Positions 1 to 64,000 are shown, counted from the first letter of the stretch. The stretch is 64,000 nucleotides of DNA from Pleomorphomonas sp. PLEO (GCF_041320595.1 NZ_CP166625.1:1032501-1096500), one strand, 5' to 3'. Numbers and translations: made by a program. Notes: generated from the sequence alone by a model not told the origin.

Positions 1-1046
1 CCGTCGAAATGGCGACGCCCAATATCTACGCCGACCAGATCGAGTGGATGAGCCGCAACATCGACAGGCGCGACTGCGTGCTGATCTCGCTGCACCCGCA
101 TAACGATCGCGGTACCGGCGTTGCCGCCGCCGAGCTGGCGCTGATGGCTGGCGCTGACCGCGTCGAGGGCACGCTGTTCGGCAACGGTGAGCGCACCGGC
201 AACGTCGACGTCGTCACCATGGCGCTCAACATGTTCACGCAAGGCGTCGATCCCGGCCTCGACTGCTCGAACATCGAGCGCATCCGCGACGTGTTCGAGT
301 ATTCCAACCAGATGAAGGTGCCCGAGCGGCACCCCTACGTCGGCGAACTCGTCTACACCGCCTTCTCCGGCTCGCATCAGGATGCCATCAACAAGGGCCT
401 CAAGGCCATGAAGGCGTCGAATACCGGCGTCTGGGAAGTGCCCTACCTGCCGATCGATCCGCAGGACGTCGGCCGCTCCTACGAGGCGATCATCCGCATC
501 AACTCGCAGTCGGGTAAGGGCGGCATCGCCTATCTCCTGCAGAACGATCACGGCATCAACCTGCCGCGTGCCTTGCAGGTGGAGTTCCGCGAAGACATTC
601 AGGCGATTACCGACCGTGAGGGCAGGGAGCTGTCGTCGCAGCGCATCTACGAGCGCTTCATGCAGCTCTATGTCGACCAGTCGGAGAGCCGCCTCAAGTT
701 CGTCGACCATCACACCTACCCCGATACGGAAGTGAAGGGCCGGCGCATCTGCGTCGCCGAGATCGTCGATGGCGGCGTTGCGCGCACCATCGAAGGCCAT
801 GGCAACGGCCCGATCGACGGTTTCGTGCACGCCCTTTCGGTCTATGTCGGCATACCGGTATCGGTGGCCGATTATTCCGAACATTCGTTGCAGCAGGGCT
901 CGGATGCCTCGGCCATCGCCTATGTCGAGCTGAAGCATCCCGGCGGCAAGTTGCACGGCGTCGGCATCAACACCAACATCGTCACGGCATCGCTCTCCGC
1001 CGTGGTGTCGGCGGTGAACCGGGTGCTGGAACTCAACGCCAACTGA
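1..1046 (+). CDS. leuA: 2-isopropylmalate synthase, C-terminal part (5' end outside window)
   Basis: First committed step of leucine biosynthesis: condensation of acetyl-CoA with 2-oxoisovalerate. The frame is open from base 3, so the gene starts upstream of the window. The visible part holds the metal-binding HPHNDRGTG motif, the GNGERTGN loop that closes the TIM barrel, and then the C-terminal region ending in the LeuA allosteric domain (IEGHGNGPIDGFVHAL, LKHPGGKLHGVGI), where leucine normally binds. The sequence looks like the long LeuA2-type enzyme. leuD lies 46 kb away, so the leucine genes are scattered. A hairpin with a T run follows 24 bases after the stop. The product is clear; only the true start is missing. 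Confidence 0.95.
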   Translation, partial: VEMATPNIYADQIEWMSRNIDRRDCVLISLHPHNDRGTGVAAAELALMAGADRVEGTLFGNGERTGNVDVVTMALNMFTQGVDPGLDCSNIERIRDVFEYSNQMKVPERHPYVGELVYTAFSGSHQDAINKGLKAMKASNTGVWEVPYLPIDPQDVGRSYEAIIRINSQSGKGGIAYLLQNDHGINLPRALQVEFREDIQAITDREGRELSSQRIYERFMQLYVDQSESRLKFVDHHTYPDTEVKGRRICVAEIVDGGVARTIEGHGNGPIDGFVHALSVYVGIPVSVADYSEHSLQQGSDASAIAYVELKHPGGKLHGVGINTNIVTASLSAVVSAVNRVLELNAN

Positions 1047-1069
1047 TCTGGCTAAACCTTGATGAAACG

Positions 1070-1099
1070 AGCCCTCGGTCCCCGTGGCCGGGGGCTTTT
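1070..1099 (+). terminator. Rho-independent terminator of leuA
   Basis: A 9-bp stem (AGCCCTCGG at 1070-1078 with CCGGGGGCT at 1088-1096, one G-U pair) with a 9-base loop is followed by TTTT at 1096-1099. It sits between the leuA stop and the marR start. Confidence 0.7.
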
Positions 1100-1153
1100 G
1101 GTATCGGCTCGCGCGCTTGACTTTCGGCGGCCGGCACGTGCAAGCATGGCACC

Positions 1154-1573
1154 ATGTCGCTTCCCGACGATCTTTCGAACTGCCTCGTTCTCAACACCGT
1201 CGCGGCGGCGCGCGCGCTGGTCCGTCGCTATGACGCCAAGCTGAAGCCCTTCGGGGTTACGGTGCAGCAGTTCTCGCTGCTTGCTGCCGTCCGCTACAAT
1301 CCCGGCGCCACGGCGGCGGCGCTGTCGTCCCGCATCCATCTTGATCGCACCAGTCTGATCCGCAACCTGGACCGCCTCGAACTGAAGGGCTTGGTGCGGC
1401 GGATGGACGGCGCGGGCGGTAATATGCGGGTCAGCGAACTCACCGGCGAGGGCGATGCGCTGCTTGATCGGCTGATCGTCGAATGGCAGACGGCGCAGGC
1501 TGGCCTAATGCGCGGCAGCTCGCCGGAAGAGACCGAAACCTATCTCAAGATCAGTCGGCGGTTCTCCCACTGA
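1154..1573 (+). CDS. MarR-family transcriptional regulator
   Basis: 139-residue winged-helix DNA-binding protein. The order fits MarR: an N-terminal dimerisation helix, a recognition helix region (AAALSSRIHLDRTSLIRNLDRLELKGLVRR, residues about 55-85), a wing with the usual D-G-A-G-G-N-M-R pattern, then C-terminal dimerisation helices. It lies 68 bases upstream of a ketoacyl-ACP synthase on the same strand, and a dyad lies in the gap, so it probably controls that gene and possibly itself. The ligand cannot be told from sequence. Confidence 0.85.
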   Translation: MSLPDDLSNCLVLNTVAAARALVRRYDAKLKPFGVTVQQFSLLAAVRYNPGATAAALSSRIHLDRTSLIRNLDRLELKGLVRRMDGAGGNMRVSELTGEGDALLDRLIVEWQTAQAGLMRGSSPEETETYLKISRRFSH

Positions 1574-1605
1574 CAGGGGCGTCGGGTTGCCTGCCGAACG
1601 AAGAG

Positions 1606-1628
1606 TGTATATGCACAGTGTTTGTACA
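1606..1628. promoter_or_regulatory. Candidate MarR operator (imperfect 23-bp dyad)
   Basis: A dyad centred on base 1617 has TGTA at the left end, TACA at the right end and CAC-N-GTG around the centre. It lies in the 68-base gap between the marR stop and the ketoacyl synthase start, where an operator would block a promoter or leader. The assignment to the MarR protein is inference. Confidence 0.45.
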
Positions 1629-1641
1629 CATGGAGGCCGAC

Positions 1642-2907
1642 ATGCAAGAGCCTATCGTCGTGACGGGTATGGGAGCGGTGACGCCGCTTGGCGCCGGCGT
1701 TGAAACCACTTGGCGGCGCCTGATCGCTGGCGAGAGCGGCATCCGGCGAAATGATCGCTTCGACACCGAGGGTTGGAAATGTCGCATCGCCGGTCTCGTT
1801 CCCGGACGAGAGGAGGCCGGCGGCTTCGATCCCGAGGCGGTGATGGACCCGCGCGACCTCAGACGTAGCGACCTGTTCATCCATTACGCCATGGCCGCGG
1901 CATCGGAAGCGCTTGACCAGGCAGGCTGGCATCCCGACACCGAGGCCGAACAGATGCGCACGGCGACGGTGATTGCCACCGGCGTAGGCGGCGTGCCTGC
2001 GATCACCCAGGCGAGCGAGACCGTTCGGAGCGACGGCGTCCGGCGACTCTCGCCGTTCGTGGTGCCGTCCTTCCTGCCCAACCTTGCAACCGGCCAGGTA
2101 TCGATCCGCTTCGGCTTTCGCGGGCCATCGGGCGCGCCGGTCACCGCCTGCGCCGCCTCCGCCCAGGCGATCGGCGATGCGGTGCGCATGATCCGAAATG
2201 GCGAAGCCGACATTGCCCTGTGCGGTGGCAGCGAGGGTTGCGTCGACCCGGTGGCCATCGGCGGTTTCACGGCGGCCAAGGCGCTGTCCTTCAACTTCAA
2301 CGACGAGCCGACGCATGCGTCGCGGCCATTCGATGCCGATCACGATGGCTTCGTGCTGTCGGAGGGCGCCGCCGCTCTGGTGATCGAGCGCCTGTCGCAT
2401 GCCGAGGCACGCGGGGCGACACCGCTCGCCATCGTGTCGGGCTACGGCACGACCACCGACGCCCATCACGTCACCGCTGGCTGGTCGGACGGTCGGGAAG
2501 CGGCCCGCGCCATGCGGCTGGCCCTCGGCATGGCCGGTCTCGAGCCCGGCGCCATCGGCTATGTCAACGCCCATGCCACCTCGACGTCGGTCGGCGACGC
2601 GGCGGAGCTTGCCGCGCTGATGACGGTATTCGGGGTGGGCGGCGGCGGCGTGCCGGTGAGTTCCACCAAGTCGGCCACCGGGCATATGCTGGGCGCGGCC
2701 GGTGCCATCGAGGCGATCTTCTCGGTGTTGGCGCTCCGCAACCAGCTGCTGCCGCCGGGCCTCAATATCGAGCGACCGATGGCTGAGGCGGAGGGCTTCG
2801 ACCTCATTGGCGCCGCGGCTCGCCCCTCCGGCGTTGACCATGTGTTGTCCAATGCTTTCGGCTTCGGTGGTGTCAACGCGGCGCTGGTGTTCTCCCGCTT
2901 TGCCTGA
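1642..2907 (+). CDS. Beta-ketoacyl-ACP synthase, FabF (KAS II) type
   Basis: 421-residue condensing enzyme of the thiolase fold, which extends an acyl chain with malonyl-ACP. The Cys-His-His triad is visible: Cys in VTACAASAQAIGDAV, His in NAHATSTSVGD, His in KSATGHMLGAAGA. The N terminus (PIVVTGMGAVTPLG) and the NAFGFGG motif near the C terminus are typical. I start at ATG 1642 because GGAGG ends 5 bases upstream; an in-frame ATG at 1630 is possible. There are no acpP, fabG or fabD neighbours, so this is an extra KAS outside the main fatty-acid cluster, paired with a MarR regulator. A role in a special acyl chain is possible but not shown. Confidence 0.88.
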   Translation: MQEPIVVTGMGAVTPLGAGVETTWRRLIAGESGIRRNDRFDTEGWKCRIAGLVPGREEAGGFDPEAVMDPRDLRRSDLFIHYAMAAASEALDQAGWHPDTEAEQMRTATVIATGVGGVPAITQASETVRSDGVRRLSPFVVPSFLPNLATGQVSIRFGFRGPSGAPVTACAASAQAIGDAVRMIRNGEADIALCGGSEGCVDPVAIGGFTAAKALSFNFNDEPTHASRPFDADHDGFVLSEGAAALVIERLSHAEARGATPLAIVSGYGTTTDAHHVTAGWSDGREAARAMRLALGMAGLEPGAIGYVNAHATSTSVGDAAELAALMTVFGVGGGGVPVSSTKSATGHMLGAAGAIEAIFSVLALRNQLLPPGLNIERPMAEAEGFDLIGAAARPSGVDHVLSNAFGFGGVNAALVFSRFA

Positions 2908-3153
2908 GTACCCGACCCAAAACTCTACTGGGGCGGGCATCTAGCTTCGATTTCTGCGCTTCCGGTGCTCACGAACCCCTAGGCATTGGCGGTTCACCGC
3001 CAATGCCCTGTCTCCTGTTCGACGCAACTCCGGACGCAAAACCGCCGGACACTTTTGCTGGAGTTGCTCAAAGTTCGCTCCGCTCCGGTTCTCGAAACCA
3101 TCGCCATCTGCCGCGCCCCAGCGAGTTTTGGGTCGGGCACTGACGCATCATGA
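2908..3153. repeat. Nested inverted-repeat element between the KAS and hydrogenase genes
   Basis: Outer arms at about 2911-2935 and 3113-3137 share CCCGACCCAAAACTC plus CTGGGGCG in inverted order, with one indel. Inside are two further hairpins. The first is GGCATTGGCGG (2982-2992) with CCGCCAATGCC (2997-3007) around a 4-base loop. The second is GCAACTCC (3024-3031) with GGAGTTGC (3060-3067), enclosing GCAAAA/TTTTGC. No coding potential was seen. It looks like an intergenic palindromic repeat unit, or a complex bidirectional terminator for the two convergent genes. Confidence 0.6.
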
Positions 3154-3189
3154 AAAACCGGGCGGCAGGTTGCCCCGCCGCCCGGTTTT
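3154..3189 (-). terminator. Terminator of the hydrogenase operon
   Basis: A perfect 13-bp stem (AAAACCGGGCGGC at 3154-3166 with GCCGCCCGGTTTT at 3177-3189) lies 24 bases beyond the hydrogenase stop. On the minus strand it ends in a run of T. Confidence 0.8.
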
Positions 3190-3212
3190 CAGGTTTGGAA
3201 AAGCGCCAGATC

Positions 3213-5063
3213 TCAATAGATCATGGTGCTCATCTTGATCTCGCCCCAGATCTCCTTGACCGTCAGCTCCAGCTCGGCCTTGCGGTCGGTGTAGTAGGTG
3301 TGCAGGAGATGGTGCGCCTTCTCGGAGTTCGGCGAACCCAGGAAGTCGCGATAGAGGGCCTTGACCTGCTCGTTGTTGTGCGACTGACGCACCTTGGCGT
3401 TGCGGTCGATGCCGAACATCGTCTCGCGCCGCTTGAGGGCGTAGGGCAGGTACTGCTTCTTGGAGCGGAGCGTACCGCCGCCATCGACGCAGCCACCGGG
3501 GCAGGCCATGATCTCGATGAAGTCGAAGTCGGCTTCGCCGGCCTTGATCGCTTCCATCAGGGCGCGGGTCTCGCCGAGGCCATGGGCCATGGCGATCTTC
3601 ACTTCGCCGATGTTGCCGCCGAGGTCGACGGTGGCCGAGCGCACGCCCTCGAAGCCGCGCAGCTGAGTCAGCTCGATCTTGTCGAGCTCCTTGCCGTTGA
3701 CGACCTTGTAGACGGTGCGCAGCGCCGCTTCCATGACGCCGCCGGTGGTGCCGAAGATGGCGCCGGCGCCGGTGTATTCGCTCATATAGGGGTTGTCGAA
3801 GGTCGACTTCTCCATGGTGGAGAGATCAAGTCCCTCGCGCTTCAGGAGACGGGCGAACTCGCGCGTCGTCAGCACGACGTCGACATCCGGCGTGTTGTCC
3901 TCACCCAACTGTGGCCGGACGATCTCGTCCTTCTTGGCCGTGCAGGGCATGATGGAGATGACACGGATCTTCTTCGGATCGAGCCCCATCTTGGCCGGCA
4001 GGTAGGTCTTGGCGATGGCGCCGACGACCGCTTGCGGCGAGCGCGTGGACGACAGCAGCGGCAACAGCTCCGGATAGTGAATCTCGGCGAAGTTGACCCA
4101 GGCCGGGCAGCAGGAGGTGATGGTCGGCTTCTTGCGCTCGGCGAGGCGATGCAGAAGCTCGGTGCCTTCCTCCATGATCACCACGTCGGCGCCGAAGTTG
4201 GTGTCGAGCACCACGTCAACGCCGAGCTTACGGGCGGCGGCGATGATCTGTCCCTCGACGTTGGTGCCCGGCGGCATGCCGAACTCTTCGCCGAAGCCGA
4301 CGCGGATGGCCGGTGCGAACTGGAGAACGGTGGTGATCTCCGGGTCGTAGATGTAGTCGAGGACGCGATCGGTCTCGTCCTTCTCGGCAAGTGCGCCGGT
4401 CGGGCAGACCAGGACGCACTGGCCGCACGTGACGCAGGTCGAGTCCTTCTGGTTCTTGCCGTGACGAAGCCCGACGGAGGTGTTGAGGCCGGTGCCGGTG
4501 ATGACCAGCGCGTCGACTTCCTGGTGGTAGCGGCAGACCGCGATGCAGCGCTGGCAGCGAATGCACTTGGTCATGTCGCGGACCATGGCCGGCGACGAAT
4601 GATCGACTTCACGGGAGGTGAGGCGGATCGGATCGAAGAAGCGGTTCTCCTTCAGGCCGACGAACTGCGCCACGTCCTGCAGCTCGCAGGAGCCGTGACG
4701 GGTGCAGGTGGCGCAGTCCTGCAAATGGTCGGCCATCAACAGCTCGACCTGCAGCTTCTGCATCTCGCGCACCTTCTTGGTGCGGGTCTCAATGGCGAGA
4801 CCTTCCTTCACCGGCGTATTGCAGGCCGTCACCATGTGGGTGCCGGTCTGGTCCGGCATCTGGATCTCGACGAGGCAGACGCGGCAGGTGCCGGGCGTGT
4901 GGTCGATATCGGCCAACTCGCACAGCGTCGGAATGTAGAAGTCATGCCGACGGGCGGCCGACAGGATCGTCTCGTTCGGATAGGCCGTGATAGCCTTGCC
5001 ATTGATCTTGAAGCTGATCGTGGCCTCGGCGCCGACGGGGATGAGGGTTTCGACGTTGCACAT
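3213..5063 (-). CDS. [FeFe] hydrogenase catalytic subunit (group A, HydA-like)
   Basis: 616-residue enzyme that catalyses reversible H2 oxidation/proton reduction. Domain order: an N-terminal [2Fe-2S] ferredoxin-like domain (Cys 48, 60, 63, 81); a His-ligated [4Fe-4S] site (His113, Cys 117, 120, 126); two [4Fe-4S] clusters (Cys 167/170/173/177 and 210/213/216/220); then the H-cluster domain. All three signatures are intact: L1 TSCCPAW (318-319, with the proton-relay Cys), L2 MPCTAKKDE (Cys374), L3 MACPGGCVDGGG (Cys 521 and 525). No signal peptide is seen, so it should be cytoplasmic. It starts 4 bases after the NuoF-C/GltD fusion gene, so translation is probably coupled. Genes for the HydE, HydF and HydG maturases are not in the window. 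The context fits the HydDB group A2 (glutamate-synthase-linked) type; that subgroup call is inference. Confidence 0.93.
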   Translation of the reverse strand: MCNVETLIPVGAEATISFKINGKAITAYPNETILSAARRHDFYIPTLCELADIDHTPGTCRVCLVEIQMPDQTGTHMVTACNTPVKEGLAIETRTKKVREMQKLQVELLMADHLQDCATCTRHGSCELQDVAQFVGLKENRFFDPIRLTSREVDHSSPAMVRDMTKCIRCQRCIAVCRYHQEVDALVITGTGLNTSVGLRHGKNQKDSTCVTCGQCVLVCPTGALAEKDETDRVLDYIYDPEITTVLQFAPAIRVGFGEEFGMPPGTNVEGQIIAAARKLGVDVVLDTNFGADVVIMEEGTELLHRLAERKKPTITSCCPAWVNFAEIHYPELLPLLSSTRSPQAVVGAIAKTYLPAKMGLDPKKIRVISIMPCTAKKDEIVRPQLGEDNTPDVDVVLTTREFARLLKREGLDLSTMEKSTFDNPYMSEYTGAGAIFGTTGGVMEAALRTVYKVVNGKELDKIELTQLRGFEGVRSATVDLGGNIGEVKIAMAHGLGETRALMEAIKAGEADFDFIEIMACPGGCVDGGGTLRSKKQYLPYALKRRETMFGIDRNAKVRQSHNNEQVKALYRDFLGSPNSEKAHHLLHTYYTDRKAELELTVKEIWGEIKMSTMIY

Positions 5064-5067
5064 GGTC

Positions 5068-7068
5068 TCACGCCGCTCCTTCGGGGATGGAATGTTCGGT
5101 GATCACGGAATAGATGCGGTAGCAGCGCATGCAGCGCATGGACTCCTTGTAGGCGTCCTCCGAGCTGATGATCTGCTCGACTTCCCCGAACATGGTCTTG
5201 CGCACTTCCGGTGACAGTTCCGGATGGTGGACGCGGTACTCGTTCTTGACCGGCACTTCGATGCAATCGTTGGAGAACAGCTTGTTGTTGTCCAGGATCT
5301 TGCGCATCCGCGAGCGCGGGAAGAAGCGGGTCGAGCCCCGCCGCAGGTAGTCGTCGATATTGCGGGCGGCCTTGAGGCCGTCGGCCATGGCAGCGATCAG
5401 CGTTGATGGTCCGAGGTAGCAGTCGCCGCCGGCGAACACGCCCGGCCGCGACGTGGCGAGCGATTCCTTGTTGGCGACCACCCAGTTCCACTTGCTCATC
5501 TCGACGCCGTCTTCGGGCTTGACCGAGCCGGTGTCGACCTGCTGGCCGATGGCGGCGATCACCACCGAGCAGGGCATCACGTATTCGCTGCCGGGGATCG
5601 GCCGCACGTTGCGGCGACCCTTGGCGTCGACCTCGGTCTGCTCCATCTTGGTCAGCTTGACGCCGACGACCTTGCCGTCTTCCGAAACGATGGCCAGCGG
5701 ATTGGTCAGTACGTGGAACTCGATACCCTCGTCATGGGCAGCCACTACCTCCTCACGATCGGCCGGCATGTCGGCTTCGGTGCGGCGGTAGACCAGATGG
5801 ACTTTCTTGGCCCCCATGCGGATGGCCGAGCGGACACAGTCCATGGCGACGTTGCCGCCACCGACCACCACCACTTCGCCCTCGATATTGTGCGTCTTGA
5901 TGCCGGCGACGTGGTCGTGGACCTTGAGCAGGAAACCAATGCCGGACTCGTAGCCCTGCAGGCTGGTGTCTTCGTTCTCACAGCCCATCTTGGTGCCTTC
6001 CTGGCAGCCGAGGGCGAGGAACACCGACTTGTAGCCACGCTGCATCAGGTCATCGACCGAGAAGTCGGTGCCGAGGCGCTGGTTGAAGAAGAAGCGGCCG
6101 CCGAGCTTGGTGATGGCGTTCATCTCGTTGAGAAGAACGTCTTTCGGCAGGCGGTAGGACGGGATGCCGATGGCGGCCATGCCGCCCATCTCGCCCTGGG
6201 CTTCGTAGATGTCGACGTGATAGCCGCGCATCAGAAGATGATAGGCGCAAGAAACGCCAGCCGGGCCGGCACCGACGACGACGACGCGCTGATCTTCCGG
6301 CAGAATGTTGGCGATCATGTCCTTGGAGAACACCAGCGGATGCGCTCCGGTCTGGTATTCGGCGACGTAGCGCTTCAGGATCTTGATGCCGACGGCTTCG
6401 TCGACCATCTTGCGGCGGCAGGCCGCCTCACAGAAGCGGACGCAGACGCGGCTGCAGGTGGCGGCCATCGGATACTTCTGCAGGATGACGCCCAGCGAAT
6501 GCTCGGGCTTGCCGTCGCGGATGTAGTCGATGTAGCGCGGGACGTTGACCTTGGACGGGCAGGCCTCGATGCACGGCGCCGTCATGTAGCTCATGGAATT
6601 CTGAGGACGGGCCGGCTCTTTCTTGGCAAGTTCCGCTTCGAACTCGTCGCGGAAGGCGGCGATCGCCTTGCCTAGGGCCGTACCGCAGGACTGGCCGAGG
6701 CCGCAGAGCGAGGTGGCGCGCATCTGCTCGGCCATGGTGGCGATCTCGTCGAGGCTGAGGTCGCCTTCAAGGCCGCGGCGCATGGCGCCAAGCGCGTCGC
6801 GTACCAGCACGGTACCCATGCGGCAGGGGGTGCATTTGCCGCAGGACTCGTCGGCAGCCTTGCTGAGATACTGCCAGAAGGTGTCGATGAGATTGACCTT
6901 CTCATCGAAGACGAAGAAGCCGCGATCGGCCACGAAGGCACGGATCGGGTTGTTTTCGTCGAACACCTCGAAATCCTTGAGGTCGGGAGGCGTTGTGCCC
7001 TCCACGACCCTTCCCTGGCGATAATCGTGGACGATGCCGTCCCACACGCCATAAACAACCTGTGCCAT
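5068..7068 (-). CDS. NuoF C-terminal FeS domain fused to a GltD-like FAD/NAD(P) oxidoreductase (hydrogenase partner)
   Basis: 666 residues. Residues about 60-135 match the iron-sulfur end of NuoF/HoxF (ESCGKCTPCRMGT with a later SLCGLG: Cys 76, 79, 82, 122). The NADH/FMN-binding half of NuoF is absent. From about 160 the protein is GltD-like: Cys-rich FeS segment (Cys 166, 170, 205, 209, 213, 217), FAD site VVVVGAGPAGVSCA (262-275), NAD(P) site VVVVGGGNVAMDC, and the C-terminal FAD motif GVFAGGD. A CMRCYR stretch lies near the end. It probably links the hydrogenase to a pyridine nucleotide pool. The start at 7068 is chosen because MAQVVYGVW begins the conserved part, a G-rich RBS precedes it, and upstream sequence is not protein-like. 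It leads the operon. Confidence 0.85.
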   Translation of the reverse strand: MAQVVYGVWDGIVHDYRQGRVVEGTTPPDLKDFEVFDENNPIRAFVADRGFFVFDEKVNLIDTFWQYLSKAADESCGKCTPCRMGTVLVRDALGAMRRGLEGDLSLDEIATMAEQMRATSLCGLGQSCGTALGKAIAAFRDEFEAELAKKEPARPQNSMSYMTAPCIEACPSKVNVPRYIDYIRDGKPEHSLGVILQKYPMAATCSRVCVRFCEAACRRKMVDEAVGIKILKRYVAEYQTGAHPLVFSKDMIANILPEDQRVVVVGAGPAGVSCAYHLLMRGYHVDIYEAQGEMGGMAAIGIPSYRLPKDVLLNEMNAITKLGGRFFFNQRLGTDFSVDDLMQRGYKSVFLALGCQEGTKMGCENEDTSLQGYESGIGFLLKVHDHVAGIKTHNIEGEVVVVGGGNVAMDCVRSAIRMGAKKVHLVYRRTEADMPADREEVVAAHDEGIEFHVLTNPLAIVSEDGKVVGVKLTKMEQTEVDAKGRRNVRPIPGSEYVMPCSVVIAAIGQQVDTGSVKPEDGVEMSKWNWVVANKESLATSRPGVFAGGDCYLGPSTLIAAMADGLKAARNIDDYLRRGSTRFFPRSRMRKILDNNKLFSNDCIEVPVKNEYRVHHPELSPEVRKTMFGEVEQIISSEDAYKESMRCMRCYRIYSVITEHSIPEGAA

Positions 7069-7435
7069 GCTGCCACCCCCATTTGGTTGGGCGTTCCCCC
7101 ACAAGTCTGTCACAGGCGAGCGACCTTCGGGGAAATGTGTCCGTATCGAGCATCCCATACGCATCTGTCATGTGAACAGCAATGAGGAAAGTCAAACGAA
7201 GCATCTTATGTAGTTGCTTTTTCTCTTTTTCGATTTAGATGCTTCCCATTCTCAGCTTTCGTATTACGGGTTATCGCGTATATGGGTGAAACCCATCCGT
7301 ATCTCTTCGGAATAACTTGGTTTCCAATCGGTTTTTGCTCCGGACGCCCATTGGGGTTCGGCAATTTCCCCCAGGTCGCGAATTGGTCTAGTGTTGCCAA
7401 TGACGCGGCCTCGCCGCTTAAATCCAGGTTCCATC
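7069..7435. other. Divergent promoter region between the hydrogenase operon and the ABC transporter
   Basis: About 370 bases without a convincing gene. Two dyads stand out: GAAGCATCT (7198-7206) with AGATGCTTC (7237-7245), 30 bases apart, and ATGGGT-GAA-ACCCAT at 7282-7296. I found no FNR-type TTGAT-N4-ATCAA box, no sigma-54 element and no TGT-N10-ACA motif, so the hydrogenase operon does not show the nif-type control seen at nifB. Confidence 0.5.
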
Positions 7436-8446
7436 ATGACAGTTCCCTCCATGCCAGCTGGCATGAGCCGCCGGCGCTTCCTCGAGTGCCTGACCACCGC
7501 CGCTGCCCTCGTTGCGCTGCCGGCTCAGGCTGCCGCGCCCCTCGACCGCTTGACGGTATGGGGTATGCCGGCTTCGCCATCGGTGGTGCTGGCTCGGGCT
7601 GTGGCTTCGGGTGCGCTCTCCAAGCTGGTGGGGGAGGCGCGCTTCGATGTCTGGCGCACGGCCGATCAGATGCGGGCCGGGGTCGTCTCGGGCGACATTT
7701 CACTGTTCGCCGCGCCGAGCTATGCCGCCGCCAACCTTTTTAACCGTGGTGCCGGCGTCCGTCTCGTCAACGTTCTGACCTGGGGTCTGCTCTACATCTT
7801 CGCCGGGCAGGGCGTGCGCCTCGAACGGATCGAAGACCTTCGGGGGAAGACGTTGCTGGTCGGTGCCAAGAACGATGCCCCCGATCTTCTCACCCGCTTC
7901 GTGCTCAAGTCGGCAGGGCTCGATCCGGACCGGGATGTCAGCCTTTCCTATGTCGGCACGTCGGCCGAGGCGGTGCCGCTGCTTCTGGCCGGCAAGGCTG
8001 ATGCCGCCGTGTTGCCGGAGCCGGCTGCGAGCGCCGCCGAGATCAGGGCAAAGCAGGCAGGCGTTGCGGTCACGCGCGCCCTCGACGTTACCGAGCTCTA
8101 CGCAGTCCGCAGCGGCCGTCCCGCCGGCATTCCGCAGGCCGGCCTCGCGGTGACGGACGCCTTTCTTGAGGCCCATCCCGACGTCGTCGCGGCGCTGCAT
8201 GCCGCTTCGGTGGAGGCGGCCGGCTGGGTCGGCGACAATCCGAAAGCCGCGGCGGGGCTCATCGCCGATCAGTTGAAGCTGCCGGCGCCGATCATCGAGG
8301 CCTCACTGCCGCGTTTCCGCCTGAAAGTGATGTCGGCGTGGGACGCCAAGGCCGATCTCGAAGCCTACTTCCAGGCACTGATGACCCTTTCGCCGGACAT
8401 CGTCGCCGGACGCCTGCCGGAACCAGCCTTCTATTGGGGAAGCTGA
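7436..8446 (+). CDS. ABC transporter substrate-binding protein, NitT/TauT-like, with Tat signal
   Basis: 336-residue periplasmic solute-binding protein. The N terminus has a twin-arginine signal (SRRRFLE followed by a hydrophobic stretch ending in AQAAA), so it is probably exported folded by the Tat pathway. The body resembles the NMT1/SsuA/TauA fold: the DLRGKTLLVG-like segment after an IED loop, then LTRFVLKSAGLDPDRDV and a second lobe. Start 7436 puts the RR pair close to the N terminus; 7391 is an alternative. It is the first gene of a three-gene unit. Substrates of this family include sulfonates, nitrate and pyrimidine precursors; this one is not resolved. Confidence 0.8.
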   Translation: MTVPSMPAGMSRRRFLECLTTAAALVALPAQAAAPLDRLTVWGMPASPSVVLARAVASGALSKLVGEARFDVWRTADQMRAGVVSGDISLFAAPSYAAANLFNRGAGVRLVNVLTWGLLYIFAGQGVRLERIEDLRGKTLLVGAKNDAPDLLTRFVLKSAGLDPDRDVSLSYVGTSAEAVPLLLAGKADAAVLPEPAASAAEIRAKQAGVAVTRALDVTELYAVRSGRPAGIPQAGLAVTDAFLEAHPDVVAALHAASVEAAGWVGDNPKAAAGLIADQLKLPAPIIEASLPRFRLKVMSAWDAKADLEAYFQALMTLSPDIVAGRLPEPAFYWGS

Positions 8447-8450
8447 GACC

Positions 8451-9248
8451 ATGCCGAGGATCCCCTGGCACCGGCTGGCCGGTGGCGGTGGCGAGCGCCG
8501 CTGGGCGATGCTCGGGCTTGCCGGTGTTGTCGCGCTCTGGGAAATCGGACATCGCGCTTATGGTGACTTCGTGCTGCCCTCGCCGTTGGCGACGGTTCTC
8601 GCGTTGGGGCGGCTGGCGTCTGGTGGCGATCTCTGGCCGGCGGTGGTGACGACGGCGCGCGATGCGTTCAGCGGCTTTCTCGCGGCGACATTGATCGGTT
8701 CGCTCTTGGGTGGTCTTGCTGGCCGCTCGTTGTCGGTGCGGGCCATGTTGCAGCCGATTGCCACTATCCTGATCGGTGTGCCGGCCATCGCCTGGGTGGT
8801 GCTGTCGCTCTTGTGGTTCGGTGGCTCGGGGCTTGCCGCCACGTTTTCAGTCGCGGTCGCGGTCGGTCCCCTGGTGTTTGCCGCCGCGACGCAGGGCACC
8901 CGCACCGTCGATGGCAGCCTCTGCACCATGGCGCGCGCTTTCCGAGTGCCGCTTGGCGCTCGGATCGTCGACGTTTATCTGCCGCATGTCCTGTCCCATC
9001 TGCTGCCGGCGCTCGGCACGGCGCTCGCCATGAGCTGGAAGGTGGCCGTCATGGCCGAGTTGCTGTCCGGGGCCGGCGGTATCGGCGACGGCCTCGCGGC
9101 GGCGCGGGCCGAGGTCGACACGGCCAAGACCATGGCCTGGGTGGTCGTGGTGGTGGCGCTGCTGTTGATCGTTGAACGCCTCCTCATCGAACCGGTGCGC
9201 CGGTATTTCGAGACATGGCGGCGCGGTCTGCCGGGAGAGGCGGCATGA
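8451..9248 (+). CDS. ABC transporter permease, NitT/TauT (SsuC-like)
   Basis: 265-residue inner-membrane permease with about six hydrophobic segments. The cytoplasmic EAA-type loop that docks to the ATPase is seen around MARAFRVPLGARIVDVYLP, and the region ALAMSWKVAVMAELL matches SsuC/TauC permeases. It begins 4 bases after the binding-protein stop and its stop overlaps the ATPase start (ATGA at 9245-9248), so the three genes form one operon. Confidence 0.87.
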   Translation: MPRIPWHRLAGGGGERRWAMLGLAGVVALWEIGHRAYGDFVLPSPLATVLALGRLASGGDLWPAVVTTARDAFSGFLAATLIGSLLGGLAGRSLSVRAMLQPIATILIGVPAIAWVVLSLLWFGGSGLAATFSVAVAVGPLVFAAATQGTRTVDGSLCTMARAFRVPLGARIVDVYLPHVLSHLLPALGTALAMSWKVAVMAELLSGAGGIGDGLAAARAEVDTAKTMAWVVVVVALLLIVERLLIEPVRRYFETWRRGLPGEAA

Positions 9249-9994
9249 GCGAGGCGGGGGCGCTCGTTGCCAGCGGCGTATCGCATGGCTTTGCCGGTAC
9301 AAAAGTGCTCGACAGGATCGACCTGCAAGTCCCAAGGGGCGGCGTGCTCGCCATTCTTGGGCCGTCCGGTGGCGGCAAGACGACGCTGCTCCATATCCTG
9401 GGCGGCCTCTTAAACCCCGACAGTGGCCGCCTCGACCTGCCGTTTGGCCGGCCGGCCTTCGTTTTTCAGGATCCGCTTCTCCTGCCTTGGCGAACGGCGC
9501 GCGGCAACGTCGCCTTCGGTCTTGCCGGCCTGCGGCTTACCCGCGCCGAGCGTCTCAGCCAGGCGCGGACGATGCTGGTCAAGGTCGGCCTGGGACAGGG
9601 CGCCGCTGATCTTTACCCGCATCAGCTTTCCGGTGGCATGAAGAAACGGGTAGCGCTGGCGCGAGCCCTTGCCGTCAAGCCTGACGTCTTGCTGCTCGAT
9701 GAGGCCTTTTCAGCACTCGATGTCGGTCTGTCGCGCGAGATGCAGCAGCTTGTTCGCCTCGACGCACAGGAGCGTGGGGTGACGGTGGTGCTGGTGACCC
9801 ACGATCTCTCAGAGGCCGTGCGCATTGCCGATCGGGTGGTGGTGCTGGCGGGACGGCCGGGGCGCATTGTCGCCCGCCTTTCCATCGACCGGCCAGCCCG
9901 CCTCAGGGACGATGCCTATGTGGAAGCGGAAATTCGCCGCATCGCAGCGCTTGAGGCGGTCCTCGACGCTTTTCGCACCACGTTGTCGGGCTGA
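9245..9994 (+). CDS. ABC transporter ATP-binding protein, NitT/TauT (SsuB-like)
   Basis: 249-residue nucleotide-binding domain. Walker A GPSGGGKTT, Q-loop in FVFQDPLLLPW, signature LSGGMKKRVALARAL, Walker B VLLLDEAFSALD and the switch His in LVTHDLSEAV are all intact. The LPWRT sequence after the Q-loop is usual for SsuB/TauB-type proteins. ATG 9245 overlaps the permease stop, which fixes the start. Its stop codon directly abuts the stop codon of the convergent RND pump gene, with no intergenic base. Confidence 0.9.
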   Translation: MSEAGALVASGVSHGFAGTKVLDRIDLQVPRGGVLAILGPSGGGKTTLLHILGGLLNPDSGRLDLPFGRPAFVFQDPLLLPWRTARGNVAFGLAGLRLTRAERLSQARTMLVKVGLGQGAADLYPHQLSGGMKKRVALARALAVKPDVLLLDEAFSALDVGLSREMQQLVRLDAQERGVTVVLVTHDLSEAVRIADRVVVLAGRPGRIVARLSIDRPARLRDDAYVEAEIRRIAALEAVLDAFRTTLSG

Positions 9995-12900
9995 CTACAC
10001 CGCGGGCGGGGCTTTTTCCTCGCGGATGCCGAACCAGGTGACATAGAGCGCCGGCAGGAAGATCAGCGTCAGGGCAGTGCCGACGATGATGCCGCCGATC
10101 ATGGCGAAGGCCATCGGTTGCCAGAATACTTCGTTGGCAATCGGGACCAGGCCAAGGCTGGCCGCCAGCGCCGTCAGAACGATCGGCCGGAAGCGATGCT
10201 CCGTCGCCTCGATCACCGCGTTCCAGGCGGGCATACCTTCCGCCCTCAGCCGCTCGATCTGGTCAACCAGGATGACGGAGTTGCGGATGAGAATGCCGAT
10301 CAGGGCCAGCACGCCGAGGATGGCGACGAAGCCCAGCGGCGCGCCGGTTGGGAGAAGCGCCGCCACCACGCCGATCAGCGCCAAAGGCGCTACCGCCACC
10401 ACCAGCACGAGACGGCTGAAGCTCTGAAGCTGAATCATCAGCACGGTGAGCATCAGGAAGGCCATCAGCGGTACGACGGCAATGATCGGCGTCATCGCCT
10501 TCTGCGATTCCTCGGCCGATCCGGCAATTGCTAGCCGATAGCCGGCCGGCAACGTGGCGGCAAAGGCATCGATCGCCGGCTTGAGTTGCTTGACGATGGT
10601 GTCGGCTTGCGTGGCGTCGGCGCGCGCGGCCTTGACGGTGACGGTCGGCAGGCGGTTGCGGCTCCACACCACCGGCTGCTCCAACTCGTAGCGGAGGTTG
10701 GCGACGGCGGCGAGCGGCACGCTGGATCCGGTCTGGCTGGCGAGCTGCAGGTTCTTGAGGGTCTCGATGGAATTGCGTTCTTCCGACACGGCACGGCCGA
10801 TGACATCAATCTGATAGATGTCGTCCCGGATCTTGGTCACGGTGGCGCCACCGATGATGCCATAGAGGGCGTTGGAAATATCCTGCGATGAGACGCCGAG
10901 CAGGCGTGCCTTGTCCTGCATGACGTCGACCTTGACGACGCGTCCCGGCTCGCCCCAGTCGGCGGCGACATTGTCGACATGAGGATTGCTGGCAACGACG
11001 GCGGCGAGCCGCCCGACGGCGTCGCGTACGCCTTCGATGTCCGGCCCGGACAGGCGATAGGCGACTGGGCGGCCGACCGGCGGGCCGATTTCCAAGAGGC
11101 GAACGAAGCTATCGACGCCGGGGAACGTGCGGCGGAGATAATCGGAGAACTCCGCCCTGAGGCGGTTGCGTGTCTCCTCGTCGCGCGTGACGACAACGAG
11201 CTGGCCGAAATAGGGGGCTGCCGGTTCCTGGTCGAAGGTGAGCAGGAAGCGCACCGCGCCACGACCGATATAAGACGACCAATGGTCGACGCCGTCCTTG
11301 CCAGCCAACATATCCTTTTCGAAGCGGGCAATTACCCGCCCTGTTTCCTCAATGGAGGCGTTCTGCGGCAACGTGAAGTCGACGATCAGTTCGGAGCGAT
11401 CACTGTCCGGGAAGAATTGCTGCTGGACGTGAGTGAGGCCATAGAGCGAGGTGCCGAAGACAAGGAGCGTCAGGCCGATGACGATGAAACGGTTGCGCAG
11501 ACCGACAACCAGCAGGCGCTCGAAACCGCGCGCGAAGCGGGTCTTCTCCGTCTTTTGATGCTTCAGCTTGGCCGGCAGCACGGTAACGCCGATCAACGGC
11601 GTGAACACCACAGCGACGATCCAGGAGACCACCAGCGACACGGCGATGACCACGAACATGGTGAAGGTGAACTCGCCGGCCGCCGATGAATTGAGGCCGA
11701 CGGGAACGAAACCGGCCACCGTCACCAGTGTGCCCGTCAGCATCGGGAAGGCGGTGGATGTGTAGACGGCGGTCGCCGCCGTTCTGAGCGAATCTCCCTT
11801 TTCGAGGCGGGCGATCATCATCTCGACGGCAATCATGGCGTCGTCGACGAGAAGACCGAGGGCGATGATCAGCGCGCCGAGTGACACTCTCTGCAGCGAG
11901 ATGTTCGAGGTCTCCATCACCATGAAAGTAATGGCGAGCACCAGCGGAATAGACAGCGCGACGACCACCCCGGCGCGAAGACCGAGGCTGAGGAAGCTGA
12001 CCAGCAAGACGATGGCGATCGCTTCGAACAGTGCCTGCGTGAAACCGGAGACCGCTTTTTCGACCAGCTTGGGTTGGTCTGCGACCTGATGCACGGCGAT
12101 GCCGATGGGCAGTTCCGCTTCGATCTTGGCCATCTCGGCCCGGAGCGCGTCGCCGAACTTCAAGAGGTTGGCGCCGGACTTCATGCCGATGGCAATGCCG
12201 ACGGCCGGCTCGCCGTTGTAGCGGAACAGCTCGGTTGGCGGGTCGGCATAGCCACGGCTGATCTTTGCCACGTCGGACAGCCGGAAGAAGCGGCCGTTGA
12301 CGCGGAGGTTGACCGCTTCGAGGCTCTTTTCCGATCGGAATTCGCCTGATACCCGCACCGATACCCGCTCGGAGCCCGTCTCGATCGTACCGGACGGGTT
12401 GACGGCGTTCTGCTCGGCGAGCGTCGTCAGCACCGCCTTTTCATCGAGTCCGTAGGCGGCCAGCTGACGCGGTGAAAACTCAAGATAGATCACCTCGTCC
12501 TCGGCGCCGATGATCTCCACCTTGCCGACATTCTCCACCGAGAGAATGCGGGTGCGGATATCCTCGGCATAATCGCGCAGCTGGCGCGGGGTGAAGCCAT
12601 CAGCCGTCAGCGCATAGATGTTGCCGTAGACGTCGCCGAAGTCGTCGTTGAAAAACGGGCCGACCACGCCGTCCGGCATTTCGGAGCGGATGTCGGAGAT
12701 CAGGTTGCGCACCCTCACCCATGTGCCGTCGACATCGGCAGCCTTGGTGTCGCTGCGAAGATTGACAAACACGGTGGTGACGCCCGGCCGTGTCAGGTTG
12801 CGCGTGAAGTCGAGGCTCGGCAGCTCCTGCAGCTTTTTCTCGATTCGGTCGGTGACCTGCCGGGTCATCTCAGTGACCGAAGCGCCCGGCCAATAGGCCT

Positions 12901-13051
12901 GGACCACCATGGTCTTGATGCTGAAAGATGGATCTTCCTCGCGGCCGAGGTTGATATAGGAGAACACGCCGAACAGCGTGAAGACGATCATAAAATACCA
13001 GACGAGGGATTTATGATCGAGCGACCAGTCCGAGAGATTGAACCTCTTCAC
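9995..13051 (-). CDS. RND efflux transporter, inner-membrane pump (AcrB/MexB-like)
   Basis: 1018-residue proton-driven exporter of the HAE1-like RND family. It has an N-terminal TM helix, a long periplasmic porter/docking loop, TM2-6, a second periplasmic loop, then TM8-12. The proton-relay Asp pair in TM4 is visible in LGLLVDDAMIAVEMM, and the N-terminal GREEDPSFSIKTM and WPGASVTEMT motifs are typical. It overlaps the upstream adaptor gene by ATGA. No outer-membrane TolC-type gene is present, so it must use one encoded elsewhere. The substrate is unknown. Confidence 0.92.
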   Translation of the reverse strand: MKRFNLSDWSLDHKSLVWYFMIVFTLFGVFSYINLGREEDPSFSIKTMVVQAYWPGASVTEMTRQVTDRIEKKLQELPSLDFTRNLTRPGVTTVFVNLRSDTKAADVDGTWVRVRNLISDIRSEMPDGVVGPFFNDDFGDVYGNIYALTADGFTPRQLRDYAEDIRTRILSVENVGKVEIIGAEDEVIYLEFSPRQLAAYGLDEKAVLTTLAEQNAVNPSGTIETGSERVSVRVSGEFRSEKSLEAVNLRVNGRFFRLSDVAKISRGYADPPTELFRYNGEPAVGIAIGMKSGANLLKFGDALRAEMAKIEAELPIGIAVHQVADQPKLVEKAVSGFTQALFEAIAIVLLVSFLSLGLRAGVVVALSIPLVLAITFMVMETSNISLQRVSLGALIIALGLLVDDAMIAVEMMIARLEKGDSLRTAATAVYTSTAFPMLTGTLVTVAGFVPVGLNSSAAGEFTFTMFVVIAVSLVVSWIVAVVFTPLIGVTVLPAKLKHQKTEKTRFARGFERLLVVGLRNRFIVIGLTLLVFGTSLYGLTHVQQQFFPDSDRSELIVDFTLPQNASIEETGRVIARFEKDMLAGKDGVDHWSSYIGRGAVRFLLTFDQEPAAPYFGQLVVVTRDEETRNRLRAEFSDYLRRTFPGVDSFVRLLEIGPPVGRPVAYRLSGPDIEGVRDAVGRLAAVVASNPHVDNVAADWGEPGRVVKVDVMQDKARLLGVSSQDISNALYGIIGGATVTKIRDDIYQIDVIGRAVSEERNSIETLKNLQLASQTGSSVPLAAVANLRYELEQPVVWSRNRLPTVTVKAARADATQADTIVKQLKPAIDAFAATLPAGYRLAIAGSAEESQKAMTPIIAVVPLMAFLMLTVLMIQLQSFSRLVLVVAVAPLALIGVVAALLPTGAPLGFVAILGVLALIGILIRNSVILVDQIERLRAEGMPAWNAVIEATEHRFRPIVLTALAASLGLVPIANEVFWQPMAFAMIGGIIVGTALTLIFLPALYVTWFGIREEKAPPAV

Positions 13052-14163
13052 GATGCATCTCCCTGGGCATCATCACGGTCGTTCGCCAGTACCAAAACCT
13101 TTTGTCCGTCTTCAAGACTGTGAACGCCGGCGATGGCCACGCGCTCGCCCGCTGAAAGACCCGATACGATACGGAGGCGTCCATCGCCGGCTGGCGCGGT
13201 GTTCACCGGCCGGAGCGCGACGCTGCCTTCGCGCCGTGCGGCGCGGCTCGCTTCGTCGATCTTGACCACCCAGACAAAGCTGCCGCCTTGGCGTGTCAGT
13301 ACGGCCGCCTCCGGCAGCGTGATGGCGGGAGTTGCCTGCTGATCGGCGCGGACTTCCACTGTGGAGCCGAGGCGGAACAGGCTGGTTGGGTCGGAAAGGG
13401 CAATCTTGACGCGGCGCGTCCGGGTGACGGGGTCCGCTTCCGGCGCGATTTCCCGCAGTCGGCCAGCGATCGGCTGGTCGGACGCGATCTGGGGGGCGAC
13501 GATGAAAGGTGTCGCTGGCGCCAGTGCGCCTGCCATCCAGTCGGGCATGTCGATGACGGCATCGCGCGGGTCGGGCTTGGCGATGGTGACGACGCTTTGG
13601 CCGGCGGACACCGTCTGACCGGGTTCTGCCCCGGTTGCAGTGACGACGCCGCCAAAGCCGGCCCTGAGTTCGGCATAACCAAGAGCGTCGCGCGCCTTGG
13701 CGAGATCAGCCTCCGCCTGGCGAACGGCGGCATCAGCGGCGTCAAAAGCGGCTCGGGCGTCGTCAAGGCTAGACTCGGCTGCGGTGCCGCTCGTCCGAAG
13801 CGCCTCGACGCGAGCAACTGTCGCGGCGGCATTTTCCCGCTCGGCTCGGCGGTTTCCAAGAGCTGCCTCAGCGGAACGGGCGGTGAGATCGAGTGTGGTG
13901 GCGTCGATGGTCGCGATGAGGTCACCGGATTGCACCAGATCGCCGACGTCAACGTTGCGCGTCATCAGCCGGCCAAGCACCTGGAAGCTCAGGTCGGTCT
14001 TGTCGCGCGCCTCGATGGTGCCAACAAAGGATTGCTGGTCGATGTCGCCAACAGCGACACGCGCCGACATGACCGGTCGCACCGCCGGCGGCGTCTGGGC
14101 TTTCTCCTGGCAGGCGACGAGCGCAAGGCCGGCGAGAGCTGCGATGGCCAACTGGCGGATCAT
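13048..14163 (-). CDS. RND efflux periplasmic adaptor (membrane fusion protein), lipoprotein
   Basis: 371-residue adaptor joining the RND pump to an outer-membrane channel. The N terminus is a lipoprotein signal with lipobox LVAC and the acylated Cys near residue 18. After it come the barrel-sandwich hybrid (RDKTDLSFQVLGRLMTRNVDVGDLVQSGDLIATID), a coiled-coil hairpin rich in Ala/Arg, the second half of the lipoyl-like domain (GVVTATGAEPGQTVSAGQ) and a beta-barrel. Start and stop overlap those of its neighbours, so it is the middle gene of a three-gene operon that encodes two adaptors. Confidence 0.9.
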   Translation of the reverse strand: MIRQLAIAALAGLALVACQEKAQTPPAVRPVMSARVAVGDIDQQSFVGTIEARDKTDLSFQVLGRLMTRNVDVGDLVQSGDLIATIDATTLDLTARSAEAALGNRRAERENAAATVARVEALRTSGTAAESSLDDARAAFDAADAAVRQAEADLAKARDALGYAELRAGFGGVVTATGAEPGQTVSAGQSVVTIAKPDPRDAVIDMPDWMAGALAPATPFIVAPQIASDQPIAGRLREIAPEADPVTRTRRVKIALSDPTSLFRLGSTVEVRADQQATPAITLPEAAVLTRQGGSFVWVVKIDEASRAARREGSVALRPVNTAPAGDGRLRIVSGLSAGERVAIAGVHSLEDGQKVLVLANDRDDAQGDAS

Positions 14164-15239
14164 GGCGCGTCCTCCCCGACGATTTCCACGCTGGCACCGG
14201 GGCGGAGCAGTTTGCCGCCGCTGGTGACCACACGGTCGCCATCCGCAAGGCCGGAATCAACCACGATGCCGTCGGTGGTGTAGGCGGCGATACCAATCGG
14301 CCGAAGTTCGGCGCTGGCGCCATTGGAGGAGATCACCCATACAGCGGCGGCTCCGTCGTTTTCGTTCAGCGCGCGGGCGGGTAAAAGCACGGCGCGCGTT
14401 TGCCGACTGGCGATGCGACCGGTGACCGGTGCACCAAGACTCATGATGGCCGGTGGATTGCCGATGTCGACCTTGACTCGCACCGTTCCAGTCCGGGTTT
14501 CGACGGTTGGCGATATTTCGCGCACCTTGCCGGGCACGGCCACGGATGGGTCCTTGACGAGGCCAACTGTTATGTCCGGCAGGGTGGAAATCAGTAGGAA
14601 TAGCTGTTCGTAGACGTCGAAGACGGCGTCGCGCGGACCATCAGTGGCGACGATGAAGATCGGTCGCGCGGCGGCGACGACCTCACCGGCATCGGCATTA
14701 CGAGTGGTAACGGCGCCGTCGGCATCCGCCCGAAGCTCGGTGTAGGTGAGATTGGCCCGGGCGATGTCGAGAGCGGCCTTCGCCGAATCGATTGTCCCAC
14801 TCGTGGTCCGTACCGCCTTCGTCGCTGCGTCAAAGGCCGACTGGGTCGTAAAACCCTTGTCGAGCAATGTCTTCTGCCTGTCAAAGGCTGACGCCGCCTG
14901 CCGGGCGCCAGCTTCGGCGGCGGCCAGTGCCGCCTCGGCATTGGCAACGTCAGCCTGCTGCTGGCTAGGATCGAGACGAGCGAGAAGGTCGCCTTTCTTC
15001 ACGTGATCGCCGACCTCGAAGAAGCGTTGGGCGATCCGGCCGGAAACACGAAAGGAAAGCTGGGACGAAGCGCGGGCCCGAACCTCGCCGGTTAGCGCAA
15101 GCGTCTCGCTGTGGGGCACCAACCTAGCCGTCGTAACCCTGACGGCAACGGGTTTGCTGACGCTAGCGAGCGGCTCGTCGGCGAATGCGGATGAAAAAGG
15201 GATGGAACACGCAGCGATCAACGACAGCAGAAGCCTCAC
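14160..15239 (-). CDS. RND efflux periplasmic adaptor (second membrane fusion protein)
   Basis: Adaptor of the HlyD/AcrA family, paralogous to the next gene. It has the lipoyl-like halves (ASSQLSFRVSGRIAQRFFEVGDHVKKGDLLARLD; later DADGAVTTRNADAGEVVAAARP) around an Ala-rich coiled coil. I choose the GTG at 15239, which gives a short signal peptide (RLLLSLIAACSIPFSSAFA) and has ACGGAG just upstream. An in-frame ATG at 15347 would add 36 residues that do not look like a signal, and would place the start inside the upstream terminator. It is not a lipoprotein, unlike its partner. Confidence 0.85.
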   Translation of the reverse strand: MRLLLSLIAACSIPFSSAFADEPLASVSKPVAVRVTTARLVPHSETLALTGEVRARASSQLSFRVSGRIAQRFFEVGDHVKKGDLLARLDPSQQQADVANAEAALAAAEAGARQAASAFDRQKTLLDKGFTTQSAFDAATKAVRTTSGTIDSAKAALDIARANLTYTELRADADGAVTTRNADAGEVVAAARPIFIVATDGPRDAVFDVYEQLFLLISTLPDITVGLVKDPSVAVPGKVREISPTVETRTGTVRVKVDIGNPPAIMSLGAPVTGRIASRQTRAVLLPARALNENDGAAAVWVISSNGASAELRPIGIAAYTTDGIVVDSGLADGDRVVTSGGKLLRPGASVEIVGEDAP

Positions 15240-15345
15240 GACGATCTCCGTCAGACGCTTGGGATGATCAGGTTTAGTCTCGACCAACCGGGAGGTCAAT
15301 GAAGACCAACGCGTCAGGCAGGCTCCCGCGTTTTTGTTGTTAAGC

Positions 15346-15380
15346 AAAAGGCGGTCGCCTCTGCTGAGACGGCCGCCTTT
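15346..15380 (-). terminator. Terminator downstream of the exopolysaccharide kinase gene
   Basis: An 11-bp stem (AAAGGCGGTCG at 15347-15357 with CGGCCGCCTTT at 15370-15380, one G-U pair) ends in TTTT on the minus strand. It separates the Wzc-like unit from the RND operon. Confidence 0.75.
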
Positions 15381-15417
15381 CCCGATTACGTCTTGAAATT
15401 ATTCCCCGCGCGCCGGA

Positions 15418-16308
15418 TCAGCTTTCAGGCGCGTAGTAATAATAGCTGTTGTACTTGTTGCGGTAGGAGCCGACGCCGAGTTCGGCCTTGGACAACACGG
15501 CGGCAATCGGCAGATCGTCGCCGGCGGTGGTCCTGAGATCGTTGATCGCCGAGCGTACGTCGCGCTGGGAGGTGGAGGCCCAATGGACAACCAGCGTGAC
15601 GATGTCGGCGCGCGTGGCGAGATACTGGGCATCGACGACGGGCAGGATCGGCGGCGTATCAAGCACAATGATCTCAAACCGCTCTTTGGCAAGTTCCATC
15701 AGAAGATTGAACTGCGCGGTTTCGATGAGACTGTCAGTGGACGTTCTGTGGGTGTTCTTGCCGACGATCATGTCGAGGCCGGGCACCTTGTCCTTGGTGA
15801 CGAACTGACGGATCGATTGGGAATCGAGCGATAGAGTCAGGTAGTCGGCAAGGCCGCTCTCCGGGGTCAACTCTAGAGAAGGAGCGATCGAAGGCCGGCG
15901 TAGATCGCAGTCGACCAGCAGCACGCGCTTGCCGGACATGGCAAAGGCGCGGGCGATGGCGATGGCGGTCGTCGTCTTGCCTTCGCCCGGGATGGCCGAG
16001 CCGACCATGACGATAAGACCGCCTTCCCGGCTCTTGTCCTGAAGCTTGCGCCTCAGCATGTTTTCCAGGCCGAGCCTAATGCGCCGGATCGACTCGCTGT
16101 AGGCAGTAAGGGGGTGGTCGAGGAGTTCATTGGCCACCTGCGATCGCTCGGTAATCGAACGCCCTGCGCGCGACAACAGGGGGACGGACGAGATGACCGG
16201 CACGTTGAGGACCGCCTCGAACTGCTGGTCCGAGGTGAAGCCACCAATGAAGTTCTCGTTGAGGAAGGCAAGGCCAAGGCCAAGGCCAAGGCCGGCGACG
16301 ATTGCCAA
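15418..16308 (-). CDS. BY-kinase (tyrosine autokinase) domain of a Wzc/ExoP-like protein, separated by a frameshift
   Basis: C-terminal half of a polysaccharide co-polymerase, which controls chain length and export. It begins inside the second TM helix (LGLGLGLAFLNE), then carries Walker A GSAIPGEGKTTTAIAIA, Walker A' VLLVDCDLRRP, Walker B IIVLDTPPIL and a C-terminal tyrosine cluster (SYRNKYNSYYYYAPES), the usual autophosphorylation tail. The only start in this frame near the TM helix is TTG at 16308, with no RBS. Adding one C to the C6 run at 16348-16353 would join this frame to the upstream ORF and restore PKTQLILTLAIVAGLG, the expected transmembrane sequence. So this is most likely half of one gene. 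Confidence 0.8.
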   Translation of the reverse strand: MAIVAGLGLGLGLAFLNENFIGGFTSDQQFEAVLNVPVISSVPLLSRAGRSITERSQVANELLDHPLTAYSESIRRIRLGLENMLRRKLQDKSREGGLIVMVGSAIPGEGKTTTAIAIARAFAMSGKRVLLVDCDLRRPSIAPSLELTPESGLADYLTLSLDSQSIRQFVTKDKVPGLDMIVGKNTHRTSTDSLIETAQFNLLMELAKERFEIIVLDTPPILPVVDAQYLATRADIVTLVVHWASTSQRDVRSAINDLRTTAGDDLPIAAVLSKAELGVGSYRNKYNSYYYYAPES

Positions 16309-16310
16309 AG

Positions 16311-17573
16311 TCAGAATGAGTTGGGTTTTCGGAGCGCTCGGCCCATCGGGGGGAGCGCCGCTGACACAATGCGACTGTCTGCCAGCTGTAGATCGGCCTG
16401 GGTCTCGACGCCGCGTAGACGTTGCAGCAGATCCTGGTAGAGCGTCTTGGCGACCGTCGACTCTTGCTGGAGTTCGTAGATCTTGACCATCACGTCATTG
16501 GAAAGATTGCTGGAGAGTACGGTATCGCGGATGGTAGTCCGTAGCTTATCCTGCTCCTGCTGCGCCACTTTGACGCGATCGGACAGCGTACCGAGTTCGA
16601 CGTTGACCTGATCGGTGAGACGCTTGTCAAGCTGTGAGAGGCTGGCGCGCAGGTTGCTTTCTCGGTTCGACCCCGCCGCGGCGTTGCCGATGTCGGCGAG
16701 AACCTTGTCGCGTTCGGCCTTGATCTGACTGACGGTGTCGGACTTCAGCTGCGCCGCGATGCTGTCCCAGTCCTTGTTGGCGGCGAGCGTAGATACGCTC
16801 GACTGCAGCGACTGAGCGGATATGCTTTGAGCCTTCAATGCGTCAAGATTGGCGCGCATGGCTGTAATGTCGGCGCGCGCGCTTTCGTTGGAAACCTTCT
16901 CGATGTTCTCGTTGACGAAGGTATCGATCCGATTCTCGGATTCGTTGATCGTCGTCGAAGCCTGGGCGAGGCGACGATTGAGCGCATCGCGCACGGTCAG
17001 GGCATTGGCGATCTTGGCATCAACCTGAGCGTCGATGTAGGTGCTGGATACGGTGTTGGCGATCAATGCCGCCTTGGCCGGATCAGACGAAGTGGCAGAG
17101 ACGCTGATAACGTAGGTCAGTCCACGGCGCGCGATCGAAATATTGTTGGAAAAGCGTCCCAGTACCGACTGCAGCTGACTATCGGTATCGGCCAGCAGGT
17201 TTTCCATCGTCTTGATTTTCAGGAAAACCATCAGACGATCGACGGTGCCGAGCTTAACGCCGAATTCCGGGTCCTTGACCAGTCCGAGACGAGAAATAGC
17301 CTGGAGCTGGGTCGATGGAGATTTTAAAATTTCGACTTCGCTTTCCACCCGCGCGTTGTCGGTGGGCATAAGCGACATCTGGCTTTCTGGGTCGAGCGCG
17401 TTTTTCTGTCGGGGGTCGACCAGAATGAGTGTCGAGGCGGTATAGGTTGGCGTCTGGAGGAAAACGTAGACGGCTGCCAAGCCGACGATAATCAGTACGG
17501 TTGATACAATAAGCCAAATCTGGCGGCGGACGAGACCAATTGCGTTGCGAACATCGAATTCGGATGAATCCAT
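16311..17573 (-). CDS. Wzz/GumC-like chain-length determinant, N-terminal part of a split Wzc/ExoP-like gene
   Basis: 420 residues. A short cytoplasmic N terminus is followed by TM1 (IWLIVSTVLIIVGLAAVYVF), the Wzz domain (TYTASTLILVDPRQKNALD) and a long coiled-coil periplasmic region. Towards the end the GNVR-like segment (QQESTVAKTLYQDLLQRLRGVE) and ADSRIVSAALPP lead into where TM2 should start. The last nine residues (MGRALRKPNSF) look out of frame. The kinase domain continues in another frame 3 bases beyond the stop. It belongs to exopolysaccharide polymerisation/export at the inner membrane. Either a real frameshift or an assembly error in a C run explains the split. Confidence 0.85.
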   Translation of the reverse strand: MDSSEFDVRNAIGLVRRQIWLIVSTVLIIVGLAAVYVFLQTPTYTASTLILVDPRQKNALDPESQMSLMPTDNARVESEVEILKSPSTQLQAISRLGLVKDPEFGVKLGTVDRLMVFLKIKTMENLLADTDSQLQSVLGRFSNNISIARRGLTYVISVSATSSDPAKAALIANTVSSTYIDAQVDAKIANALTVRDALNRRLAQASTTINESENRIDTFVNENIEKVSNESARADITAMRANLDALKAQSISAQSLQSSVSTLAANKDWDSIAAQLKSDTVSQIKAERDKVLADIGNAAAGSNRESNLRASLSQLDKRLTDQVNVELGTLSDRVKVAQQEQDKLRTTIRDTVLSSNLSNDVMVKIYELQQESTVAKTLYQDLLQRLRGVETQADLQLADSRIVSAALPPMGRALRKPNSF

Positions 17574-17878
17574 TTGGAGAAAACTTCCTTGAACCTACTT
17601 CGACGCTATCACTATGACCGAAATCGCGCCGCCAACCAAGCGGACAAGATGCTCCATGGTGTCGCCTAGCGACGAAACATTAGAAAAAGCCTTGTTTGGT
17701 TAACTACGCCGAGCTTTCGGAAGCTCAAAGAGTGCTCCGCCTCCCAACCACCTTCCGACCCGGAAGTAGTTCTGGCTCTGAAAAGCCGTGCGCATTATCG
17801 GAGAGGATGCAGCGCTCAAAATAAGGCCGTGGTCTGGATACCTAGACCACGGCCATTTTCTTATGCAGACTGCATATG
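17574..17878. other. Intergenic region upstream of the Wzc-like gene
   Basis: About 300 bases with no gene seen. It should carry the promoter of the Wzc-like unit (minus strand) and it contains the terminator of the Gly-rich protein gene at its right end. Confidence 0.4.
17817..17858 (-). terminator. Terminator of the Gly-rich secreted protein gene
   Basis: A perfect 11-bp stem (GGCCGTGGTCT at 17825-17835 with AGACCACGGCC at 17844-17854) with an 8-base loop. T-rich sequence follows on both strands, so it may work in both directions. Confidence 0.8.
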
Positions 17879-18409
17879 TTAACCAGTGACGCCTGGGCTA
17901 GCCGCGCCATCAGCCTGCTGCGGGCCAAAACTGCCGCCACCGTTGCCGCCGCCCGGGCCACCACCCGTCGCGCCACCACCGGCACCGCCAGCACCAGGAC
18001 CGCCGGTCGCACCGGTCGAGCCAGTCGGAGACGTGGGCGACAAGCTATCAACGTCTGAAGAAAGGGCCGCGTACTGGTCATTTGTCAGAACACCATTGGT
18101 GTTCGCGGCCGTATCGCGGGTCAGCGAAGCAACATCCGCTTTCATCGTGCTGGTCAGGCTGACCGCTTTTGCGGCGGCGACAACCTTTTGCAGAGCAACA
18201 ATGCACACACCCGAATTCGACCCACCGCACGCGCCGGAAAGACTCTGAATTTCGGCGATCAAGCCGTCTCTCGCGCTTGAGGCGGGCATTGACGAAAGCG
18301 AGCTAATCAAAGCATTCGCGGCGCTCTCATTCACAGTCGCAAAGGCACCGGTTGCGCTTGAAAGTGCCAAGGCGGCACCCAGCGACGCCGAAAGGAACGA
18401 TCTGGTCAT
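17879..18409 (-). CDS. Secreted protein with Gly-rich tail, function unknown
   Basis: 176 residues. A Sec signal peptide (MTRSFLSASLGAALALSSATGAFA) precedes an Ala/Ser-rich helical domain (about 25-125) with two cysteines 8 residues apart (GACGGSNSGVC), likely a disulfide. The last 50 residues are low complexity: Thr/Pro/Gly then long Gly runs (GATGGGPGGGNGGGS). I do not recognise the family. It lies between the Wzc-like gene and a divergent BTLCP cysteine peptidase in an exopolysaccharide region, so a role at the cell surface or in the matrix is plausible but unproven. It has its own strong terminator. Confidence 0.7.
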   Translation of the reverse strand: MTRSFLSASLGAALALSSATGAFATVNESAANALISSLSSMPASSARDGLIAEIQSLSGACGGSNSGVCIVALQKVVAAAKAVSLTSTMKADVASLTRDTAANTNGVLTNDQYAALSSDVDSLSPTSPTGSTGATGGPGAGGAGGGATGGGPGGGNGGGSFGPQQADGAASPGVTG

Positions 18410-18849
18410 ATTTATTATCTCCTATCGAGTTGTATCAAATTGGAGCGATTGCCCCCGCCTGTCGCCACATTTTCTTACAAATTACATTAAGTAGTTGTGG
18501 GTATGCAAGGGGGACTTTCCCGCTCTCAACGAATTTTCAAGCATATGGTCAATTTGCAACGGACTTCCGCTGGATATTGCAGAAAGATTGCATATTGCCG
18601 TAAGGGGGCGCCGCGTCTACGGAGTGGCGGCCGAGATGCAATGAAGGATTGAGCATATCCAAGTCTACTTGCATTCCCCCTCCCGTTCCATGGTTAATGG
18701 GACCTAAGCGATAATGGCTAGAATTTGAGCTGTATTTGCTTCAATTCCGGTGACCATCGTTGCTTATTGATTGGCCATCTAGCCTAACCAATTCTCAAAG
18801 AAAATCTGGTGTACTCGGTCCACATAAAGTTCGACGGGAGTTTGCCGCC
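18410..18849. other. Divergent intergenic region, AT-richer than its surroundings
   Basis: 440 bases between the Gly-rich protein gene (minus) and the BTLCP gene (plus). No gene seen. It should hold both promoters; the plus-strand gene has an RBS-like CGGGAG 10 bases before its ATG. I could not pick a convincing -35/-10 pair. Confidence 0.4.
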
Positions 18850-19455
18850 ATGAACAAGTTGGTCCGCCTTATGATCGTCCTGGCCGCCGCCGCTCTCCTT
18901 CCTCAGGTGGCGTCGGCTGGCTTTCTAAATATCCCAAAGCAGAGTTTGGATCTGCCTACCGCTGGCCGTGTCAACACAAAGGGGCTTACAGTTGGCCCGA
19001 CCGGCTTTTATGTGATGTGTTCGGTTATACCGTCCGCCTGCAAGGTCCAACGCGCCAAGAATGTCGGTTCAACGGCTGGTGATGTCCAGCTCACGGTCGA
19101 AACTTTAGCGCTGCTTGACCGCGTTAATCGTGAAGTCAACGGTGCTATGAACCCGCAGCCAGAAATCGGATCCGCTGACGTCTGGAAAATCGGCGGCGCG
19201 TCCGGTGATTGCGAGGATTATGCTCTGACTAAGCGGGCAGCTTTGCTGCGCAAGGGATTCCCAACTTCGGCACTACTAATGACTACGGTGGTTACTGGGC
19301 GGGGTGAATCGCATGCCGTCTTGATGGTTCGTACTGATCGGGGCGACTTCGTGCTCGACAACCTCAACCAAATCGTCAAGCCATGGAATAGCACTGGATA
19401 CCGTTTTGTGACGATGCAGTCGCCCACTAACCCCCGTATCTGGGTTAAACTGTAA
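18850..19455 (+). CDS. Bacterial transglutaminase-like cysteine peptidase (BTLCP family, PF06035)
   Basis: 201 residues with a Sec signal peptide (KLVRLMIVLAAAALLPQVASA), so periplasmic. The papain-like triad is visible: Cys121 in SGDCEDYALTKRAALL, His155 in RGESHAVLMVRTDRG, Asp170 in FVLDNLNQ. The family includes LapG, which cuts surface adhesins, but most alphaproteobacterial members have no known substrate. It is transcribed away from the Gly-rich secreted protein and lies near EPS genes, which fits a surface or biofilm role by inference. I chose ATG 18850 because it gives a clean signal peptide and has CGGGAG upstream. Confidence 0.85.
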   Translation: MNKLVRLMIVLAAAALLPQVASAGFLNIPKQSLDLPTAGRVNTKGLTVGPTGFYVMCSVIPSACKVQRAKNVGSTAGDVQLTVETLALLDRVNREVNGAMNPQPEIGSADVWKIGGASGDCEDYALTKRAALLRKGFPTSALLMTTVVTGRGESHAVLMVRTDRGDFVLDNLNQIVKPWNSTGYRFVTMQSPTNPRIWVKL

Positions 19456-19491
19456 CCCGACTTAAGCGGGATATTTGCTCGGCATCGCTCC

Positions 19492-19530
19492 ATAGAACGT
19501 CCTCCCTGAATGGTGGAGGGCGTTCTATTC
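19492..19530 (+). terminator. Terminator between BTLCP and the sugar transferase gene
   Basis: A 14-bp stem (ATAGAACGTCCTCC at 19492-19505 with GGAGGGCGTTCTAT at 19515-19528, one G-U pair) sits between two convergent genes and could serve both. Confidence 0.75.
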
Positions 19531-19546
19531 TGCTTTATCGGCCAGA

Positions 19547-20338
19547 CTAGAACCCCTGTCCGCGCACGATTTCATTAATCACGGTACGGAAGAGAATGCG
19601 GATGTCCAGCCAGATCGAGAAGCTGCGGATGTACTCGATATCGCGCACGACCCGCATGACCGACGGCTCCACCTCGATTGTCGGTCCGCGCAGACCTTCG
19701 GCCTGAGCGAGCCCGGTAATCCCGGGGCGCATGGCGTGGCGACGCTCGTAACCAATAACCAGCTCTTCGTAGCGGACGCCCGCCGCCAGCATGCCGGGCA
19801 CGTGCGGACGCGGTCCGACCAATGACATGTCGCCCAGTAGAACATTGATGAGCTGAGGCAACTCATCGATGCTGGTTTTACGGATGATCCGACCGATCGG
19901 CGTAATACGCGCATCGCCGGCAACCGTCTGGGCTACGCCAGACAGATCGCACCGGTCCGTGTACATGGAGCGGAACTTGAAGATCTGAAACGGCTTGTTA
20001 TCCAGTCCCGTCCGCTCTTGCCGGAAGAAGACCGGGCCTGCGCTGGTGATCTTGATGATCGCGGCCACGGCGATGAGCAGCGGCGACAGCAGCAGCAATC
20101 CGAAGGCGGCACCGAAGAAATCGACCAACCTTTTCGCTGCGAGATGGGCCGGCCGCCAATTGTATTCGACTTCAGACCATCCATCGTTGATGGCGAAACC
20201 GCTATATGGCGCCGCGACAGCCGCTGACTGGCTCGGCGAAAAAGTCGACGACTGCATCACGCGTGAGGCTTCGTGCAATCCGGACGAGCTTTCGGCGCCG
20301 CCCCTGGAAAAATCACTATTAAGATCCGTTAGACGCAT
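19547..20338 (-). CDS. Undecaprenyl-phosphate sugar phosphotransferase (WcaJ/PssA/ExoY-like)
   Basis: 263-residue initiating transferase of exopolysaccharide synthesis, which moves a sugar-1-phosphate to undecaprenyl phosphate at the inner membrane. It has KRLVDFFGAAFGLLLLSPLLIAVAA (membrane helix), then the catalytic PF02397 domain: GPVFFRQERTG, FKFRSMYTD, GRIIRKTSIDELPQL, MSLVGPRPHVPG, and RPGITGLAQ. It lacks the extra N-terminal TM domain of WbaP/WcaJ long forms, so it is the short ExoY-like form. ATG 20338 is preceded by GGGGGA; the longer frame to 20416 looks non-coding. It probably primes the polymer handled by the Wzc-like protein nearby. Confidence 0.9.
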   Translation of the reverse strand: MRLTDLNSDFSRGGAESSSGLHEASRVMQSSTFSPSQSAAVAAPYSGFAINDGWSEVEYNWRPAHLAAKRLVDFFGAAFGLLLLSPLLIAVAAIIKITSAGPVFFRQERTGLDNKPFQIFKFRSMYTDRCDLSGVAQTVAGDARITPIGRIIRKTSIDELPQLINVLLGDMSLVGPRPHVPGMLAAGVRYEELVIGYERRHAMRPGITGLAQAEGLRGPTIEVEPSVMRVVRDIEYIRSFSIWLDIRILFRTVINEIVRGQGF

Positions 20339-20759
20339 AACATCCCCCGAAGCAAAAAAATCGAAATCTAAAAACCAGTTCGGAAACGGTTCGGCGAAAG
20401 TCGCCGCAACTATCACTCCGAGATAACAAAACGTTTACCAAGCTAGTGGATTTCCCCTAGTCCTGCAACCCGATAGGCCGCCGGAAAAAGCAGAAAGCCT
20501 ATGCGTTTAATGCAATGCTTAACCCAAACTGCGAACTCGCAAATGCCAAAATGCAAACGCCATGCCATACGAAAACAGCCGATTTCGTGCTGAAATCGGA
20601 CACCGGATAATACCACTTCGAGCTTTCGCGCCCTTATATAGTTAATTTTGATTAAACTTATATCACACTCACCTGAAATCGAAACGAATCCTTGGTCTGA
20701 GGGCAACCCGTTCGTTTCCGACTGGTCCCGTGATCAAATTTCTAGAATACCGATAAGGA
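20339..20759. other. AT-rich intergenic region upstream of the sugar transferase
   Basis: About 420 bases without a convincing gene. It should contain the sugar transferase promoter (minus strand). A perfect 8-bp hairpin (CCGATTTC at 20579-20586 with GAAATCGG at 20592-20599) lies in it. The right part (about 20630-20670) is notably A/T rich. Confidence 0.4.
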
Positions 20760-21272
20760 TCATTTCAGCCGCAGCGGCAGGCCGGCGGCAACGAACCAAG
20801 CTTCGTCGGCAACCGCGGCGATTTTTTGGTTGAGCCGGCCGGCCTCGTCGCGGAATTGGCGGGCGAGAGCATTTTCGGGGACGATGGATAGCCCAACTTC
20901 ATTGGACACCAACACCACTGGTCCGCCGGCACCGGCGAGAGCAGAAGCGAGGCCCTCGCACTCGGCCTCAAGGTCCGCTCCTGACAGCAGGTGATTGGTT
21001 AGCCAAAGCGTCAGACAATCGACGAGCACGGCCCGATTGCCGCGAGCTTCGGCAATCAGTATCTCGGCGAGGCGGTATGGCGCTTCGATCGTTTGCCAGT
21101 CGAGGCCTCGGCTCGACCGGTGTTGGGCAATCCGGCTTTCCATCTCCGCGTCGCGGCATTCGGCGGTGGCGATGTAGATCTTCTCTTGCGCTGCGAAGGC
21201 GCGCGTTCGCTGTTCGGCGAATCGGCTCTTGCCGGAACGGGCCCCGCCCAAGACGAAGATGATCGGTGCCAT
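20760..21272 (-). CDS. cobU: Adenosylcobinamide kinase/adenosylcobinamide-phosphate guanylyltransferase
   Basis: 170-residue bifunctional enzyme of cobalamin nucleotide-loop assembly (CobU; CobP in the aerobic pathway). It phosphorylates adenosylcobinamide and then adds GMP. It has the P-loop GGARSGKSRFAEQ at the N terminus, the RGLDWQTIEAP segment, the VLVDCLTLWLTN strand and the VSNEVGLSIVPE motif. Start 21272 is preceded by AAGGA; the ORF to 21335 adds non-family residues. No other cob gene is in the window and I saw no cobalamin riboswitch upstream. Confidence 0.92.
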   Translation of the reverse strand: MAPIIFVLGGARSGKSRFAEQRTRAFAAQEKIYIATAECRDAEMESRIAQHRSSRGLDWQTIEAPYRLAEILIAEARGNRAVLVDCLTLWLTNHLLSGADLEAECEGLASALAGAGGPVVLVSNEVGLSIVPENALARQFRDEAGRLNQKIAAVADEAWFVAAGLPLRLK

Positions 21273-21497
21273 GGCTTGTTCCTTCCGTAGAGAACCGCGA
21301 TGCCATCGGCTAGCAACCAGGCAGGTCTTGCGCAAGTCGGCGGTCAGGGACTATTGGCCGAAAGTAGCATGATCCTTGCAAAGCGCATCGCAGCTTCCGC
21401 GCCGCACCGTTCGCAGGGACCGCCTCGGCGGGGAACGGGCGCCGATCGTGATGAGCGCTGTGCGTGGGGAGCCTAAAAGCACGAAAAGGGGAACTCA

Positions 21498-23021
21498 ATG
21501 TCCACCTCCGAAGGAAGCGTCAGCTACAAGAAAGCCGACGCCAGCTATTTCGAGCAGCGGCATCTGTCGCGCTATGCCGGCATCTGGTCGCTATGGGCGC
21601 TGGGTGTCGGCGCCGTGATTTCCGGCCATTTTTCCGGCTGGAACTTTGGGTTTGCCACAGGCGGCTGGGGTGGCATGCTGGCCGCCGGGGCCATTATCGC
21701 CGTCATGTATCTCGGCCTTTCACTGTCGATTGCCGAGATGAGCCCGGCGCTGCCGCATACCGGCGCCGCCTATTCATTTGCCCGGACGGCGATGGGCCCG
21801 TGGGGTGGTTTCGTCACCGGCCTCTGCGAGAATGTTGAATATGTACTTACCCCGGCGGTGATCGTCACCTTCATCACTGCTTATGTAAATTCCATTCTTG
21901 GCCTCGATGCTGCCTATTCACCACTCGTCTGGATCGTTTTCTATGCGATCTTCCTCGCGCTCAACGTGTTCGGCCTTGAGTTGTCGTTCAAGGTGACGCT
22001 GGTGGTGACGGTGCTATCGCTTGCCGTCCTCGTGTTCTTCTGGGTGAGCGCCATCCCGCACATGGATTTCTCGCGTTGGGCGCTCAACATCGGTGTTGGA
22101 CCTGATGGCGCGGCGATCGAACTGCCTGAGGGCGGTGGCAAATGGTTCCCGTTCGGCTTCTCGGGCGTACTCGCCACGCTGCCGTTTGCCGTGTGGCTAT
22201 TCCTCGCCATCGAGCAGTTGCCGCTTGCCGCCGAGGAATCGGTGGATCCCAAGCGTGACATGCCCAAAGGCCTCATCATGGGAATCTCGACGCTGATCCT
22301 CTCGGCGTTCATGATCGTCCTGCTGAATCCGTCGGTTGTCGGCGTCGGCGCCTTTCATCTCGGCTCGTCGCTCGAGCCGTTGCTGGATGGCTTCCGCGCC
22401 GTGTACGGCGACAGTGGTGTGGTACTCCTTGGCATCGTGGCACTCACCGGTCTGATTGCCTCCTTCCACACCATTCTCTACGCCCAGGGTCGGCAGGTTT
22501 ATTCTCTGTCGCGCGCCGGGTACTTCCCAACGGCGCTTTCGCTGACGCATTCCAAGTACAAGACGCCGCATGTCGCCATGGTCAGCGGCTCCATCGTCGG
22601 TCTTCTCGTCATGATGGTGATCTGGTTCGCGCTCGGTGCGACAGAAGGCGGCTCGGCGATCGGCTCGGTGCTGCTCAACATGGCGGTGTTCGGCGCCATG
22701 TTCTCCTACATCATGCAGGCGATTTCCTTCATCCTGCTGCGGGTCAATCAGCCGGATATCGAGCGCCCCTACAAGAGCCCGCTCGGCATACCCGGCGCGG
22801 TTCTGACCATCCTCATCGCGGTGGTCACGCTCTACTATCAGGTGCAGGACCCCAACTTCTCCAAGGGCGTGCTTTGGGTGGCCGTGTGGTTTGCCGCGGC
22901 GATCGCCTATTTTGCGTTCATCGGCCGTCACAAGCTGATCCTCTCGCCTGAGGAAGAGTTTGCCATCGCTCACGCAGGCGGCGCTGGCCCGGATGCCGAG
23001 GAGCCTGCTCCGGCCGAATAA
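21498..23021 (+). CDS. APC-family permease, ethanolamine permease (Eat)-like
   Basis: 507 residues with about 12 TM helices. The N-terminal sequence (YFEQRHLSRYAGIWSLWALG, then GVGAVISGHFSGWNFG) closely matches ethanolamine permeases of the amino acid/polyamine/organocation superfamily, and the AEESVDPKRDMPKG loop between TM6 and TM7 fits too. It is followed by an aldehyde dehydrogenase on the same strand, separated by a strong hairpin. eutB and eutC are not present. If the substrate is ethanolamine, deamination must be done by enzymes coded elsewhere or by another route. Confidence 0.8.
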   Translation: MSTSEGSVSYKKADASYFEQRHLSRYAGIWSLWALGVGAVISGHFSGWNFGFATGGWGGMLAAGAIIAVMYLGLSLSIAEMSPALPHTGAAYSFARTAMGPWGGFVTGLCENVEYVLTPAVIVTFITAYVNSILGLDAAYSPLVWIVFYAIFLALNVFGLELSFKVTLVVTVLSLAVLVFFWVSAIPHMDFSRWALNIGVGPDGAAIELPEGGGKWFPFGFSGVLATLPFAVWLFLAIEQLPLAAEESVDPKRDMPKGLIMGISTLILSAFMIVLLNPSVVGVGAFHLGSSLEPLLDGFRAVYGDSGVVLLGIVALTGLIASFHTILYAQGRQVYSLSRAGYFPTALSLTHSKYKTPHVAMVSGSIVGLLVMMVIWFALGATEGGSAIGSVLLNMAVFGAMFSYIMQAISFILLRVNQPDIERPYKSPLGIPGAVLTILIAVVTLYYQVQDPNFSKGVLWVAVWFAAAIAYFAFIGRHKLILSPEEEFAIAHAGGAGPDAEEPAPAE

Positions 23022-23046
23022 GTCCTTATTCCAGAACACGCAAAAA

Positions 23047-23077
23047 ACATGGGGCGCCTTCATCGGGCGCCCCATGT
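23047..23077 (+). terminator. Strong hairpin after the permease gene
   Basis: A perfect 12-bp stem (ACATGGGGCGCC at 23047-23058 with GGCGCCCCATGT at 23066-23077). It has no clear T run on the plus strand but A6 before it, so it may act as a terminator/attenuator or be stronger on the minus strand. Confidence 0.55.
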
Positions 23078-23181
23078 CGTATGTTCCGTCTGTCTCTTGA
23101 TTGCCAGGCGTCCGCGTGCAGAGATGGAAACTTACGGGGCTCGCCCAAGATGCGCGCCCCAGAGCAAATGGAGCACCCATC

Positions 23182-24585
23182 ATGTCCGACGTCATGACGC
23201 TCGTCTCCCCCGTGGACGGCTCGGTCTATGCCGAGCGCCCAATTGCCACGGAAGCGGAGATGAGCCGCGTGTTCCGTCTTGCTCGCGATGCTCAAAAGGC
23301 CTGGGCGAAGCTGCCGCTCGAAACGCGCATCGATTATTGTCTCAAGGCGCTTGATGCCATGCTGGTCCTGCGGCCGCGCATTGCTGAGGAACTGACGTGG
23401 CAGATGGGCCGGCCGATCCGCTATACGCCGTTCGAACTCAACGGTGTCGAACAGCGCACCCGTTACATGGCGAAGATCGCCGCCGAAAGCCTTGGTACCC
23501 TCGATAGCGGTCTCGAGTTCGGCGACCATGGCGCTCACCGCACTATCAGCCGAGAACCGCTTGGCGTGGTCTTCGTGGTGGCGCCCTGGAACTACCCTTA
23601 TCTCACGACCGTCAATTCGGTGATGCCGGCGCTGATGGCCGGCAATACAGTTGTGCTGAAGCATTCCGACCAGACGCTTCTGGTTGCCGAGCGCTTCCAG
23701 GATGCGTTCGACGCCGCCGGCCTGCCGGAGGGGGTGTTCCAGCATATTGTGCTCAGCCACGACCAGACGGCGACGGCGATCGCCGGACGCAAGGCGGATA
23801 TGGTCGCCTTCACCGGCTCGGTGGCTGGCGGCGCGGCGATGGAACAGGCGGCCGTCGGTACCTTCATCGCCATCAATCTCGAACTCGGCGGCAAGGACCC
23901 GGCCTACGTGAGGGCGGATGCCAAGCTTGATTTTGCCATTGAAAACGTCGCCGACGGTGCCTTCTTCAATGCCGGCCAATGCTGCTGTGGCATCGAGCGC
24001 GTCTATGTGCATGAGAAGGTCTATGACGACTTTGTCGCCGGCCTCGTCGATCTTACCAAGAAATACGTGCTGGGCAATCCTACCGATCCCCAAGTGACGC
24101 TGGGCCCGATGGCGCGCGCCCGCGGTGCCGCCACGGTGCGGGAGCAGATCGCAGCGGCGCTGCGGGGCGGCGCCGTAGCTCACATCGATCCGAAATTGTT
24201 CTCTGCCGATCGGGAGGGGACGCCCTATATCGCACCGCAGGTGCTGACCTCGGTCAACCACCAGATGGCGTTCATGACCGAGGAGACCTTTGGCCCGGCG
24301 GTCGGCATCATGAAGGTGCGTGACGATGCCGAGGCGCTGGCTTTGATGAACGATTCCAAATACGGACTCACCTGCTCGCTGTGGACCGAAGATCTGGATG
24401 CCGCCGAGGCGATCGGCCGCGAGCTGGAGACCGGCACCGTCTTCGTCAACCGTTGTGACTACCTTGATCCGGCGCTGACCTGGACCGGCGTCAAGGATAC
24501 CGGCCGTGGCGCAGCCTTGTCGCCGCTTGGCTTCCATGGCCTGACGCGGCCGAAGAGCTGGTATGTCCGCAAAGCGCCCGAGTAG
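23182..24585 (+). CDS. NAD(P)-dependent aldehyde dehydrogenase
   Basis: 467-residue ALDH superfamily enzyme, oxidising an aldehyde to the acid. The cofactor-binding segment VVAPWNYPYLTTVNSVMPAL, catalytic Glu in LELGGKDPAYV and catalytic Cys in NAGQCCCGIERV are present, as is the C-terminal TEETFGPAVGI motif. ATG 23182 is preceded by GGAG at 8 bases. It follows the ethanolamine-type permease, so its substrate may come from that import (for example acetaldehyde or an amino-aldehyde), which is inference. Succinate-semialdehyde-type activity is an alternative. Confidence 0.88.
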   Translation: MSDVMTLVSPVDGSVYAERPIATEAEMSRVFRLARDAQKAWAKLPLETRIDYCLKALDAMLVLRPRIAEELTWQMGRPIRYTPFELNGVEQRTRYMAKIAAESLGTLDSGLEFGDHGAHRTISREPLGVVFVVAPWNYPYLTTVNSVMPALMAGNTVVLKHSDQTLLVAERFQDAFDAAGLPEGVFQHIVLSHDQTATAIAGRKADMVAFTGSVAGGAAMEQAAVGTFIAINLELGGKDPAYVRADAKLDFAIENVADGAFFNAGQCCCGIERVYVHEKVYDDFVAGLVDLTKKYVLGNPTDPQVTLGPMARARGAATVREQIAAALRGGAVAHIDPKLFSADREGTPYIAPQVLTSVNHQMAFMTEETFGPAVGIMKVRDDAEALALMNDSKYGLTCSLWTEDLDAAEAIGRELETGTVFVNRCDYLDPALTWTGVKDTGRGAALSPLGFHGLTRPKSWYVRKAPE

Positions 24586-24663
24586 GCGCGATCGCTCGAA
24601 AGGCTTTCTCCGACCGTTCATGCCGACGAGAGCGCCATGCGCTCTCTGTTATTGGCTTGTCGG

Positions 24664-24706
24664 ATCGCTTTCGCGGAAAACCGGTTCCCACTTTTCCGCA
24701 CGATGC
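24664..24706. repeat. Intergenic palindromic repeat, copy with CGGAAAA stem
   Basis: Core CGGAAAA (24674-24680) with TTTTCCG (24692-24698), followed by CACGATGC. The 25-base core is identical to one at 47854-47878. The loop AAAACCG-N5-CACTTTT is also found at 3038-3056 with a different stem. Confidence 0.7.
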
Positions 24707-24744
24707 GCTATATCGCCTGCCAAGTGATTTTCCGGAGATCCGTC

Positions 24745-25596
24745 ATGTCCGCCATTCCCTTCGCCGACCGTTTCGAGGCGATTGCCGACCGCCGCTCGTC
24801 GCTCACCGTCGGCATCGACCCGGCGCCGGAAGTGCTGAAGGCCTGGGATCTGCCCTATGATGCCGAGGGCGTGCGCGTATTCGGCCTGGAGATGGTGGAG
24901 GCGGTGGGTGATCTTGTCGGTATCTTCAAACCGCAGATCGCTTTCTTCGAGCGCTTCGGCTGGCAGGGTCTGAAGTCGGCGGCCGAGGTGATCGGCCACG
25001 CCCGTTCGGCCGATGCTCTGGTCATCGCCGACATTAAGCGGATGGATATCGGCCACACCATCGAGGCCTATGCCGGCGCCTGGATTGGTGAGGACGCGGG
25101 CACGCCGGTGGATGCCATCACGCTTGGCGCCTACATGGGCTCGGGATCGCTTGCGCCGGTGGTCAAGCGTGCCGCCGAGTACGGAGCCGGTCTGTTCGTC
25201 GTCGTGCGCTCATCGAACCCGGATGGCATCCTGCTCCAGACCGCCCGGCAGGAGGACGATCGCACGGTGGCCAACGCGCTGGCCGACGATCTCACGGCTT
25301 TCAATCGGGGCGTGCTCGCCAAGTCGGGCAACGGTCCTTGCGGCGCCGTGGTCGGTGCGACGCTCGACGATGCCGACAAGGTACTCGAACGACTGCCGAC
25401 CTCGCTGATCCTCGCTCCCGGCATCGGTGCGCAGGGTGCAACCATGGCCGATCTCCGGTCGCGTTTCGGGCGGGCAGCGGCCAGGCGCACGTTGCCCAAT
25501 GTGTCGCGGCAGGTGGCGGCGGCCGGTCCTGCCAAGAAGGCAATTAGAGAGATCGTCGCGCGCCTTGCCGACGAAGCCTTTGCGCTGCGCGGCTGA
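24745..25596 (+). CDS. pyrF: Orotidine 5'-phosphate decarboxylase, type 2
   Basis: 283-residue enzyme converting OMP to UMP in pyrimidine synthesis. The catalytic tetrad is visible as Lys62 (FKPQ) and Asp96-Lys98-Asp101 in ADIKRMDIGHT. The FFERFG segment and the C-terminal LAPGIGAQGA phosphate loop agree. Its length and the FFERFG motif match the longer type 2 subfamily, whereas most alphaproteobacteria have the shorter (about 235 residue) type 1. ATG 24745 has CGGAGATC upstream. It is 17 bases ahead of uup and likely co-transcribed with it. Confidence 0.9.
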   Translation: MSAIPFADRFEAIADRRSSLTVGIDPAPEVLKAWDLPYDAEGVRVFGLEMVEAVGDLVGIFKPQIAFFERFGWQGLKSAAEVIGHARSADALVIADIKRMDIGHTIEAYAGAWIGEDAGTPVDAITLGAYMGSGSLAPVVKRAAEYGAGLFVVVRSSNPDGILLQTARQEDDRTVANALADDLTAFNRGVLAKSGNGPCGAVVGATLDDADKVLERLPTSLILAPGIGAQGATMADLRSRFGRAAARRTLPNVSRQVAAAGPAKKAIREIVARLADEAFALRG

Positions 25597-25613
25597 CGGA
25601 GACGATATCGGAC

Positions 25614-27425
25614 ATGGCTTTCCCCCCGGTTCTGTTCCTCAAGAACATCCACCTTACTTTTGGCTCGACGCCGCTTCTGACCGGTGCCGACCTCACGGTC
25701 GGCGAGGGCGATCGCATAACGCTGGTCGGCCGTAATGGTTCAGGCAAGTCGACATTGCTCAAGATTGCCGCCGGTTTCGTCGAAGCCGACGACGGCGAGC
25801 GCTTCTTCCAACCGGGCAAGACGGTGCGCTACCTGCCACAGGAGCCTGATCTCACATCCTTCAAGACGACGCTGGAGTATGTAGAATCAGGATTGGCGCC
25901 TGGCGACGTTCATTACCGGGCGCTCTATCTCCTCAATGAACTTGGGCTGACCGGCGACGAGCCGACGACGTCGCTGTCGGGCGGCGAGACGCGACGGGCG
26001 GCGCTTGCCCATGTGCTGGCGCCCGAGCCGGACATCCTGTTGCTCGACGAACCGACCAACCATCTCGACCTGCCGGCCATCGAATGGCTGGAAAGCGAAC
26101 TCAAGACCATGAAATCGGCGCTGGTGCTGATCTCGCATGACCGTCGCTTCCTTGAGAACCTGTCGCGCACCACCGTCTGGCTCGATCGCGGCGTGACGCG
26201 CACGCTCGATCGCGGTTTTTCACACTTTGAGGCTTGGCGCGATCAGGTGCTAGAGGAGGAAGAGCGCGATCTCGTCAAGCTCGACCGCAAGATCGAAGCC
26301 GAAGAGCACTGGATGCGCTACGGCGTCACCGCCCGCCGCAAGCGCAACGTCCGCCGCGTCGACATGCTCGCCGATCTCCGCAAGGACAAGCGCGAGCATC
26401 GCGGGCCGCAGGGATCTGTGAAGATGGTGGCGGCCGAGGCCGAGGCATCATCGAAGCTGGTGATCGAGGCGAAATCGATCTCCAAGTCATTTGGCGACCG
26501 GCCGATCGTGCAGGATTTCTCGATCCGGGTGGCGCGCGGCGACCGCATCGGCATCGTCGGCCCCAACGGCGCCGGCAAGACGACGCTGCTCAGACTTTTG
26601 ACCGGTGATCTTGAACCGGACAGCGGCACCGTCAAGCTTGGCATCTCCCTCGACATGCAAACGCTGGAGCAGAAGCGCGACAGCCTCGACCCCGAGACCA
26701 CGCTCGCCGATGCGCTCACCGAGGGCAAGGGCGACTGGGTGGTGATCGGCGAGGAGAAACGTCACGTCGTCGGCTATATGCGGGATTTCCTGTTCGCGCC
26801 CGAACAGGCACGGACGCCGCTTTCGGCGCTGTCGGGTGGCGAGCGCGGCCGAGTGATGCTTGCTCGGGCTCTCGCCAAGCCCTCCAACATGCTGGTGCTC
26901 GACGAGCCGACCAACGATCTCGACCTCGAGACGCTTGATCTTCTGGAAGAGCTGCTTGCCGACTATGGCGGCACGGTCATCGCCATCAGCCACGACCGCG
27001 ATTTTCTCGACCGCGTCGTCGCTTCGGTGGTGATGAGCGAAGGCGATGGTCGTTGGCTCGAATATGCTGGCGGCTATAGCGACATGCTGGCCCAGCGAGG
27101 GAAGGGCGTCGAGGCGAGGAAGGCGGAAAAGTCCGCGGCCACGCCGAAGAAGGCGGCTTCATCCGTTGCCGCCCCTGCGAAGGGCCGGTCTAAGCTTAGT
27201 TTCAAGGACAAGCACGCCCTGGAGACGCTGCCCGGTAGGATCGACAAGTTGTCGGAGGAAGCCAAGCGCCTGCATGCCGTGCTGGACGATTCCGGTCTCT
27301 ATGCGCGTGATCCCACGCTGTTTGCCGGCACTACCGAAAAGCTCACCGCCACCGAGGTGGCGCTGGCAGCGGCCGAGGAGGAGTGGTTGCGGCTCGAGAT
27401 GCTGCGCGAGGAACTGGAGGGCTGA
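25614..27425 (+). CDS. uup: ABC-F family ATPase, Uup-like
   Basis: 603-residue soluble protein with two nucleotide-binding domains and no TM region, a ribosome- or DNA-associated ABC-F ATPase. Walker A motifs are GRNGSGKST and GPNGAGKTT, signatures LSGGETRRAAL and LSGGERGRVML, Walker B LLLDEPTNHLD and LVLDEPTNDLD. Between them lies the charged linker (EEEERDLVKLDRKIEAEEHW) typical of the family. The C-terminal 90 residues form a Lys/Ala-rich stretch plus coiled coil, the Uup-type DNA-binding tail. The sequence is intact. Confidence 0.92.
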   Translation: MAFPPVLFLKNIHLTFGSTPLLTGADLTVGEGDRITLVGRNGSGKSTLLKIAAGFVEADDGERFFQPGKTVRYLPQEPDLTSFKTTLEYVESGLAPGDVHYRALYLLNELGLTGDEPTTSLSGGETRRAALAHVLAPEPDILLLDEPTNHLDLPAIEWLESELKTMKSALVLISHDRRFLENLSRTTVWLDRGVTRTLDRGFSHFEAWRDQVLEEEERDLVKLDRKIEAEEHWMRYGVTARRKRNVRRVDMLADLRKDKREHRGPQGSVKMVAAEAEASSKLVIEAKSISKSFGDRPIVQDFSIRVARGDRIGIVGPNGAGKTTLLRLLTGDLEPDSGTVKLGISLDMQTLEQKRDSLDPETTLADALTEGKGDWVVIGEEKRHVVGYMRDFLFAPEQARTPLSALSGGERGRVMLARALAKPSNMLVLDEPTNDLDLETLDLLEELLADYGGTVIAISHDRDFLDRVVASVVMSEGDGRWLEYAGGYSDMLAQRGKGVEARKAEKSAATPKKAASSVAAPAKGRSKLSFKDKHALETLPGRIDKLSEEAKRLHAVLDDSGLYARDPTLFAGTTEKLTATEVALAAAEEEWLRLEMLREELEG

Positions 27426-27503
27426 CGCGGCGTTGCCGTGGTAGCTTGGTTAGCTTGCGCCCTGCCGTTTTTTGGGCAAGACAGAAGGTTACTTCGGTCG
27501 TCA

Positions 27504-29714
27504 ATGATGCGAACCATGTCCGTTTTCCGTCTCCTCGCGCTTCTCCTCACGCTCGCTCTGCCGACTTTAGCGCTGGCGCAGACCGCGCCCCCGGCCGCCG
27601 CCCCGGCGACGCCGTCTGCCATTGTCATGCCGAAGCTCGTCTTGCCGACCAAACCAGCCGCGCCGGAAACGGCGACCGTCACCTCGCCGGAGGCGGCGAA
27701 GGCGCTGGCCGACATCCTGAAGGATGACGCTACGCGGGCGGCGCTGATCGGCGAGCTGGAGCGTTTGGCCCAGCCGACGGCGGGCGACGCGGCGGCGGCT
27801 CCCGCCGATGCGGCCAGTACGGAAGCGGCGGATACGCCAACGGTGCCGCTTGCTCGTGAGATCGGGTCGGTCACGCAGGACCTGTCGCGGCAGGTGGTCG
27901 ACGTGGTGTTGAAGATCGGCCGTGGCCTTGGCAACTTGACGCGCCTTGTCGACGGCAGCGCCGACATCAATTGGGATGGCGTGCGCGAGCAAGGCGTGTC
28001 GCTGGTGATCCTGGTCGTCTTCGCTTTCGCGACGTTGACCATCGCTCGCTTTCTTGCCCGTTTCCCGCTCGGCGCCGTCGAGAGGGTTGCCCGTGATAAA
28101 CCATTAACCCGCCGCGTGCTTTGGAGCGGTCTCGCGCTCTTCATCGACTGGGCGGTGATCGGCCTCGCCTGGTTTGTCACTTCGGCCTATGCCATCGCCG
28201 TCGCGGGCGGCGGCCGCATCGATCTGATGCAGAGCCTCTTCATCGATGCCTTCGTGGTGATCGAGTTCCTGAAGAGCTGTCTTGCCACCGTCCTGCAATA
28301 TCGCCGGCCAGCCCTCAAGGTGTTCGATCTCAAGGCGGCGACGGCGCGTTTCTGGTACCTCTGGCTCAGTCGCCTGATCGGCTTCCTCGGATATGGCGTG
28401 CTGGTCGCCCACCCATTGGTCAACAAGGCGATCGGCTTTTCGGTGGGCATCGGCTTCCGTCTCGCAGTGGTGCTCATTACCCTCGTCGGCGCCACGGTGC
28501 TGGTGACGGCCAAGCGCGACGAGGTGCGGGCGGGGCTCTACCGGTTGATCGAGCCGGTGAAGGGTTCGGTGCTGCGCACGGCGCTGGCGCTTCTCGCCCA
28601 TGCCTGGCACGTCGTCGTCATCGTCTATCTTGCCGTGGCCTTCGTGCTCTGGGTGAGCCGGCCGTTCGACGCCGTCGACTACATGGCCTGGGCGACGGTC
28701 GAGACGGTCTTGACCATTGCCCTCGGCGGCCTTGTCGACAGCCTGATCTCCAACGCTATTTCCGGCGGTGTCCGCCTCCCGGCCGACGTCAAGAAGACGC
28801 TGCCTCTGCTTGAGGCTCGGCTCAACATGATGGTGCCGATGGTCTTCCGCGCCGTGCGCATCGTGCTGGTACTGGTGGTGGTGGCGGTGCTGCTGCAGTG
28901 CTGGGGCCTTGTCGATCTCCTTGCCTGGTTCGAGTCCGAAGGCGGTACCGACGCGGTCGGGCGCATTCTGTCGGCGGCGATCATCGTGCTCGCGGCCGGC
29001 AGCATTTGGCTCGCCGCGTCAAGCTGGGTGGAATATCGCCTCAACCCGTCGCTCGGCCGCATCACCAATGCCCGTACACGCACGCTTTTGTCATTGTTCC
29101 GCAATGCCTTCTCGATCGTGCTGATCATTATCGCCGCCATGCTGACGCTCTCTCAGCTCGGCGTCGACATCGCGCCTCTGGTCGCTGGTGCCGGTGTCGT
29201 CGGCTTGGCCGTCGGCTTCGGTTCGCAGAAGCTGGTTCAGGACATCATCACCGGTGCCTTCATCCAGTTCGAGAATGCCATGAACGAGGGCGATGTGGTG
29301 ACGGTGGCCGGCCTCACCGGCGTCGTCGATCGACTGACCATTCGGTCGGTCGGCATCCGCGATACCGATGGCGTCTACCACATCATTCCCTTTTCGTCGG
29401 TGACCAGCGTATCCAACGCCATGCGTGGCTTTGCCTTCGCCGCCTCGACGGTCAGCGTCGCCTATCCAACCGATCTGGATGAGGCAAAAGCGGCGATGCG
29501 GGAAGCCTTTGACAGGCTTATGGACGGGCCGCGCGGCGCCGTCATCCTGGAGCCACTCGAGATGCAGGGCGTCGTCTCTTTTTCGGCGGCGGGCGTCGCC
29601 CTGAAGGTGCGCATCAAGACGCTTCCGGGCGAGCAATGGGCGACCGGGCGGCTCTACAGTGAGTTGGTCAAGAAGGTTTTTGACGAACGTAGCATCAAGT
29701 TCTCATTTCCCTGA
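27504..29714 (+). CDS. Mechanosensitive ion channel, MscS family (large form)
   Basis: 736 residues. A signal sequence (FRLLALLLTLALPTLALAQT) precedes a Pro/Ala-rich periplasmic stretch, then about ten TM helices, and the C-terminal MscS domain. TM3-like pore helix and beta domain are clear: APLVAGAGVVGLAVGFGSQKLVQD, ITGAFIQFENAMNEGDVV and VDRLTIRSVGIRDTDG. It gates under membrane tension to release solutes after osmotic downshock. ATG 27504 gives the signal peptide; 27516 also works. A small hairpin at 29722-29740 lies just after the stop. Confidence 0.9.
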   Translation: MMRTMSVFRLLALLLTLALPTLALAQTAPPAAAPATPSAIVMPKLVLPTKPAAPETATVTSPEAAKALADILKDDATRAALIGELERLAQPTAGDAAAAPADAASTEAADTPTVPLAREIGSVTQDLSRQVVDVVLKIGRGLGNLTRLVDGSADINWDGVREQGVSLVILVVFAFATLTIARFLARFPLGAVERVARDKPLTRRVLWSGLALFIDWAVIGLAWFVTSAYAIAVAGGGRIDLMQSLFIDAFVVIEFLKSCLATVLQYRRPALKVFDLKAATARFWYLWLSRLIGFLGYGVLVAHPLVNKAIGFSVGIGFRLAVVLITLVGATVLVTAKRDEVRAGLYRLIEPVKGSVLRTALALLAHAWHVVVIVYLAVAFVLWVSRPFDAVDYMAWATVETVLTIALGGLVDSLISNAISGGVRLPADVKKTLPLLEARLNMMVPMVFRAVRIVLVLVVVAVLLQCWGLVDLLAWFESEGGTDAVGRILSAAIIVLAAGSIWLAASSWVEYRLNPSLGRITNARTRTLLSLFRNAFSIVLIIIAAMLTLSQLGVDIAPLVAGAGVVGLAVGFGSQKLVQDIITGAFIQFENAMNEGDVVTVAGLTGVVDRLTIRSVGIRDTDGVYHIIPFSSVTSVSNAMRGFAFAASTVSVAYPTDLDEAKAAMREAFDRLMDGPRGAVILEPLEMQGVVSFSAAGVALKVRIKTLPGEQWATGRLYSELVKKVFDERSIKFSFP

Positions 29715-29862
29715 TAGGCAGGCCGACATCGTAAGTCGGCAAGGCTATGGTTACGGTCTTGCCGAAAAGGCATTTGCGTTTGAGGGCCGGCGTTCTAAAT
29801 GAAGGACCAGAGGCCGGGGCCGCGCCCCCGGGAGCTGCCTTCCCGGATGGAGACGACAGGAT

Positions 29863-30867
29863 TTGAGCGATCCCACCGATGATGACACCAGCGCGGAAGC
29901 GTCGCCGGGGCGTATTGCGCGCGTGCTGAAGTGGGCCGGCCCGGTTGTTGCCGTGGTGCTGATTGCCGGCGCGGTCTGGGTGCTGTGGGACATGGCGACC
30001 AAGATATCGTTCGCCGACATCCGCACCGCAGCTCTGGCGCTGCCGGTTCACCGCTTTGTGCTGGCCTTCGTTTTCACTTTGTGTGGGCTAGCAGCTCTCG
30101 CCACCTACGATCTTCTGGCGCTCCATGCGCTCAACTACACCAGCTCGATCAGCCTGACGCGGGCGGTGTTCGGCGGCCTCATCGCCAATGTGTTCGCCAA
30201 CACGCTCGGCTTTCCGCTCCTGTCGGGCGGTGGTGCCCGCTACCGCATCTATTCCATGGTCGGCGTCAGTTTTTCGGTGGTCGCCCGGCTGATCGTCATG
30301 AGCTGGCTGACCATGTGGTCGGGTATTCTGTTCGTGCTTGGGCTCGCCCTGACACTGGAGCCGACGACGCAATATCCCGTTTTTCCCCACCACTACATCG
30401 ATCGGTCGGTCGGCCTGATCATTCTGGTGGCGTTGACCGGATTCATCGTCTGGCTGGCGAAGAAACGCCGGGCAATCCGCGTCAGTGGCATGGTGGTCCG
30501 CATGCCCAGGGCAAAGCCCGCCTTCCTGATGGTATTGGCTGGTGCCGTTGATCTCATGGCGGCCTGCGGCACGCTTTATGTCCTGCTGCCGCCCGACGCG
30601 GTTCCGGACGCGGCTCGTTATCTCGTTACCTACTCGCTGGCTTTCCTGGCTGGCATGGCGGCCAATACGCCCGGCGGAGTCGGCGTGTTCGAGGCGACGG
30701 TGGTCACCGGACTCGATATCGGTCATCGTCCGGATGTTGCCGCCGCGCTGATCCTGTTTCGCCTCATCTATTTCGTGGTGCCGCTCATCTTCGCTCTTGT
30801 GCTGCTCGCCTTCTTCGAAGGGCGCCACCGGTTCGCCGTGCGGCGGGCGCGGCGCGAAGAAGTGTGA
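29863..30867 (+). CDS. UPF0104 / lysylphosphatidylglycerol synthase TM-region family protein
   Basis: 334-residue membrane protein with about eight TM helices. Motifs typical of the YbhN/AglD2 group are seen: NTLGFPLLSGGGARYRIY and AGMAANTPGGVGVFEA. This family covers the flippase domain of MprF without the synthase part, and its substrate is unknown. The start is assigned to TTG 29863, with GGAG 16 bases upstream; the ATG at 29847 is out of frame, so the start is uncertain. Confidence 0.78.
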   Translation: MSDPTDDDTSAEASPGRIARVLKWAGPVVAVVLIAGAVWVLWDMATKISFADIRTAALALPVHRFVLAFVFTLCGLAALATYDLLALHALNYTSSISLTRAVFGGLIANVFANTLGFPLLSGGGARYRIYSMVGVSFSVVARLIVMSWLTMWSGILFVLGLALTLEPTTQYPVFPHHYIDRSVGLIILVALTGFIVWLAKKRRAIRVSGMVVRMPRAKPAFLMVLAGAVDLMAACGTLYVLLPPDAVPDAARYLVTYSLAFLAGMAANTPGGVGVFEATVVTGLDIGHRPDVAAALILFRLIYFVVPLIFALVLLAFFEGRHRFAVRRARREEV

Positions 30868-30988
30868 ATGAGCCACGGTTGGCGGGGCAACAGAACCGCT
30901 TGGCTCCGCGGAAGGCTTGTTCCGCGCCTCTTTCTAGATCACAAGTCGCCGTTCGTTGGCCCCCAACCGCGCCCGCCCGAGTGACTTC

Positions 30989-32209
30989 ATGAGCCATCAA
31001 CCCTCGACGAACGCCTTCGCCCACCGGCCCTATCTCCTTTACTGGCTGGCCCGCCTGTTCGCCACGTTCGCCATTCAGATCGTGGTGGTCGCCGTCGGCT
31101 GGAAGGTTTACGACCTGACCCACGACCCCATGGCGCTCGGTTACGTCGGGCTGATGCAGTTCCTGCCGGCTTTCCTCCTGGTTCTGATCACCGGCGCGGT
31201 GGCTGATCGCGTGTCGCGACGCCTCATCATCGTTGTCTGTTTCGGGGTCGAGGCGGCGGCGGCCATCTGGCTGTTCACGCTGTCATGGACGGCATCGCCG
31301 ACTGTCACGCCGATCTACCTCATCCTGTTGGTGATGGGCGTCGCCCGTGCCTTCATGGGACCGGCCATGCAGTCGGTGGTTCCGAATCTGGTGCCCCGCG
31401 CAGCCCTCGCCAACGCTATCGGCTGGGTGTCGTCGTCCTGGCAAGTGGCGGCGATCGGCGGGCCGGTGGCCGGTGGCCTGCTCTACGGGATTTCCGAACT
31501 CGCCGCCTTCGGCACGGCGGTGGTGTTGCTGGCCGCCGCCGTCAGCCTGATGCTGGCGCTGCCGCCGATCACCGTGGCCCAGCAGGCCAAGGAACCGGCT
31601 TGGCAAGCGGTGTCGGCCGGTTTCCGCTACGTCTTTTCCAACCGCATCGTACTCGGCGCCATTTCGCTCGACCTGTTCGCCGTGCTGCTCGGTGGCGCGG
31701 TGGCGCTGATGCCGGTCTACGCCTCCGACATCCTGGTACTCGGCCCGGCCGGTCTCGGCATGATGCGCGCGGCGCCCGGGATCGGCGCCATCCTGGTGGC
31801 CGCCTTCCTGGCGCGCTTCCCGATCCGGGCGATGGCCGGCGTTAAAATGTTCCTGGGTGTCGCGGTGTTCGGCCTGGCGACCGTAGTGTTCGGCGTCTCG
31901 ATGACGCCGTGGCTCTCGATCCTCTGCCTCGGGCTGATGGGCGCGGGCGATATGATCTCGGTCTATGTGCGCGAGACGCTGATCCAGCTTGCCACCCCCG
32001 ACGAACTGCGCGGTCGTGTCTCGGCCGTCAACATGGTGTTCGTCGGTGCCTCCAATGAGCTTGGCGAGTTTCGCGCTGGCAGCATGGCGGCGTTGATCGG
32101 CACCGTCCCCGCCGTGGTGTTCGGCGGTGTCGGCACGCTCGCCGTCGCCGGCCTGTGGTCGGTGATCTTTCCCGATCTGCGTCGTACCGAAAAGCTCGAC
32201 GGTAGCTGA
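30989..32209 (+). CDS. MFS transporter, EntS-like (PF05977)
   Basis: 406 residues, about 12 TM helices. It has the loop 2-3 motif GAVADRVSRR and the N-terminal pattern of the enterobactin-exporter-like MFS subfamily (FRVLWLAR-like LLYWLARLFATFAIQIV, YDLTHDPMALG). The PDELRGRVSAVNMVFVGASNELGEF segment after TM10 is characteristic. I choose ATG 30989 over TTG 30956. The exported compound is unknown, and no siderophore genes lie nearby. Confidence 0.82.
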   Translation: MSHQPSTNAFAHRPYLLYWLARLFATFAIQIVVVAVGWKVYDLTHDPMALGYVGLMQFLPAFLLVLITGAVADRVSRRLIIVVCFGVEAAAAIWLFTLSWTASPTVTPIYLILLVMGVARAFMGPAMQSVVPNLVPRAALANAIGWVSSSWQVAAIGGPVAGGLLYGISELAAFGTAVVLLAAAVSLMLALPPITVAQQAKEPAWQAVSAGFRYVFSNRIVLGAISLDLFAVLLGGAVALMPVYASDILVLGPAGLGMMRAAPGIGAILVAAFLARFPIRAMAGVKMFLGVAVFGLATVVFGVSMTPWLSILCLGLMGAGDMISVYVRETLIQLATPDELRGRVSAVNMVFVGASNELGEFRAGSMAALIGTVPAVVFGGVGTLAVAGLWSVIFPDLRRTEKLDGS

Positions 32210-32244
32210 ATGGGAACGTCCGCCTGAGAGGGGCGCCGCCTCCT

Positions 32245-34305
32245 TCAGGCGGTGGCAACTGCCTTCAGGAAGCGTTCGATCTCACCGGCAAGCTCGTCCT
32301 TTACCGTGTCAACGGTGGCCGCTGCTTCCAGCACGCGATTTGCCGCGGTGCGCGTCTCGCCGACGGCCGCGGTGAGGTCGTCGACATTGTCGGCGACCGT
32401 CCTGGTCTCGTGCGATGCCGCCTCAACGCTCGAGCCGATCTCGGAGGTGGCGGCGCCTTGCTCCTCCACGGCAGCGGCCATGGTCGCGGCGTGGGTGTTG
32501 ACGTTTTCCATGGTGCTGGCGATGCGCGCGATGACCCCAACAGCCTCGTCGGTGGCCTGCTGGATGGCCGCGATCTGGTGGGAAATCTCCTCGGTGGCCT
32601 TGGCCGTCTGACCGGCGAGGTTCTTCACCTCGCTCGCCACCACGGCGAAACCTTTGCCGGCCTCACCGGCGCGGGCGGCTTCGATGGTGGCGTTGAGAGC
32701 CAGCAAGTTGGTCTGGTCGGCGACAGCCTGGATCAGCGTCACCACTTCACCAATCTTGGCTGCGGCCTTGGCGAGTTCGCCGACTTTTTCGTGGCTGACG
32801 CGCGCGCCTTCCGTGGCCGAGCCGATGATCGCCGAGGTGCGAGCAACCTGAGCCGATATCTCGCCAATGGACGCGGCCAGTTCCTCAGCGGCGGAAGCGA
32901 CGGTCTGGACGTTGCCGGAAGCGCGACCGGCGGCGGCGTGGGCGACGCCTGCCCGCTCCGTGGTGCGGCCCGCCGAGGTCGCCATCTCGCGCGCGATCGT
33001 GTCGAGGTCGCGACTGGCGGTGGAAACGCGGCCGATAACGGCCGTCGCTTCCTCGCGGAAGCCAGCGACCAGCTTGTCGATTTCCACCTGTCGCGCGTCG
33101 CGGCGGGCGGCCTCCACGGCCTGGTTGCCTTCCAGTTCGCGGCGGGCGACGGTGTGATCGCGGAAAATATTGATGGCACGGGCCATGGCGCCGATCTCGT
33201 CGGCGCGGTCTGCACCCTCGACGGCGACGGACGTATCGCCGGCCGCGAGCGCCTCCATGCGGCGTGCCATGCCGCCGATCGGCTTTGCCAGTGTGTGGGC
33301 GAGATAGCCGACGCAGCCAAGACCAATCAGCAGAGCGACGATCGAGGCGCCGACCATGGCCAGGGCGGTCGTCCGGGCATCGGCGGCCAAGGTCGCTTCC
33401 GGCACGGTCATCACCAGCGTCCAAGTCTCCTTCACCCCTGCAAAAGCCACCTTGGCAGTGGTCAGGTAGGTCGGGACACCATCGACGTCGACAACGCCGC
33501 TGCCACCGGCCGTCATGGCAAGAGCGGCCTTGGCGACGCCGTCCTCGGCGGTCTTGCCGATCAGGGATGCATCGGGATTGGCGACCCAGAGGTTATCCGT
33601 GCCGATCAGCCGGACGGAACCGGTGTCGAATGGCTTCAGAGACGAGACGAAGGCCGACACCTTGGTGAGCGGCAGGTCGGCGGTGGTGATGCCGATGGGT
33701 TTGCCGGCCCGGTGCAGCACCAGCGACAACGCCGACATCAGCGTGTCCTTGCCGTCGATCGGATAGATGTAGGGGGCGGTGATGAGATCGCGATTCTCGC
33801 GCAAAGGAAGATCGTACCAGCCCTCGGTTCCGGCCTCTTTGGTCATCACCAGCTTCTCGACGGCGATCGAGCCATCGGCCCGGTGATAGAAATAGGGAAC
33901 GAAACGGCCCGTGGCGTCGGAATAGGCGTGGGTCTTGAAATCGGCGTCCTGGCTATCGAGGGCGTTGGGTTCGAAGGCCAGCGTTGTCCCCAACAGTTCC
34001 GGATGGGCGGAGACGACGGAGGTCACCAGCCGTCCCAGGCCGTCTCGGTCGGCTTTGCCGTCAGCAATCAAGCCTTCCACGGCGCGGGCAATGGTCGTCC
34101 CAACCGTGTAGGCATCCTCGACTTTGCTGCGAATGTCGAGCGAATAGCCGGTCATCAGGTCTGAGGCGCGGCGCTCGGCATTCGCGTATTCTGTCTTCAT
34201 GGACATGATTGCGGCAAGCGCGGTGAGGGTGCCGAGGGCCAATGCCAACAGCAGGCCAATGCCGGCGATGAGCTTGGTGCGGAGGGGCAGATTGCGGAGG
34301 CGCAT
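32245..34305 (-). CDS. Methyl-accepting chemotaxis protein with dCache-type sensor
   Basis: 686-residue chemoreceptor. TM1 at about residues 11-33, a periplasmic double-Cache region of about 270 residues ([34 protein letters not shown]), TM2 at about 310-335, then HAMP ([19 protein letters not shown]) and the signalling domain. The hairpin tip [20 protein letters not shown] is conserved. It ends without a CheR-binding pentapeptide. No che genes lie nearby, so it is an orphan receptor of unknown ligand. The convergent MFS gene ends 35 bases away. Confidence 0.93.
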
Positions 34306-34616
34306 ATCAGTCTCGCTATACTAGTGATGACGAGGCATGCTGGGCCGGCAGAGGTTAACCGCATGTGACATTTGGAGCCTGCAGGTTCTATCCATGTAAA
34401 AAATGTATATGTGAAGGGAATTCCAGCCTGATCCTCGCCGGTGGCCACGCTGCAAGGATGGATATTTACGGAACATCTATCCGCAAAGTTACATATTCCG
34501 CCAACCAACGGCTGTATGAGAACTAGGGATTGCGGCGAGTGGCGTTGCGCCGCAAATGTCGTTTGCTTGGATTGCCGCCGTCGGATACGGCAAGGCGGGT
34601 TTCAAGGGAGTTTGTG
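34306..34616. other. Divergent region between the chemoreceptor and the ROK kinase
   Basis: About 310 bases without a gene. It must contain promoters for both flanking genes. The plus-strand gene has AAGGGAG 7 bases before its ATG. I see no clear operator. Confidence 0.4.
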
Positions 34617-35561
34617 ATGTATATCGGGATCGACTGGGGCGGCACGAAGATGGAAGTGGTGGGGCTCGATGCCCTAGGCGTCGAGCTTTGCCGCCATCGC
34701 ATACCGACGCCGCGCGAGGACTATGACGCCTCGATCCGGGCGGTCCTGGAACTGGTGGACCATGTCGAGACGGCGACCGGCGAGAGCGGCAGTGTCGGCA
34801 TTGGCCTGCCCGGCAGCCCCAACCCGCTGACCGGCCTCATCCGCAACTCCAACGCCTTCTGGCTGAACGGCAAGCCGCTCGGCCGCGACCTTGAGGCCGC
34901 CCTCGGTCGGCCGGTCCGGCTCGCCAACGACGGCAACTGCCTCGCCGTCTCCGAGGCGGTCGATGGCGCCGGCGCCGGTCTCGACGTGGTGGTCGGCATC
35001 ATCCTCGGCACCGGCCATGGCGGCGGCATCGCGCTCAAGGGCAAGAGCCACGCCGGTTTCCAGGGGCTTGCCGGGGAGATCGGCCATTATTCGCTGCCCT
35101 GGCCGAAGGAGGGCGAGTACCCCGGCCCCAGGTGCTGGTGCGGCCGGCATGGCTGCCTGGAGATGTTCTGCTCGGGCACTGGCTTCGAGCTCGACTACCG
35201 GACGACGACCGGCGTTTCCCGCAAGGCGTCGGAGGTGATCGACCTCAAGCGGTCCGGCGATCCGGTAGCCTCGACGGTCTATGGCCGCTACGTCGATCGG
35301 CTCGCCCGGTCGCTGGCCTTGATCATCGACCTCGTCGACCCCGACGTCTTCGTGCTGGGCGGCGGCATGAGCAATGTCGACGAGCTCTACACCGACGTGC
35401 CGATGCTCCTGTCGACGCGCACCAATCTTTGGGACGGTGAAGCGGCCGGATCGGGCGATGGCCGGCTGGTATTCTCCGACTCCGTGGCGACGCCAATCCG
35501 CAAGGCCAAACACGGCGACAGCTCCGGCGTCCGGGGCGCGGCCTTCCTCTGGAAAGAGTGA
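34617..35561 (+). CDS. ROK-family sugar kinase, fructokinase (Mak)-like
   Basis: 314-residue cytoplasmic ATP-dependent hexokinase. N-terminal phosphate loop YIGIDWGGTKMEVV, sugar/ATP motifs (GIGLPGSPNPLTGLIRNSN, NDGNCLAVSEA), the ROK zinc motif CWCGRHGCLE with the upstream GEIGHYSL, and SGTGFELDY all match Mak-type fructokinases. Glucose or mannose use is possible. ATG 34617 has AAGGGAG in place. It converges on a Gfo/Idh oxidoreductase with a shared hairpin between, so the two genes are not one operon. Confidence 0.87.
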   Translation: MYIGIDWGGTKMEVVGLDALGVELCRHRIPTPREDYDASIRAVLELVDHVETATGESGSVGIGLPGSPNPLTGLIRNSNAFWLNGKPLGRDLEAALGRPVRLANDGNCLAVSEAVDGAGAGLDVVVGIILGTGHGGGIALKGKSHAGFQGLAGEIGHYSLPWPKEGEYPGPRCWCGRHGCLEMFCSGTGFELDYRTTTGVSRKASEVIDLKRSGDPVASTVYGRYVDRLARSLALIIDLVDPDVFVLGGGMSNVDELYTDVPMLLSTRTNLWDGEAAGSGDGRLVFSDSVATPIRKAKHGDSSGVRGAAFLWKE

Positions 35562-35578
35562 GCTGCTGGGGAGCGATG

Positions 35579-35602
35579 GGCGGCGGTTTTCCCCGCCGCC
35601 CT
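35579..35602. terminator. Shared hairpin between convergent genes
   Basis: A perfect 9-bp stem (GGGCGGCGG at 35579-35587 with CCGCCGCCC at 35594-35602) lies in the 48-base gap between the ROK kinase and the Gfo/Idh gene. There is no T run on the plus strand. Confidence 0.55.
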
Positions 35603-35609
35603 CAGGAAG

Positions 35610-36617
35610 TCAGAGGTCTGTCCAGCGACCGCTTTTCGTCGACTCGACGATGGCATCGAGGATTTTCATCATCTTGATCGCGTCGTGCTGGTCATAGGGC
35701 AGGGGCTCGACCCCACGGATCGCCTTGGCGAAGGCTTCGCCCTCAAGGCCATACTGATCGCAGGCGGGCAGGCGGATCTCCTCGATCTCGGCGTCGCCGA
35801 GCGCGTTGCCGCGATCGAGACGAATGACGGTCTCGCCCATTGCCGGAGCATTGAAGGGAATCAGAACCTCGATGCGGCCGGTGGAGCCGACGATGTTGAC
35901 GCGCTGATGCGGTACCGTCTGGGTGCCGACGGTGAACGTCAGGTGCCGCCCCGCGCCGAAATCGAGGATCGCTGACGTCAGGACATCGGTGCCAAATTTG
36001 GGGTCGAGGTCGATCAGGCCAATGACCCGCTTCGGTTCGGCATCGAACACGAAACGACCGGTGACGATGGGATAGACGCCAATGTCCCACAGGCCGCCGC
36101 CGCCGTTTTCCGGCTTGTTGCGGATGTTGGCGGGATCGTCGAGGAAGTAGGAGAAGAAGGCCTGCGCGGCCGCGACCTTGCCAATTGTGCCGGCCCGGAC
36201 CAACTCACGCGCCTTGAGCCACTGCGGATGATGGCGGACCATGAAGGCTTCGAGATAGACGATACCTTGGGGCAGGGCGGCAAGCCGCTCGGCATCCTTG
36301 GCATTCATCGCCGCCGGCTTTTCGCTGAGCACGTGCTTGCCGGCACGGGCGGCGGCGAGCGCCAGGTCGACGTGGCTGTCGTTCGGCGTCGGGATGTAGA
36401 CCGCCTCGATGGTCGGGTCGGCGAACAGCGCCTCGTAGGAGCCGTGGGCGAGCGGAATGCCGAGGGCGGCGGCGGCCGTCTTCGCCGTGTCGATGTTGCG
36501 CGAGGCAATGGCCGCCACCTCCAGCCAAGGCGTGGTGCGGAAACCGGGGATCACCTTCTCACGGGCGATCCTGGCGGTGGAAACGACGCCGATACGGACC
36601 GGCTTGAGCGTGGACAT
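35610..36617 (-). CDS. Gfo/Idh/MocA-family NAD(P)-dependent oxidoreductase
   Basis: 335 residues. The Rossmann start (RIGVVSTARIAREKVIPGF), the EKP motif in KHVLSEKPAAMNAKDAE that carries the catalytic Lys, and the C-terminal alpha/beta domain (GGGGLWDIGVYPI) fit the dihydrodiol/D-xylose dehydrogenase-like branch of the family. The substrate is probably a sugar but is not resolved. It has a very strong RBS (AGGAGGGAGG). It lies 60 bases downstream of nifV on the same strand but has no evident nitrogen-fixation role. Confidence 0.85.
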   Translation of the reverse strand: MSTLKPVRIGVVSTARIAREKVIPGFRTTPWLEVAAIASRNIDTAKTAAAALGIPLAHGSYEALFADPTIEAVYIPTPNDSHVDLALAAARAGKHVLSEKPAAMNAKDAERLAALPQGIVYLEAFMVRHHPQWLKARELVRAGTIGKVAAAQAFFSYFLDDPANIRNKPENGGGGLWDIGVYPIVTGRFVFDAEPKRVIGLIDLDPKFGTDVLTSAILDFGAGRHLTFTVGTQTVPHQRVNIVGSTGRIEVLIPFNAPAMGETVIRLDRGNALGDAEIEEIRLPACDQYGLEGEAFAKAIRGVEPLPYDQHDAIKMMKILDAIVESTKSGRWTDL

Positions 36618-36677
36618 ATGCGCCTCCCTCCTGTTTTGTATGATTTTATAAGGGAGGGGTCGGAGGAAGGAAAGCGG

Positions 36678-37823
36678 TCAGCCGCCGTTCTTTGCCGATC
36701 CGCTGGAAGAGGCCAGATCGGCGTGAAGGCGGGCAAGTTCGCCGTTGGTCAGCGCGCGCTTCTGCTCGGTGGCAACCCGCCGGACCGCTTCGACAAGCGG
36801 CGCGGCAAGGCGAGGGTCCAGGGCGACGCCGCGACTCGCAAGAACGTGGGCGAGGGCCTGAGCGCCGGAATGTTTGCCGACCACGACGGAATGGTGGCGC
36901 CCAAACAGCCGGGGGTCGAGGCCCTGGTAGGTCTCGGCTTCCTTGAGGAGGCCGGCGACGTGCAGGCCGCTTTCGTGGGCGAAGACGTCGCGGCCGACGA
37001 CGGCCTTGCCAGGCGGCACGGCGCGGCCAGCCGCTACGGCGACGACCTCCGCGAGCGGTTTCAGCGATGGCAGATCGATGCCGGTCGACAGGCCGTCGAG
37101 GCGGAGAAGGGCAACGGCCACTTCCTCCAGCGCCGCGTTGCCGGCCCGCTCGCCGAGACCGAGCACGGTGACGGAGGCTTCGGCGCAGCCGGCGCGCAGG
37201 GCGGCCAGCGTGTTGGCGGTGGCAAGACCGAGATCGTCGTGGCCATGGAACTCCAGGGCCAGTGAGGTGTGAGGCCGCAGCTCCGCCACCAGCTTCGCCG
37301 TCGATAGCGGATCGAGCACGCCGACGGTGTCGGCGAGCCGCAGGCGCCAGCCGCCGGCCTGTTCCACCGCCTCGGCCATGGCGGCGAGATGGCCTGGGTC
37401 GGCGCGCGAGGCGTCCTCGGCGCCGACCGACACCGAAAAACCGAGGTCGAGCGCCATCGGCACGAAGCGAGCGACGCGCAAAAGGGCCTCGTGCCGGTCG
37501 ATACCGAGCTTGGCTGCGAGTTGGAGATCGGAGGCGGGGATGGAGAGATTGATGGCCGGGGCGCCGCTCCGGACGGCGGCGGCAACGTCTTCGCCACGCA
37601 TGCGGCACCAGACGGCGATGCGCGCCGGCAGGGCCAAGCCGACGATGGCGGCAATGGTGTCGATCTCTTCCTCGCCCATGGCCGGTGTGCCGGCCTCGAT
37701 CTCGGCAACGCCGGCGGCGGCCAACGCTTCGGCAATGGCGAGTTTTTCGGTGCGTGTGAAGGCGACGCCGGGTGCCTGTTCGCCATCGCGCAGCGTGGTG
37801 TCGTTGAGGCGAGCGTCGGTCAT
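36678..37823 (-). CDS. nifV: Homocitrate synthase
   Basis: 381 residues. NifV condenses acetyl-CoA with 2-oxoglutarate; the homocitrate becomes the organic ligand of FeMo-co. It shows the family start [16 protein letters not shown], the metal-binding [14 protein letters not shown], and the [15 protein letters not shown] loop. It is closer to NifV than to LeuA: short, with no leucine regulatory domain. The start overlaps the nifS stop (ATGA at 37820-37823), so the two are translationally coupled. It is the last gene of the nifBSV operon. Confidence 0.93.
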
Positions 37824-38983
37824 GCCGCGGACTCCGAGATGGCGAGGCGGGCCTCCCGCGCGATAGCCGGCAGCACGCCGAGCAGGCGGTCGATGTCGGC
37901 GTCGGTGTTGAAGCGGGAGAGCGAGAAGCGAATTGTGGACCCGGCGAGATGCCTGAGCCCCATGGCGAGGAGAACGCGGCTCGGTAGGGTGCCGCCGGTG
38001 GCGCATGCCGAACCTGCCGATGCGGCGATGCCAGCCTGATCGAGGCGATGGAGCATCATCTCGGCATACGAGCCGGGGAAGGCGAGGCAGGCGGTGTTGG
38101 CAAGGCGGGCATTGCGATCGCCGAGGACGAGGGTGCCGGGCAAGGTGGCGAGGACTTCCGCTTCCAGACGGTCGCGCAGGTGGGCGAGATGATCGGTCTC
38201 GCTGTTTGCAAGGGCGAGCCGGGCGGCAACGCCGAAGCCGACGATGCCAGGCACGTTCTCGGTGCCAGCCCGGCGGCCTCGCTCCTGGCTGCCGCCGGCA
38301 ATCAGGCTGGAGAACGGTGTGCCGCGCCGGACATAGAGGGCGCCTACGCCCTTCGGGCCATGCAGCTTGTGGGCGGAAAACGAAGCCAGATCGACATCGG
38401 TGGTGGCGACCGACAGATCGAGCCGGCCGGCCGCCTGCACGGCGTCGGTGTGGAAGAGCGCGCCGGCGGCATGAGCGAGCGGCACGAGGTCGGCAATGGG
38501 AAACAGCGTACCGGTCTCGTTGTTGGCGCTCATCAGCGTCACCAACGCCGTTTCCGGGCCAAGGACAGCTCGATAGGCGCCGAGATCGAGCCGTCCGTGC
38601 CCGTCGACGGGAAGCCGGCGAATGACGATTCCGTCCGTCGTCGCGAGGTGCTCAAGCGCCGCTTCGACGGATGCATGCTCGACGGAGGAGGTCACGACCT
38701 CGCGCCGGCCGGGGCGGGCGGCGAGTGCCGCCCGGATGGCCGTGACGTTGCTCTCGCTGCCGCCGGAGGTGAAGACGATTTCGTCCGGCCGTTCGGCGCC
38801 GGCCAGTGCCGCCACCTCTCGCCGGGCGCTTTCGACGGCGCGTCGTGCCTCGCGTCCTGCCGTGTGACCGGAGGAAGGATTGCCATGAATGCCGGTCAAG
38901 GCGGCAAACATGGCCTCGGCAACGCGCGGGTCGACTGGCGTCGTGGCGTTGGCGTCGAGATAGACAGCTGGACCGGCGACCAT
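37820..38983 (-). CDS. nifS: Cysteine desulfurase NifS
   Basis: 387-residue PLP enzyme that delivers sulfur from cysteine for nitrogenase FeS clusters. The PLP lysine is Lys206 ([12 protein letters not shown]), the His of SSVEHASVE stacks on PLP, and the catalytic Cys327 sits in [11 protein letters not shown], the loop form of class I (NifS/IscS) desulfurases. Other class I hallmarks are [11 protein letters not shown] and [10 protein letters not shown]. It starts 15 bases after nifB, and its place between nifB and nifV supports NifS over IscS. No iscU or nifU lies next to it. Confidence 0.93.
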
Positions 38984-38998
38984 GACGGACCTCCGAGC

Positions 38999-40453
38999 TC
39001 AGGCGACGGCGGCGGCGCGGCCGAAGCGTTCGGCGTAGACCTTGCCGATGGCGGTCTCGATGTAGTCGTAGGCGTGAGCGTCGCTGACGGTGATGCCTGC
39101 CTCCGCGAGCGCGTCGCGTGGGCAGTCGCCGATCTTGGCGCAGAGCACGGTGTCGATGCCGTCGAGCGCGGCTATGGTCGGGCCAAGTGTCGCGTCTTCG
39201 CCGAAGCCACCCATGCAGTAGCCGTCGACCTTGCGGTGGCCGACCAGTGTGATGCCCTTTGGCCCGGCTTCGTAGACTTGGAATTCGCGAGCGTGGCCAA
39301 AGTGCTCGTTAACGCGGGCGCCGCCCTTGGTGGCGACGGCGACGAGGAGGCGGACGTCGTCGGCCACCGCGCCAACGCTCCGAAGGGCGTCGTCACGGGC
39401 GGCGCCCCGGTCGCCACGCTCGGCGGCGACGAAGGCGCGATAGGCTTGCCGGGGTTCGGGATCGTAGGTCACGACCTCCGGCAGTCGATCGAGATTGAAG
39501 TCCTGACCGCGATCCTCGCCGAGCAGCCCGATGGCGTCGGCACGGCATTGGCGGCAATGGCGCATCAGCTTGGCACCTCCTTCGAGGTGGTCTTGCAGCG
39601 TCTTGAGTTCGGCGGGCGTCGGGCCTCGCTGACCGGTAAGGCCGAAGTGTGTGCCGTGCGCCGGGTCGGAGATCAGCGGCATGACGTTGTGCAGGAAGGC
39701 GCCACGCTCGCGCACCGCGCGATTGACCTCGGGGAGATGGTCGTCGTTGATGCCGGGGATCATCACCGAGTTGATCTTCACGAGAATGCCGCGCGCCGTC
39801 AGCATCTCGAGGCCACGCATCTGCCGCTCGAGAAGGATGGTCGCCGCTTCGAGGCCGGTGCGGCGTTTATGGTCGAAGAAAATCCACGGGTAGATCTTGG
39901 CGCCAATCTCCGGATCGACGGCGTTGATGGTGATCGTCACGTGATCGATGGCCATGCCGGCGATCTCATCGACATGGTCGGGCAGGGCGAGGCCGTTGGT
40001 GGACAGGCAGAACTTGATGTCGGGAATGATCTGGCGCACCGCCTCCAAGGTCGCGCGGGTGTTTTTCCAGTCGTGCAGCGCATCGCCCGGGCCGGCGATG
40101 CCGAGTACGGAAAGCTCAGGTACAGCGGCAGCCACGGCGACCACTTTCCTGACCGCTTCCTCCGGCGTCAGCCGTTCGGAGACGACGCCGGGCCGACTCT
40201 CGTTGGAGCAATCGTATTTGCGATTGCAGTAATTGCACTGGATGTTGCAGGCCGGGGCCACGGCGACATGCATGCGGGCAAAATAGTGGTGCGCCTCCTC
40301 CGAGTAGCACGGGTGATCCTTGATTTTCTCCCAAATGGCGGGATCGATGTCGGCGGGCCGAGCCGACGTTCCACAGGAGGACGATGCGCAGCCGCCGCGC
40401 CGTGGACTCGGCGAGGCCATCAGGGCGTCGAGGGAAACGATCTGCGAGGACAT
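38999..40453 (-). CDS. nifB: Nitrogenase cofactor biosynthesis protein NifB with NifX-like domain
   Basis: 484 residues. NifB is the radical-SAM enzyme that builds NifB-co, the Fe8S9C core of FeMo-co. The radical-SAM motif is Cys69-x3-Cys73-x2-Cys76 (ACNIQCNYCNRKYDC), with further conserved cysteines for the K clusters, the HHYFARMHVAVAP segment and GIAGPGDAL. From about residue 345 it carries the C-terminal NifX/NafY-like domain (LVAVATKGGARVNEHFGHA) that holds the cofactor. It has a sigma-54 promoter with NifA and IHF sites upstream. It heads the nifBSV operon. Nitrogenase structural genes are outside the window. Confidence 0.96.
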   Translation of the reverse strand: MSSQIVSLDALMASPSPRRGGCASSSCGTSARPADIDPAIWEKIKDHPCYSEEAHHYFARMHVAVAPACNIQCNYCNRKYDCSNESRPGVVSERLTPEEAVRKVVAVAAAVPELSVLGIAGPGDALHDWKNTRATLEAVRQIIPDIKFCLSTNGLALPDHVDEIAGMAIDHVTITINAVDPEIGAKIYPWIFFDHKRRTGLEAATILLERQMRGLEMLTARGILVKINSVMIPGINDDHLPEVNRAVRERGAFLHNVMPLISDPAHGTHFGLTGQRGPTPAELKTLQDHLEGGAKLMRHCRQCRADAIGLLGEDRGQDFNLDRLPEVVTYDPEPRQAYRAFVAAERGDRGAARDDALRSVGAVADDVRLLVAVATKGGARVNEHFGHAREFQVYEAGPKGITLVGHRKVDGYCMGGFGEDATLGPTIAALDGIDTVLCAKIGDCPRDALAEAGITVSDAHAYDYIETAIGKVYAERFGRAAAVA

Positions 40454-40490
40454 GGCACTCTCCGGGCGAAACGAGGTCGTCTCGTACTCG

Positions 40491-40505
40491 GCAAGCGGCG
40501 TGCCA
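40491..40505 (-). promoter_or_regulatory. Sigma-54 (-24/-12) promoter of nifB
   Basis: On the minus strand the sequence is TGGCAC-GCCGC-TTGC, an exact match to the consensus TGGCAC-N5-TTGC. Its -12 element lies 38 bases before the nifB ATG. An IHF-like site (TATCAGCTCGTTG, 40523-40535, plus strand) lies between it and the NifA site, as is usual for loops that bring NifA to the polymerase. Confidence 0.88.
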
Positions 40506-40577
40506 GAATAAAATTCGTTATTTATCAGCTCGTTGCAAATTTATGCCACGAAAGCGACATAGGGAAATGACAGGCTT

Positions 40578-40593
40578 TGTCGGACTTGCGACA
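40578..40593. promoter_or_regulatory. NifA upstream activator site
   Basis: TGT-CGGACTTGCG-ACA is an exact TGT-N10-ACA NifA site. It is centred about 80 bases upstream of the -24/-12 element of nifB, a normal distance for NifA action. Confidence 0.85.
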
Positions 40594-40737
40594 GGGCGCC
40601 GGCGTGGCCTGAAAAGCCGAAGAACCAAGAGCACAAAGAGCTTGAAGCCCCAGGCGCGGATTAGCCATCAAATTTCTGTGAAAACCCTTAGTTTTCAAAC
40701 GGGAAAAGCTCCAGTTTAAAATGCCTCTAAGAAAGGC

Positions 40738-40766
40738 TTGCATTTCACTTCGGATCTGCCGATATT
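40738..40766 (+). promoter_or_regulatory. Possible sigma-70 promoter of ahpC
   Basis: TTGCAT and GATATT are 17 bases apart, about 44 bases before the ahpC ATG. The -10 is only a 4/6 match. I see no clear OxyR site. Confidence 0.3.
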
Positions 40767-40809
40767 GCCGCCGTCCCATTCAAATCCACTCGTAACGAGG
40801 ATATTCATC

Positions 40810-41364
40810 ATGCTCGGTATTGGCGACAAGCTCCCCTCCTTCACCGTCACCGGCGTCAAGCCCGGCTTCAATAATCATGTTGAGGGCGGCGTCTCCGCAT
40901 TCGAGGAACTCACCGAAGCGTCCTTCCCGGGCAAGTGGAAGGTGATCTTCTTCTATCCGAAGGACTTCACCTTCGTCTGCCCGACCGAGATTGCCGAATT
41001 CGCTCGTCTCGCCAAGGACTTCGAGGATCGCGACGCGGTCGTGCTCGGCGGTTCCACCGACAACGAGTTCGTCAAGCTGGCCTGGCGCCGTGATCACAAG
41101 GACCTCGACAAGCTGCCGATCTGGTCGTTTGCCGACACCACTGGTTCGCTGGTCGATGGCCTCGGCGTACGTTCGCCGGCTGGCGTCGCCTTCCGCGTGA
41201 CGGTGATCGTCGATCCCGACAACACGATCCAGCACATCTACGGCACCAACCTCAACGTCGGCCGCAATCCGAAGGACACGCTGCGCGTCCTCGACGCGCT
41301 GCAGACCGACGAACTCTGCCCGTGCAACCGTGAGGTCGGCGGTGACACGCTGAAGGCTGCCTGA
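40810..41364 (+). CDS. ahpC: Alkyl hydroperoxide reductase, AhpC-type peroxiredoxin
   Basis: 184-residue 2-Cys peroxiredoxin that reduces peroxides. The peroxidatic Cys sits in the classic [10 protein letters not shown] motif after [11 protein letters not shown]. The resolving Cys is near the C terminus (DELCPCN). It is followed, with a 1-base TGATG overlap, by ahpD, which marks the AhpCD type where AhpD rather than AhpF recycles the enzyme. It is transcribed away from nifB. Protection of oxygen-sensitive enzymes is plausible but inferred. Confidence 0.93.
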
Positions 41365-41897
41365 TGTCGATCGCCAGCCTGCAGGACAAGCTCGGCACTT
41401 ATGCTCGCGACGTGAAGCTGAATCTCTCGGCCATGGCCGAAGATGACAGCCTGACGCCGCAGCAGAAGTACGGGGTGTTCGTTGCCTGTGGCCATGCGAC
41501 GCGTAACGCCGAGGTTGCGGCTGCTTTGGAAGGGGAGGCGGCGAGCCATCTCTCTGCCGAGGCGATTGATGCGGCCCGCGGTGCCGGCGTGCTCATGGGC
41601 ATGAACAATGTCTATTACCGCTTCCTGCACCTGACCTCGAACCCGGAATACCGGACCATGCCGGCGCGGTTGCGCATGCAGTTGATCGGTAAGCCGGGCG
41701 TCGACAAGGTCGACTTCGAGCTGTGGTGCCTCGCCGTTTCGGCGATCAACGGCTGCGGCATGTGCATGGATAGCCACGAGAAGGTGGTGCGCGAGGGTGG
41801 CCTGTCGGCCTCGGCGGTGCAGACCGCCGTTCGCTTCGCCGCCATCATCCAGTCGGCAGCGGTGGGGATCGAAACGGCGGCGGTGGTCGCCGCCTGA
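41364..41897 (+). CDS. ahpD: Alkylhydroperoxidase AhpD (AhpC reductant)
   Basis: 177 residues, all-helical carboxymuconolactone-decarboxylase-like fold. The CxxC active site is in [17 protein letters not shown], with the downstream His of the same helix. AhpD reduces AhpC through a lipoyl-dihydrolipoamide system. Its start overlaps the ahpC stop by one base. A terminator hairpin follows. Confidence 0.93.
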
Positions 41898-41924
41898 TCC
41901 TCGACATCCCCTAGCATTATTGAG

Positions 41925-41957
41925 CGCCCGACCGGACAGGCTCCGGCCGGGCGTTTT
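41925..41957 (+). terminator. Terminator of ahpCD
   Basis: An 11-bp stem with one mismatch (CGCCCGACCGG at 41925-41935 with CCGGCCGGGCG at 41943-41953) is followed by TTTT. It lies between convergent genes. Confidence 0.8.
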
Positions 41958-41958
41958 G

Positions 41959-42438
41959 CTACCAGTGATCGGCTGGCGGAAGTCCTTCAAAAAACTCGGT
42001 AAGCCGCTGGCGGGTGGCCGGGGTCGTTCCCTCGGGTAGCCGGTCCGTCGGAAAGAAACCGATCTCGGCGATCTCGCGGTTCGCACGAAAGGCATGACGC
42101 ATCACGCAGGCCGACATGTGGTAAACGGCAACGTGGTCGCGACCGGCCATTGCCGGGTTGAAGTAGAGCCCCAGGAAGCGAGCCGGCCCTGTGGCTTCAT
42201 ACCCGGTCTCCTCGAATAGTTCCCGGCGCGCGGCAGCCTCGGCCGTTTCGCCGGCGTGGACGCCGCCACCGGGCATATGCCAGCCGGAAACGTAGGTGTG
42301 GCGGACCAGAAGCACCCGCTCCTCGTCGATGGCCATGGCGCGGACGCCCAGTGTCGTTCCCCCCCATAGGCGGGTTGCCAGGGATCGGACTTGTCCGGCA
42401 AGGGGTTGCAGTGCATCGATAAGGCTGGCGCGGCTCAT
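41959..42438 (-). CDS. NUDIX hydrolase
   Basis: 159 residues. The Nudix box [24 protein letters not shown] (G-x5-E-x7-R-E-x2-E-E-x-G) is complete, giving a Mg-dependent pyrophosphohydrolase of a nucleoside-diphosphate-X substrate. It starts next to [11 protein letters not shown]. Its neighbours say nothing about the substrate. Confidence 0.88.
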
Positions 42439-42752
42439 GAAAACCTCATTGCGCGGTCGGTCGGAACGTTGACAGCCCTGCGAAGGTTAACCGTTGCGGC
42501 GAGGATCGGCCAGCCTGAAGTGACTTGGTGCCCGTGGCTTTTTCTTCCGCGCCCGACTGGTCTGAAAGGTTGAAAATTTTCGGGAGGGCGCTTTAGCCTT
42601 TCGTCTAGGGCATACTTTGGGTTAACCACTTTTTCCTCAAAGGAAAGCTCAGTGTTTAGCCTCATGGCAAAAACATTGCACATTTGTTATAGCTTTCATG
42701 TGAAAGAGAAGCTGCTTGTGGTTTCTCTCAACAACCTCAGAAGAAGGCTATC
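42439..42752. other. Intergenic region upstream of a small ORF
   Basis: 314 bases that are AT-richer than the surroundings. A minus-strand ORF of 82 codons overlaps it but lacks an RBS and codon support. It should carry the promoters of the NUDIX gene and of the 38-residue ORF at 42753. I see no other structure. Confidence 0.4.
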
Positions 42753-42869
42753 ATGTTTTCCCTCTTCCGCCGTCGCTTTCACCGTGCCCTACGTTATAGT
42801 TGGGTGTCGGCTGTCGACGCGAATAATCCCCATGTCGTCGCCGCTGTGCTGACCTTCTGGGGGCGTTAG
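42753..42869 (+). CDS. Small basic protein, 38 residues, function unknown
   Basis: An ORF below the usual size limit: MFSLFRRRFHRALRYSW..., ending in VVAAVLTFWGR. The N-terminal half is Arg-rich and amphipathic; the C-terminal half is hydrophobic. An RBS (AGAAGG, 6 bases before the ATG) and a clean terminator (42927-42963) frame it as a stand-alone transcript. I do not recognise it. The Arg-rich start recalls short DUF1127/YjiS-type proteins, but the match is weak. Confidence 0.5.
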   Translation: MFSLFRRRFHRALRYSWVSAVDANNPHVVAAVLTFWGR

Positions 42870-42926
42870 TCCGGTTCGGACGCGCAACGGTTCGAGGCGT
42901 GAACCAACTTCGTGAGCATACCATTC

Positions 42927-42963
42927 GGGGCGGATCGCCAAGTGGTGATCCGCCCCTTGCTTT
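42927..42963 (+). terminator. Terminator after the small ORF
   Basis: A perfect 10-bp stem (GGGGCGGATC at 42927-42936 with GATCCGCCCC at 42947-42956) is followed by a TTGCTTT tract. Confidence 0.75.
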
Positions 42964-43011
42964 GACGGCATTTGCCTTTACCGGCGGGCGGGCATCGGCT
43001 ACCCAAGAACC

Positions 43012-43932
43012 ATGTTCCGCCTGATCCATATTTCCGACCTGCATCTCGGTCCGCTGCCGGCGGCGCGCATCCGCGATCTCGCCTCCAAGCGCATTCTCGG
43101 CTACGTCAATTGGCGGCGCAACCGCTCGCGCGCCTTCGGTGACGATATCGAAGCGGCGCTGATCGCGGCGATTGCCGCCGAACGGCCTGACCATGTGGCG
43201 GTGACGGGCGATCTCGTCAACATTGCACTGGCTGGCGAATACGCGACCGCCTCCGCCTTTCTTGGCCTGATGGGATCTGGCGATGTGGTCAGCGCGGTGC
43301 CCGGCAACCACGACGCCTACGTACCCGGTGCCGCTCGCCGGGCGCGAAAAGCCTGGGCCGCCTACATGACGGCCGATGCCGGTGAGGCGGGGGGCTGGCC
43401 CTATGTGCGGCGGCGGGGTGATGTTGCCATTGTTGGCGCGTCGTCGGCGGTGGCGACCGGGCCTTTCATGGCGACGGGTAGCTTTTCCGAGGAACAAGAG
43501 GAGCGGTTGGCGGCGGTGCTCGACAAGCTCGGCCGGACCGGGCTTTGCCGGGTGGTTTTGATCCATCATCCGCCGGTCAAAGGCGCGACCGCCTGGCACA
43601 AGCGGCTTTCCGGTGCCGCGCGCTTCCGCAAGGTGATCGCGCGTTATGGCGCCGAACTCATCCTGCACGGTCACACTCATCAGCCAACCCGGCTATCGCT
43701 TACCGGCCCGAAGGGTCCTGTGCCGGTGATCGGCGCGCCCGCCGCGACACAGCGGCCGGACGGCCACCATCCGGCCGCCGGTTTCAATCTGTTCGATATC
43801 GAGAAGATCGGCGCGGGATTTTCGATCCACCATCGCCTGATGCAGGTGACGACGGGCGGCCTTTTTGAGGAGACGCGCGCCGAGGAGATCGTCTGCGGCG
43901 ATCGTCAGCCTGGGACCATGAACCAAGCGTAG
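43012..43932 (+). CDS. Metallophosphoesterase, calcineurin-like
   Basis: 306 residues. All motifs of the dimetal phosphoesterase fold are present: SDLHLG, TGDLVN, GNHDAY, LIHHPP and GHTHQP. It resembles class III cyclic nucleotide phosphodiesterase-like (CpdA/Icc) proteins, but the substrate is not determined. Its last 28 bases overlap the convergent gene. Confidence 0.85.
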   Translation: MFRLIHISDLHLGPLPAARIRDLASKRILGYVNWRRNRSRAFGDDIEAALIAAIAAERPDHVAVTGDLVNIALAGEYATASAFLGLMGSGDVVSAVPGNHDAYVPGAARRARKAWAAYMTADAGEAGGWPYVRRRGDVAIVGASSAVATGPFMATGSFSEEQEERLAAVLDKLGRTGLCRVVLIHHPPVKGATAWHKRLSGAARFRKVIARYGAELILHGHTHQPTRLSLTGPKGPVPVIGAPAATQRPDGHHPAAGFNLFDIEKIGAGFSIHHRLMQVTTGGLFEETRAEEIVCGDRQPGTMNQA

Positions 43933-44516
43933 GCGACAAGCCCGAGCGCGCCGACGGCGAAACCGGCCAGGAAAATGATCAGCGCCCAGATGAATGCCGA
44001 GCCACGATCGGTTGCCCGGCCGTCCGTCGCCGGATTGCCGGTCGTCTCGCGACGGTCCAGGGCGGCGGTGCGCAACTTCTCCACCAGCGCGTCGCTTTCG
44101 AGCGAACGCTCGCGCTCGACGACCCGCTCGGCGATATAGTCGGTTACCGCGTCGGCAGTCGAATCAAGGTCGGCGCTCTCATGCAGCGTGAGGCGGCCGA
44201 GGCGGGTGTCTTTCAGGAGACGATAAGAGCGACGGTCGCGCGCCATCACCACATGCGTGGTGGGGTCGATCCAGAGGCGCGGCGGTGTCGAGCCCGCCAC
44301 CTCGCAAATGAAATAGGCATCATCGGTGGGCAGTTCGGCGAATACGCCTTGAAGCTCTTCCGCCAAAAGTGCCAACCGCGCCCGGTCGCCTTCGTGCAGG
44401 TCGGCATAGGCGTCGGCCCGCTCGCTCTCGGCAATGCGCATCCGGCGCACGGCGTCCGAAAGACGCCGGACTTTGCCATCGCCGACCTTGTTATCGCCTG
44501 CCTCGCCGCCAGCCAT
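43905..44516 (-). CDS. Conserved hypothetical protein with C-terminal TM helix
   Basis: 203 residues. A charged helical N terminus (residues 10-60) and a globular middle (LWIDPTTHVVMARDRRSYRLLKDTRLG) precede a helical linker and one C-terminal TM helix (FIWALIIFLAGFAVGALGLVAYAW), so it is tail-anchored in the inner membrane. I do not recognise a named family. Its 3' end overlaps the metallophosphoesterase gene by 28 bases. Confidence 0.7.
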   Translation of the reverse strand: MAGGEAGDNKVGDGKVRRLSDAVRRMRIAESERADAYADLHEGDRARLALLAEELQGVFAELPTDDAYFICEVAGSTPPRLWIDPTTHVVMARDRRSYRLLKDTRLGRLTLHESADLDSTADAVTDYIAERVVERERSLESDALVEKLRTAALDRRETTGNPATDGRATDRGSAFIWALIIFLAGFAVGALGLVAYAWFMVPG

Positions 44517-44744
44517 AGATCACCTTGTCGATTAGGTCCGATCTCGAAACTCTAGCCTAAAATCATACACGGATGGCGGAATTAGGACTAGCTTAACCAT
44601 TCTTCACCCACAGGGACCAACGCCACCTGGGGAAAACGGCTCCTTCAGCCCATCCAACTAGGGCTTGCCGTCCGGCTGCTCGTTGTGTTTGAAGTCTGCC
44701 ATCAAGCTCGGTGCCGTTAGGCAACCGTCGCGAGGAGGAAGGTC

Positions 44745-44987
44745 ATGAAGCCCGTTTTCATCCAGTTGCAGTGCGCGCCCGGCCAGACCTACGCGGTAGC
44801 GGATGCCATCTACGCCCTTGAGGTCGCTTCCGAACTCTATTCGACCTCGGGTGAATATGATTTGCTGATGAAGGTCTATGTCGACTCGTCGGCCCATGAC
44901 GACATCGGAAAGTTCATCAACGAGAAGATTTCGTCGATCCCAGGCATCGTGCGAACGCTGACGACGCTGACGTTCCGGGCGTTCTGA
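44745..44987 (+). CDS. Stand-alone Lrp/AsnC ligand-binding (RAM) domain protein
   Basis: 80 residues and only the RAM/ACT-like effector domain of Lrp regulators (VFIQLQCAPGQTYAVADAI, ASELYSTSGEYDLLMKVYV, IPGIVRTLTTLTF). There is no helix-turn-helix. Such small proteins bind amino acids or act by joining full-length Lrp oligomers. A very strong RBS (GAGGAGGAAGG) precedes ATG 44745, and it stands alone. Confidence 0.85.
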   Translation: MKPVFIQLQCAPGQTYAVADAIYALEVASELYSTSGEYDLLMKVYVDSSAHDDIGKFINEKISSIPGIVRTLTTLTFRAF

Positions 44988-45167
44988 AACCCGGCTCCGG
45001 AAGTCTGCCAGGACGGCTTTGGAGAACCGAAGCGCAGCGGATGCCGGGGCTTATGGGCGCAGGAAGGGGCAGGCTGGCGTTAAATTTATGGCGCCTCGCG
45101 AGAAACGGGTGGTTCGCGAACTCGGAAGGCATGAGTCTGCTCCGCATGTACAAACGGGAGCTCGATC

Positions 45168-45641
45168 ATGTCGTTCCGCATAACCGGTCTTTCACCCAGC
45201 CCCTACCAGCCGCTCTATGGTCTGTCCGGCGAAGAACTCGCAGCCCGAGGTGCGCTGCGCTACATCGTTGATGAGAAGCCCGGTTACCCGGACCGGATAG
45301 AAATGCGCGAGGGGGAAATCGGAGAGACGGTCCTGCTCGTCAACCATTTCAGCCAGCCGGCGGACAACCCCTATCGCGCTTCGCACGCAATCTTCGTTCG
45401 TGAAGGCGCCGAGAAGACCTACGACGCCGTCGATCAGGTGCCTGAGGTCATGAGAGGGCGTCTGTTATCGCTTCGGGCATTCGATCAAAACGACATGATG
45501 GTGGACGCGGATGTGATCGACGGAAACCGCGTCGAAACCATCATCGAGCGCTTCTTCTTCAATCCGGCCGTGAGCTACATCCACGTGCACAACGCAAAGC
45601 GCGGTTGCTACTCCGGCCGCGTTGATCGCGTGGACGGCTAA
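45168..45641 (+). CDS. DUF1203 family protein
   Basis: 157 residues matching DUF1203: the start SFRITGLSPSPYQPLYGLS, then GETVLLVNHFSQPADNPYRASHAIFVREGA and the conserved IHVHNAKRGCYSGRVDRV end. The function of the family is not known. An RBS (CGGGAG) precedes the ATG. No operon partner is evident. Confidence 0.82.
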   Translation: MSFRITGLSPSPYQPLYGLSGEELAARGALRYIVDEKPGYPDRIEMREGEIGETVLLVNHFSQPADNPYRASHAIFVREGAEKTYDAVDQVPEVMRGRLLSLRAFDQNDMMVDADVIDGNRVETIIERFFFNPAVSYIHVHNAKRGCYSGRVDRVDG

Positions 45642-45831
45642 AACCTCAGCGAGAGGGCAGTGATCGAGGAAGTGCGCGACCTAGGCGCGGGACAACAATT
45701 TCAGGCTCTCTTGGCCATGCCGCACCGCGTTTCTACGGACTGTCGGCGTGGCTCTGTCAGAGTGAGCTCGGCCCGGTGTGCCTCTCCATCAGCTGGAAAA
45801 GACTCCACCATCACCGCCTGGGGCTCACCAT

Positions 45832-46590
45832 CTAGCTGCCACTGCCGCTTTGGAGCGCCAGATGGGTAGCGCCGAGGATCGGGCCGGGCAGACCGTCCTT
45901 CTTGGCTTGGACGATGACGGCAAGACCGGCTGTGCCTTCCGGCGCCACGTCGGCGAGCGGCAGTTCCAGCGTCATCGCTTGGCCGGACCACATACCGATC
46001 GCCTGCATTCGGTCGACGACGTTGACGTAGGTGACCGACGTATCGCGATTTTCGCCAGAGCCGATGGGCACCGTCTTTGGCGGCAGGTAACCGGCGATCC
46101 ACACCGACGCTTCGCCCGAGTGTTCCTTGGCCGGCAGGGTAATGACGACGCGGTCATCCTGGATGCGGGCGGAGACGGCCAAGCTGGGCGACTCGCCATT
46201 GTCGTGCATGACGTCGAAGGAGGCGCGGATTTCTTCTTCGCGGCTGCCTATCACCGCGCTGCGGCCATTGAGCACGGCCTGCGGCGTAAAGACGGCATGG
46301 TCGGCGCGCGCTTTGGCATATTCACGTTGGCGACGGGTAAACTCCGGCTTGGCATAAGTATCGCGCCAGCCGAGGTAGTCCCAGTAGTCGACGGCGAAGG
46401 TCAGAGCGACGGTGTCGGGATCCTTGGCGAGGTGGGCGAGAACTTTGTCGGCCGGCGGGCAGGCGGAGCAGCCCTGGCTGGTGAACAGTTCGACCACATC
46501 GGCCGCCGAGGCGCTGCCGCTTCCAACTGCCAAGGCGACGCAGCAGGATGCCATGCTGCGAGCAAATCCGCCTAAGGTCCCGCGTCGCAT
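45832..46590 (-). CDS. DUF1223 thioredoxin-fold periplasmic protein
   Basis: 252 residues with a signal peptide (MRRGTLGGFARSMASCCVAL... to SGSASA). The mature start VVELFTSQGCSACPPADKVL carries a CxxC motif as in thioredoxin-like proteins, and the WDYLGWRDTYAKPEFTRRQ segment is a DUF1223 hallmark. A thiol role in the periplasm is suggested by the motif only. ATG 46590 gives the signal; the ORF up to 46698 is not family-like. The 190 bases after its stop hold nothing I recognise. Confidence 0.82.
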   Translation of the reverse strand: MRRGTLGGFARSMASCCVALAVGSGSASAADVVELFTSQGCSACPPADKVLAHLAKDPDTVALTFAVDYWDYLGWRDTYAKPEFTRRQREYAKARADHAVFTPQAVLNGRSAVIGSREEEIRASFDVMHDNGESPSLAVSARIQDDRVVITLPAKEHSGEASVWIAGYLPPKTVPIGSGENRDTSVTYVNVVDRMQAIGMWSGQAMTLELPLADVAPEGTAGLAVIVQAKKDGLPGPILGATHLALQSGSGS

Positions 46591-46728
46591 TGTCGTATCC
46601 AAGGCCAACCTCTTGCCGTTGTTCTTTACGAGAGCAACGAATACGACGATGGCGTGTGATGATCCACTCACGAGTGCTTGACCGAACCAATCGGTCAACG
46701 CTGGCCGCCGCCCGTTTATCTCATGGAA

Positions 46729-47112
46729 TCAGGCTGGATTCCGGAAAGCGGTCGCTTCGATCTCGATCTTCATTTCTGGACGTATCAGGCCGGCGATGAT
46801 CATCGTGGCAGCTGGCCGAATGTCCGAGAGCCAGCGGCCGACCACGGAAAACACCGGTTCGGCGTAAGCGGCATCCGTGACGATATAGCGGACACGCACC
46901 ACGTCGGACAGTGAGAAGTCGGCCTCGCCGAGCGCCTTGGCGATGGTCGCCATGGCGTTTTCCGCCTGGACCGATATGTCGTCCGGCATGGTCATGGTCG
47001 CGTAATCGTAGCCGGTGGTGCCCGACACGAAACACCAGGGGCCGTCGGCGACGGCGCGCGAGTAGCCGGCGACTTGCTCGAAGGGTGAACCGGTGGAAAC
47101 GAGCTGGCGCAT
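46729..47112 (-). CDS. RidA/YjgF-family protein
   Basis: 127 residues. It matches RidA proteins that hydrolyse reactive enamines/imines or related intermediates: the SPFEQVAGYSRAV start, FVSGTTGYDY, ENAMATIAKALGEADFSLSDVVRVRYIV and the PEMKIEIEATA end with the Arg-containing loop region. It lies after leuD with a terminator between, so it is probably a separate unit. Confidence 0.85.
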   Translation of the reverse strand: MRQLVSTGSPFEQVAGYSRAVADGPWCFVSGTTGYDYATMTMPDDISVQAENAMATIAKALGEADFSLSDVVRVRYIVTDAAYAEPVFSVVGRWLSDIRPAATMIIAGLIRPEMKIEIEATAFRNPA

Positions 47113-47130
47113 GGAACGGAACCTCATATG

Positions 47131-47156
47131 AAAACGCCCTCCGGAGAGGGCGTTTT
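47131..47156 (-). terminator. Terminator of leuD
   Basis: A perfect 11-bp stem (AAAACGCCCTC at 47131-47141 with GAGGGCGTTTT at 47146-47156) with a 4-base loop. It lies just beyond the leuD stop, and T-rich sequence follows on the minus strand. Confidence 0.85.
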
Positions 47157-47167
47157 GCCGGAGGAAA

Positions 47168-47773
47168 TCACGCCCAGGGATGGGTGGTGGCGTTCTTCGT
47201 CTCGAAGGCGGCGATCGCCGGCGCCTTCTCGAGCGTCAGGCCGATATCGTCGAGGCCATTCAGCAGGCAGTGCTTCTTGAACGGGTCGATGTCGAAGGAG
47301 ATGGAGCCGCCATCGGGGCCCTTGATCACCTGGTTGACGAGATCGACGGTCAGCGTGGCATTGGCGCCGCGCTCGGCGTCGTCCATCAGCTTCTTGAGGT
47401 CGTCGGGCGGGACGACGATCGGCAGGATGCCGTTCTTGAAGCAGTTGTTGTAGAAAATGTCGGCGAAGCTGGTGGAGATGACGCAGCGGATGCCGTAGTC
47501 GAGCAGAGCCCAGGGCGCGTGCTCGCGCGAGGAGCCGCAACCGAAGTTATCGCCAGCCACCAGGATTTCCGCCTTGCGATAGGCGGCCTTGTTGAGAACG
47601 AAGTCGGGGTTCTCCGAGCCATCCTCCCGGTACCGCATCTCCGAGAACAGGCCCGTGCCGAGACCGGTGCGCTTAATGGTCTTGAGGTACTGCTTGGGGA
47701 TGATCATGTCGGTGTCGATGTTGAGGATCGGCAGCGGCGCGGCGACCCCGGTGAGCACGTCGAATTTCTGCAT
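47168..47773 (-). CDS. leuD: 3-isopropylmalate dehydratase small subunit
   Basis: 201 residues. LeuD works with LeuC to isomerise isopropylmalate in leucine synthesis. The swivel domain motifs are present: [38 protein letters not shown] and [18 protein letters not shown]. leuC is not next to it. ATG 47773 has an AGGAC-type RBS. Upstream is a palindromic repeat that separates it from argC. Confidence 0.95.
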
Positions 47774-47843
47774 GATCTGTCCTTTCCCGAAAGCGACGTG
47801 CGTTCTGACGAACGCAAATCGTCGCTCCATCTCCAAGTGTCGC

Positions 47844-47886
47844 ATCGTTTTTACGGAAAACCGGTTCCCACTTTTCCGTACGATGC
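47844..47886. repeat. Intergenic palindromic repeat, second copy
   Basis: A 25-base core identical to that at 24674-24698, inside a longer hairpin (GCATCGT ... CGGAAAA / TTTTCCG ... ACGATGC). It lies between leuD and argC. Confidence 0.75.
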
Positions 47887-47893
47887 TAGGCAA

Positions 47894-48841
47894 TCAGCCG
47901 GGGAGGAGGCCTGTGGTGGCCGGCCGCCCCAGCATTAGATTGAGGTTCTGAACGGCGGCGCCGGAGGCGCCCTTGCCGAGGTTGTCGTAGAGGGCGACGA
48001 TCAGCGCCTCGTCGCCGGAGGCATCGGCGAAGACGTGAAGGCGCAGTTCGTTGGTGCCGTTGAGTGTCCGGGGATCAAGGCCGGCGAGCCGTTCGGTCGC
48101 CTCGAACGGCATGACCTTGACGAAGGTCTCGCCGGCATAGCGATCGGCGAGCAACTCGTGGATCGTCCGCGCCTTGAGGTCGGGCGCGACGGCCCACAGG
48201 CGAAGCGGCACGAAGTTTAGCATGCCCTGCGCGAAATTGCCCACCGACGGCTGGAACTGCGGCGCATGCGTGAGGCCGGTATAGACGGCCATTTCCGGCA
48301 GATGCTTGTGCTTGAACGTCAGGCCGTAGGGCATGAACGGCGCTGGATCGGTGGCGGACACATAGTCCTCGACCATTTTGCGACCGCCGCCCGAATAACC
48401 GGAGACGCCATTGTAGCTGAGCGCCGCCCCGTTGGGCAGGAGGCCGGCCTCGATGAGCGGACGAACGGCGGCAATCAAGCCTTGCGGCCAGCAGCCGGGG
48501 TTGGCGACGCGCTTCGATGCGGCGATCGCCTCGGCCTGGCCCTTGGCCATCTCGGCGAAGCCATAGGCCCAGCCCGGCGCGACCCGGTGAGCGGTGGAGG
48601 CATCGATGACCGCCGTGCGGTCGTTGTCGATCAGGCTGACCGACTCCTTGGCCGCGTCATCGGGCAGGCAGAGGATGGCGACATCGGCGGCGTTGAGCAG
48701 CCGGCGGCGTTCGTCCATGTCCTTGCGCTTGTCCGGATCGATGGCGAGCAAGTCGATATCGTCGCGGGCGGCGAGGCGGTCGCGGATCTGAAGGCCGGTG
48801 GTGCCTGCTTCGCCGTCGATGTAGATCTTCGCCCGCGTCAT
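47894..48841 (-). CDS. argC: N-acetyl-gamma-glutamyl-phosphate reductase, type 2
   Basis: 315 residues. It makes N-acetylglutamate semialdehyde in arginine synthesis. The N terminus KIYIDGEAGTTGLQIRDRL and the catalytic Cys in ANPGCWPQGL mark the short type 2 ArgC common in alphaproteobacteria. GVSGYSGGGRKM is also conserved. ATG 48841 is chosen; the upstream ORF to 49000 is not family-like. argG lies 8 kb away. Confidence 0.95.
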   Translation of the reverse strand: MTRAKIYIDGEAGTTGLQIRDRLAARDDIDLLAIDPDKRKDMDERRRLLNAADVAILCLPDDAAKESVSLIDNDRTAVIDASTAHRVAPGWAYGFAEMAKGQAEAIAASKRVANPGCWPQGLIAAVRPLIEAGLLPNGAALSYNGVSGYSGGGRKMVEDYVSATDPAPFMPYGLTFKHKHLPEMAVYTGLTHAPQFQPSVGNFAQGMLNFVPLRLWAVAPDLKARTIHELLADRYAGETFVKVMPFEATERLAGLDPRTLNGTNELRLHVFADASGDEALIVALYDNLGKGASGAAVQNLNLMLGRPATTGLLPG

Positions 48842-49031
48842 GCTCGTAGCCCGGAATTGGCCGGCTGCCGCCGGCACGTGATGGAAAGTCCGCCGCGGCG
48901 GATGCCGGGCGGAGCGCGAAGAGGCTTTACCATTATCGGCCGCCGCTGTCATGCGCCTTGAAAGGCCACCGCCGAGCAACGTTACGACGTGCCACAGCAA
49001 CAGCGGAAGATCTGTTGGCCATCGGTCGTCG

Positions 49032-49169
49032 TCAGACCGGCAGGATATAGGTGATCACAAGATAGGCGAAAAGGCCGACGGCCATGACCACCGCCAGCAC
49101 GCGCGCAATCTTGCGAGCGAAGATGACGTCGGGGTCTTCATTGTCGTTGGCGGGGTCGTCGAACTGCAT
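49032..49169 (-). CDS. Small single-TM membrane protein, 45 residues
   Basis: MQFDDPANDNEDPDVIFARKI followed by one TM helix (VLAVVMAVGLFAYLVITYILPV) at the C terminus. The acidic N terminus and positive RKIAR before the helix would set N-in topology. GGAG lies only 2 bases before the ATG, so initiation may be weak. Its role is unknown. Short membrane proteins of this design are often missed by gene finders. Confidence 0.55.
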   Translation of the reverse strand: MQFDDPANDNEDPDVIFARKIARVLAVVMAVGLFAYLVITYILPV

Positions 49170-49351
49170 GGCTCCGGCCCGGTCGAAAGGGTTTCGCTTG
49201 TATATAATCGCCCTTCGGGTACGGCCAAGCGAACAAAAGGGCTTGCATCGGGGTTAGCCTTCGGTCGACGTTTATTCCGTACCGTCCGCCCGGTCAGGCG
49301 ATTCCGCTTCAGGAGCTTCGCCAACCGGGTGGCACCGCCGACGAGGTTGCC

Positions 49352-49891
49352 ATGGCCAGGCTGTTTACCGCCCTCGAAATCCCCGCCGCGGCCGGCTTTC
49401 ATCTATCCCTACTCAAGGGCGGCCTGCCCGGCGCCCGCTGGATCGATCCGGCCAATTATCACGTGACGCTTCGCTTTATCGGCGACATCGACCACCGTAC
49501 CGCCGACGAGGTGGCCGCTGCGCTCGACCGCGTCTACAAGCCACCTTTCGAACTCAGCCTCAGGGGATTGCACTGCTTTGCCTCGGGTCGCGTACCCCAT
49601 TCGCTTGCCGTCAAGGTGGAGCCGACCGAGCAGCTGATCGAGCTGCAAGCCGAGCATGAGCGCATCATCCAGCGGCTCGGTCTGCCGGCTGAGGGGCGGC
49701 GCTATATTCCGCATGTGACGCTCGCTCGCTTCAAGGGCACGACGTCGACCGATGTTGCCCGCTGGCTATCCGAGCACGGCGACTTCATCGGCCCGCGCTT
49801 CCCGGTCGATCGCTTCGTGCTCTATTCGTCGCGCGCTTCGGTGGGCGGCGGTCCCTATCTGGTCGAGGAGGCCTATCCGCTGGCCGCCTGA
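49352..49891 (+). CDS. thpR: RNA 2',3'-cyclic phosphodiesterase (2'-5' RNA ligase family)
   Basis: 179 residues. The two HxTx motifs of the 2H phosphoesterase fold are visible: HVTLRFIGD and HVTLARFKG. The start RLFTALEIP is usual for ThpR (formerly LigT). It acts on 2',3'-cyclic RNA ends, with reversible 2'-5' ligation in vitro. No gene cluster explains its in vivo role. Confidence 0.9.
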   Translation: MARLFTALEIPAAAGFHLSLLKGGLPGARWIDPANYHVTLRFIGDIDHRTADEVAAALDRVYKPPFELSLRGLHCFASGRVPHSLAVKVEPTEQLIELQAEHERIIQRLGLPAEGRRYIPHVTLARFKGTTSTDVARWLSEHGDFIGPRFPVDRFVLYSSRASVGGGPYLVEEAYPLAA

Positions 49892-49893
49892 TC

Positions 49894-50020
49894 ATACCAA
49901 TTCGCGAAGATGCTGACGCATCCGCTCATTGACGTCATTGCCGATTTCTCATTTGCATCAGTGGCATGAGAAATCGGCAAGCAGAATACCAAGAGGCATT
50001 TTCAATGCATCTTGGTATCA
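49894..50020. repeat. Composite palindromic element between thpR and the phosphatase
   Basis: About 125 bases bounded by ATACCAA (49894-49900) and TTGGTAT (50012-50018). Inside is a perfect 15-bp stem (49938-49952 with 49966-49980, sequence TTGCCGATTTCTCAT). Next to it is a second imperfect 15-bp stem (49986-50000 with 50004-50018). It overlaps the stop of the phosphatase gene and may also terminate both convergent transcripts. Confidence 0.7.
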
Positions 50021-50485
50021 GTTGCCTGCGCGAACCTGTTCCACGAAGGCGCGGACGGCGCGGTCGCAGAGGTCGAACACGGCATCGAAGGCTTGCTCAT
50101 CCTCGTAATAGGGGTCGGGCACCTCGCTTGGGAGACCGAGTGCCTCTTCCAGACAGAGGCCGATGCGCGCCGTCGAACCCGCGGGCGCTAGCCGGCGGAG
50201 GTCGGCGACGTTCTGACGATCCATGCCGACGATCAGCTCGAAATCGGAGAAGTCTGTCTTTCGCACTTGGCGGGCGCGGAGAGGCGTCAAATCGACGCCC
50301 TTCTTCCGGGCGGCGGCGATGGCACGGGGATCGGGCGGATCGCCGGCGTGCCAGCCACCGATGCCGGCGCTGTCGACGCGCGTTGCGTGGGAGAGGCCGG
50401 CGGCCACGAGATGGTTGAGCATCAATCCCTCGGCGGTGGGCGAGCGGCAGATGTTTCCAAGGCAAATGAACAGGATCGAGCGCAT
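50018..50485 (-). CDS. Low-molecular-weight protein-tyrosine phosphatase
   Basis: 155 residues. The P-loop CLGNICRS (Cys8-x5-Arg14) is at the N terminus, and the general-acid Asp sits in VPDPYYEDEQAF. The VDSAGIGGWHAGDPPDPRA motif completes the family. In some bacteria such enzymes act on BY-kinases like Wzc; here the kinase gene is 34 kb away, so any link is speculative. Confidence 0.92.
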   Translation of the reverse strand: MRSILFICLGNICRSPTAEGLMLNHLVAAGLSHATRVDSAGIGGWHAGDPPDPRAIAAARKKGVDLTPLRARQVRKTDFSDFELIVGMDRQNVADLRRLAPAGSTARIGLCLEEALGLPSEVPDPYYEDEQAFDAVFDLCDRAVRAFVEQVRAGN

Positions 50486-50561
50486 GGCGCGGTTTTCGCC
50501 GTCCTGCGCCTTGCGGTCAAGACCGCCGCGATCATAGTGTTGTGCGTTGGAGTGTGGCGAA

Positions 50562-51200
50562 ATGAATTTCCTGCCGACCGATGGCGTGCTTGCCGCCTAT
50601 ACGCTGGCCGTGCTGGCGCTCAACTATACACCCGGGCCGGATATGGCGATGTTTGTCGGCACGGCGATTACTCGTGGCCGACGGGCGGGATTCGCCGCCT
50701 TCCTTGGTACCAGCAGCGGCATTCTCGTGCACACGCTCTTGGTGACTTTCGGCCTTGCCGCATTGCTCGCCGCTTCGCCGGTTGCTTTCGATGTGCTCAA
50801 GGTGGTCGGCGCGCTTTATCTTCTCACCGTCGCCATTGGCACCCTCCGTCATGGGAACCGCTTCGCGCCGGAAGGCGGTGTCTTGCCGCCCGAGCCGGCG
50901 ATCCGGCTCTATCTCAAGGGCTTGGCCGTCAATGTGCTGAACCCCAAGGTGGCGCTGTTCTTCCTGACCTTCCTGCCGCAGTTCGTCGAACCGGGCGATC
51001 CGGCTGCCCGAGGCAAACTGCTGTTCCTTGGCTTGTGGTTCTTGTCGGTGTCGACGCTGTCGATGTTGCCGCTCATTCTTGGGGCGAGTGGCGTTGCCGC
51101 TTTCTTCAAGGCGCGGCCAAAGGTGATGCGGGGCATCGACTATCTTTTTGCCGGTGTCATGGGGGCCTTCGCGGTGAAACTCGTCACTGCCCGTCTTTAG
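50562..51200 (+). CDS. LysE/RhtB-family amino acid exporter
   Basis: 212 residues, about six TM helices. The N-terminal LNYTPGPDMAMFVGTAITRGRRAGFAA and GILVHTLLV motifs, and the middle LKGLAVNVLNPKVALFFLTFLPQF, are diagnostic of LysE/RhtB exporters. ATG 50562 has GGAG 9 bases upstream. It exports an unknown amino acid or derivative. Its last bases overlap the convergent gene. Confidence 0.9.
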   Translation: MNFLPTDGVLAAYTLAVLALNYTPGPDMAMFVGTAITRGRRAGFAAFLGTSSGILVHTLLVTFGLAALLAASPVAFDVLKVVGALYLLTVAIGTLRHGNRFAPEGGVLPPEPAIRLYLKGLAVNVLNPKVALFFLTFLPQFVEPGDPAARGKLLFLGLWFLSVSTLSMLPLILGASGVAAFFKARPKVMRGIDYLFAGVMGAFAVKLVTARL

Positions 51201-51642
51201 GGTGGCGGCTTCCGGTCAGGAAAACGCCGTCAATGCCGGCCATTCGGCCAGCTGTCAGCCAGTAGACGAAGCCGCCAACGAAGCCGGCGGCGATCAGGAT
51301 GGCGATATTGCGTGGATCGTTATCGAGCGGACGCATCAGCGGCGCGATCCCGAGAGCTGGCAGGATGCCGAGGGCACCGCCGGCAACCAGATAGACAAGA
51401 ACCGAGCGCAAGCGGAACGCTTCGGTGACCACGATGACCACGGCCCAGGGGGTAAGGGCCATGGCGCCGAGATAACTGGCAGCCATGGCAGCGCCAACGC
51501 CGAAATTGCCCCAGAACCACAAGCTGTCGGCTGGGTCGGCAGGTTCAAAGCCGACCGAGGCGACCAGCATGAACAAGGCGGCGGCAATCACCGCCAGGAT
51601 GAAGCCGATCAGCGCGGCGAAGATGCGGCCGATCGCTCGCAT
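51184..51642 (-). CDS. Small four-TM membrane protein, function unknown
   Basis: 152 residues with about four TM helices (FAALIGFILAVIAAALFMLV, then MAASYLGAMALTPWAVVIVV and two more). No named family recognised. Its ATG overlaps the rlmN stop by one base, so it is probably co-transcribed and translated with rlmN. Its 3' end overlaps the LysE gene by 17 bases. Confidence 0.72.
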   Translation of the reverse strand: MRAIGRIFAALIGFILAVIAAALFMLVASVGFEPADPADSLWFWGNFGVGAAMAASYLGAMALTPWAVVIVVTEAFRLRSVLVYLVAGGALGILPALGIAPLMRPLDNDPRNIAILIAAGFVGGFVYWLTAGRMAGIDGVFLTGSRHPKDGQ

Positions 51643-52888
51643 CAGTCCTCTCCGTGGCCGGCCACCATGGCGCGCATGGCAAGATCGGCCTCGGTGAGGC
51701 CCGCCTCAAGCCGGAGCCGTTCGGTTTTCCTGAGGCGCTCGCTCTCGCTCTTCAGCTGGCCGCAGGCGGCGGCGATGTCGCGGCCGCGCGGCGTGCGGAT
51801 CGGCGAAGCGTAGCCAGCGTCGTTGACGAATTGGGCGAAGGCCTCGATCGTCTCCCAATCGGAGCATTCGTAGGTGGTGCCCGGCCAGGGGTTGAAGGGG
51901 ATCAGGTTGATCTTGGCCGGAATGCCCTTCAGAAGCTTCACGAGATCGCGGGCGTCCTCCAGGCTGTCGTTGACCCCCTTCAGCATCACATATTCGAAGG
52001 TGATGCGACGGGCGTTCGACAGCCCCGGGTAGGCGCGGCAGGCGTCCATCAGCTCTTTGAGCGGATATTTCTTGTTGATCGGCACCAGGACGTTGCGCAG
52101 GTCGTCGCGCACGGCATGCAGGGAAATCGCCAGCATGCAGCCGATCTCGTCGCCAGTGCGGGCGATATTCGGCACCACGCCGGAGGTGGATAGCGTAACG
52201 CGACGCTTCGATAGCGACAGTCCGTCGCCGTCCATGATGATCGCGAGCGCCTGCTTGACCGCGTCGAAATTATAGAGCGGCTCGCCCATGCCCATCATGA
52301 CGACGTTGGAAACAAGGCGCCCTTCGCTCGGAATGGCCGCGTCGGCGTTGGGTGCCACGTCCGGATAGTCGCCGAGCCGGTCGCGAGCCACCAGCACCTG
52401 CGCCACGATCTCCTCGGCGGTGAGGTTGCGGACCAGCATCTGCGTGCCGGTGTGGCAGAAGGAGCAGTTGAGCGTGCAGCCGACCTGCGAGGAAACGCAG
52501 AGCGTGCCGCGTCCTTCCTCGGGGATATAGACGGTTTCGATCTCCACCGGCTTGCCGGCGCCGCGCGGGGGAAGCGCATCAGCCATTTGCGCGTACCGTC
52601 GGCCGACACCTGTTCGGCGACGATCTCCGGGCGACCGACCACATAGGCGGCGTCAAGGCGGGCGCGCAATTCTTTGGCGACGTTGGTCATCGCCGAGAAC
52701 TCGCGCACACCACGCACGTAGATCCAGTGCCAAAGCTGGGCGACGCGCATCCGGAGCTGCCGCTCCTCGACGCCGATGGCAAGAAGCGCCTTGGCCATCT
52801 CGATCCGTGTCATGCCGACGAGCGACGGCTTTTCCGGCGCGGCGGCGGGAGAGACGGCAACAGGGCTGTGGTCGATGAGGGTCGACAT
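51642..52888 (-). pseudogene. rlmN: 23S rRNA/tRNA adenine-2-methyltransferase RlmN, interrupted by a -1 frameshift
   Basis: RlmN methylates A2503 of 23S rRNA and A37 of some tRNAs. The N-terminal part ([32 protein letters not shown] to [12 protein letters not shown]) is in one frame. The rest ([20 protein letters not shown], radical-SAM CTLNCSFC, then the ACGQL Cys) is in another. The break falls at a run of five C on the minus strand (52567-52571). One more C would give FPPRGAGK, exactly as in normal RlmN. All catalytic residues are intact in the downstream frame. This could be a sequencing error or a true mutation. The 3' part as a separate ORF could start at 52586 but would lack the N-terminal domain. 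ATG 52888 is the expected start. Confidence 0.85.
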
Positions 52889-53126
52889 GGGCGTTCGGTG
52901 AGTCCTGATGAGGTTGAAAGGGGCGAAAAAAGTCCGCCCGAAATGCAAGAACGGCCGCGGACGTCACCGTCCCGACCGTTCCCGGTTATGCGAAGCTATA
53001 TCAGAAAATCGGGAGAAACCCAAGCCGGCGGGGCAAAGCTGCCGCTCTGCCGACGCAGGTCTTATATTATCCCGCCCTCAGTCGCCGGCAGGCCTGCGGC
53101 CGTTGGCTTTGCCGCTCCGCAGGGCG

Positions 53127-53153
53127 CCGGAAGCTGCCATAGGCGGCTTCCGG
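53127..53153 (-). terminator. Stem-loop after ialB
   Basis: CCGGAAGCTGCC (53127-53138) pairs with GGCGGCTTCCGG (53142-53153), with one G-T wobble and a 3-base loop. It lies just after the ialB stop. There is no T run, so the terminator role is tentative. Confidence 0.5.
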
Positions 53154-53164
53154 CCGATCATGTT

Positions 53165-53716
53165 TCACTGGCACTCGCCGTCGATACGCTTCAGGGCGGC
53201 GCTGATGCCCTTGAGCGAATAGGTATCGGTGGTCACGGTGCCGCGACGCGACGTGCCGGTGATCACCATGTTTGATCCACCCTTCATGGCATTGATGAAG
53301 CGGGTTTCCTCGGCGGCGTTGTCAACCCAGGCGCCCTGGTCCTTGGTGTACATGCTGAAGGTGGCGTCGCCGATCTTGACGGTGGTCTTGGAGCCTTCCT
53401 TGTAAGGATAGCCGGCGATCACCGAAACCTCGTGCTTGACGCCTTCCTTCGGGCGATTGGTGATGAACATGAACACCGGGTCGCGGTTGACGCCAGCCGG
53501 CTGCTTATCGGTCGGCTGCGTCGCCGTGTAGCAGACCTTGGCGCCGGCATTGTTGTAGGTGTAGGTGGCCCAGCTCTCGAACGTCTGGAGCGGTGTGGGG
53601 GCCTTGGTCTGCTGCTGTTGCTGCGGCGTGGGCGCCTTGGTCTGCTGAGCGTCGGCTATGGTTGTCACGCCGAGCAGCAGTGCGACGGCCAAGCCGAGGG
53701 TGCGTGCGTTCGTCAT
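53165..53716 (-). CDS. Invasion-associated locus B (IalB) family protein
   Basis: 183 residues with a signal peptide (NARTLGLAVALLLGVTTIADA) and a Gln/Pro-rich linker holding two copies of TKAPTPQ. The mature domain (FESWATYTYNNAGAKVCYTA, PVFMFITNRPKEGVKHEVS, FINAMKGGSNMVITGTSRRG) matches PF06776. The name comes from Bartonella, but this family is common in non-pathogenic Rhizobiales. It is probably periplasmic or membrane-associated, with unknown role. Confidence 0.85.
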   Translation of the reverse strand: MTNARTLGLAVALLLGVTTIADAQQTKAPTPQQQQQTKAPTPLQTFESWATYTYNNAGAKVCYTATQPTDKQPAGVNRDPVFMFITNRPKEGVKHEVSVIAGYPYKEGSKTTVKIGDATFSMYTKDQGAWVDNAAEETRFINAMKGGSNMVITGTSRRGTVTTDTYSLKGISAALKRIDGECQ

Positions 53717-53941
53717 CTAATCACCTTGGGTCTTGTCGTGGACACGGATGCGCCCACCGAAGCGGTCCGCATGAAGCCTAAGGGAAACGTTAATGCGTCA
53801 TGGTTACCAAAGTGTTGCTCCGGCGTTTCGATCTGTCTGACTAAGGTAGCCATAGGCGCCTCACGTTGCTGCGGCGCGAGGCTTGGCCCGAAATCGGGCG
53901 ACAATGCGGCCAGCCGGTCAATGCTGTTATCCGCCCGCCAG

Positions 53942-54319
53942 TTATCCGGTCTTTTCGGTAGCGAGACGGTCGAGCGCGATGCGAGCGGCTACCCGATGCC
54001 GCTCGCCGATATGGCGCCTGACCATGCCGATGGCGGTGACAAGCACGGTGATATCATCGGAGAAGCCGAATCCCAGAATGAAATCCGGTACGATGTCGAG
54101 CGGTACGACGAAATAAGTGAGGGCGGCCAGCAAGGTCGCCCGCACCGAAGCCGGCGTTTCCGGGTCGAGGGCGCAATAGTAGGCGGCTACCACCTCTTCG
54201 ATGAATGGAATGGCGGCAACCGCTTTCTTGACCGTCCTCCAGAAACGGGAACGGACACGGGCCTCGTGGTCTTCGGCGGGACCGATGATCTCAGGGTCGG
54301 GGTGGTGTGTTTTGCGCAT
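53942..54319 (-). CDS. DUF1232 (YkvA-like) membrane protein
   Basis: 125 residues. The TLLAALTYFVVPLDIVPDFILGFGFSDD segment is diagnostic of DUF1232. It has one or two membrane-associated helices. The start is taken at 54319 (RKTHHPDPEII); the ORF up to 54493 is not supported. It may be co-transcribed with the GT39 gene 31 bases upstream. Its function is unknown. Confidence 0.83.
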   Translation of the reverse strand: MRKTHHPDPEIIGPAEDHEARVRSRFWRTVKKAVAAIPFIEEVVAAYYCALDPETPASVRATLLAALTYFVVPLDIVPDFILGFGFSDDITVLVTAIGMVRRHIGERHRVAARIALDRLATEKTG

Positions 54320-54350
54320 GGGGTCGAAATGGGAATCCCGGCGCCCGCTG

Positions 54351-55805
54351 TCAACGGTCGATTCGGTAGATCGGCATGCGGCCGCCTTCTGCCTTGTAGA
54401 TTCGGGTGTCGAGGGCACCGAGCTGCTCGATCCGCTCCGGCGCGATGCCGAGCGTTGCCGGATCGACCTCGGTAACCAGCAGTGCCGGGCCATGGGCGGC
54501 GGGCTGGTAGGGGATGGTCATTTCGAACTGATCGGCTGGCGCCGCGCCGGGCGTGAGATAGGGGCGCACGTCAAGACCGCTGTCGCGCAGTTCGTAGAGG
54601 GTTTCCGACGTCATCGGACGCCCGACGGTGACGACGGTATGAACACCGGCCGCCCTCGCGGCCGCGGCGAGTTTGTCGCCGTAGTCGGACCAATGCAGCA
54701 GGCGATGGAGCTGTCTCGGTCTTTCCGGCAGGGGCACATGGCCGACGAGGCTTGCGCCAACCGCTAGGGCGACGGCCGCCACGATGTTGATCGCCGCCGA
54801 CAGCTTCAGGAAGCCGTACCAGCGTCCTTTGCAGAGCAAGGCGGAGGCAAAGATGATCAGCGCCGGAAAGGCCGTCGCCGCCCAGTTGCCATGCAGCTTG
54901 GCGAAGGCGGCATTGACGCCGATGACGATCAGGATGGGCAGGCTCAGCCACATCAGCAGCCGGTCGGCCGTTGGCTTCGTCGACCGCCAACCGAGGATCG
55001 CGGCGAGGACGACGACAATGAACAGGATCGGCCCGGGAATGACGGACTGCCCGACGAGATATTCGACGATCTTGCCGACCTTGAAGCCGATCTTCTCCCA
55101 GCCGGCATTGTCGCCGGTGTGGTGGAAGGTGACGAAGCCGTTCTGGGCGTTCCAGATCAGGTTGGGCAGGAAGCCGGCGAGACCGCCGAGAAGCGCCACC
55201 CAGGTGGAACCGCTACGCAGCAGCGGCCGCTTGTCGGCCGTCGCCAGGACATAAGCGAGAAGCGAAGCCGGCAGATAGATCATCGCGTATTTGGCGTTGA
55301 GACCGATGGCGACGGTTGCGGCAAGATAGGCTGCGCGGGAGAGGGATGGCTTTTCGAGGAACAGCACTGTCGCATGCAGGCCGACGCACCAGAAGAACAG
55401 GAGCGGCCCATCGGTGTTGAGGATCAGCGAGGACAGGCTGACGGCCGGCATCGCCGCGTAGGCGAGCGCGCTCCAGAAGGCGATGCGGGCATCGTAGAGA
55501 CGACGGGCGGCGAGGAAAACGAACCAGGCGGCTGCCGCATGCAGAATGGGCGCGGGCGCCCGCACGCAAGCAACGCCGTCGCCGCAGATTTCCGTGGTGC
55601 CTCGGATCAGCCAGGCGATCAGCCCTGGCTTGGTGAAATAGCCGAAGGCGAGATGGCGCGACCAGGCCCAATACTGCGCCTCGTCATAGGTCAGTTCGAA
55701 GCCGCTCAACAGGAGGGCGGCGAGGCGAAGGAGAAGGAAGGCGGCGATGACCAGAAGGGTCAGCCTCATCCAGGCTCGGTCTGAAATCGGGTGGAGATCG
55801 GTCAT
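54351..55805 (-). CDS. Glycosyltransferase family 39 (ArnT-like) membrane protein
   Basis: 484 residues with about 11 TM helices. The N-terminal catalytic loop [32 protein letters not shown] carries the DE pair typical of GT-C transferases of the ArnT/PMT type, which use polyprenyl-phosphate sugars to modify lipid A or other targets. The [10 protein letters not shown] segment also fits. The target is not known, and no lipid-A arn genes are near. Confidence 0.87.
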
Positions 55806-55977
55806 GCTTGGCTCGGCTGGCGGGGATGGCCGGGTTTATCAGCTGCGATCATGGTCGGCAAATGGCGAATCTCCAGCCTTGCACGGCCGGCATAGTCGGT
55901 TAAATTGCCGGCGATCTTTTCGAGCCGCCGGCGAGCCTCCCGCCGACCGCCGCGGCACTCATCCCCACGGAGTTTCC

Positions 55978-57198
55978 ATGAAAAAGGGCGAAGTCAAGAA
56001 AGTCGTGCTGGCCTATTCCGGCGGCCTCGACACGTCGATCATCCTCAAGTGGCTGCAGACCGAGCTCGACGCCGAGGTGGTGACCTTCACCGCCGACCTC
56101 GGTCAGGGCGATGGCGATCTCGAGCCGGCCCGCAAGAAGGCCGAGATGATGGGCATCAAGGAGATCTTCATCGAGGACGTGCGCGAAGAATTCGTCCGCG
56201 ACTTCGTCTTCCCGATGTTCCGCGCCAATGCCGTCTACGAGGGCGTCTACCTGCTCGGCACCTCGATCGCTCGGCCGCTGATCTCCAAGCACCTGATCGA
56301 CATCGCCAAGAAGACCGGCGCCGACGCCATTGCCCACGGTGCCACCGGCAAGGGCAACGACCAGGTCCGCTTCGAGCTCTCCGCCTACGCGCTCAACCCG
56401 GACATCAAGATCATCGCCCCCTGGCGCGACTGGTCCTTCAAGAGCCGCACCGATCTGCTCGACTTTGCCGAAAAGCACCAGATTCCGATCGCCAAGGACA
56501 AGAAGGGCGATGCGCCTTTCTCGGTCGATGCCAACCTCCTGCACTCATCTTCCGAGGGCAAGGTGCTTGAAGATCCGTCGCAGCCGGCGCCGGAATATGT
56601 CCACATGCGTACCATCTCGCCGGAAGAGGCGCCCGACAAGGCGACCCTCATCACCGTCGGTTTCGAGAAGGGCGACGCCGTCTCCATCAACGGCAAGCGC
56701 ATGAGCCCGGCCGAACTGTTGGCGGCGCTCAACGCCTACGGCCATGACAACGGCATCGGCCGCCTCGACCTCGTCGAGAACCGCTTCGTCGGCATGAAGT
56801 CGCGCGGCGTCTACGAGACCCCCGGTGGTACCATCTTGCTCACCGCCCATCGGGCGATCGAGAGCATCACGCTCGACCGCGGCGCCGCCCATCTCAAGGA
56901 CGAGCTGATGCCGCGCTATGCCGAGCTCATCTACTACGGCTTCTGGTTTGCCCCGGAGCGCTACATGCTTCAGGCGCTGATCGACAAGAGCCAGGAGAGC
57001 GTCGAGGGCGAAGTGACGCTGAAGCTCTACAAGGGCAACGTCATCGTCACCGGTCGTTCGTCGCCGAAGACGCTCTACTCGTCGACGCTGGTCACCTTCG
57101 AAGACGACCAGGGCGCCTACGACCAGAAGGACGCCGCCGGCTTCATCAAGCTCAACGCGCTGCGCCTGCGCACCCTCGCCAAGCGCGATCGCGGCTGA
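55978..57198 (+). CDS. argG: Argininosuccinate synthase
   Basis: 406 residues. It ligates citrulline and aspartate using ATP in arginine synthesis. The N-terminal P-loop-like [13 protein letters not shown], the [14 protein letters not shown] motif and the APWRDW segment are all present, and length is normal. ATG 55978 has CGGAG 6 bases upstream; the longer ORF to 55747 is not family-like. A clean terminator follows. Confidence 0.97.
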
Positions 57199-57225
57199 GC
57201 CGGCCTTTGCACCATTCAAAAATCG

Positions 57226-57252
57226 CCCAGCGGGGTAACTCCCGCTGGGTTC
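57226..57252 (+). terminator. Terminator of argG
   Basis: A perfect 9-bp stem (CCCAGCGGG at 57226-57234 with CCCGCTGGG at 57241-57249) followed by TT. Just after it the base composition becomes AT-rich. Confidence 0.7.
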
Positions 57253-57302
57253 ATAAGGAATCACCCAAGTCGGGCCGTATGTACCCAGCTATTTAGGTTA
57301 CA

Positions 57303-57331
57303 TTGATCGATGCCGCTGGTTTCTGTATTTT
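57303..57331 (+). promoter_or_regulatory. Possible sigma-70 promoter of the GT51-like gene
   Basis: TTGATC and TATTTT are 17 bases apart and end 28 bases before the ATG at 57359. The -10 matches 4/6. Confidence 0.35.
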
Positions 57332-57358
57332 ATACGGAGTTCGAGGCTCCAGACGATA

Positions 57359-57994
57359 ATGGCTACAAGAACTAGCCCATTTCGAGCACCTTTCCCTAGG
57401 CGATTATTGATTCGCATCCATAGGGATCTTTTGAAGATAGATAGCTATATCATTTCTGAGGCTGAATACTCGTCCGATTTGGACCTGGTGGAGGTAATGG
57501 TTCTTATCTCTGAGGACAGGCGGTTCTTTCGTCATAACGGTATTGACTGGCTATCAATACTCCGTGTTGTCTCCGGAATTATTAATTTAAGGTTTTATGG
57601 CGGAGCTAGTACAGTAGACATGCAATTTGTTCGAACGGCGACGGAGTTTTATGAGAAATCGTTACGCAGAAAAGTATATGAAATGCTTTTGGCGAGAATT
57701 ATCCAATATAGATACTCGAAGGCGCAAATTCTCAGGAGCTACCTGTCGTGCGCTTTCTTGGGTTCTGGAATTTACGGGGTTAGCCGAGCTTCATTAGTCA
57801 TCTTTGGCAAAATGCCGTTTGAACTCGATCTTACTGAGGCGGCGCAGCTTGCGTCAATGCTTGTCTATCCCCGTCCTCTAGTTCCGGATAACCGATGGAA
57901 GCTTAAATTAGATCGCCGCTCAAAATATCTCGTCTCTCTTTACCCTTCGCTCAAAGAGCGATTTGAAAAGCTTCCAAGTTGGGATGCGGTCTAG
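57359..57994 (+). CDS. Diverged GT51 (peptidoglycan transglycosylase) domain protein without a membrane anchor
   Basis: 211 residues. It shows motif 1 with catalytic Glu52 (LISEDRRFFRHNGID), a divergent motif 2 (GGASTVDMQFVR in place of GASTITQQ), and RRKVYE with the second Glu (108). Then comes KAQILRSYLS for the usual KxxILExYLN, and a motif-5 region FGKMPFELDLTEAAQLASML. Unlike MtgA and PBP1 proteins, it has no N-terminal TM helix or signal peptide, so how it would meet lipid II is unclear. GC is well below its neighbours, which suggests transfer. It overlaps the convergent gene by 75 bases. It may be an active enzyme, an inactive relative, or part of a two-gene system. Confidence 0.75.
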   Translation: MATRTSPFRAPFPRRLLIRIHRDLLKIDSYIISEAEYSSDLDLVEVMVLISEDRRFFRHNGIDWLSILRVVSGIINLRFYGGASTVDMQFVRTATEFYEKSLRRKVYEMLLARIIQYRYSKAQILRSYLSCAFLGSGIYGVSRASLVIFGKMPFELDLTEAAQLASMLVYPRPLVPDNRWKLKLDRRSKYLVSLYPSLKERFEKLPSWDAV

Positions 57995-58558
57995 GGTATC
58001 TTCACTCAATTTTTCTTCTTTATATATATTATCTTTCTTCTCTAAGATCGACTTGATAAGTTTCTTTTGCAAATTACCTAGCAAGCCTTGCAGCTCGTTC
58101 ATGCTGTTTAGAGAATCTTTAATTTCTTTATTCTGGTTGTTAGATAAATTATTTTTTATATATTCTATCTTCCAACCGATTCTGACAAATATATTTTGTA
58201 TATTTTCAAGTTTTATCGCCTCTTCCCAAGATACATACATTGTCAATTTGGCGTATAGAAATACGATATTTGAGTTCCATTCGTCCAATATCTCATCATA
58301 TTCTATGGATCTTTTTTCTATGAGATCTTTTTTCCCAGACCTTAAGGCGAAAACAAGTCTAAGCATTTTATGTTGGCGTTTCCCAGCCAGATCCGCGAAT
58401 CTATCTACCAGATCTCTAAGAATTTTTACCTCATTCTCTCTGTCGAGGACTCTCTGCTGGCGAATCCAGCTTTCCCTCTGCCATGTATACGCAATTCGAG
58501 TTGCGATTATTCCAGATAGGATAAATGTAAGTAGAGAAGTTATTAGGGCAGTTAACAT
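57920..58558 (-). CDS. AT-rich membrane protein with coiled coil, function unknown
   Basis: 212 residues. One N-terminal TM helix (LITSLLTFILSGIIATRIAY), then an entirely cytoplasmic or periplasmic, mostly helical, Lys/Glu/Asn-rich region with coiled-coil character (about 35-190). I recognise no family. GC is very low compared with the rest of the window, so it looks acquired. A GGAAG RBS lies 8 bases before ATG 58558. Its 3' end overlaps the GT51-like gene, which could allow mutual antisense control. Confidence 0.72.
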   Translation of the reverse strand: MLTALITSLLTFILSGIIATRIAYTWQRESWIRQQRVLDRENEVKILRDLVDRFADLAGKRQHKMLRLVFALRSGKKDLIEKRSIEYDEILDEWNSNIVFLYAKLTMYVSWEEAIKLENIQNIFVRIGWKIEYIKNNLSNNQNKEIKDSLNSMNELQGLLGNLQKKLIKSILEKKDNIYKEEKLSEDTLDRIPTWKLFKSLFERRVKRDEIF

Positions 58559-58659
58559 GATTTGTGCTTCCGAATATGCGATCCCTATCGGATGGCCAGT
58601 TTTCTATCTTAGAAGCATAAAGCTGGTTACATTCCTGCAAAATAATCTTCTTTTCGCAT

Positions 58660-58693
58660 AAAAGAAAGTCGCCGCTTTTTGAAGGCGGCGACT
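58660..58693 (-). terminator. Terminator of the second chemoreceptor
   Basis: A perfect 9-bp stem (AGTCGCCGC at 58667-58675 with GCGGCGACT at 58685-58693), then TTTCTTTT on the minus strand. Confidence 0.8.
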
Positions 58694-58716
58694 GTATGTG
58701 ATTTGTAGTATTTACG

Positions 58717-60711
58717 TTACGCCGCGCGCAGGCTGTCGACGAACTTGCCCACTTCGCTCTGAAGGTCGGCGGACTGGTGTTCGAGTTCGCTCGAGAGCGA
58801 CATCAGGTGGGTCGAGGCGCGGCCGGTATGCTCGGCCGCTTCGCCGACGCCGGCGATGGAGCCGGTCACCGTCTGCGTGCCCTCGGCGGCGCGCTGGGTG
58901 TTCTGGGCGATCTCGCCGGTGGCGGCGCCCTGTTCCTCGACCGCGCCGGCGATCGATGCCGTCACTTCACGGATCATCGAGATGGTGGAGGTAATGCGGC
59001 CGATGGCGGTGACCGTCTCGTTGGTCGCCTCCTGGATTTCGCCAATTTTCGAGCCGATCTCGTCGGTGGCCTTGGCCGTCTGGGCCGCGAGCTGCTTGAC
59101 CTCGCTGGCGACGACGGCGAAGCCCTTGCCTGCATCCCCAGCCCGCGCCGCTTCGATGGTGGCATTGAGCGCGAGAAGGTTGGTCTGCTCGGCGATTGCA
59201 CGGATGAGGTTGACCACGTCGCCGATGCGGACGGCGGCGTCGGTCAGCGCGCGCACTTTGGTCTCGGTGCGGGATGCCTCGGCGGCAGCTTCGTCGGCGA
59301 TGCCGGCCGACTTGGATACCTGGACGTTGATCTCGCGGATCGAGGCCGTGAGTTCTTCGGTGCCGGCCGCGACCGTCTGCACGTTGGACGCCGCGGCTTC
59401 GGCGGCGCCGGTCACCGCTTGCGCCCGGCCGGATGTCGCATCGGCGGTTTCCGATAGCTCGCGAGCAGCTTCGGCCACCTCGGCCGATGAGCGGGCGAAG
59501 CGATCGGCCAAAGCGCCCATGGTCGACTGGAAGGCATCGGCGAGGGACTGCCGCTCCTGGAGCTGCCGCTCGGCGGCGAGGCGGTCGTTCTCGCCTTGCT
59601 CGGCCCGGAGGTGTTCTGTCTCGGACAGTCCCTTGGCGAAGACGTCGAGTGTCCGTGCCATGTCGCCAACCTCGTTGCGATGGTCGGCGTAGGGAATGCT
59701 GACGTCGCGGTCGCCGGCGGCAACCGCCTTCATCGCAGCGGTAATGCGGCCGATCGGCTTGACGATGCCGCGCGCCAGCAGCAGGCCGAACACCAGCGTC
59801 ATCGCCATGATGACGCCGAAGACGATCATCAGCTGATCCCGGGCGTCGCGGCGGGCACGAATTTCCGAGGTGGAGGCGGCGGTGTCGACGCTGCGGATCA
59901 TTGAGACAAGATTGTCGAGCTGCGGCTCCAGCGCTTTATAGCCGTTGGAAAGCTGCTCATAGATGCTGAGGAATTTCTGCTGCAACGCCACCCACTGACC
60001 AACATTGGTCGAGTAGCCGTCCATCGCCTTGCTGAGCGCCGCCTTGGCATCCGCCGGCAGGGTGCTGCGGGCGAGGGCGCGGGTGAAGTCCATGGACGCC
60101 TTGCCGAAAGCCGTGAAAGCCTGCGGATCGCTCTTCAGCATGAAGTCCTTTTCAAAGGTTCGCATGGTAGCGAAAAGCGCCGACAGATCGGGTGCCGGGT
60201 TGGCGGCCAGGAGGTCGGTCACTGCCTGACTGGATTTCAGGAGCGCACCGTTGACGCCTTGCTGCGGATAGAGGCCGAGCTGCTTTTTGATGTCCAGGAT
60301 GGCCTTGAAGGAGGTGCCATACTCCTCGAGCCCGGCTTTGATCTGGGCGACGTTTCCCGCCTTCGCCGGGTCGGTTGCCTTGATGCGGGTCTCGAGCTGC
60401 TGGATATTCGAGACGGTCATGCGCGTCAGATCACCGTGCAGGCCGGAATAGCGCTCGTTGCCAGTGAACAGGAACTCGATCTCGGCGCGGCGGAGCTGTA
60501 GCGCGGTGGTCTGCAGCGTACCGGCGAGATCGGCGTTGATACGGGCGCTGGCGGCGCGCTGGCGGTAACTGTTGGCGTTGATGTCCTGCGTCATGTAAAG
60601 CCCGCCGACCATGGCTAGGGCCAATAGCGAAAACAACCCAAAGGCGAGCACTTTGGTGGCAATTCGGAACCGCGAGCCGAACGCGAATCCCTTGAGCTTG
60701 AACTTCGGCAT
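58717..60711 (-). CDS. Methyl-accepting chemotaxis protein with helical (HBM-like) sensor
   Basis: 664 residues. TM1 at about residues 20-42, an all-helical periplasmic domain of about 255 residues ([37 protein letters not shown]) like the HBM fold, TM2 at about 300-320, HAMP ([21 protein letters not shown]) and the signalling domain with the tip [20 protein letters not shown]. No CheR pentapeptide at the end. ATG 60711 has GGGGAG 9 bases upstream. It is an orphan receptor; its ligand is unknown. Confidence 0.92.
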
Positions 60712-61000
60712 ATGGCGAAACTCCCCGATTGATCGGTCCGGCGCAAAGCCCAAGCCTAGCGCGCCGTCTCCTCCCGATCAGATTCCATCCCAGGTAGCAT
60801 CGCCGCCGCCGATTAATTGCGCGTAAAGTGCATCGCCAAAAATAGCGCGAACCTGAAGAAACTGCGGATGACAACAATGCTGACAGCGTTGCCGGATAGT
60901 GGCGCTCGTGGCTTGTGCCTAGCTTATCGGCAGGGCGGCGATTGCGCGGGGCGGCGATTTGCGGGAAGCTCGATAATCTCCTGCCAGAAGGCCAGTTTTC

Positions 61001-61642
61001 ATGCCGCTTTCGCTTCTTCTATCGGCTTTCGTCGCCGCGTTCCTCTACGTCGTCATTCCCGGTCCTGCCTTCATTGCGCTGCTCGGTATCGGCGCCGGGC
61101 AGGGGCGAGGTGCCGGGGCTCGCTTCATCGCCGGCCATCTTGCCGGTGACACGCTGTGGACGAGCCTGGCGCTCGTTGCTCTGGTGGGCGCGCACGTGGT
61201 GGGGCCGATGGTGTTCGATCTGCTTGGCTGCATCTGCGGCGCCTATCTCGCCTTCATCGGCTGGCGCGCCTTCCGGGCGCGCCCGCGCCAAGAAGGTCAG
61301 GCCGTGATGGCGGTGGAGCGGCCGTTTCGACGTGGCCTGATCTTCGGCCTTACCAACCCCAAGGGTTATCCGGTGGCGCTCGCCACTTTCACGGCGCTGG
61401 TCGGCGGCGTCGCCGACACGCTGTCCTTCTCAAACCTGCCGGCTTTGCTCGCGGCATCCTTCGTCGGCTTCCTCGCCGCCGACGTGGTGATGATATCCGT
61501 CATCGGCGCCGGCGCGGTGCGCCGCTTCTACCGGGCGCACGAGCTTGCCATTGTCAGGGGCTCGGGGCTGCTGTTCATGGGATTTGCCGCGCAAGCCTTC
61601 TGGCACTCGGCTCCGGGGCTGCTTGGCTACCGACGCACCTGA
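61001..61642 (+). CDS. LysE/RhtB-family exporter (second copy)
   Basis: 213 residues, about six TM helices. The family motif VVIPGPAFIALLGIGAGQGRGAGARF and the ARFIAGHLAGDTLW, GLTNPKGYPVALATFTAL segments agree with LysE exporters, though the sequence is distinct from the copy at 50562. It converges on a Bcr/CflA gene. The exported compound is unknown. Confidence 0.87.
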   Translation: MPLSLLLSAFVAAFLYVVIPGPAFIALLGIGAGQGRGAGARFIAGHLAGDTLWTSLALVALVGAHVVGPMVFDLLGCICGAYLAFIGWRAFRARPRQEGQAVMAVERPFRRGLIFGLTNPKGYPVALATFTALVGGVADTLSFSNLPALLAASFVGFLAADVVMISVIGAGAVRRFYRAHELAIVRGSGLLFMGFAAQAFWHSAPGLLGYRRT

Positions 61643-61652
61643 GGGGCCACGC

Positions 61653-62837
61653 TCAGTCGCGTTCCCGTTCTGCAAAGCCAAGCGACAGAGCGGCCAGGGT
61701 GACGATCGGGATCACCGTGGCGAAGGCAAGCGGCGGCGAGCCGATCAGCGCCACCGCTCCGGAATCGATGAAGCCACTGCCCATTTGCGCAAAGCCAAGC
61801 AGGGCGGCGGCGGCGCCGGCCTTTTCCGGGAAGGCGGCCATGGCGCGGGTGGTCAGGTCGGGCGTCAGCATGGCCAGCGCGAAGGCAAATACCGCGACGG
61901 GTAGCATCACCGAGAGGTAGGAGGGCGGCCAGAGGGCGATCGACGCCATCATGGCCAGTGCGCCCACCATGGAGAGCGTAAGCCCGGGCAGCACCAGATT
62001 GCGGGCGGGAACGTGCTTGAGCAGGGCCTTGGTGACGATGCCGCCGAGAATATAGGCGCCGGTTTGCCCCAGCATGCCGAAGCCGAAGGCCTGCGGGCTG
62101 AGGCCTGCGATGTCGATCAACAGGAATGGCAGCATCGAGCTCAGCGAATAGAAGCCGCCGAGCACGAGGCCTAGCATCAGGGCTGGAAACAGGAAGCGAC
62201 CATCGCGGCCGAGATCGGCGTAGGCGCGCACAAGGCCAGCCGGCCTGGCGCGGGCCGGATCGGGTGCGTGGTTGGTTTCCGGCAGGAAGCGATAGACGAC
62301 GACCAGCAGCGTGCCGCCATAGACCACCATCAGCACGAAGATTGCCCGCCAGCTGAAAGCCAGCATGGCGAGGCTGCCGAGCGTCGGCGCCATCGCTGGG
62401 CCGATGGCGAGGAAGATGCCGATGGTGTTCATCACCCGCGCCGACTGCTCGCCGGTGAAGTTGTCACGGACGATGGCGCGGGCGACCGAGATACCGACCG
62501 CCGCGCCAATGCCTTGCACGAGGCGGGCGATCATCAGCGCATGGATGGAGGGTGCCAGCATGGCGCCGACCGAGCCGATCGCATAGAGCGTGAGGAAGGC
62601 GAGCGCGGCGGGGCGACGGCCATAGGCATCCGACAATGGGCCGCAAATCAGCTGTGCCAAGGCAAAACCGGCGAAATAGGCGGCCAGCGTTGCCTTTACC
62701 GCCGGGTAGGTCGTGGCAAAATCGGCGACCAGCTCCGGCATGGCCGGCGTGTAGAGAGCGAGCGACATCGGCCCGAGAGCAATGAGGAGAGAACCGATCG
62801 CGGCGACATGGCGCTCGGTCATCGGAGCATGCTGCAT
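61653..62837 (-). CDS. Bcr/CflA-type multidrug efflux MFS transporter
   Basis: 394 residues, 12 TM helices. The start of TM1 (GPMSLALYTPAMPELVADF), loop 2-3 GPLSDAYGRRPAAL and TM4 motif LIARLVQGIGAAVG place it in the 12-TM drug/H+ antiporter group of Bcr/CflA proteins. LVQGIGAA is followed by SVARAIVRDNFTGEQSARVMN, typical of this family. Its substrate is unknown. Confidence 0.88.
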   Translation of the reverse strand: MQHAPMTERHVAAIGSLLIALGPMSLALYTPAMPELVADFATTYPAVKATLAAYFAGFALAQLICGPLSDAYGRRPAALAFLTLYAIGSVGAMLAPSIHALMIARLVQGIGAAVGISVARAIVRDNFTGEQSARVMNTIGIFLAIGPAMAPTLGSLAMLAFSWRAIFVLMVVYGGTLLVVVYRFLPETNHAPDPARARPAGLVRAYADLGRDGRFLFPALMLGLVLGGFYSLSSMLPFLLIDIAGLSPQAFGFGMLGQTGAYILGGIVTKALLKHVPARNLVLPGLTLSMVGALAMMASIALWPPSYLSVMLPVAVFAFALAMLTPDLTTRAMAAFPEKAGAAAALLGFAQMGSGFIDSGAVALIGSPPLAFATVIPIVTLAALSLGFAERERD

Positions 62838-62951
62838 GGGGAGTCCCGGACAGGAGAGCTGGAATTGGCTTTTTTAGCAGAGACGGCTCAGCTCTGTTAA
62901 GTGTCGCAGCCTGTTGCATGGCTGATCTTCGCACGAATAATCAGGTTTTTC

Positions 62952-62979
62952 TTGCTCCTGTCACAATCATTTGTATAGT
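62952..62979 (+). promoter_or_regulatory. Sigma-70 promoter of typA
   Basis: TTGCTC (62952-62957) and TATAGT (62974-62979) are 16 bases apart; the -10 matches 5/6. It lies 66 bases before the typA ATG. A hairpin in the leader follows. Confidence 0.6.
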
Positions 62980-62992
62980 GCGCGCCAGAATG

Positions 62993-63019
62993 ACGGTCCG
63001 GAGGCTCGCTTCGGGCCGT
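62993..63019 (+). promoter_or_regulatory. Leader hairpin of typA
   Basis: ACGGTCCG (62993-63000) pairs with CGGGCCGT (63012-63019), with one G-U pair, followed by CTGTCTTTT. It resembles an attenuator in the 5' UTR. Confidence 0.45.
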
Positions 63020-63045
63020 CTGTCTTTTCCAAACCGAGTACGCCC

Positions 63046-64000
63046 ATGCAAATGCGCAACATCGCCATCATCGCGCACGTCGACCATGGCAAGACGACCC
63101 TGGTCGATGAGCTTCTGAAACAGTCCGGCACCTATCGCGAGAACCAGAAGGTGGCGGAGCGCGTGATGGATTCCAACGACCTCGAGAAGGAGCGTGGCAT
63201 CACCATCCTTGCCAAGGCTACCTCCGTGGTCTGGAAGGATGTGCGGATCAACATCGTCGACACCCCAGGCCACGCCGACTTCGGTGGGGAAGTGGAACGC
63301 ATCCTCAATATGGTGGATGGTGCCATCGTTCTGGTCGACGCAGCCGAAGGGCCGATGCCGCAGACCAAGTTCGTGGTCGGCAAGGCGCTGAAGGTCGGCC
63401 TGAAGCCGATCGTTGCCATCAACAAGGTCGACCGACACGACGCCCGCATCCACGAAGTGGTGGACGAAGTGTTCGACCTGTTCGCCAATCTCGACGCCAC
63501 CGATGAGCAGCTCGACTTCCCGATCCTTTACGGCTCGGGCCGCAACGGCTGGTTCTCGACCACGCCGGAAGGCGGCGAGGGCGACGGCATGGCGCCGCTG
63601 TTCGATCTGGTTCTGCGCCACGTCGAGCCGCCGCATGTCGAGAAGGACGCGTCCTTCCGCATGATCGGCACGCTGCTCGAGGCCAATCCCTTCCTCGGCC
63701 GCGTCGTGACCGGTCGCATCACCTCGGGTTCGGTAAAAACCAACCAGACCATCAAGGTGCTCGACCAGGACGGCAACATTGTCGATCAGGGCCGTGTCTC
63801 CAAGCTCCTCGCCTTCCGTGGCCTCGAGCGCACGGCGATCGACGTCGGCGAAGCCGGCGACATCGTGGCGATCGCTGGCCTCAGCAAGGGCACGGTGGCC
63901 GAGACCTTCTGCGCCCTCGACGTCACCGAGCCGCTGCATGCGCAGCCGATCGACCCGCCGACCGTCACCATGACCTTCGTCGTCAACAACTCGCCGCTGG
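63046..64000 (+). CDS. typA: Translational GTPase TypA/BipA, N-terminal part (3' end outside window)
   Basis: The first 318 codons. A ribosome-binding GTPase of the EF-G/LepA group, active under stress and in ribosome assembly at low temperature. Motifs: G1 [10 protein letters not shown], switch ERGITI, G3 [11 protein letters not shown]4 NKVDR, G5 near GSGRNGW. The EF-Tu-like domain 2 starts after 200. The frame is open to the window end. Confidence 0.95.

Follow-up and report, generated by a model that had tools for sequence, protein, structure and literature searches.

The window analysed here, a 64,000-nucleotide stretch of the genome of Pleomorphomonas sp. PLEO (GCF_041320595.1, NZ_CP166625.1:1032501-1096500), carries a two-gene operon that probably encodes a reversible H2:NADP+ oxidoreductase without electron bifurcation; the enzyme would be a short version of the putative group A2 of [FeFe] hydrogenases in HydDB. 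The pair would form a two-subunit soluble [FeFe] hydrogenase in which H2 is reversibly coupled to NADP(H). At the sequence level, this reading draws on an intact active site and intact ligands along the electron-transfer chain, the presence of maturases in the genome, a gene pair that is fixed across phyla, and the absence of an FMN/NADH site. The genus was judged to be Pleomorphomonas from close relatives. A plasmid origin was rejected, as a tblastn search against plasmids returned only matches below 60% identity.

The operon and its catalytic subunit

Both genes lie on the minus strand, the fusion gene first and hydA 3' of it, with 4 bases between the fusion stop (5068) and the hydA ATG (5063):

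3213..5063, minus strand: hydA, group A (M3-type) [FeFe] hydrogenase catalytic subunit, 616 aa (profile, domain and alignment evidence); domain order N-terminal [2Fe-2S], His/Cys [4Fe-4S], two [4Fe-4S], H-cluster domain, SSU domain
5068..7068, minus strand: fusion, predicted electron-transfer partner, 666 aa (profile, domain, structure-relative and alignment evidence)

The fusion reading frame is open up to 7164, and the ATG at 7068 is the conserved start, aligned with the start codon in nearly all homologues; the span of 3213-7068 given in a preliminary description of this DNA is therefore exact.

The catalytic subunit contains Fe_hyd_lg_C (1.2e-90), Fe_hyd_SSU, Fer2_4, NADH-G_4Fe-4S_3 and ferredoxin-type 4Fe-4S domains, and its score of 524.9 bits against TIGR02512 (cut-off 405.95) assigns it to group A. 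The H-cluster motifs read TSCCPAW (L1), MPCTAKKDE (L2) and EIMACPGGCVDGGG (L3). In an alignment of 42 family members, the H-cluster cysteines (C319, C374, C521 and C525), the proton-path residues (C318, E299, E302, R306 and S338) and all ligands of the accessory clusters were present and almost invariant, in agreement with the preliminary description, which had regarded all three motifs and the accessory FeS ligands as intact. The roles of these residues in the H-cluster, proton path and accessory clusters are those of the positions in CpI that we take to be equivalent. Values of dN/dS were low in both halves of HydA, with the H-domain mostly the more conserved half.

A GltD-like fusion as the probable electron-transfer partner

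The domain search identified PF10589, PF14691 and PF07992 in the partner and no Complex1_51K FMN domain, so the earlier view that the hydrogenase gene is paired with a GltD-like fusion holds. From the N terminus, the protein consists of a YGVWDG segment, the NuoF C-terminal [4Fe-4S] domain, Fer4_20, a GltD-like FAD/NADPH domain and a C-terminal RCxRC segment, with cysteines distributed as follows:

NuoF-derived adaptor: C76, C79, C82, C122
Fer4_20: C166, C170, C205, C209, C213, C217
C-terminal RCxRC: C646, C649

The fusion matches the GltD-type profiles NF009454, TIGR01316, TIGR01318 and PF07992/PF14691, while its adaptor part also matches TIGR01959 (nuoF) at 8.6e-17 and aligns with the C-terminal [4Fe-4S] region of HydB/StnB. 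Among solved structures, the GltD part is closest to the NADPH-using StnC/NfnABC and NfnB/L chains, and its GIPSYRL, GGGNVAMD and YRRT motifs are kept across the family. The RCxRC pair is C-terminal in the fusion and N-terminal in NfnB. Fer4_20 corresponds to two clusters in relatives of the fusion, and the conserved cysteines supply the predicted ligands of one adaptor cluster and enough for two more. The AlphaFold model of the fusion reached a mean pLDDT of 69.4 and was poor at the Fer4_20 region. The "GltD" gene would encode a diaphorase built into a hydrogenase and no glutamate synthase subunit.

Proposed reaction and physiological context

In the proposed enzyme, electrons from the H-cluster would follow the FeS clusters of HydA into the NuoF-derived adaptor with its [4Fe-4S] cluster, and from there pass through the two Fer4_20 clusters and the FAD of the GltD-like module to NADP+. 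We infer complex formation, NADP specificity and reversibility; motif similarity suggests that NADP would be preferred over NAD. In StnC, NADPH is handled by a GltD-like FAD that does not bifurcate and whose electrons travel via [4Fe-4S] clusters to the HydB-type subunit (PMC10482914). For the window operon, a straight H2-NADP(H) chain is proposed. The enzyme would be non-bifurcating because the bifurcating FMN domain of HydABC/StnABC is missing and no NfnA-like flavoprotein is adjacent; a further partner flavoprotein or ferredoxin encoded elsewhere is possible.

The preliminary description proposed looking for hydE/F/G elsewhere in the genome and named their absence as a refutation. A profile search of the genome recovered all three above their cut-offs (HydG 510.9, HydF 536.7 and HydE 305.9 bits), grouped at 4.987-4.993 Mb, and the interpretation withstands this check. 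A 463-aa aspartase/fumarase-like ORF lies between hydF and hydG (L020:10691-12082), and relatives of this ORF are neighbours of one or the other gene at several further carrier loci.

The reaction could form NADPH from H2 when H2 is plentiful (from nitrogenase or CO oxidation), or could release H2 as an NADPH valve in anoxia. CO oxidation is another reductant source or sink to consider, since a Pleomorphomonas-like isolate produces H2 from CO (PMC5603099).

An enzyme dedicated to recycling nitrogenase H2 would be compatible with this mechanism, and we regard such a dedication as rather doubtful. In its favour, nifH was present in 9 of 9 genus genomes tested and, outside the genus, scored above cut-off in 15 of the 25 carriers (17 with fragments), an uncontrolled raw count, and the genus has been described as nitrogen-fixing (PMC4967309). 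The genome itself encodes three NifH above cut-off outside the window (genome positions 4724974, 5309698 and 4147101), in line with the nitrogen-fixing alphaproteobacterium named in the preliminary description; the third NifH, with a lower score of 400 bits, may be part of an alternative nitrogenase. On the other hand, the same genome encodes a full-length [NiFe] HupL large subunit at 3.648 Mb, some carriers have no nifH, and no NifA/sigma-54 site was found within 350 bases upstream of the operon, so that control by NifA/sigma-54 was rejected. The role in nitrogen fixation suggested in the preliminary description is possible, with its support limited to co-occurrence. The upstream region also contains a weak candidate regulatory site:

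7182..7195, minus strand: FNR/FixK-like half-palindrome TTGACTTTCCTCAT, 127 to 114 bases before the fusion start codon

This candidate has one mismatch to TTGA-N6-TCAA; it is retained in Pleomorphomonas and shifted in Oryzibacter.

Comparison with bifurcating enzymes and long-form relatives

An electron-splitting GltD-type FAD like that of NfnB, which would make the enzyme a bifurcating one coupling H2, NADPH and ferredoxin, is in our view unlikely. The FAD-site arginine region (GIPSYRL) and the Fer4_20 ligands do resemble NfnB, and the best solved relatives of HydA are the HydA subunits of bifurcating HydABC. However, the operon has neither an NfnA-like second flavoprotein nor a HydB FMN domain, and StnC lost bifurcation even though the equivalent arginine was kept (PMC10482914).

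Electron-bifurcating HydABC (group A3; 7q4v, 8a6t, 7p5h) has the same HydA domain layout, and the adaptor is the counterpart of the C-terminal [4Fe-4S] domain of its HydB, whereas the window operon has no HydC and no FMN/NADH site. Assignment to group A3 was rejected given only two genes, no Complex1_51K and no thioredoxin-like domain. A second HydA, at 5.051 Mb, does lie in a HydABC-type NuoE-NuoF-HydA operon (L003:8128-12152). The NADH-dependent group A6 (NCBIfam NF040763) was likewise rejected, with 740 bits against a threshold of 765. StnABC and NfnAB (8oh5, 9bov, 4ylf) share with the fusion a GltD-like FAD/NADPH module and its two [4Fe-4S] clusters, but they join NADPH to NAD+/ferredoxin, whereas the module in the window is joined to a hydrogenase; an Stn/Nfn transhydrogenase was rejected because the operon contains no NfnA and no StnAB-type FMN subunits.

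The family was collected from 84,980 species genomes with two short peptide patterns and may be wider than the set recovered. The window HydA belongs to a clade of 42, separated with support of 100/100 from long-fusion and HydABC-type sequences and comprising alpha-, beta- and gammaproteobacteria and a few Acidobacteria/Eisenbacteria MAGs. The short fusion adjoins hydA in 40 of the 41 other clade loci; in the only exception (L058), the contig starts 172 bases before hydA. Among 60 sampled genomes of relatives, the operon was found in all 14 from the genus and in none of the other genera. A class sample of 387 genomes contained this hydrogenase type only in the window's own genome and any group A HydA (E<=1e-60) in 15 genomes, which bears out the earlier remark that [FeFe] hydrogenases are rare in alphaproteobacteria. 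Candidatus Eisenbacteria MAGs (L065 / L066) have the same operon inside this mainly proteobacterial clade, a placement that suggests lateral transfer or a MAG binning error.

HydB-GltD long fusions with an FMN domain adjoin HydA in Moorella sulfitireducens and Omnitrophota (L096, L095, L100, L123 and L132; fusions at L096:2958-5990, L095:2842-5985 and L123:2801-5983). They have the same order of NuoF [4Fe-4S], Fer4_20 and GltD upstream of hydA as the window, but retain the Complex1_51K FMN domain that the short fusion lacks. Because the long fusions keep this domain, the short form probably lost it, and the long fusions are a possible parent of the short one. The comparison suggests that fusion came first and FMN loss later, an order that the tree, with its long-form sequences on long branches, does not itself show.

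A sister group without detected maturases and a linked transporter

HydG was not found in 6 of 25 carrier genomes outside the genus. Four of the six are from cultured strains, namely Tropicimonas marinistellae, T. isoalkanivorans, Rhodobium orientis and Aliiruegeria lutimaris (loci L063, L068, L075 and L088 of genomes G060, G064, G070 and G081), and searches of these four for HydE (E<=1e-3) and HydF (E<=1e-22) were likewise negative, in assemblies that may be incomplete. In the HydA tree, the four strains form one clade (support 100/100) with A. sabulilitoris, which is represented by its hydrogenase locus, the maturase search having covered the four other genomes. This clade falls inside a group with Pleomorphomonas and Oryzibacter (99/99), within which the branching order is not resolved.

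The maturase-less HydA proteins keep all ligands in the alignment, and the dN/dS of their H-domain, about 0.04-0.16, is within the range of maturase carriers and indicates purifying selection. A more speculative and rather unlikely reading is that this sister clade (Tropicimonas, Rhodobium, Aliiruegeria) truly keeps its intact hydrogenase without HydEFG; the protein would then either mature by a novel route or function without a standard H-cluster.

This clade also bears on the idea that the Pleomorphomonas enzyme itself lacks catalytic activity or has a redox function only, its conserved GltD and FeS parts being the working portion. The sister clade does retain the operon without HydE, HydF and HydG, and a Rhodospirillum rubrum HydA without maturases was reported earlier and thought to be silent or differently used (PMC4967309). 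Nevertheless, silence is quite improbable in Pleomorphomonas, where all maturases are present, the H-domain mostly shows the stronger conservation of the two halves and the active-site ligands are invariant or nearly so.

Divergently from the operon, the window encodes an ABC transporter:

7391..8446, plus strand: NMT1/SsuA-like substrate-binding protein with a twin-arginine-like leader, divergent neighbour of the operon
8451..9248, plus strand: permease of the same ABC transporter
9215..9994, plus strand: ATPase of the same ABC transporter

In those Pleomorphomonas loci whose upstream sequence is long enough, the transporter (7391-9994) adjoins the operon. It is also linked, in other arrangements, in 5 of 5 loci of the maturase-less group; it was not found within 6 kb of the operon in Oryzibacter or in the remaining clade members. 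The leader of the binding protein has an invariant Arg pair, and its predicted fold (AlphaFold/Foldseek) is SsuA/PqqT/Thi5-like. Linked as it is in that clade and in Pleomorphomonas, the transporter may be part of the maturase-less story.

Relation to group A2 and implications

HydDB describes [FeFe] group A2 as "glutamate synthase-linked (putative)", lists its role as undetermined and states a possible NAD link; the group is marked by a GltD-type partner, and the rule for membership is a downstream partner with GltD but not NuoF (PMC5037454). The group A2 context proposed in the preliminary description stands insofar as the window also combines a group A catalytic subunit with a GltD-type protein. 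It does not cleanly fit the rule, because the fusion lies immediately 5' of hydA and matches TIGR01959 nuoF: a NuoF [4Fe-4S] adaptor precedes the GltD part in the same chain, with the C-terminal NuoF segment present and the FMN domain absent. The partner would probably serve NADP(H) rather than glutamate synthase. Electron donation to glutamate synthase, to which the HydDB label (PMC5037454) and the homology of the partner to GltD might point, is highly improbable, as no GltB adjoins the operon, two separate standalone GltD-like ORFs occur elsewhere in the genome, and the partner joins its GltD part to a NuoF adaptor suited to HydA.

Two long M3 [FeFe] hydrogenases together with HydE, HydF and HydG have been listed for P. 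oryzae (Degli Esposti et al. 2016, PMC4967309), a member of the same genus with two M3 enzymes and HydEFG, as here. The terms "GltD", "glutamate synthase" and "NADPH" are absent from the text of that paper, and neither the fusion to GltD nor the short architecture nor an NADP link is described there. Relative to the open-licence literature, the new elements are the short architecture, its clade, its probable long-form parent and the NADP reading, as well as the transporter linkage and the sister group without detected maturases.

For group A2, a group A type whose role is undetermined in HydDB, the short architecture points to a simple H2-to-NADPH reaction, and the carriers of such a hydrogenase include culturable bacteria. 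Comparison of the long with the short form points to a way in which a bifurcating module could have been reduced to a plain NADP-linked one. The maturase-less sister group offers a clean comparison for whether an H-cluster is built, or the protein used, without HydEFG.
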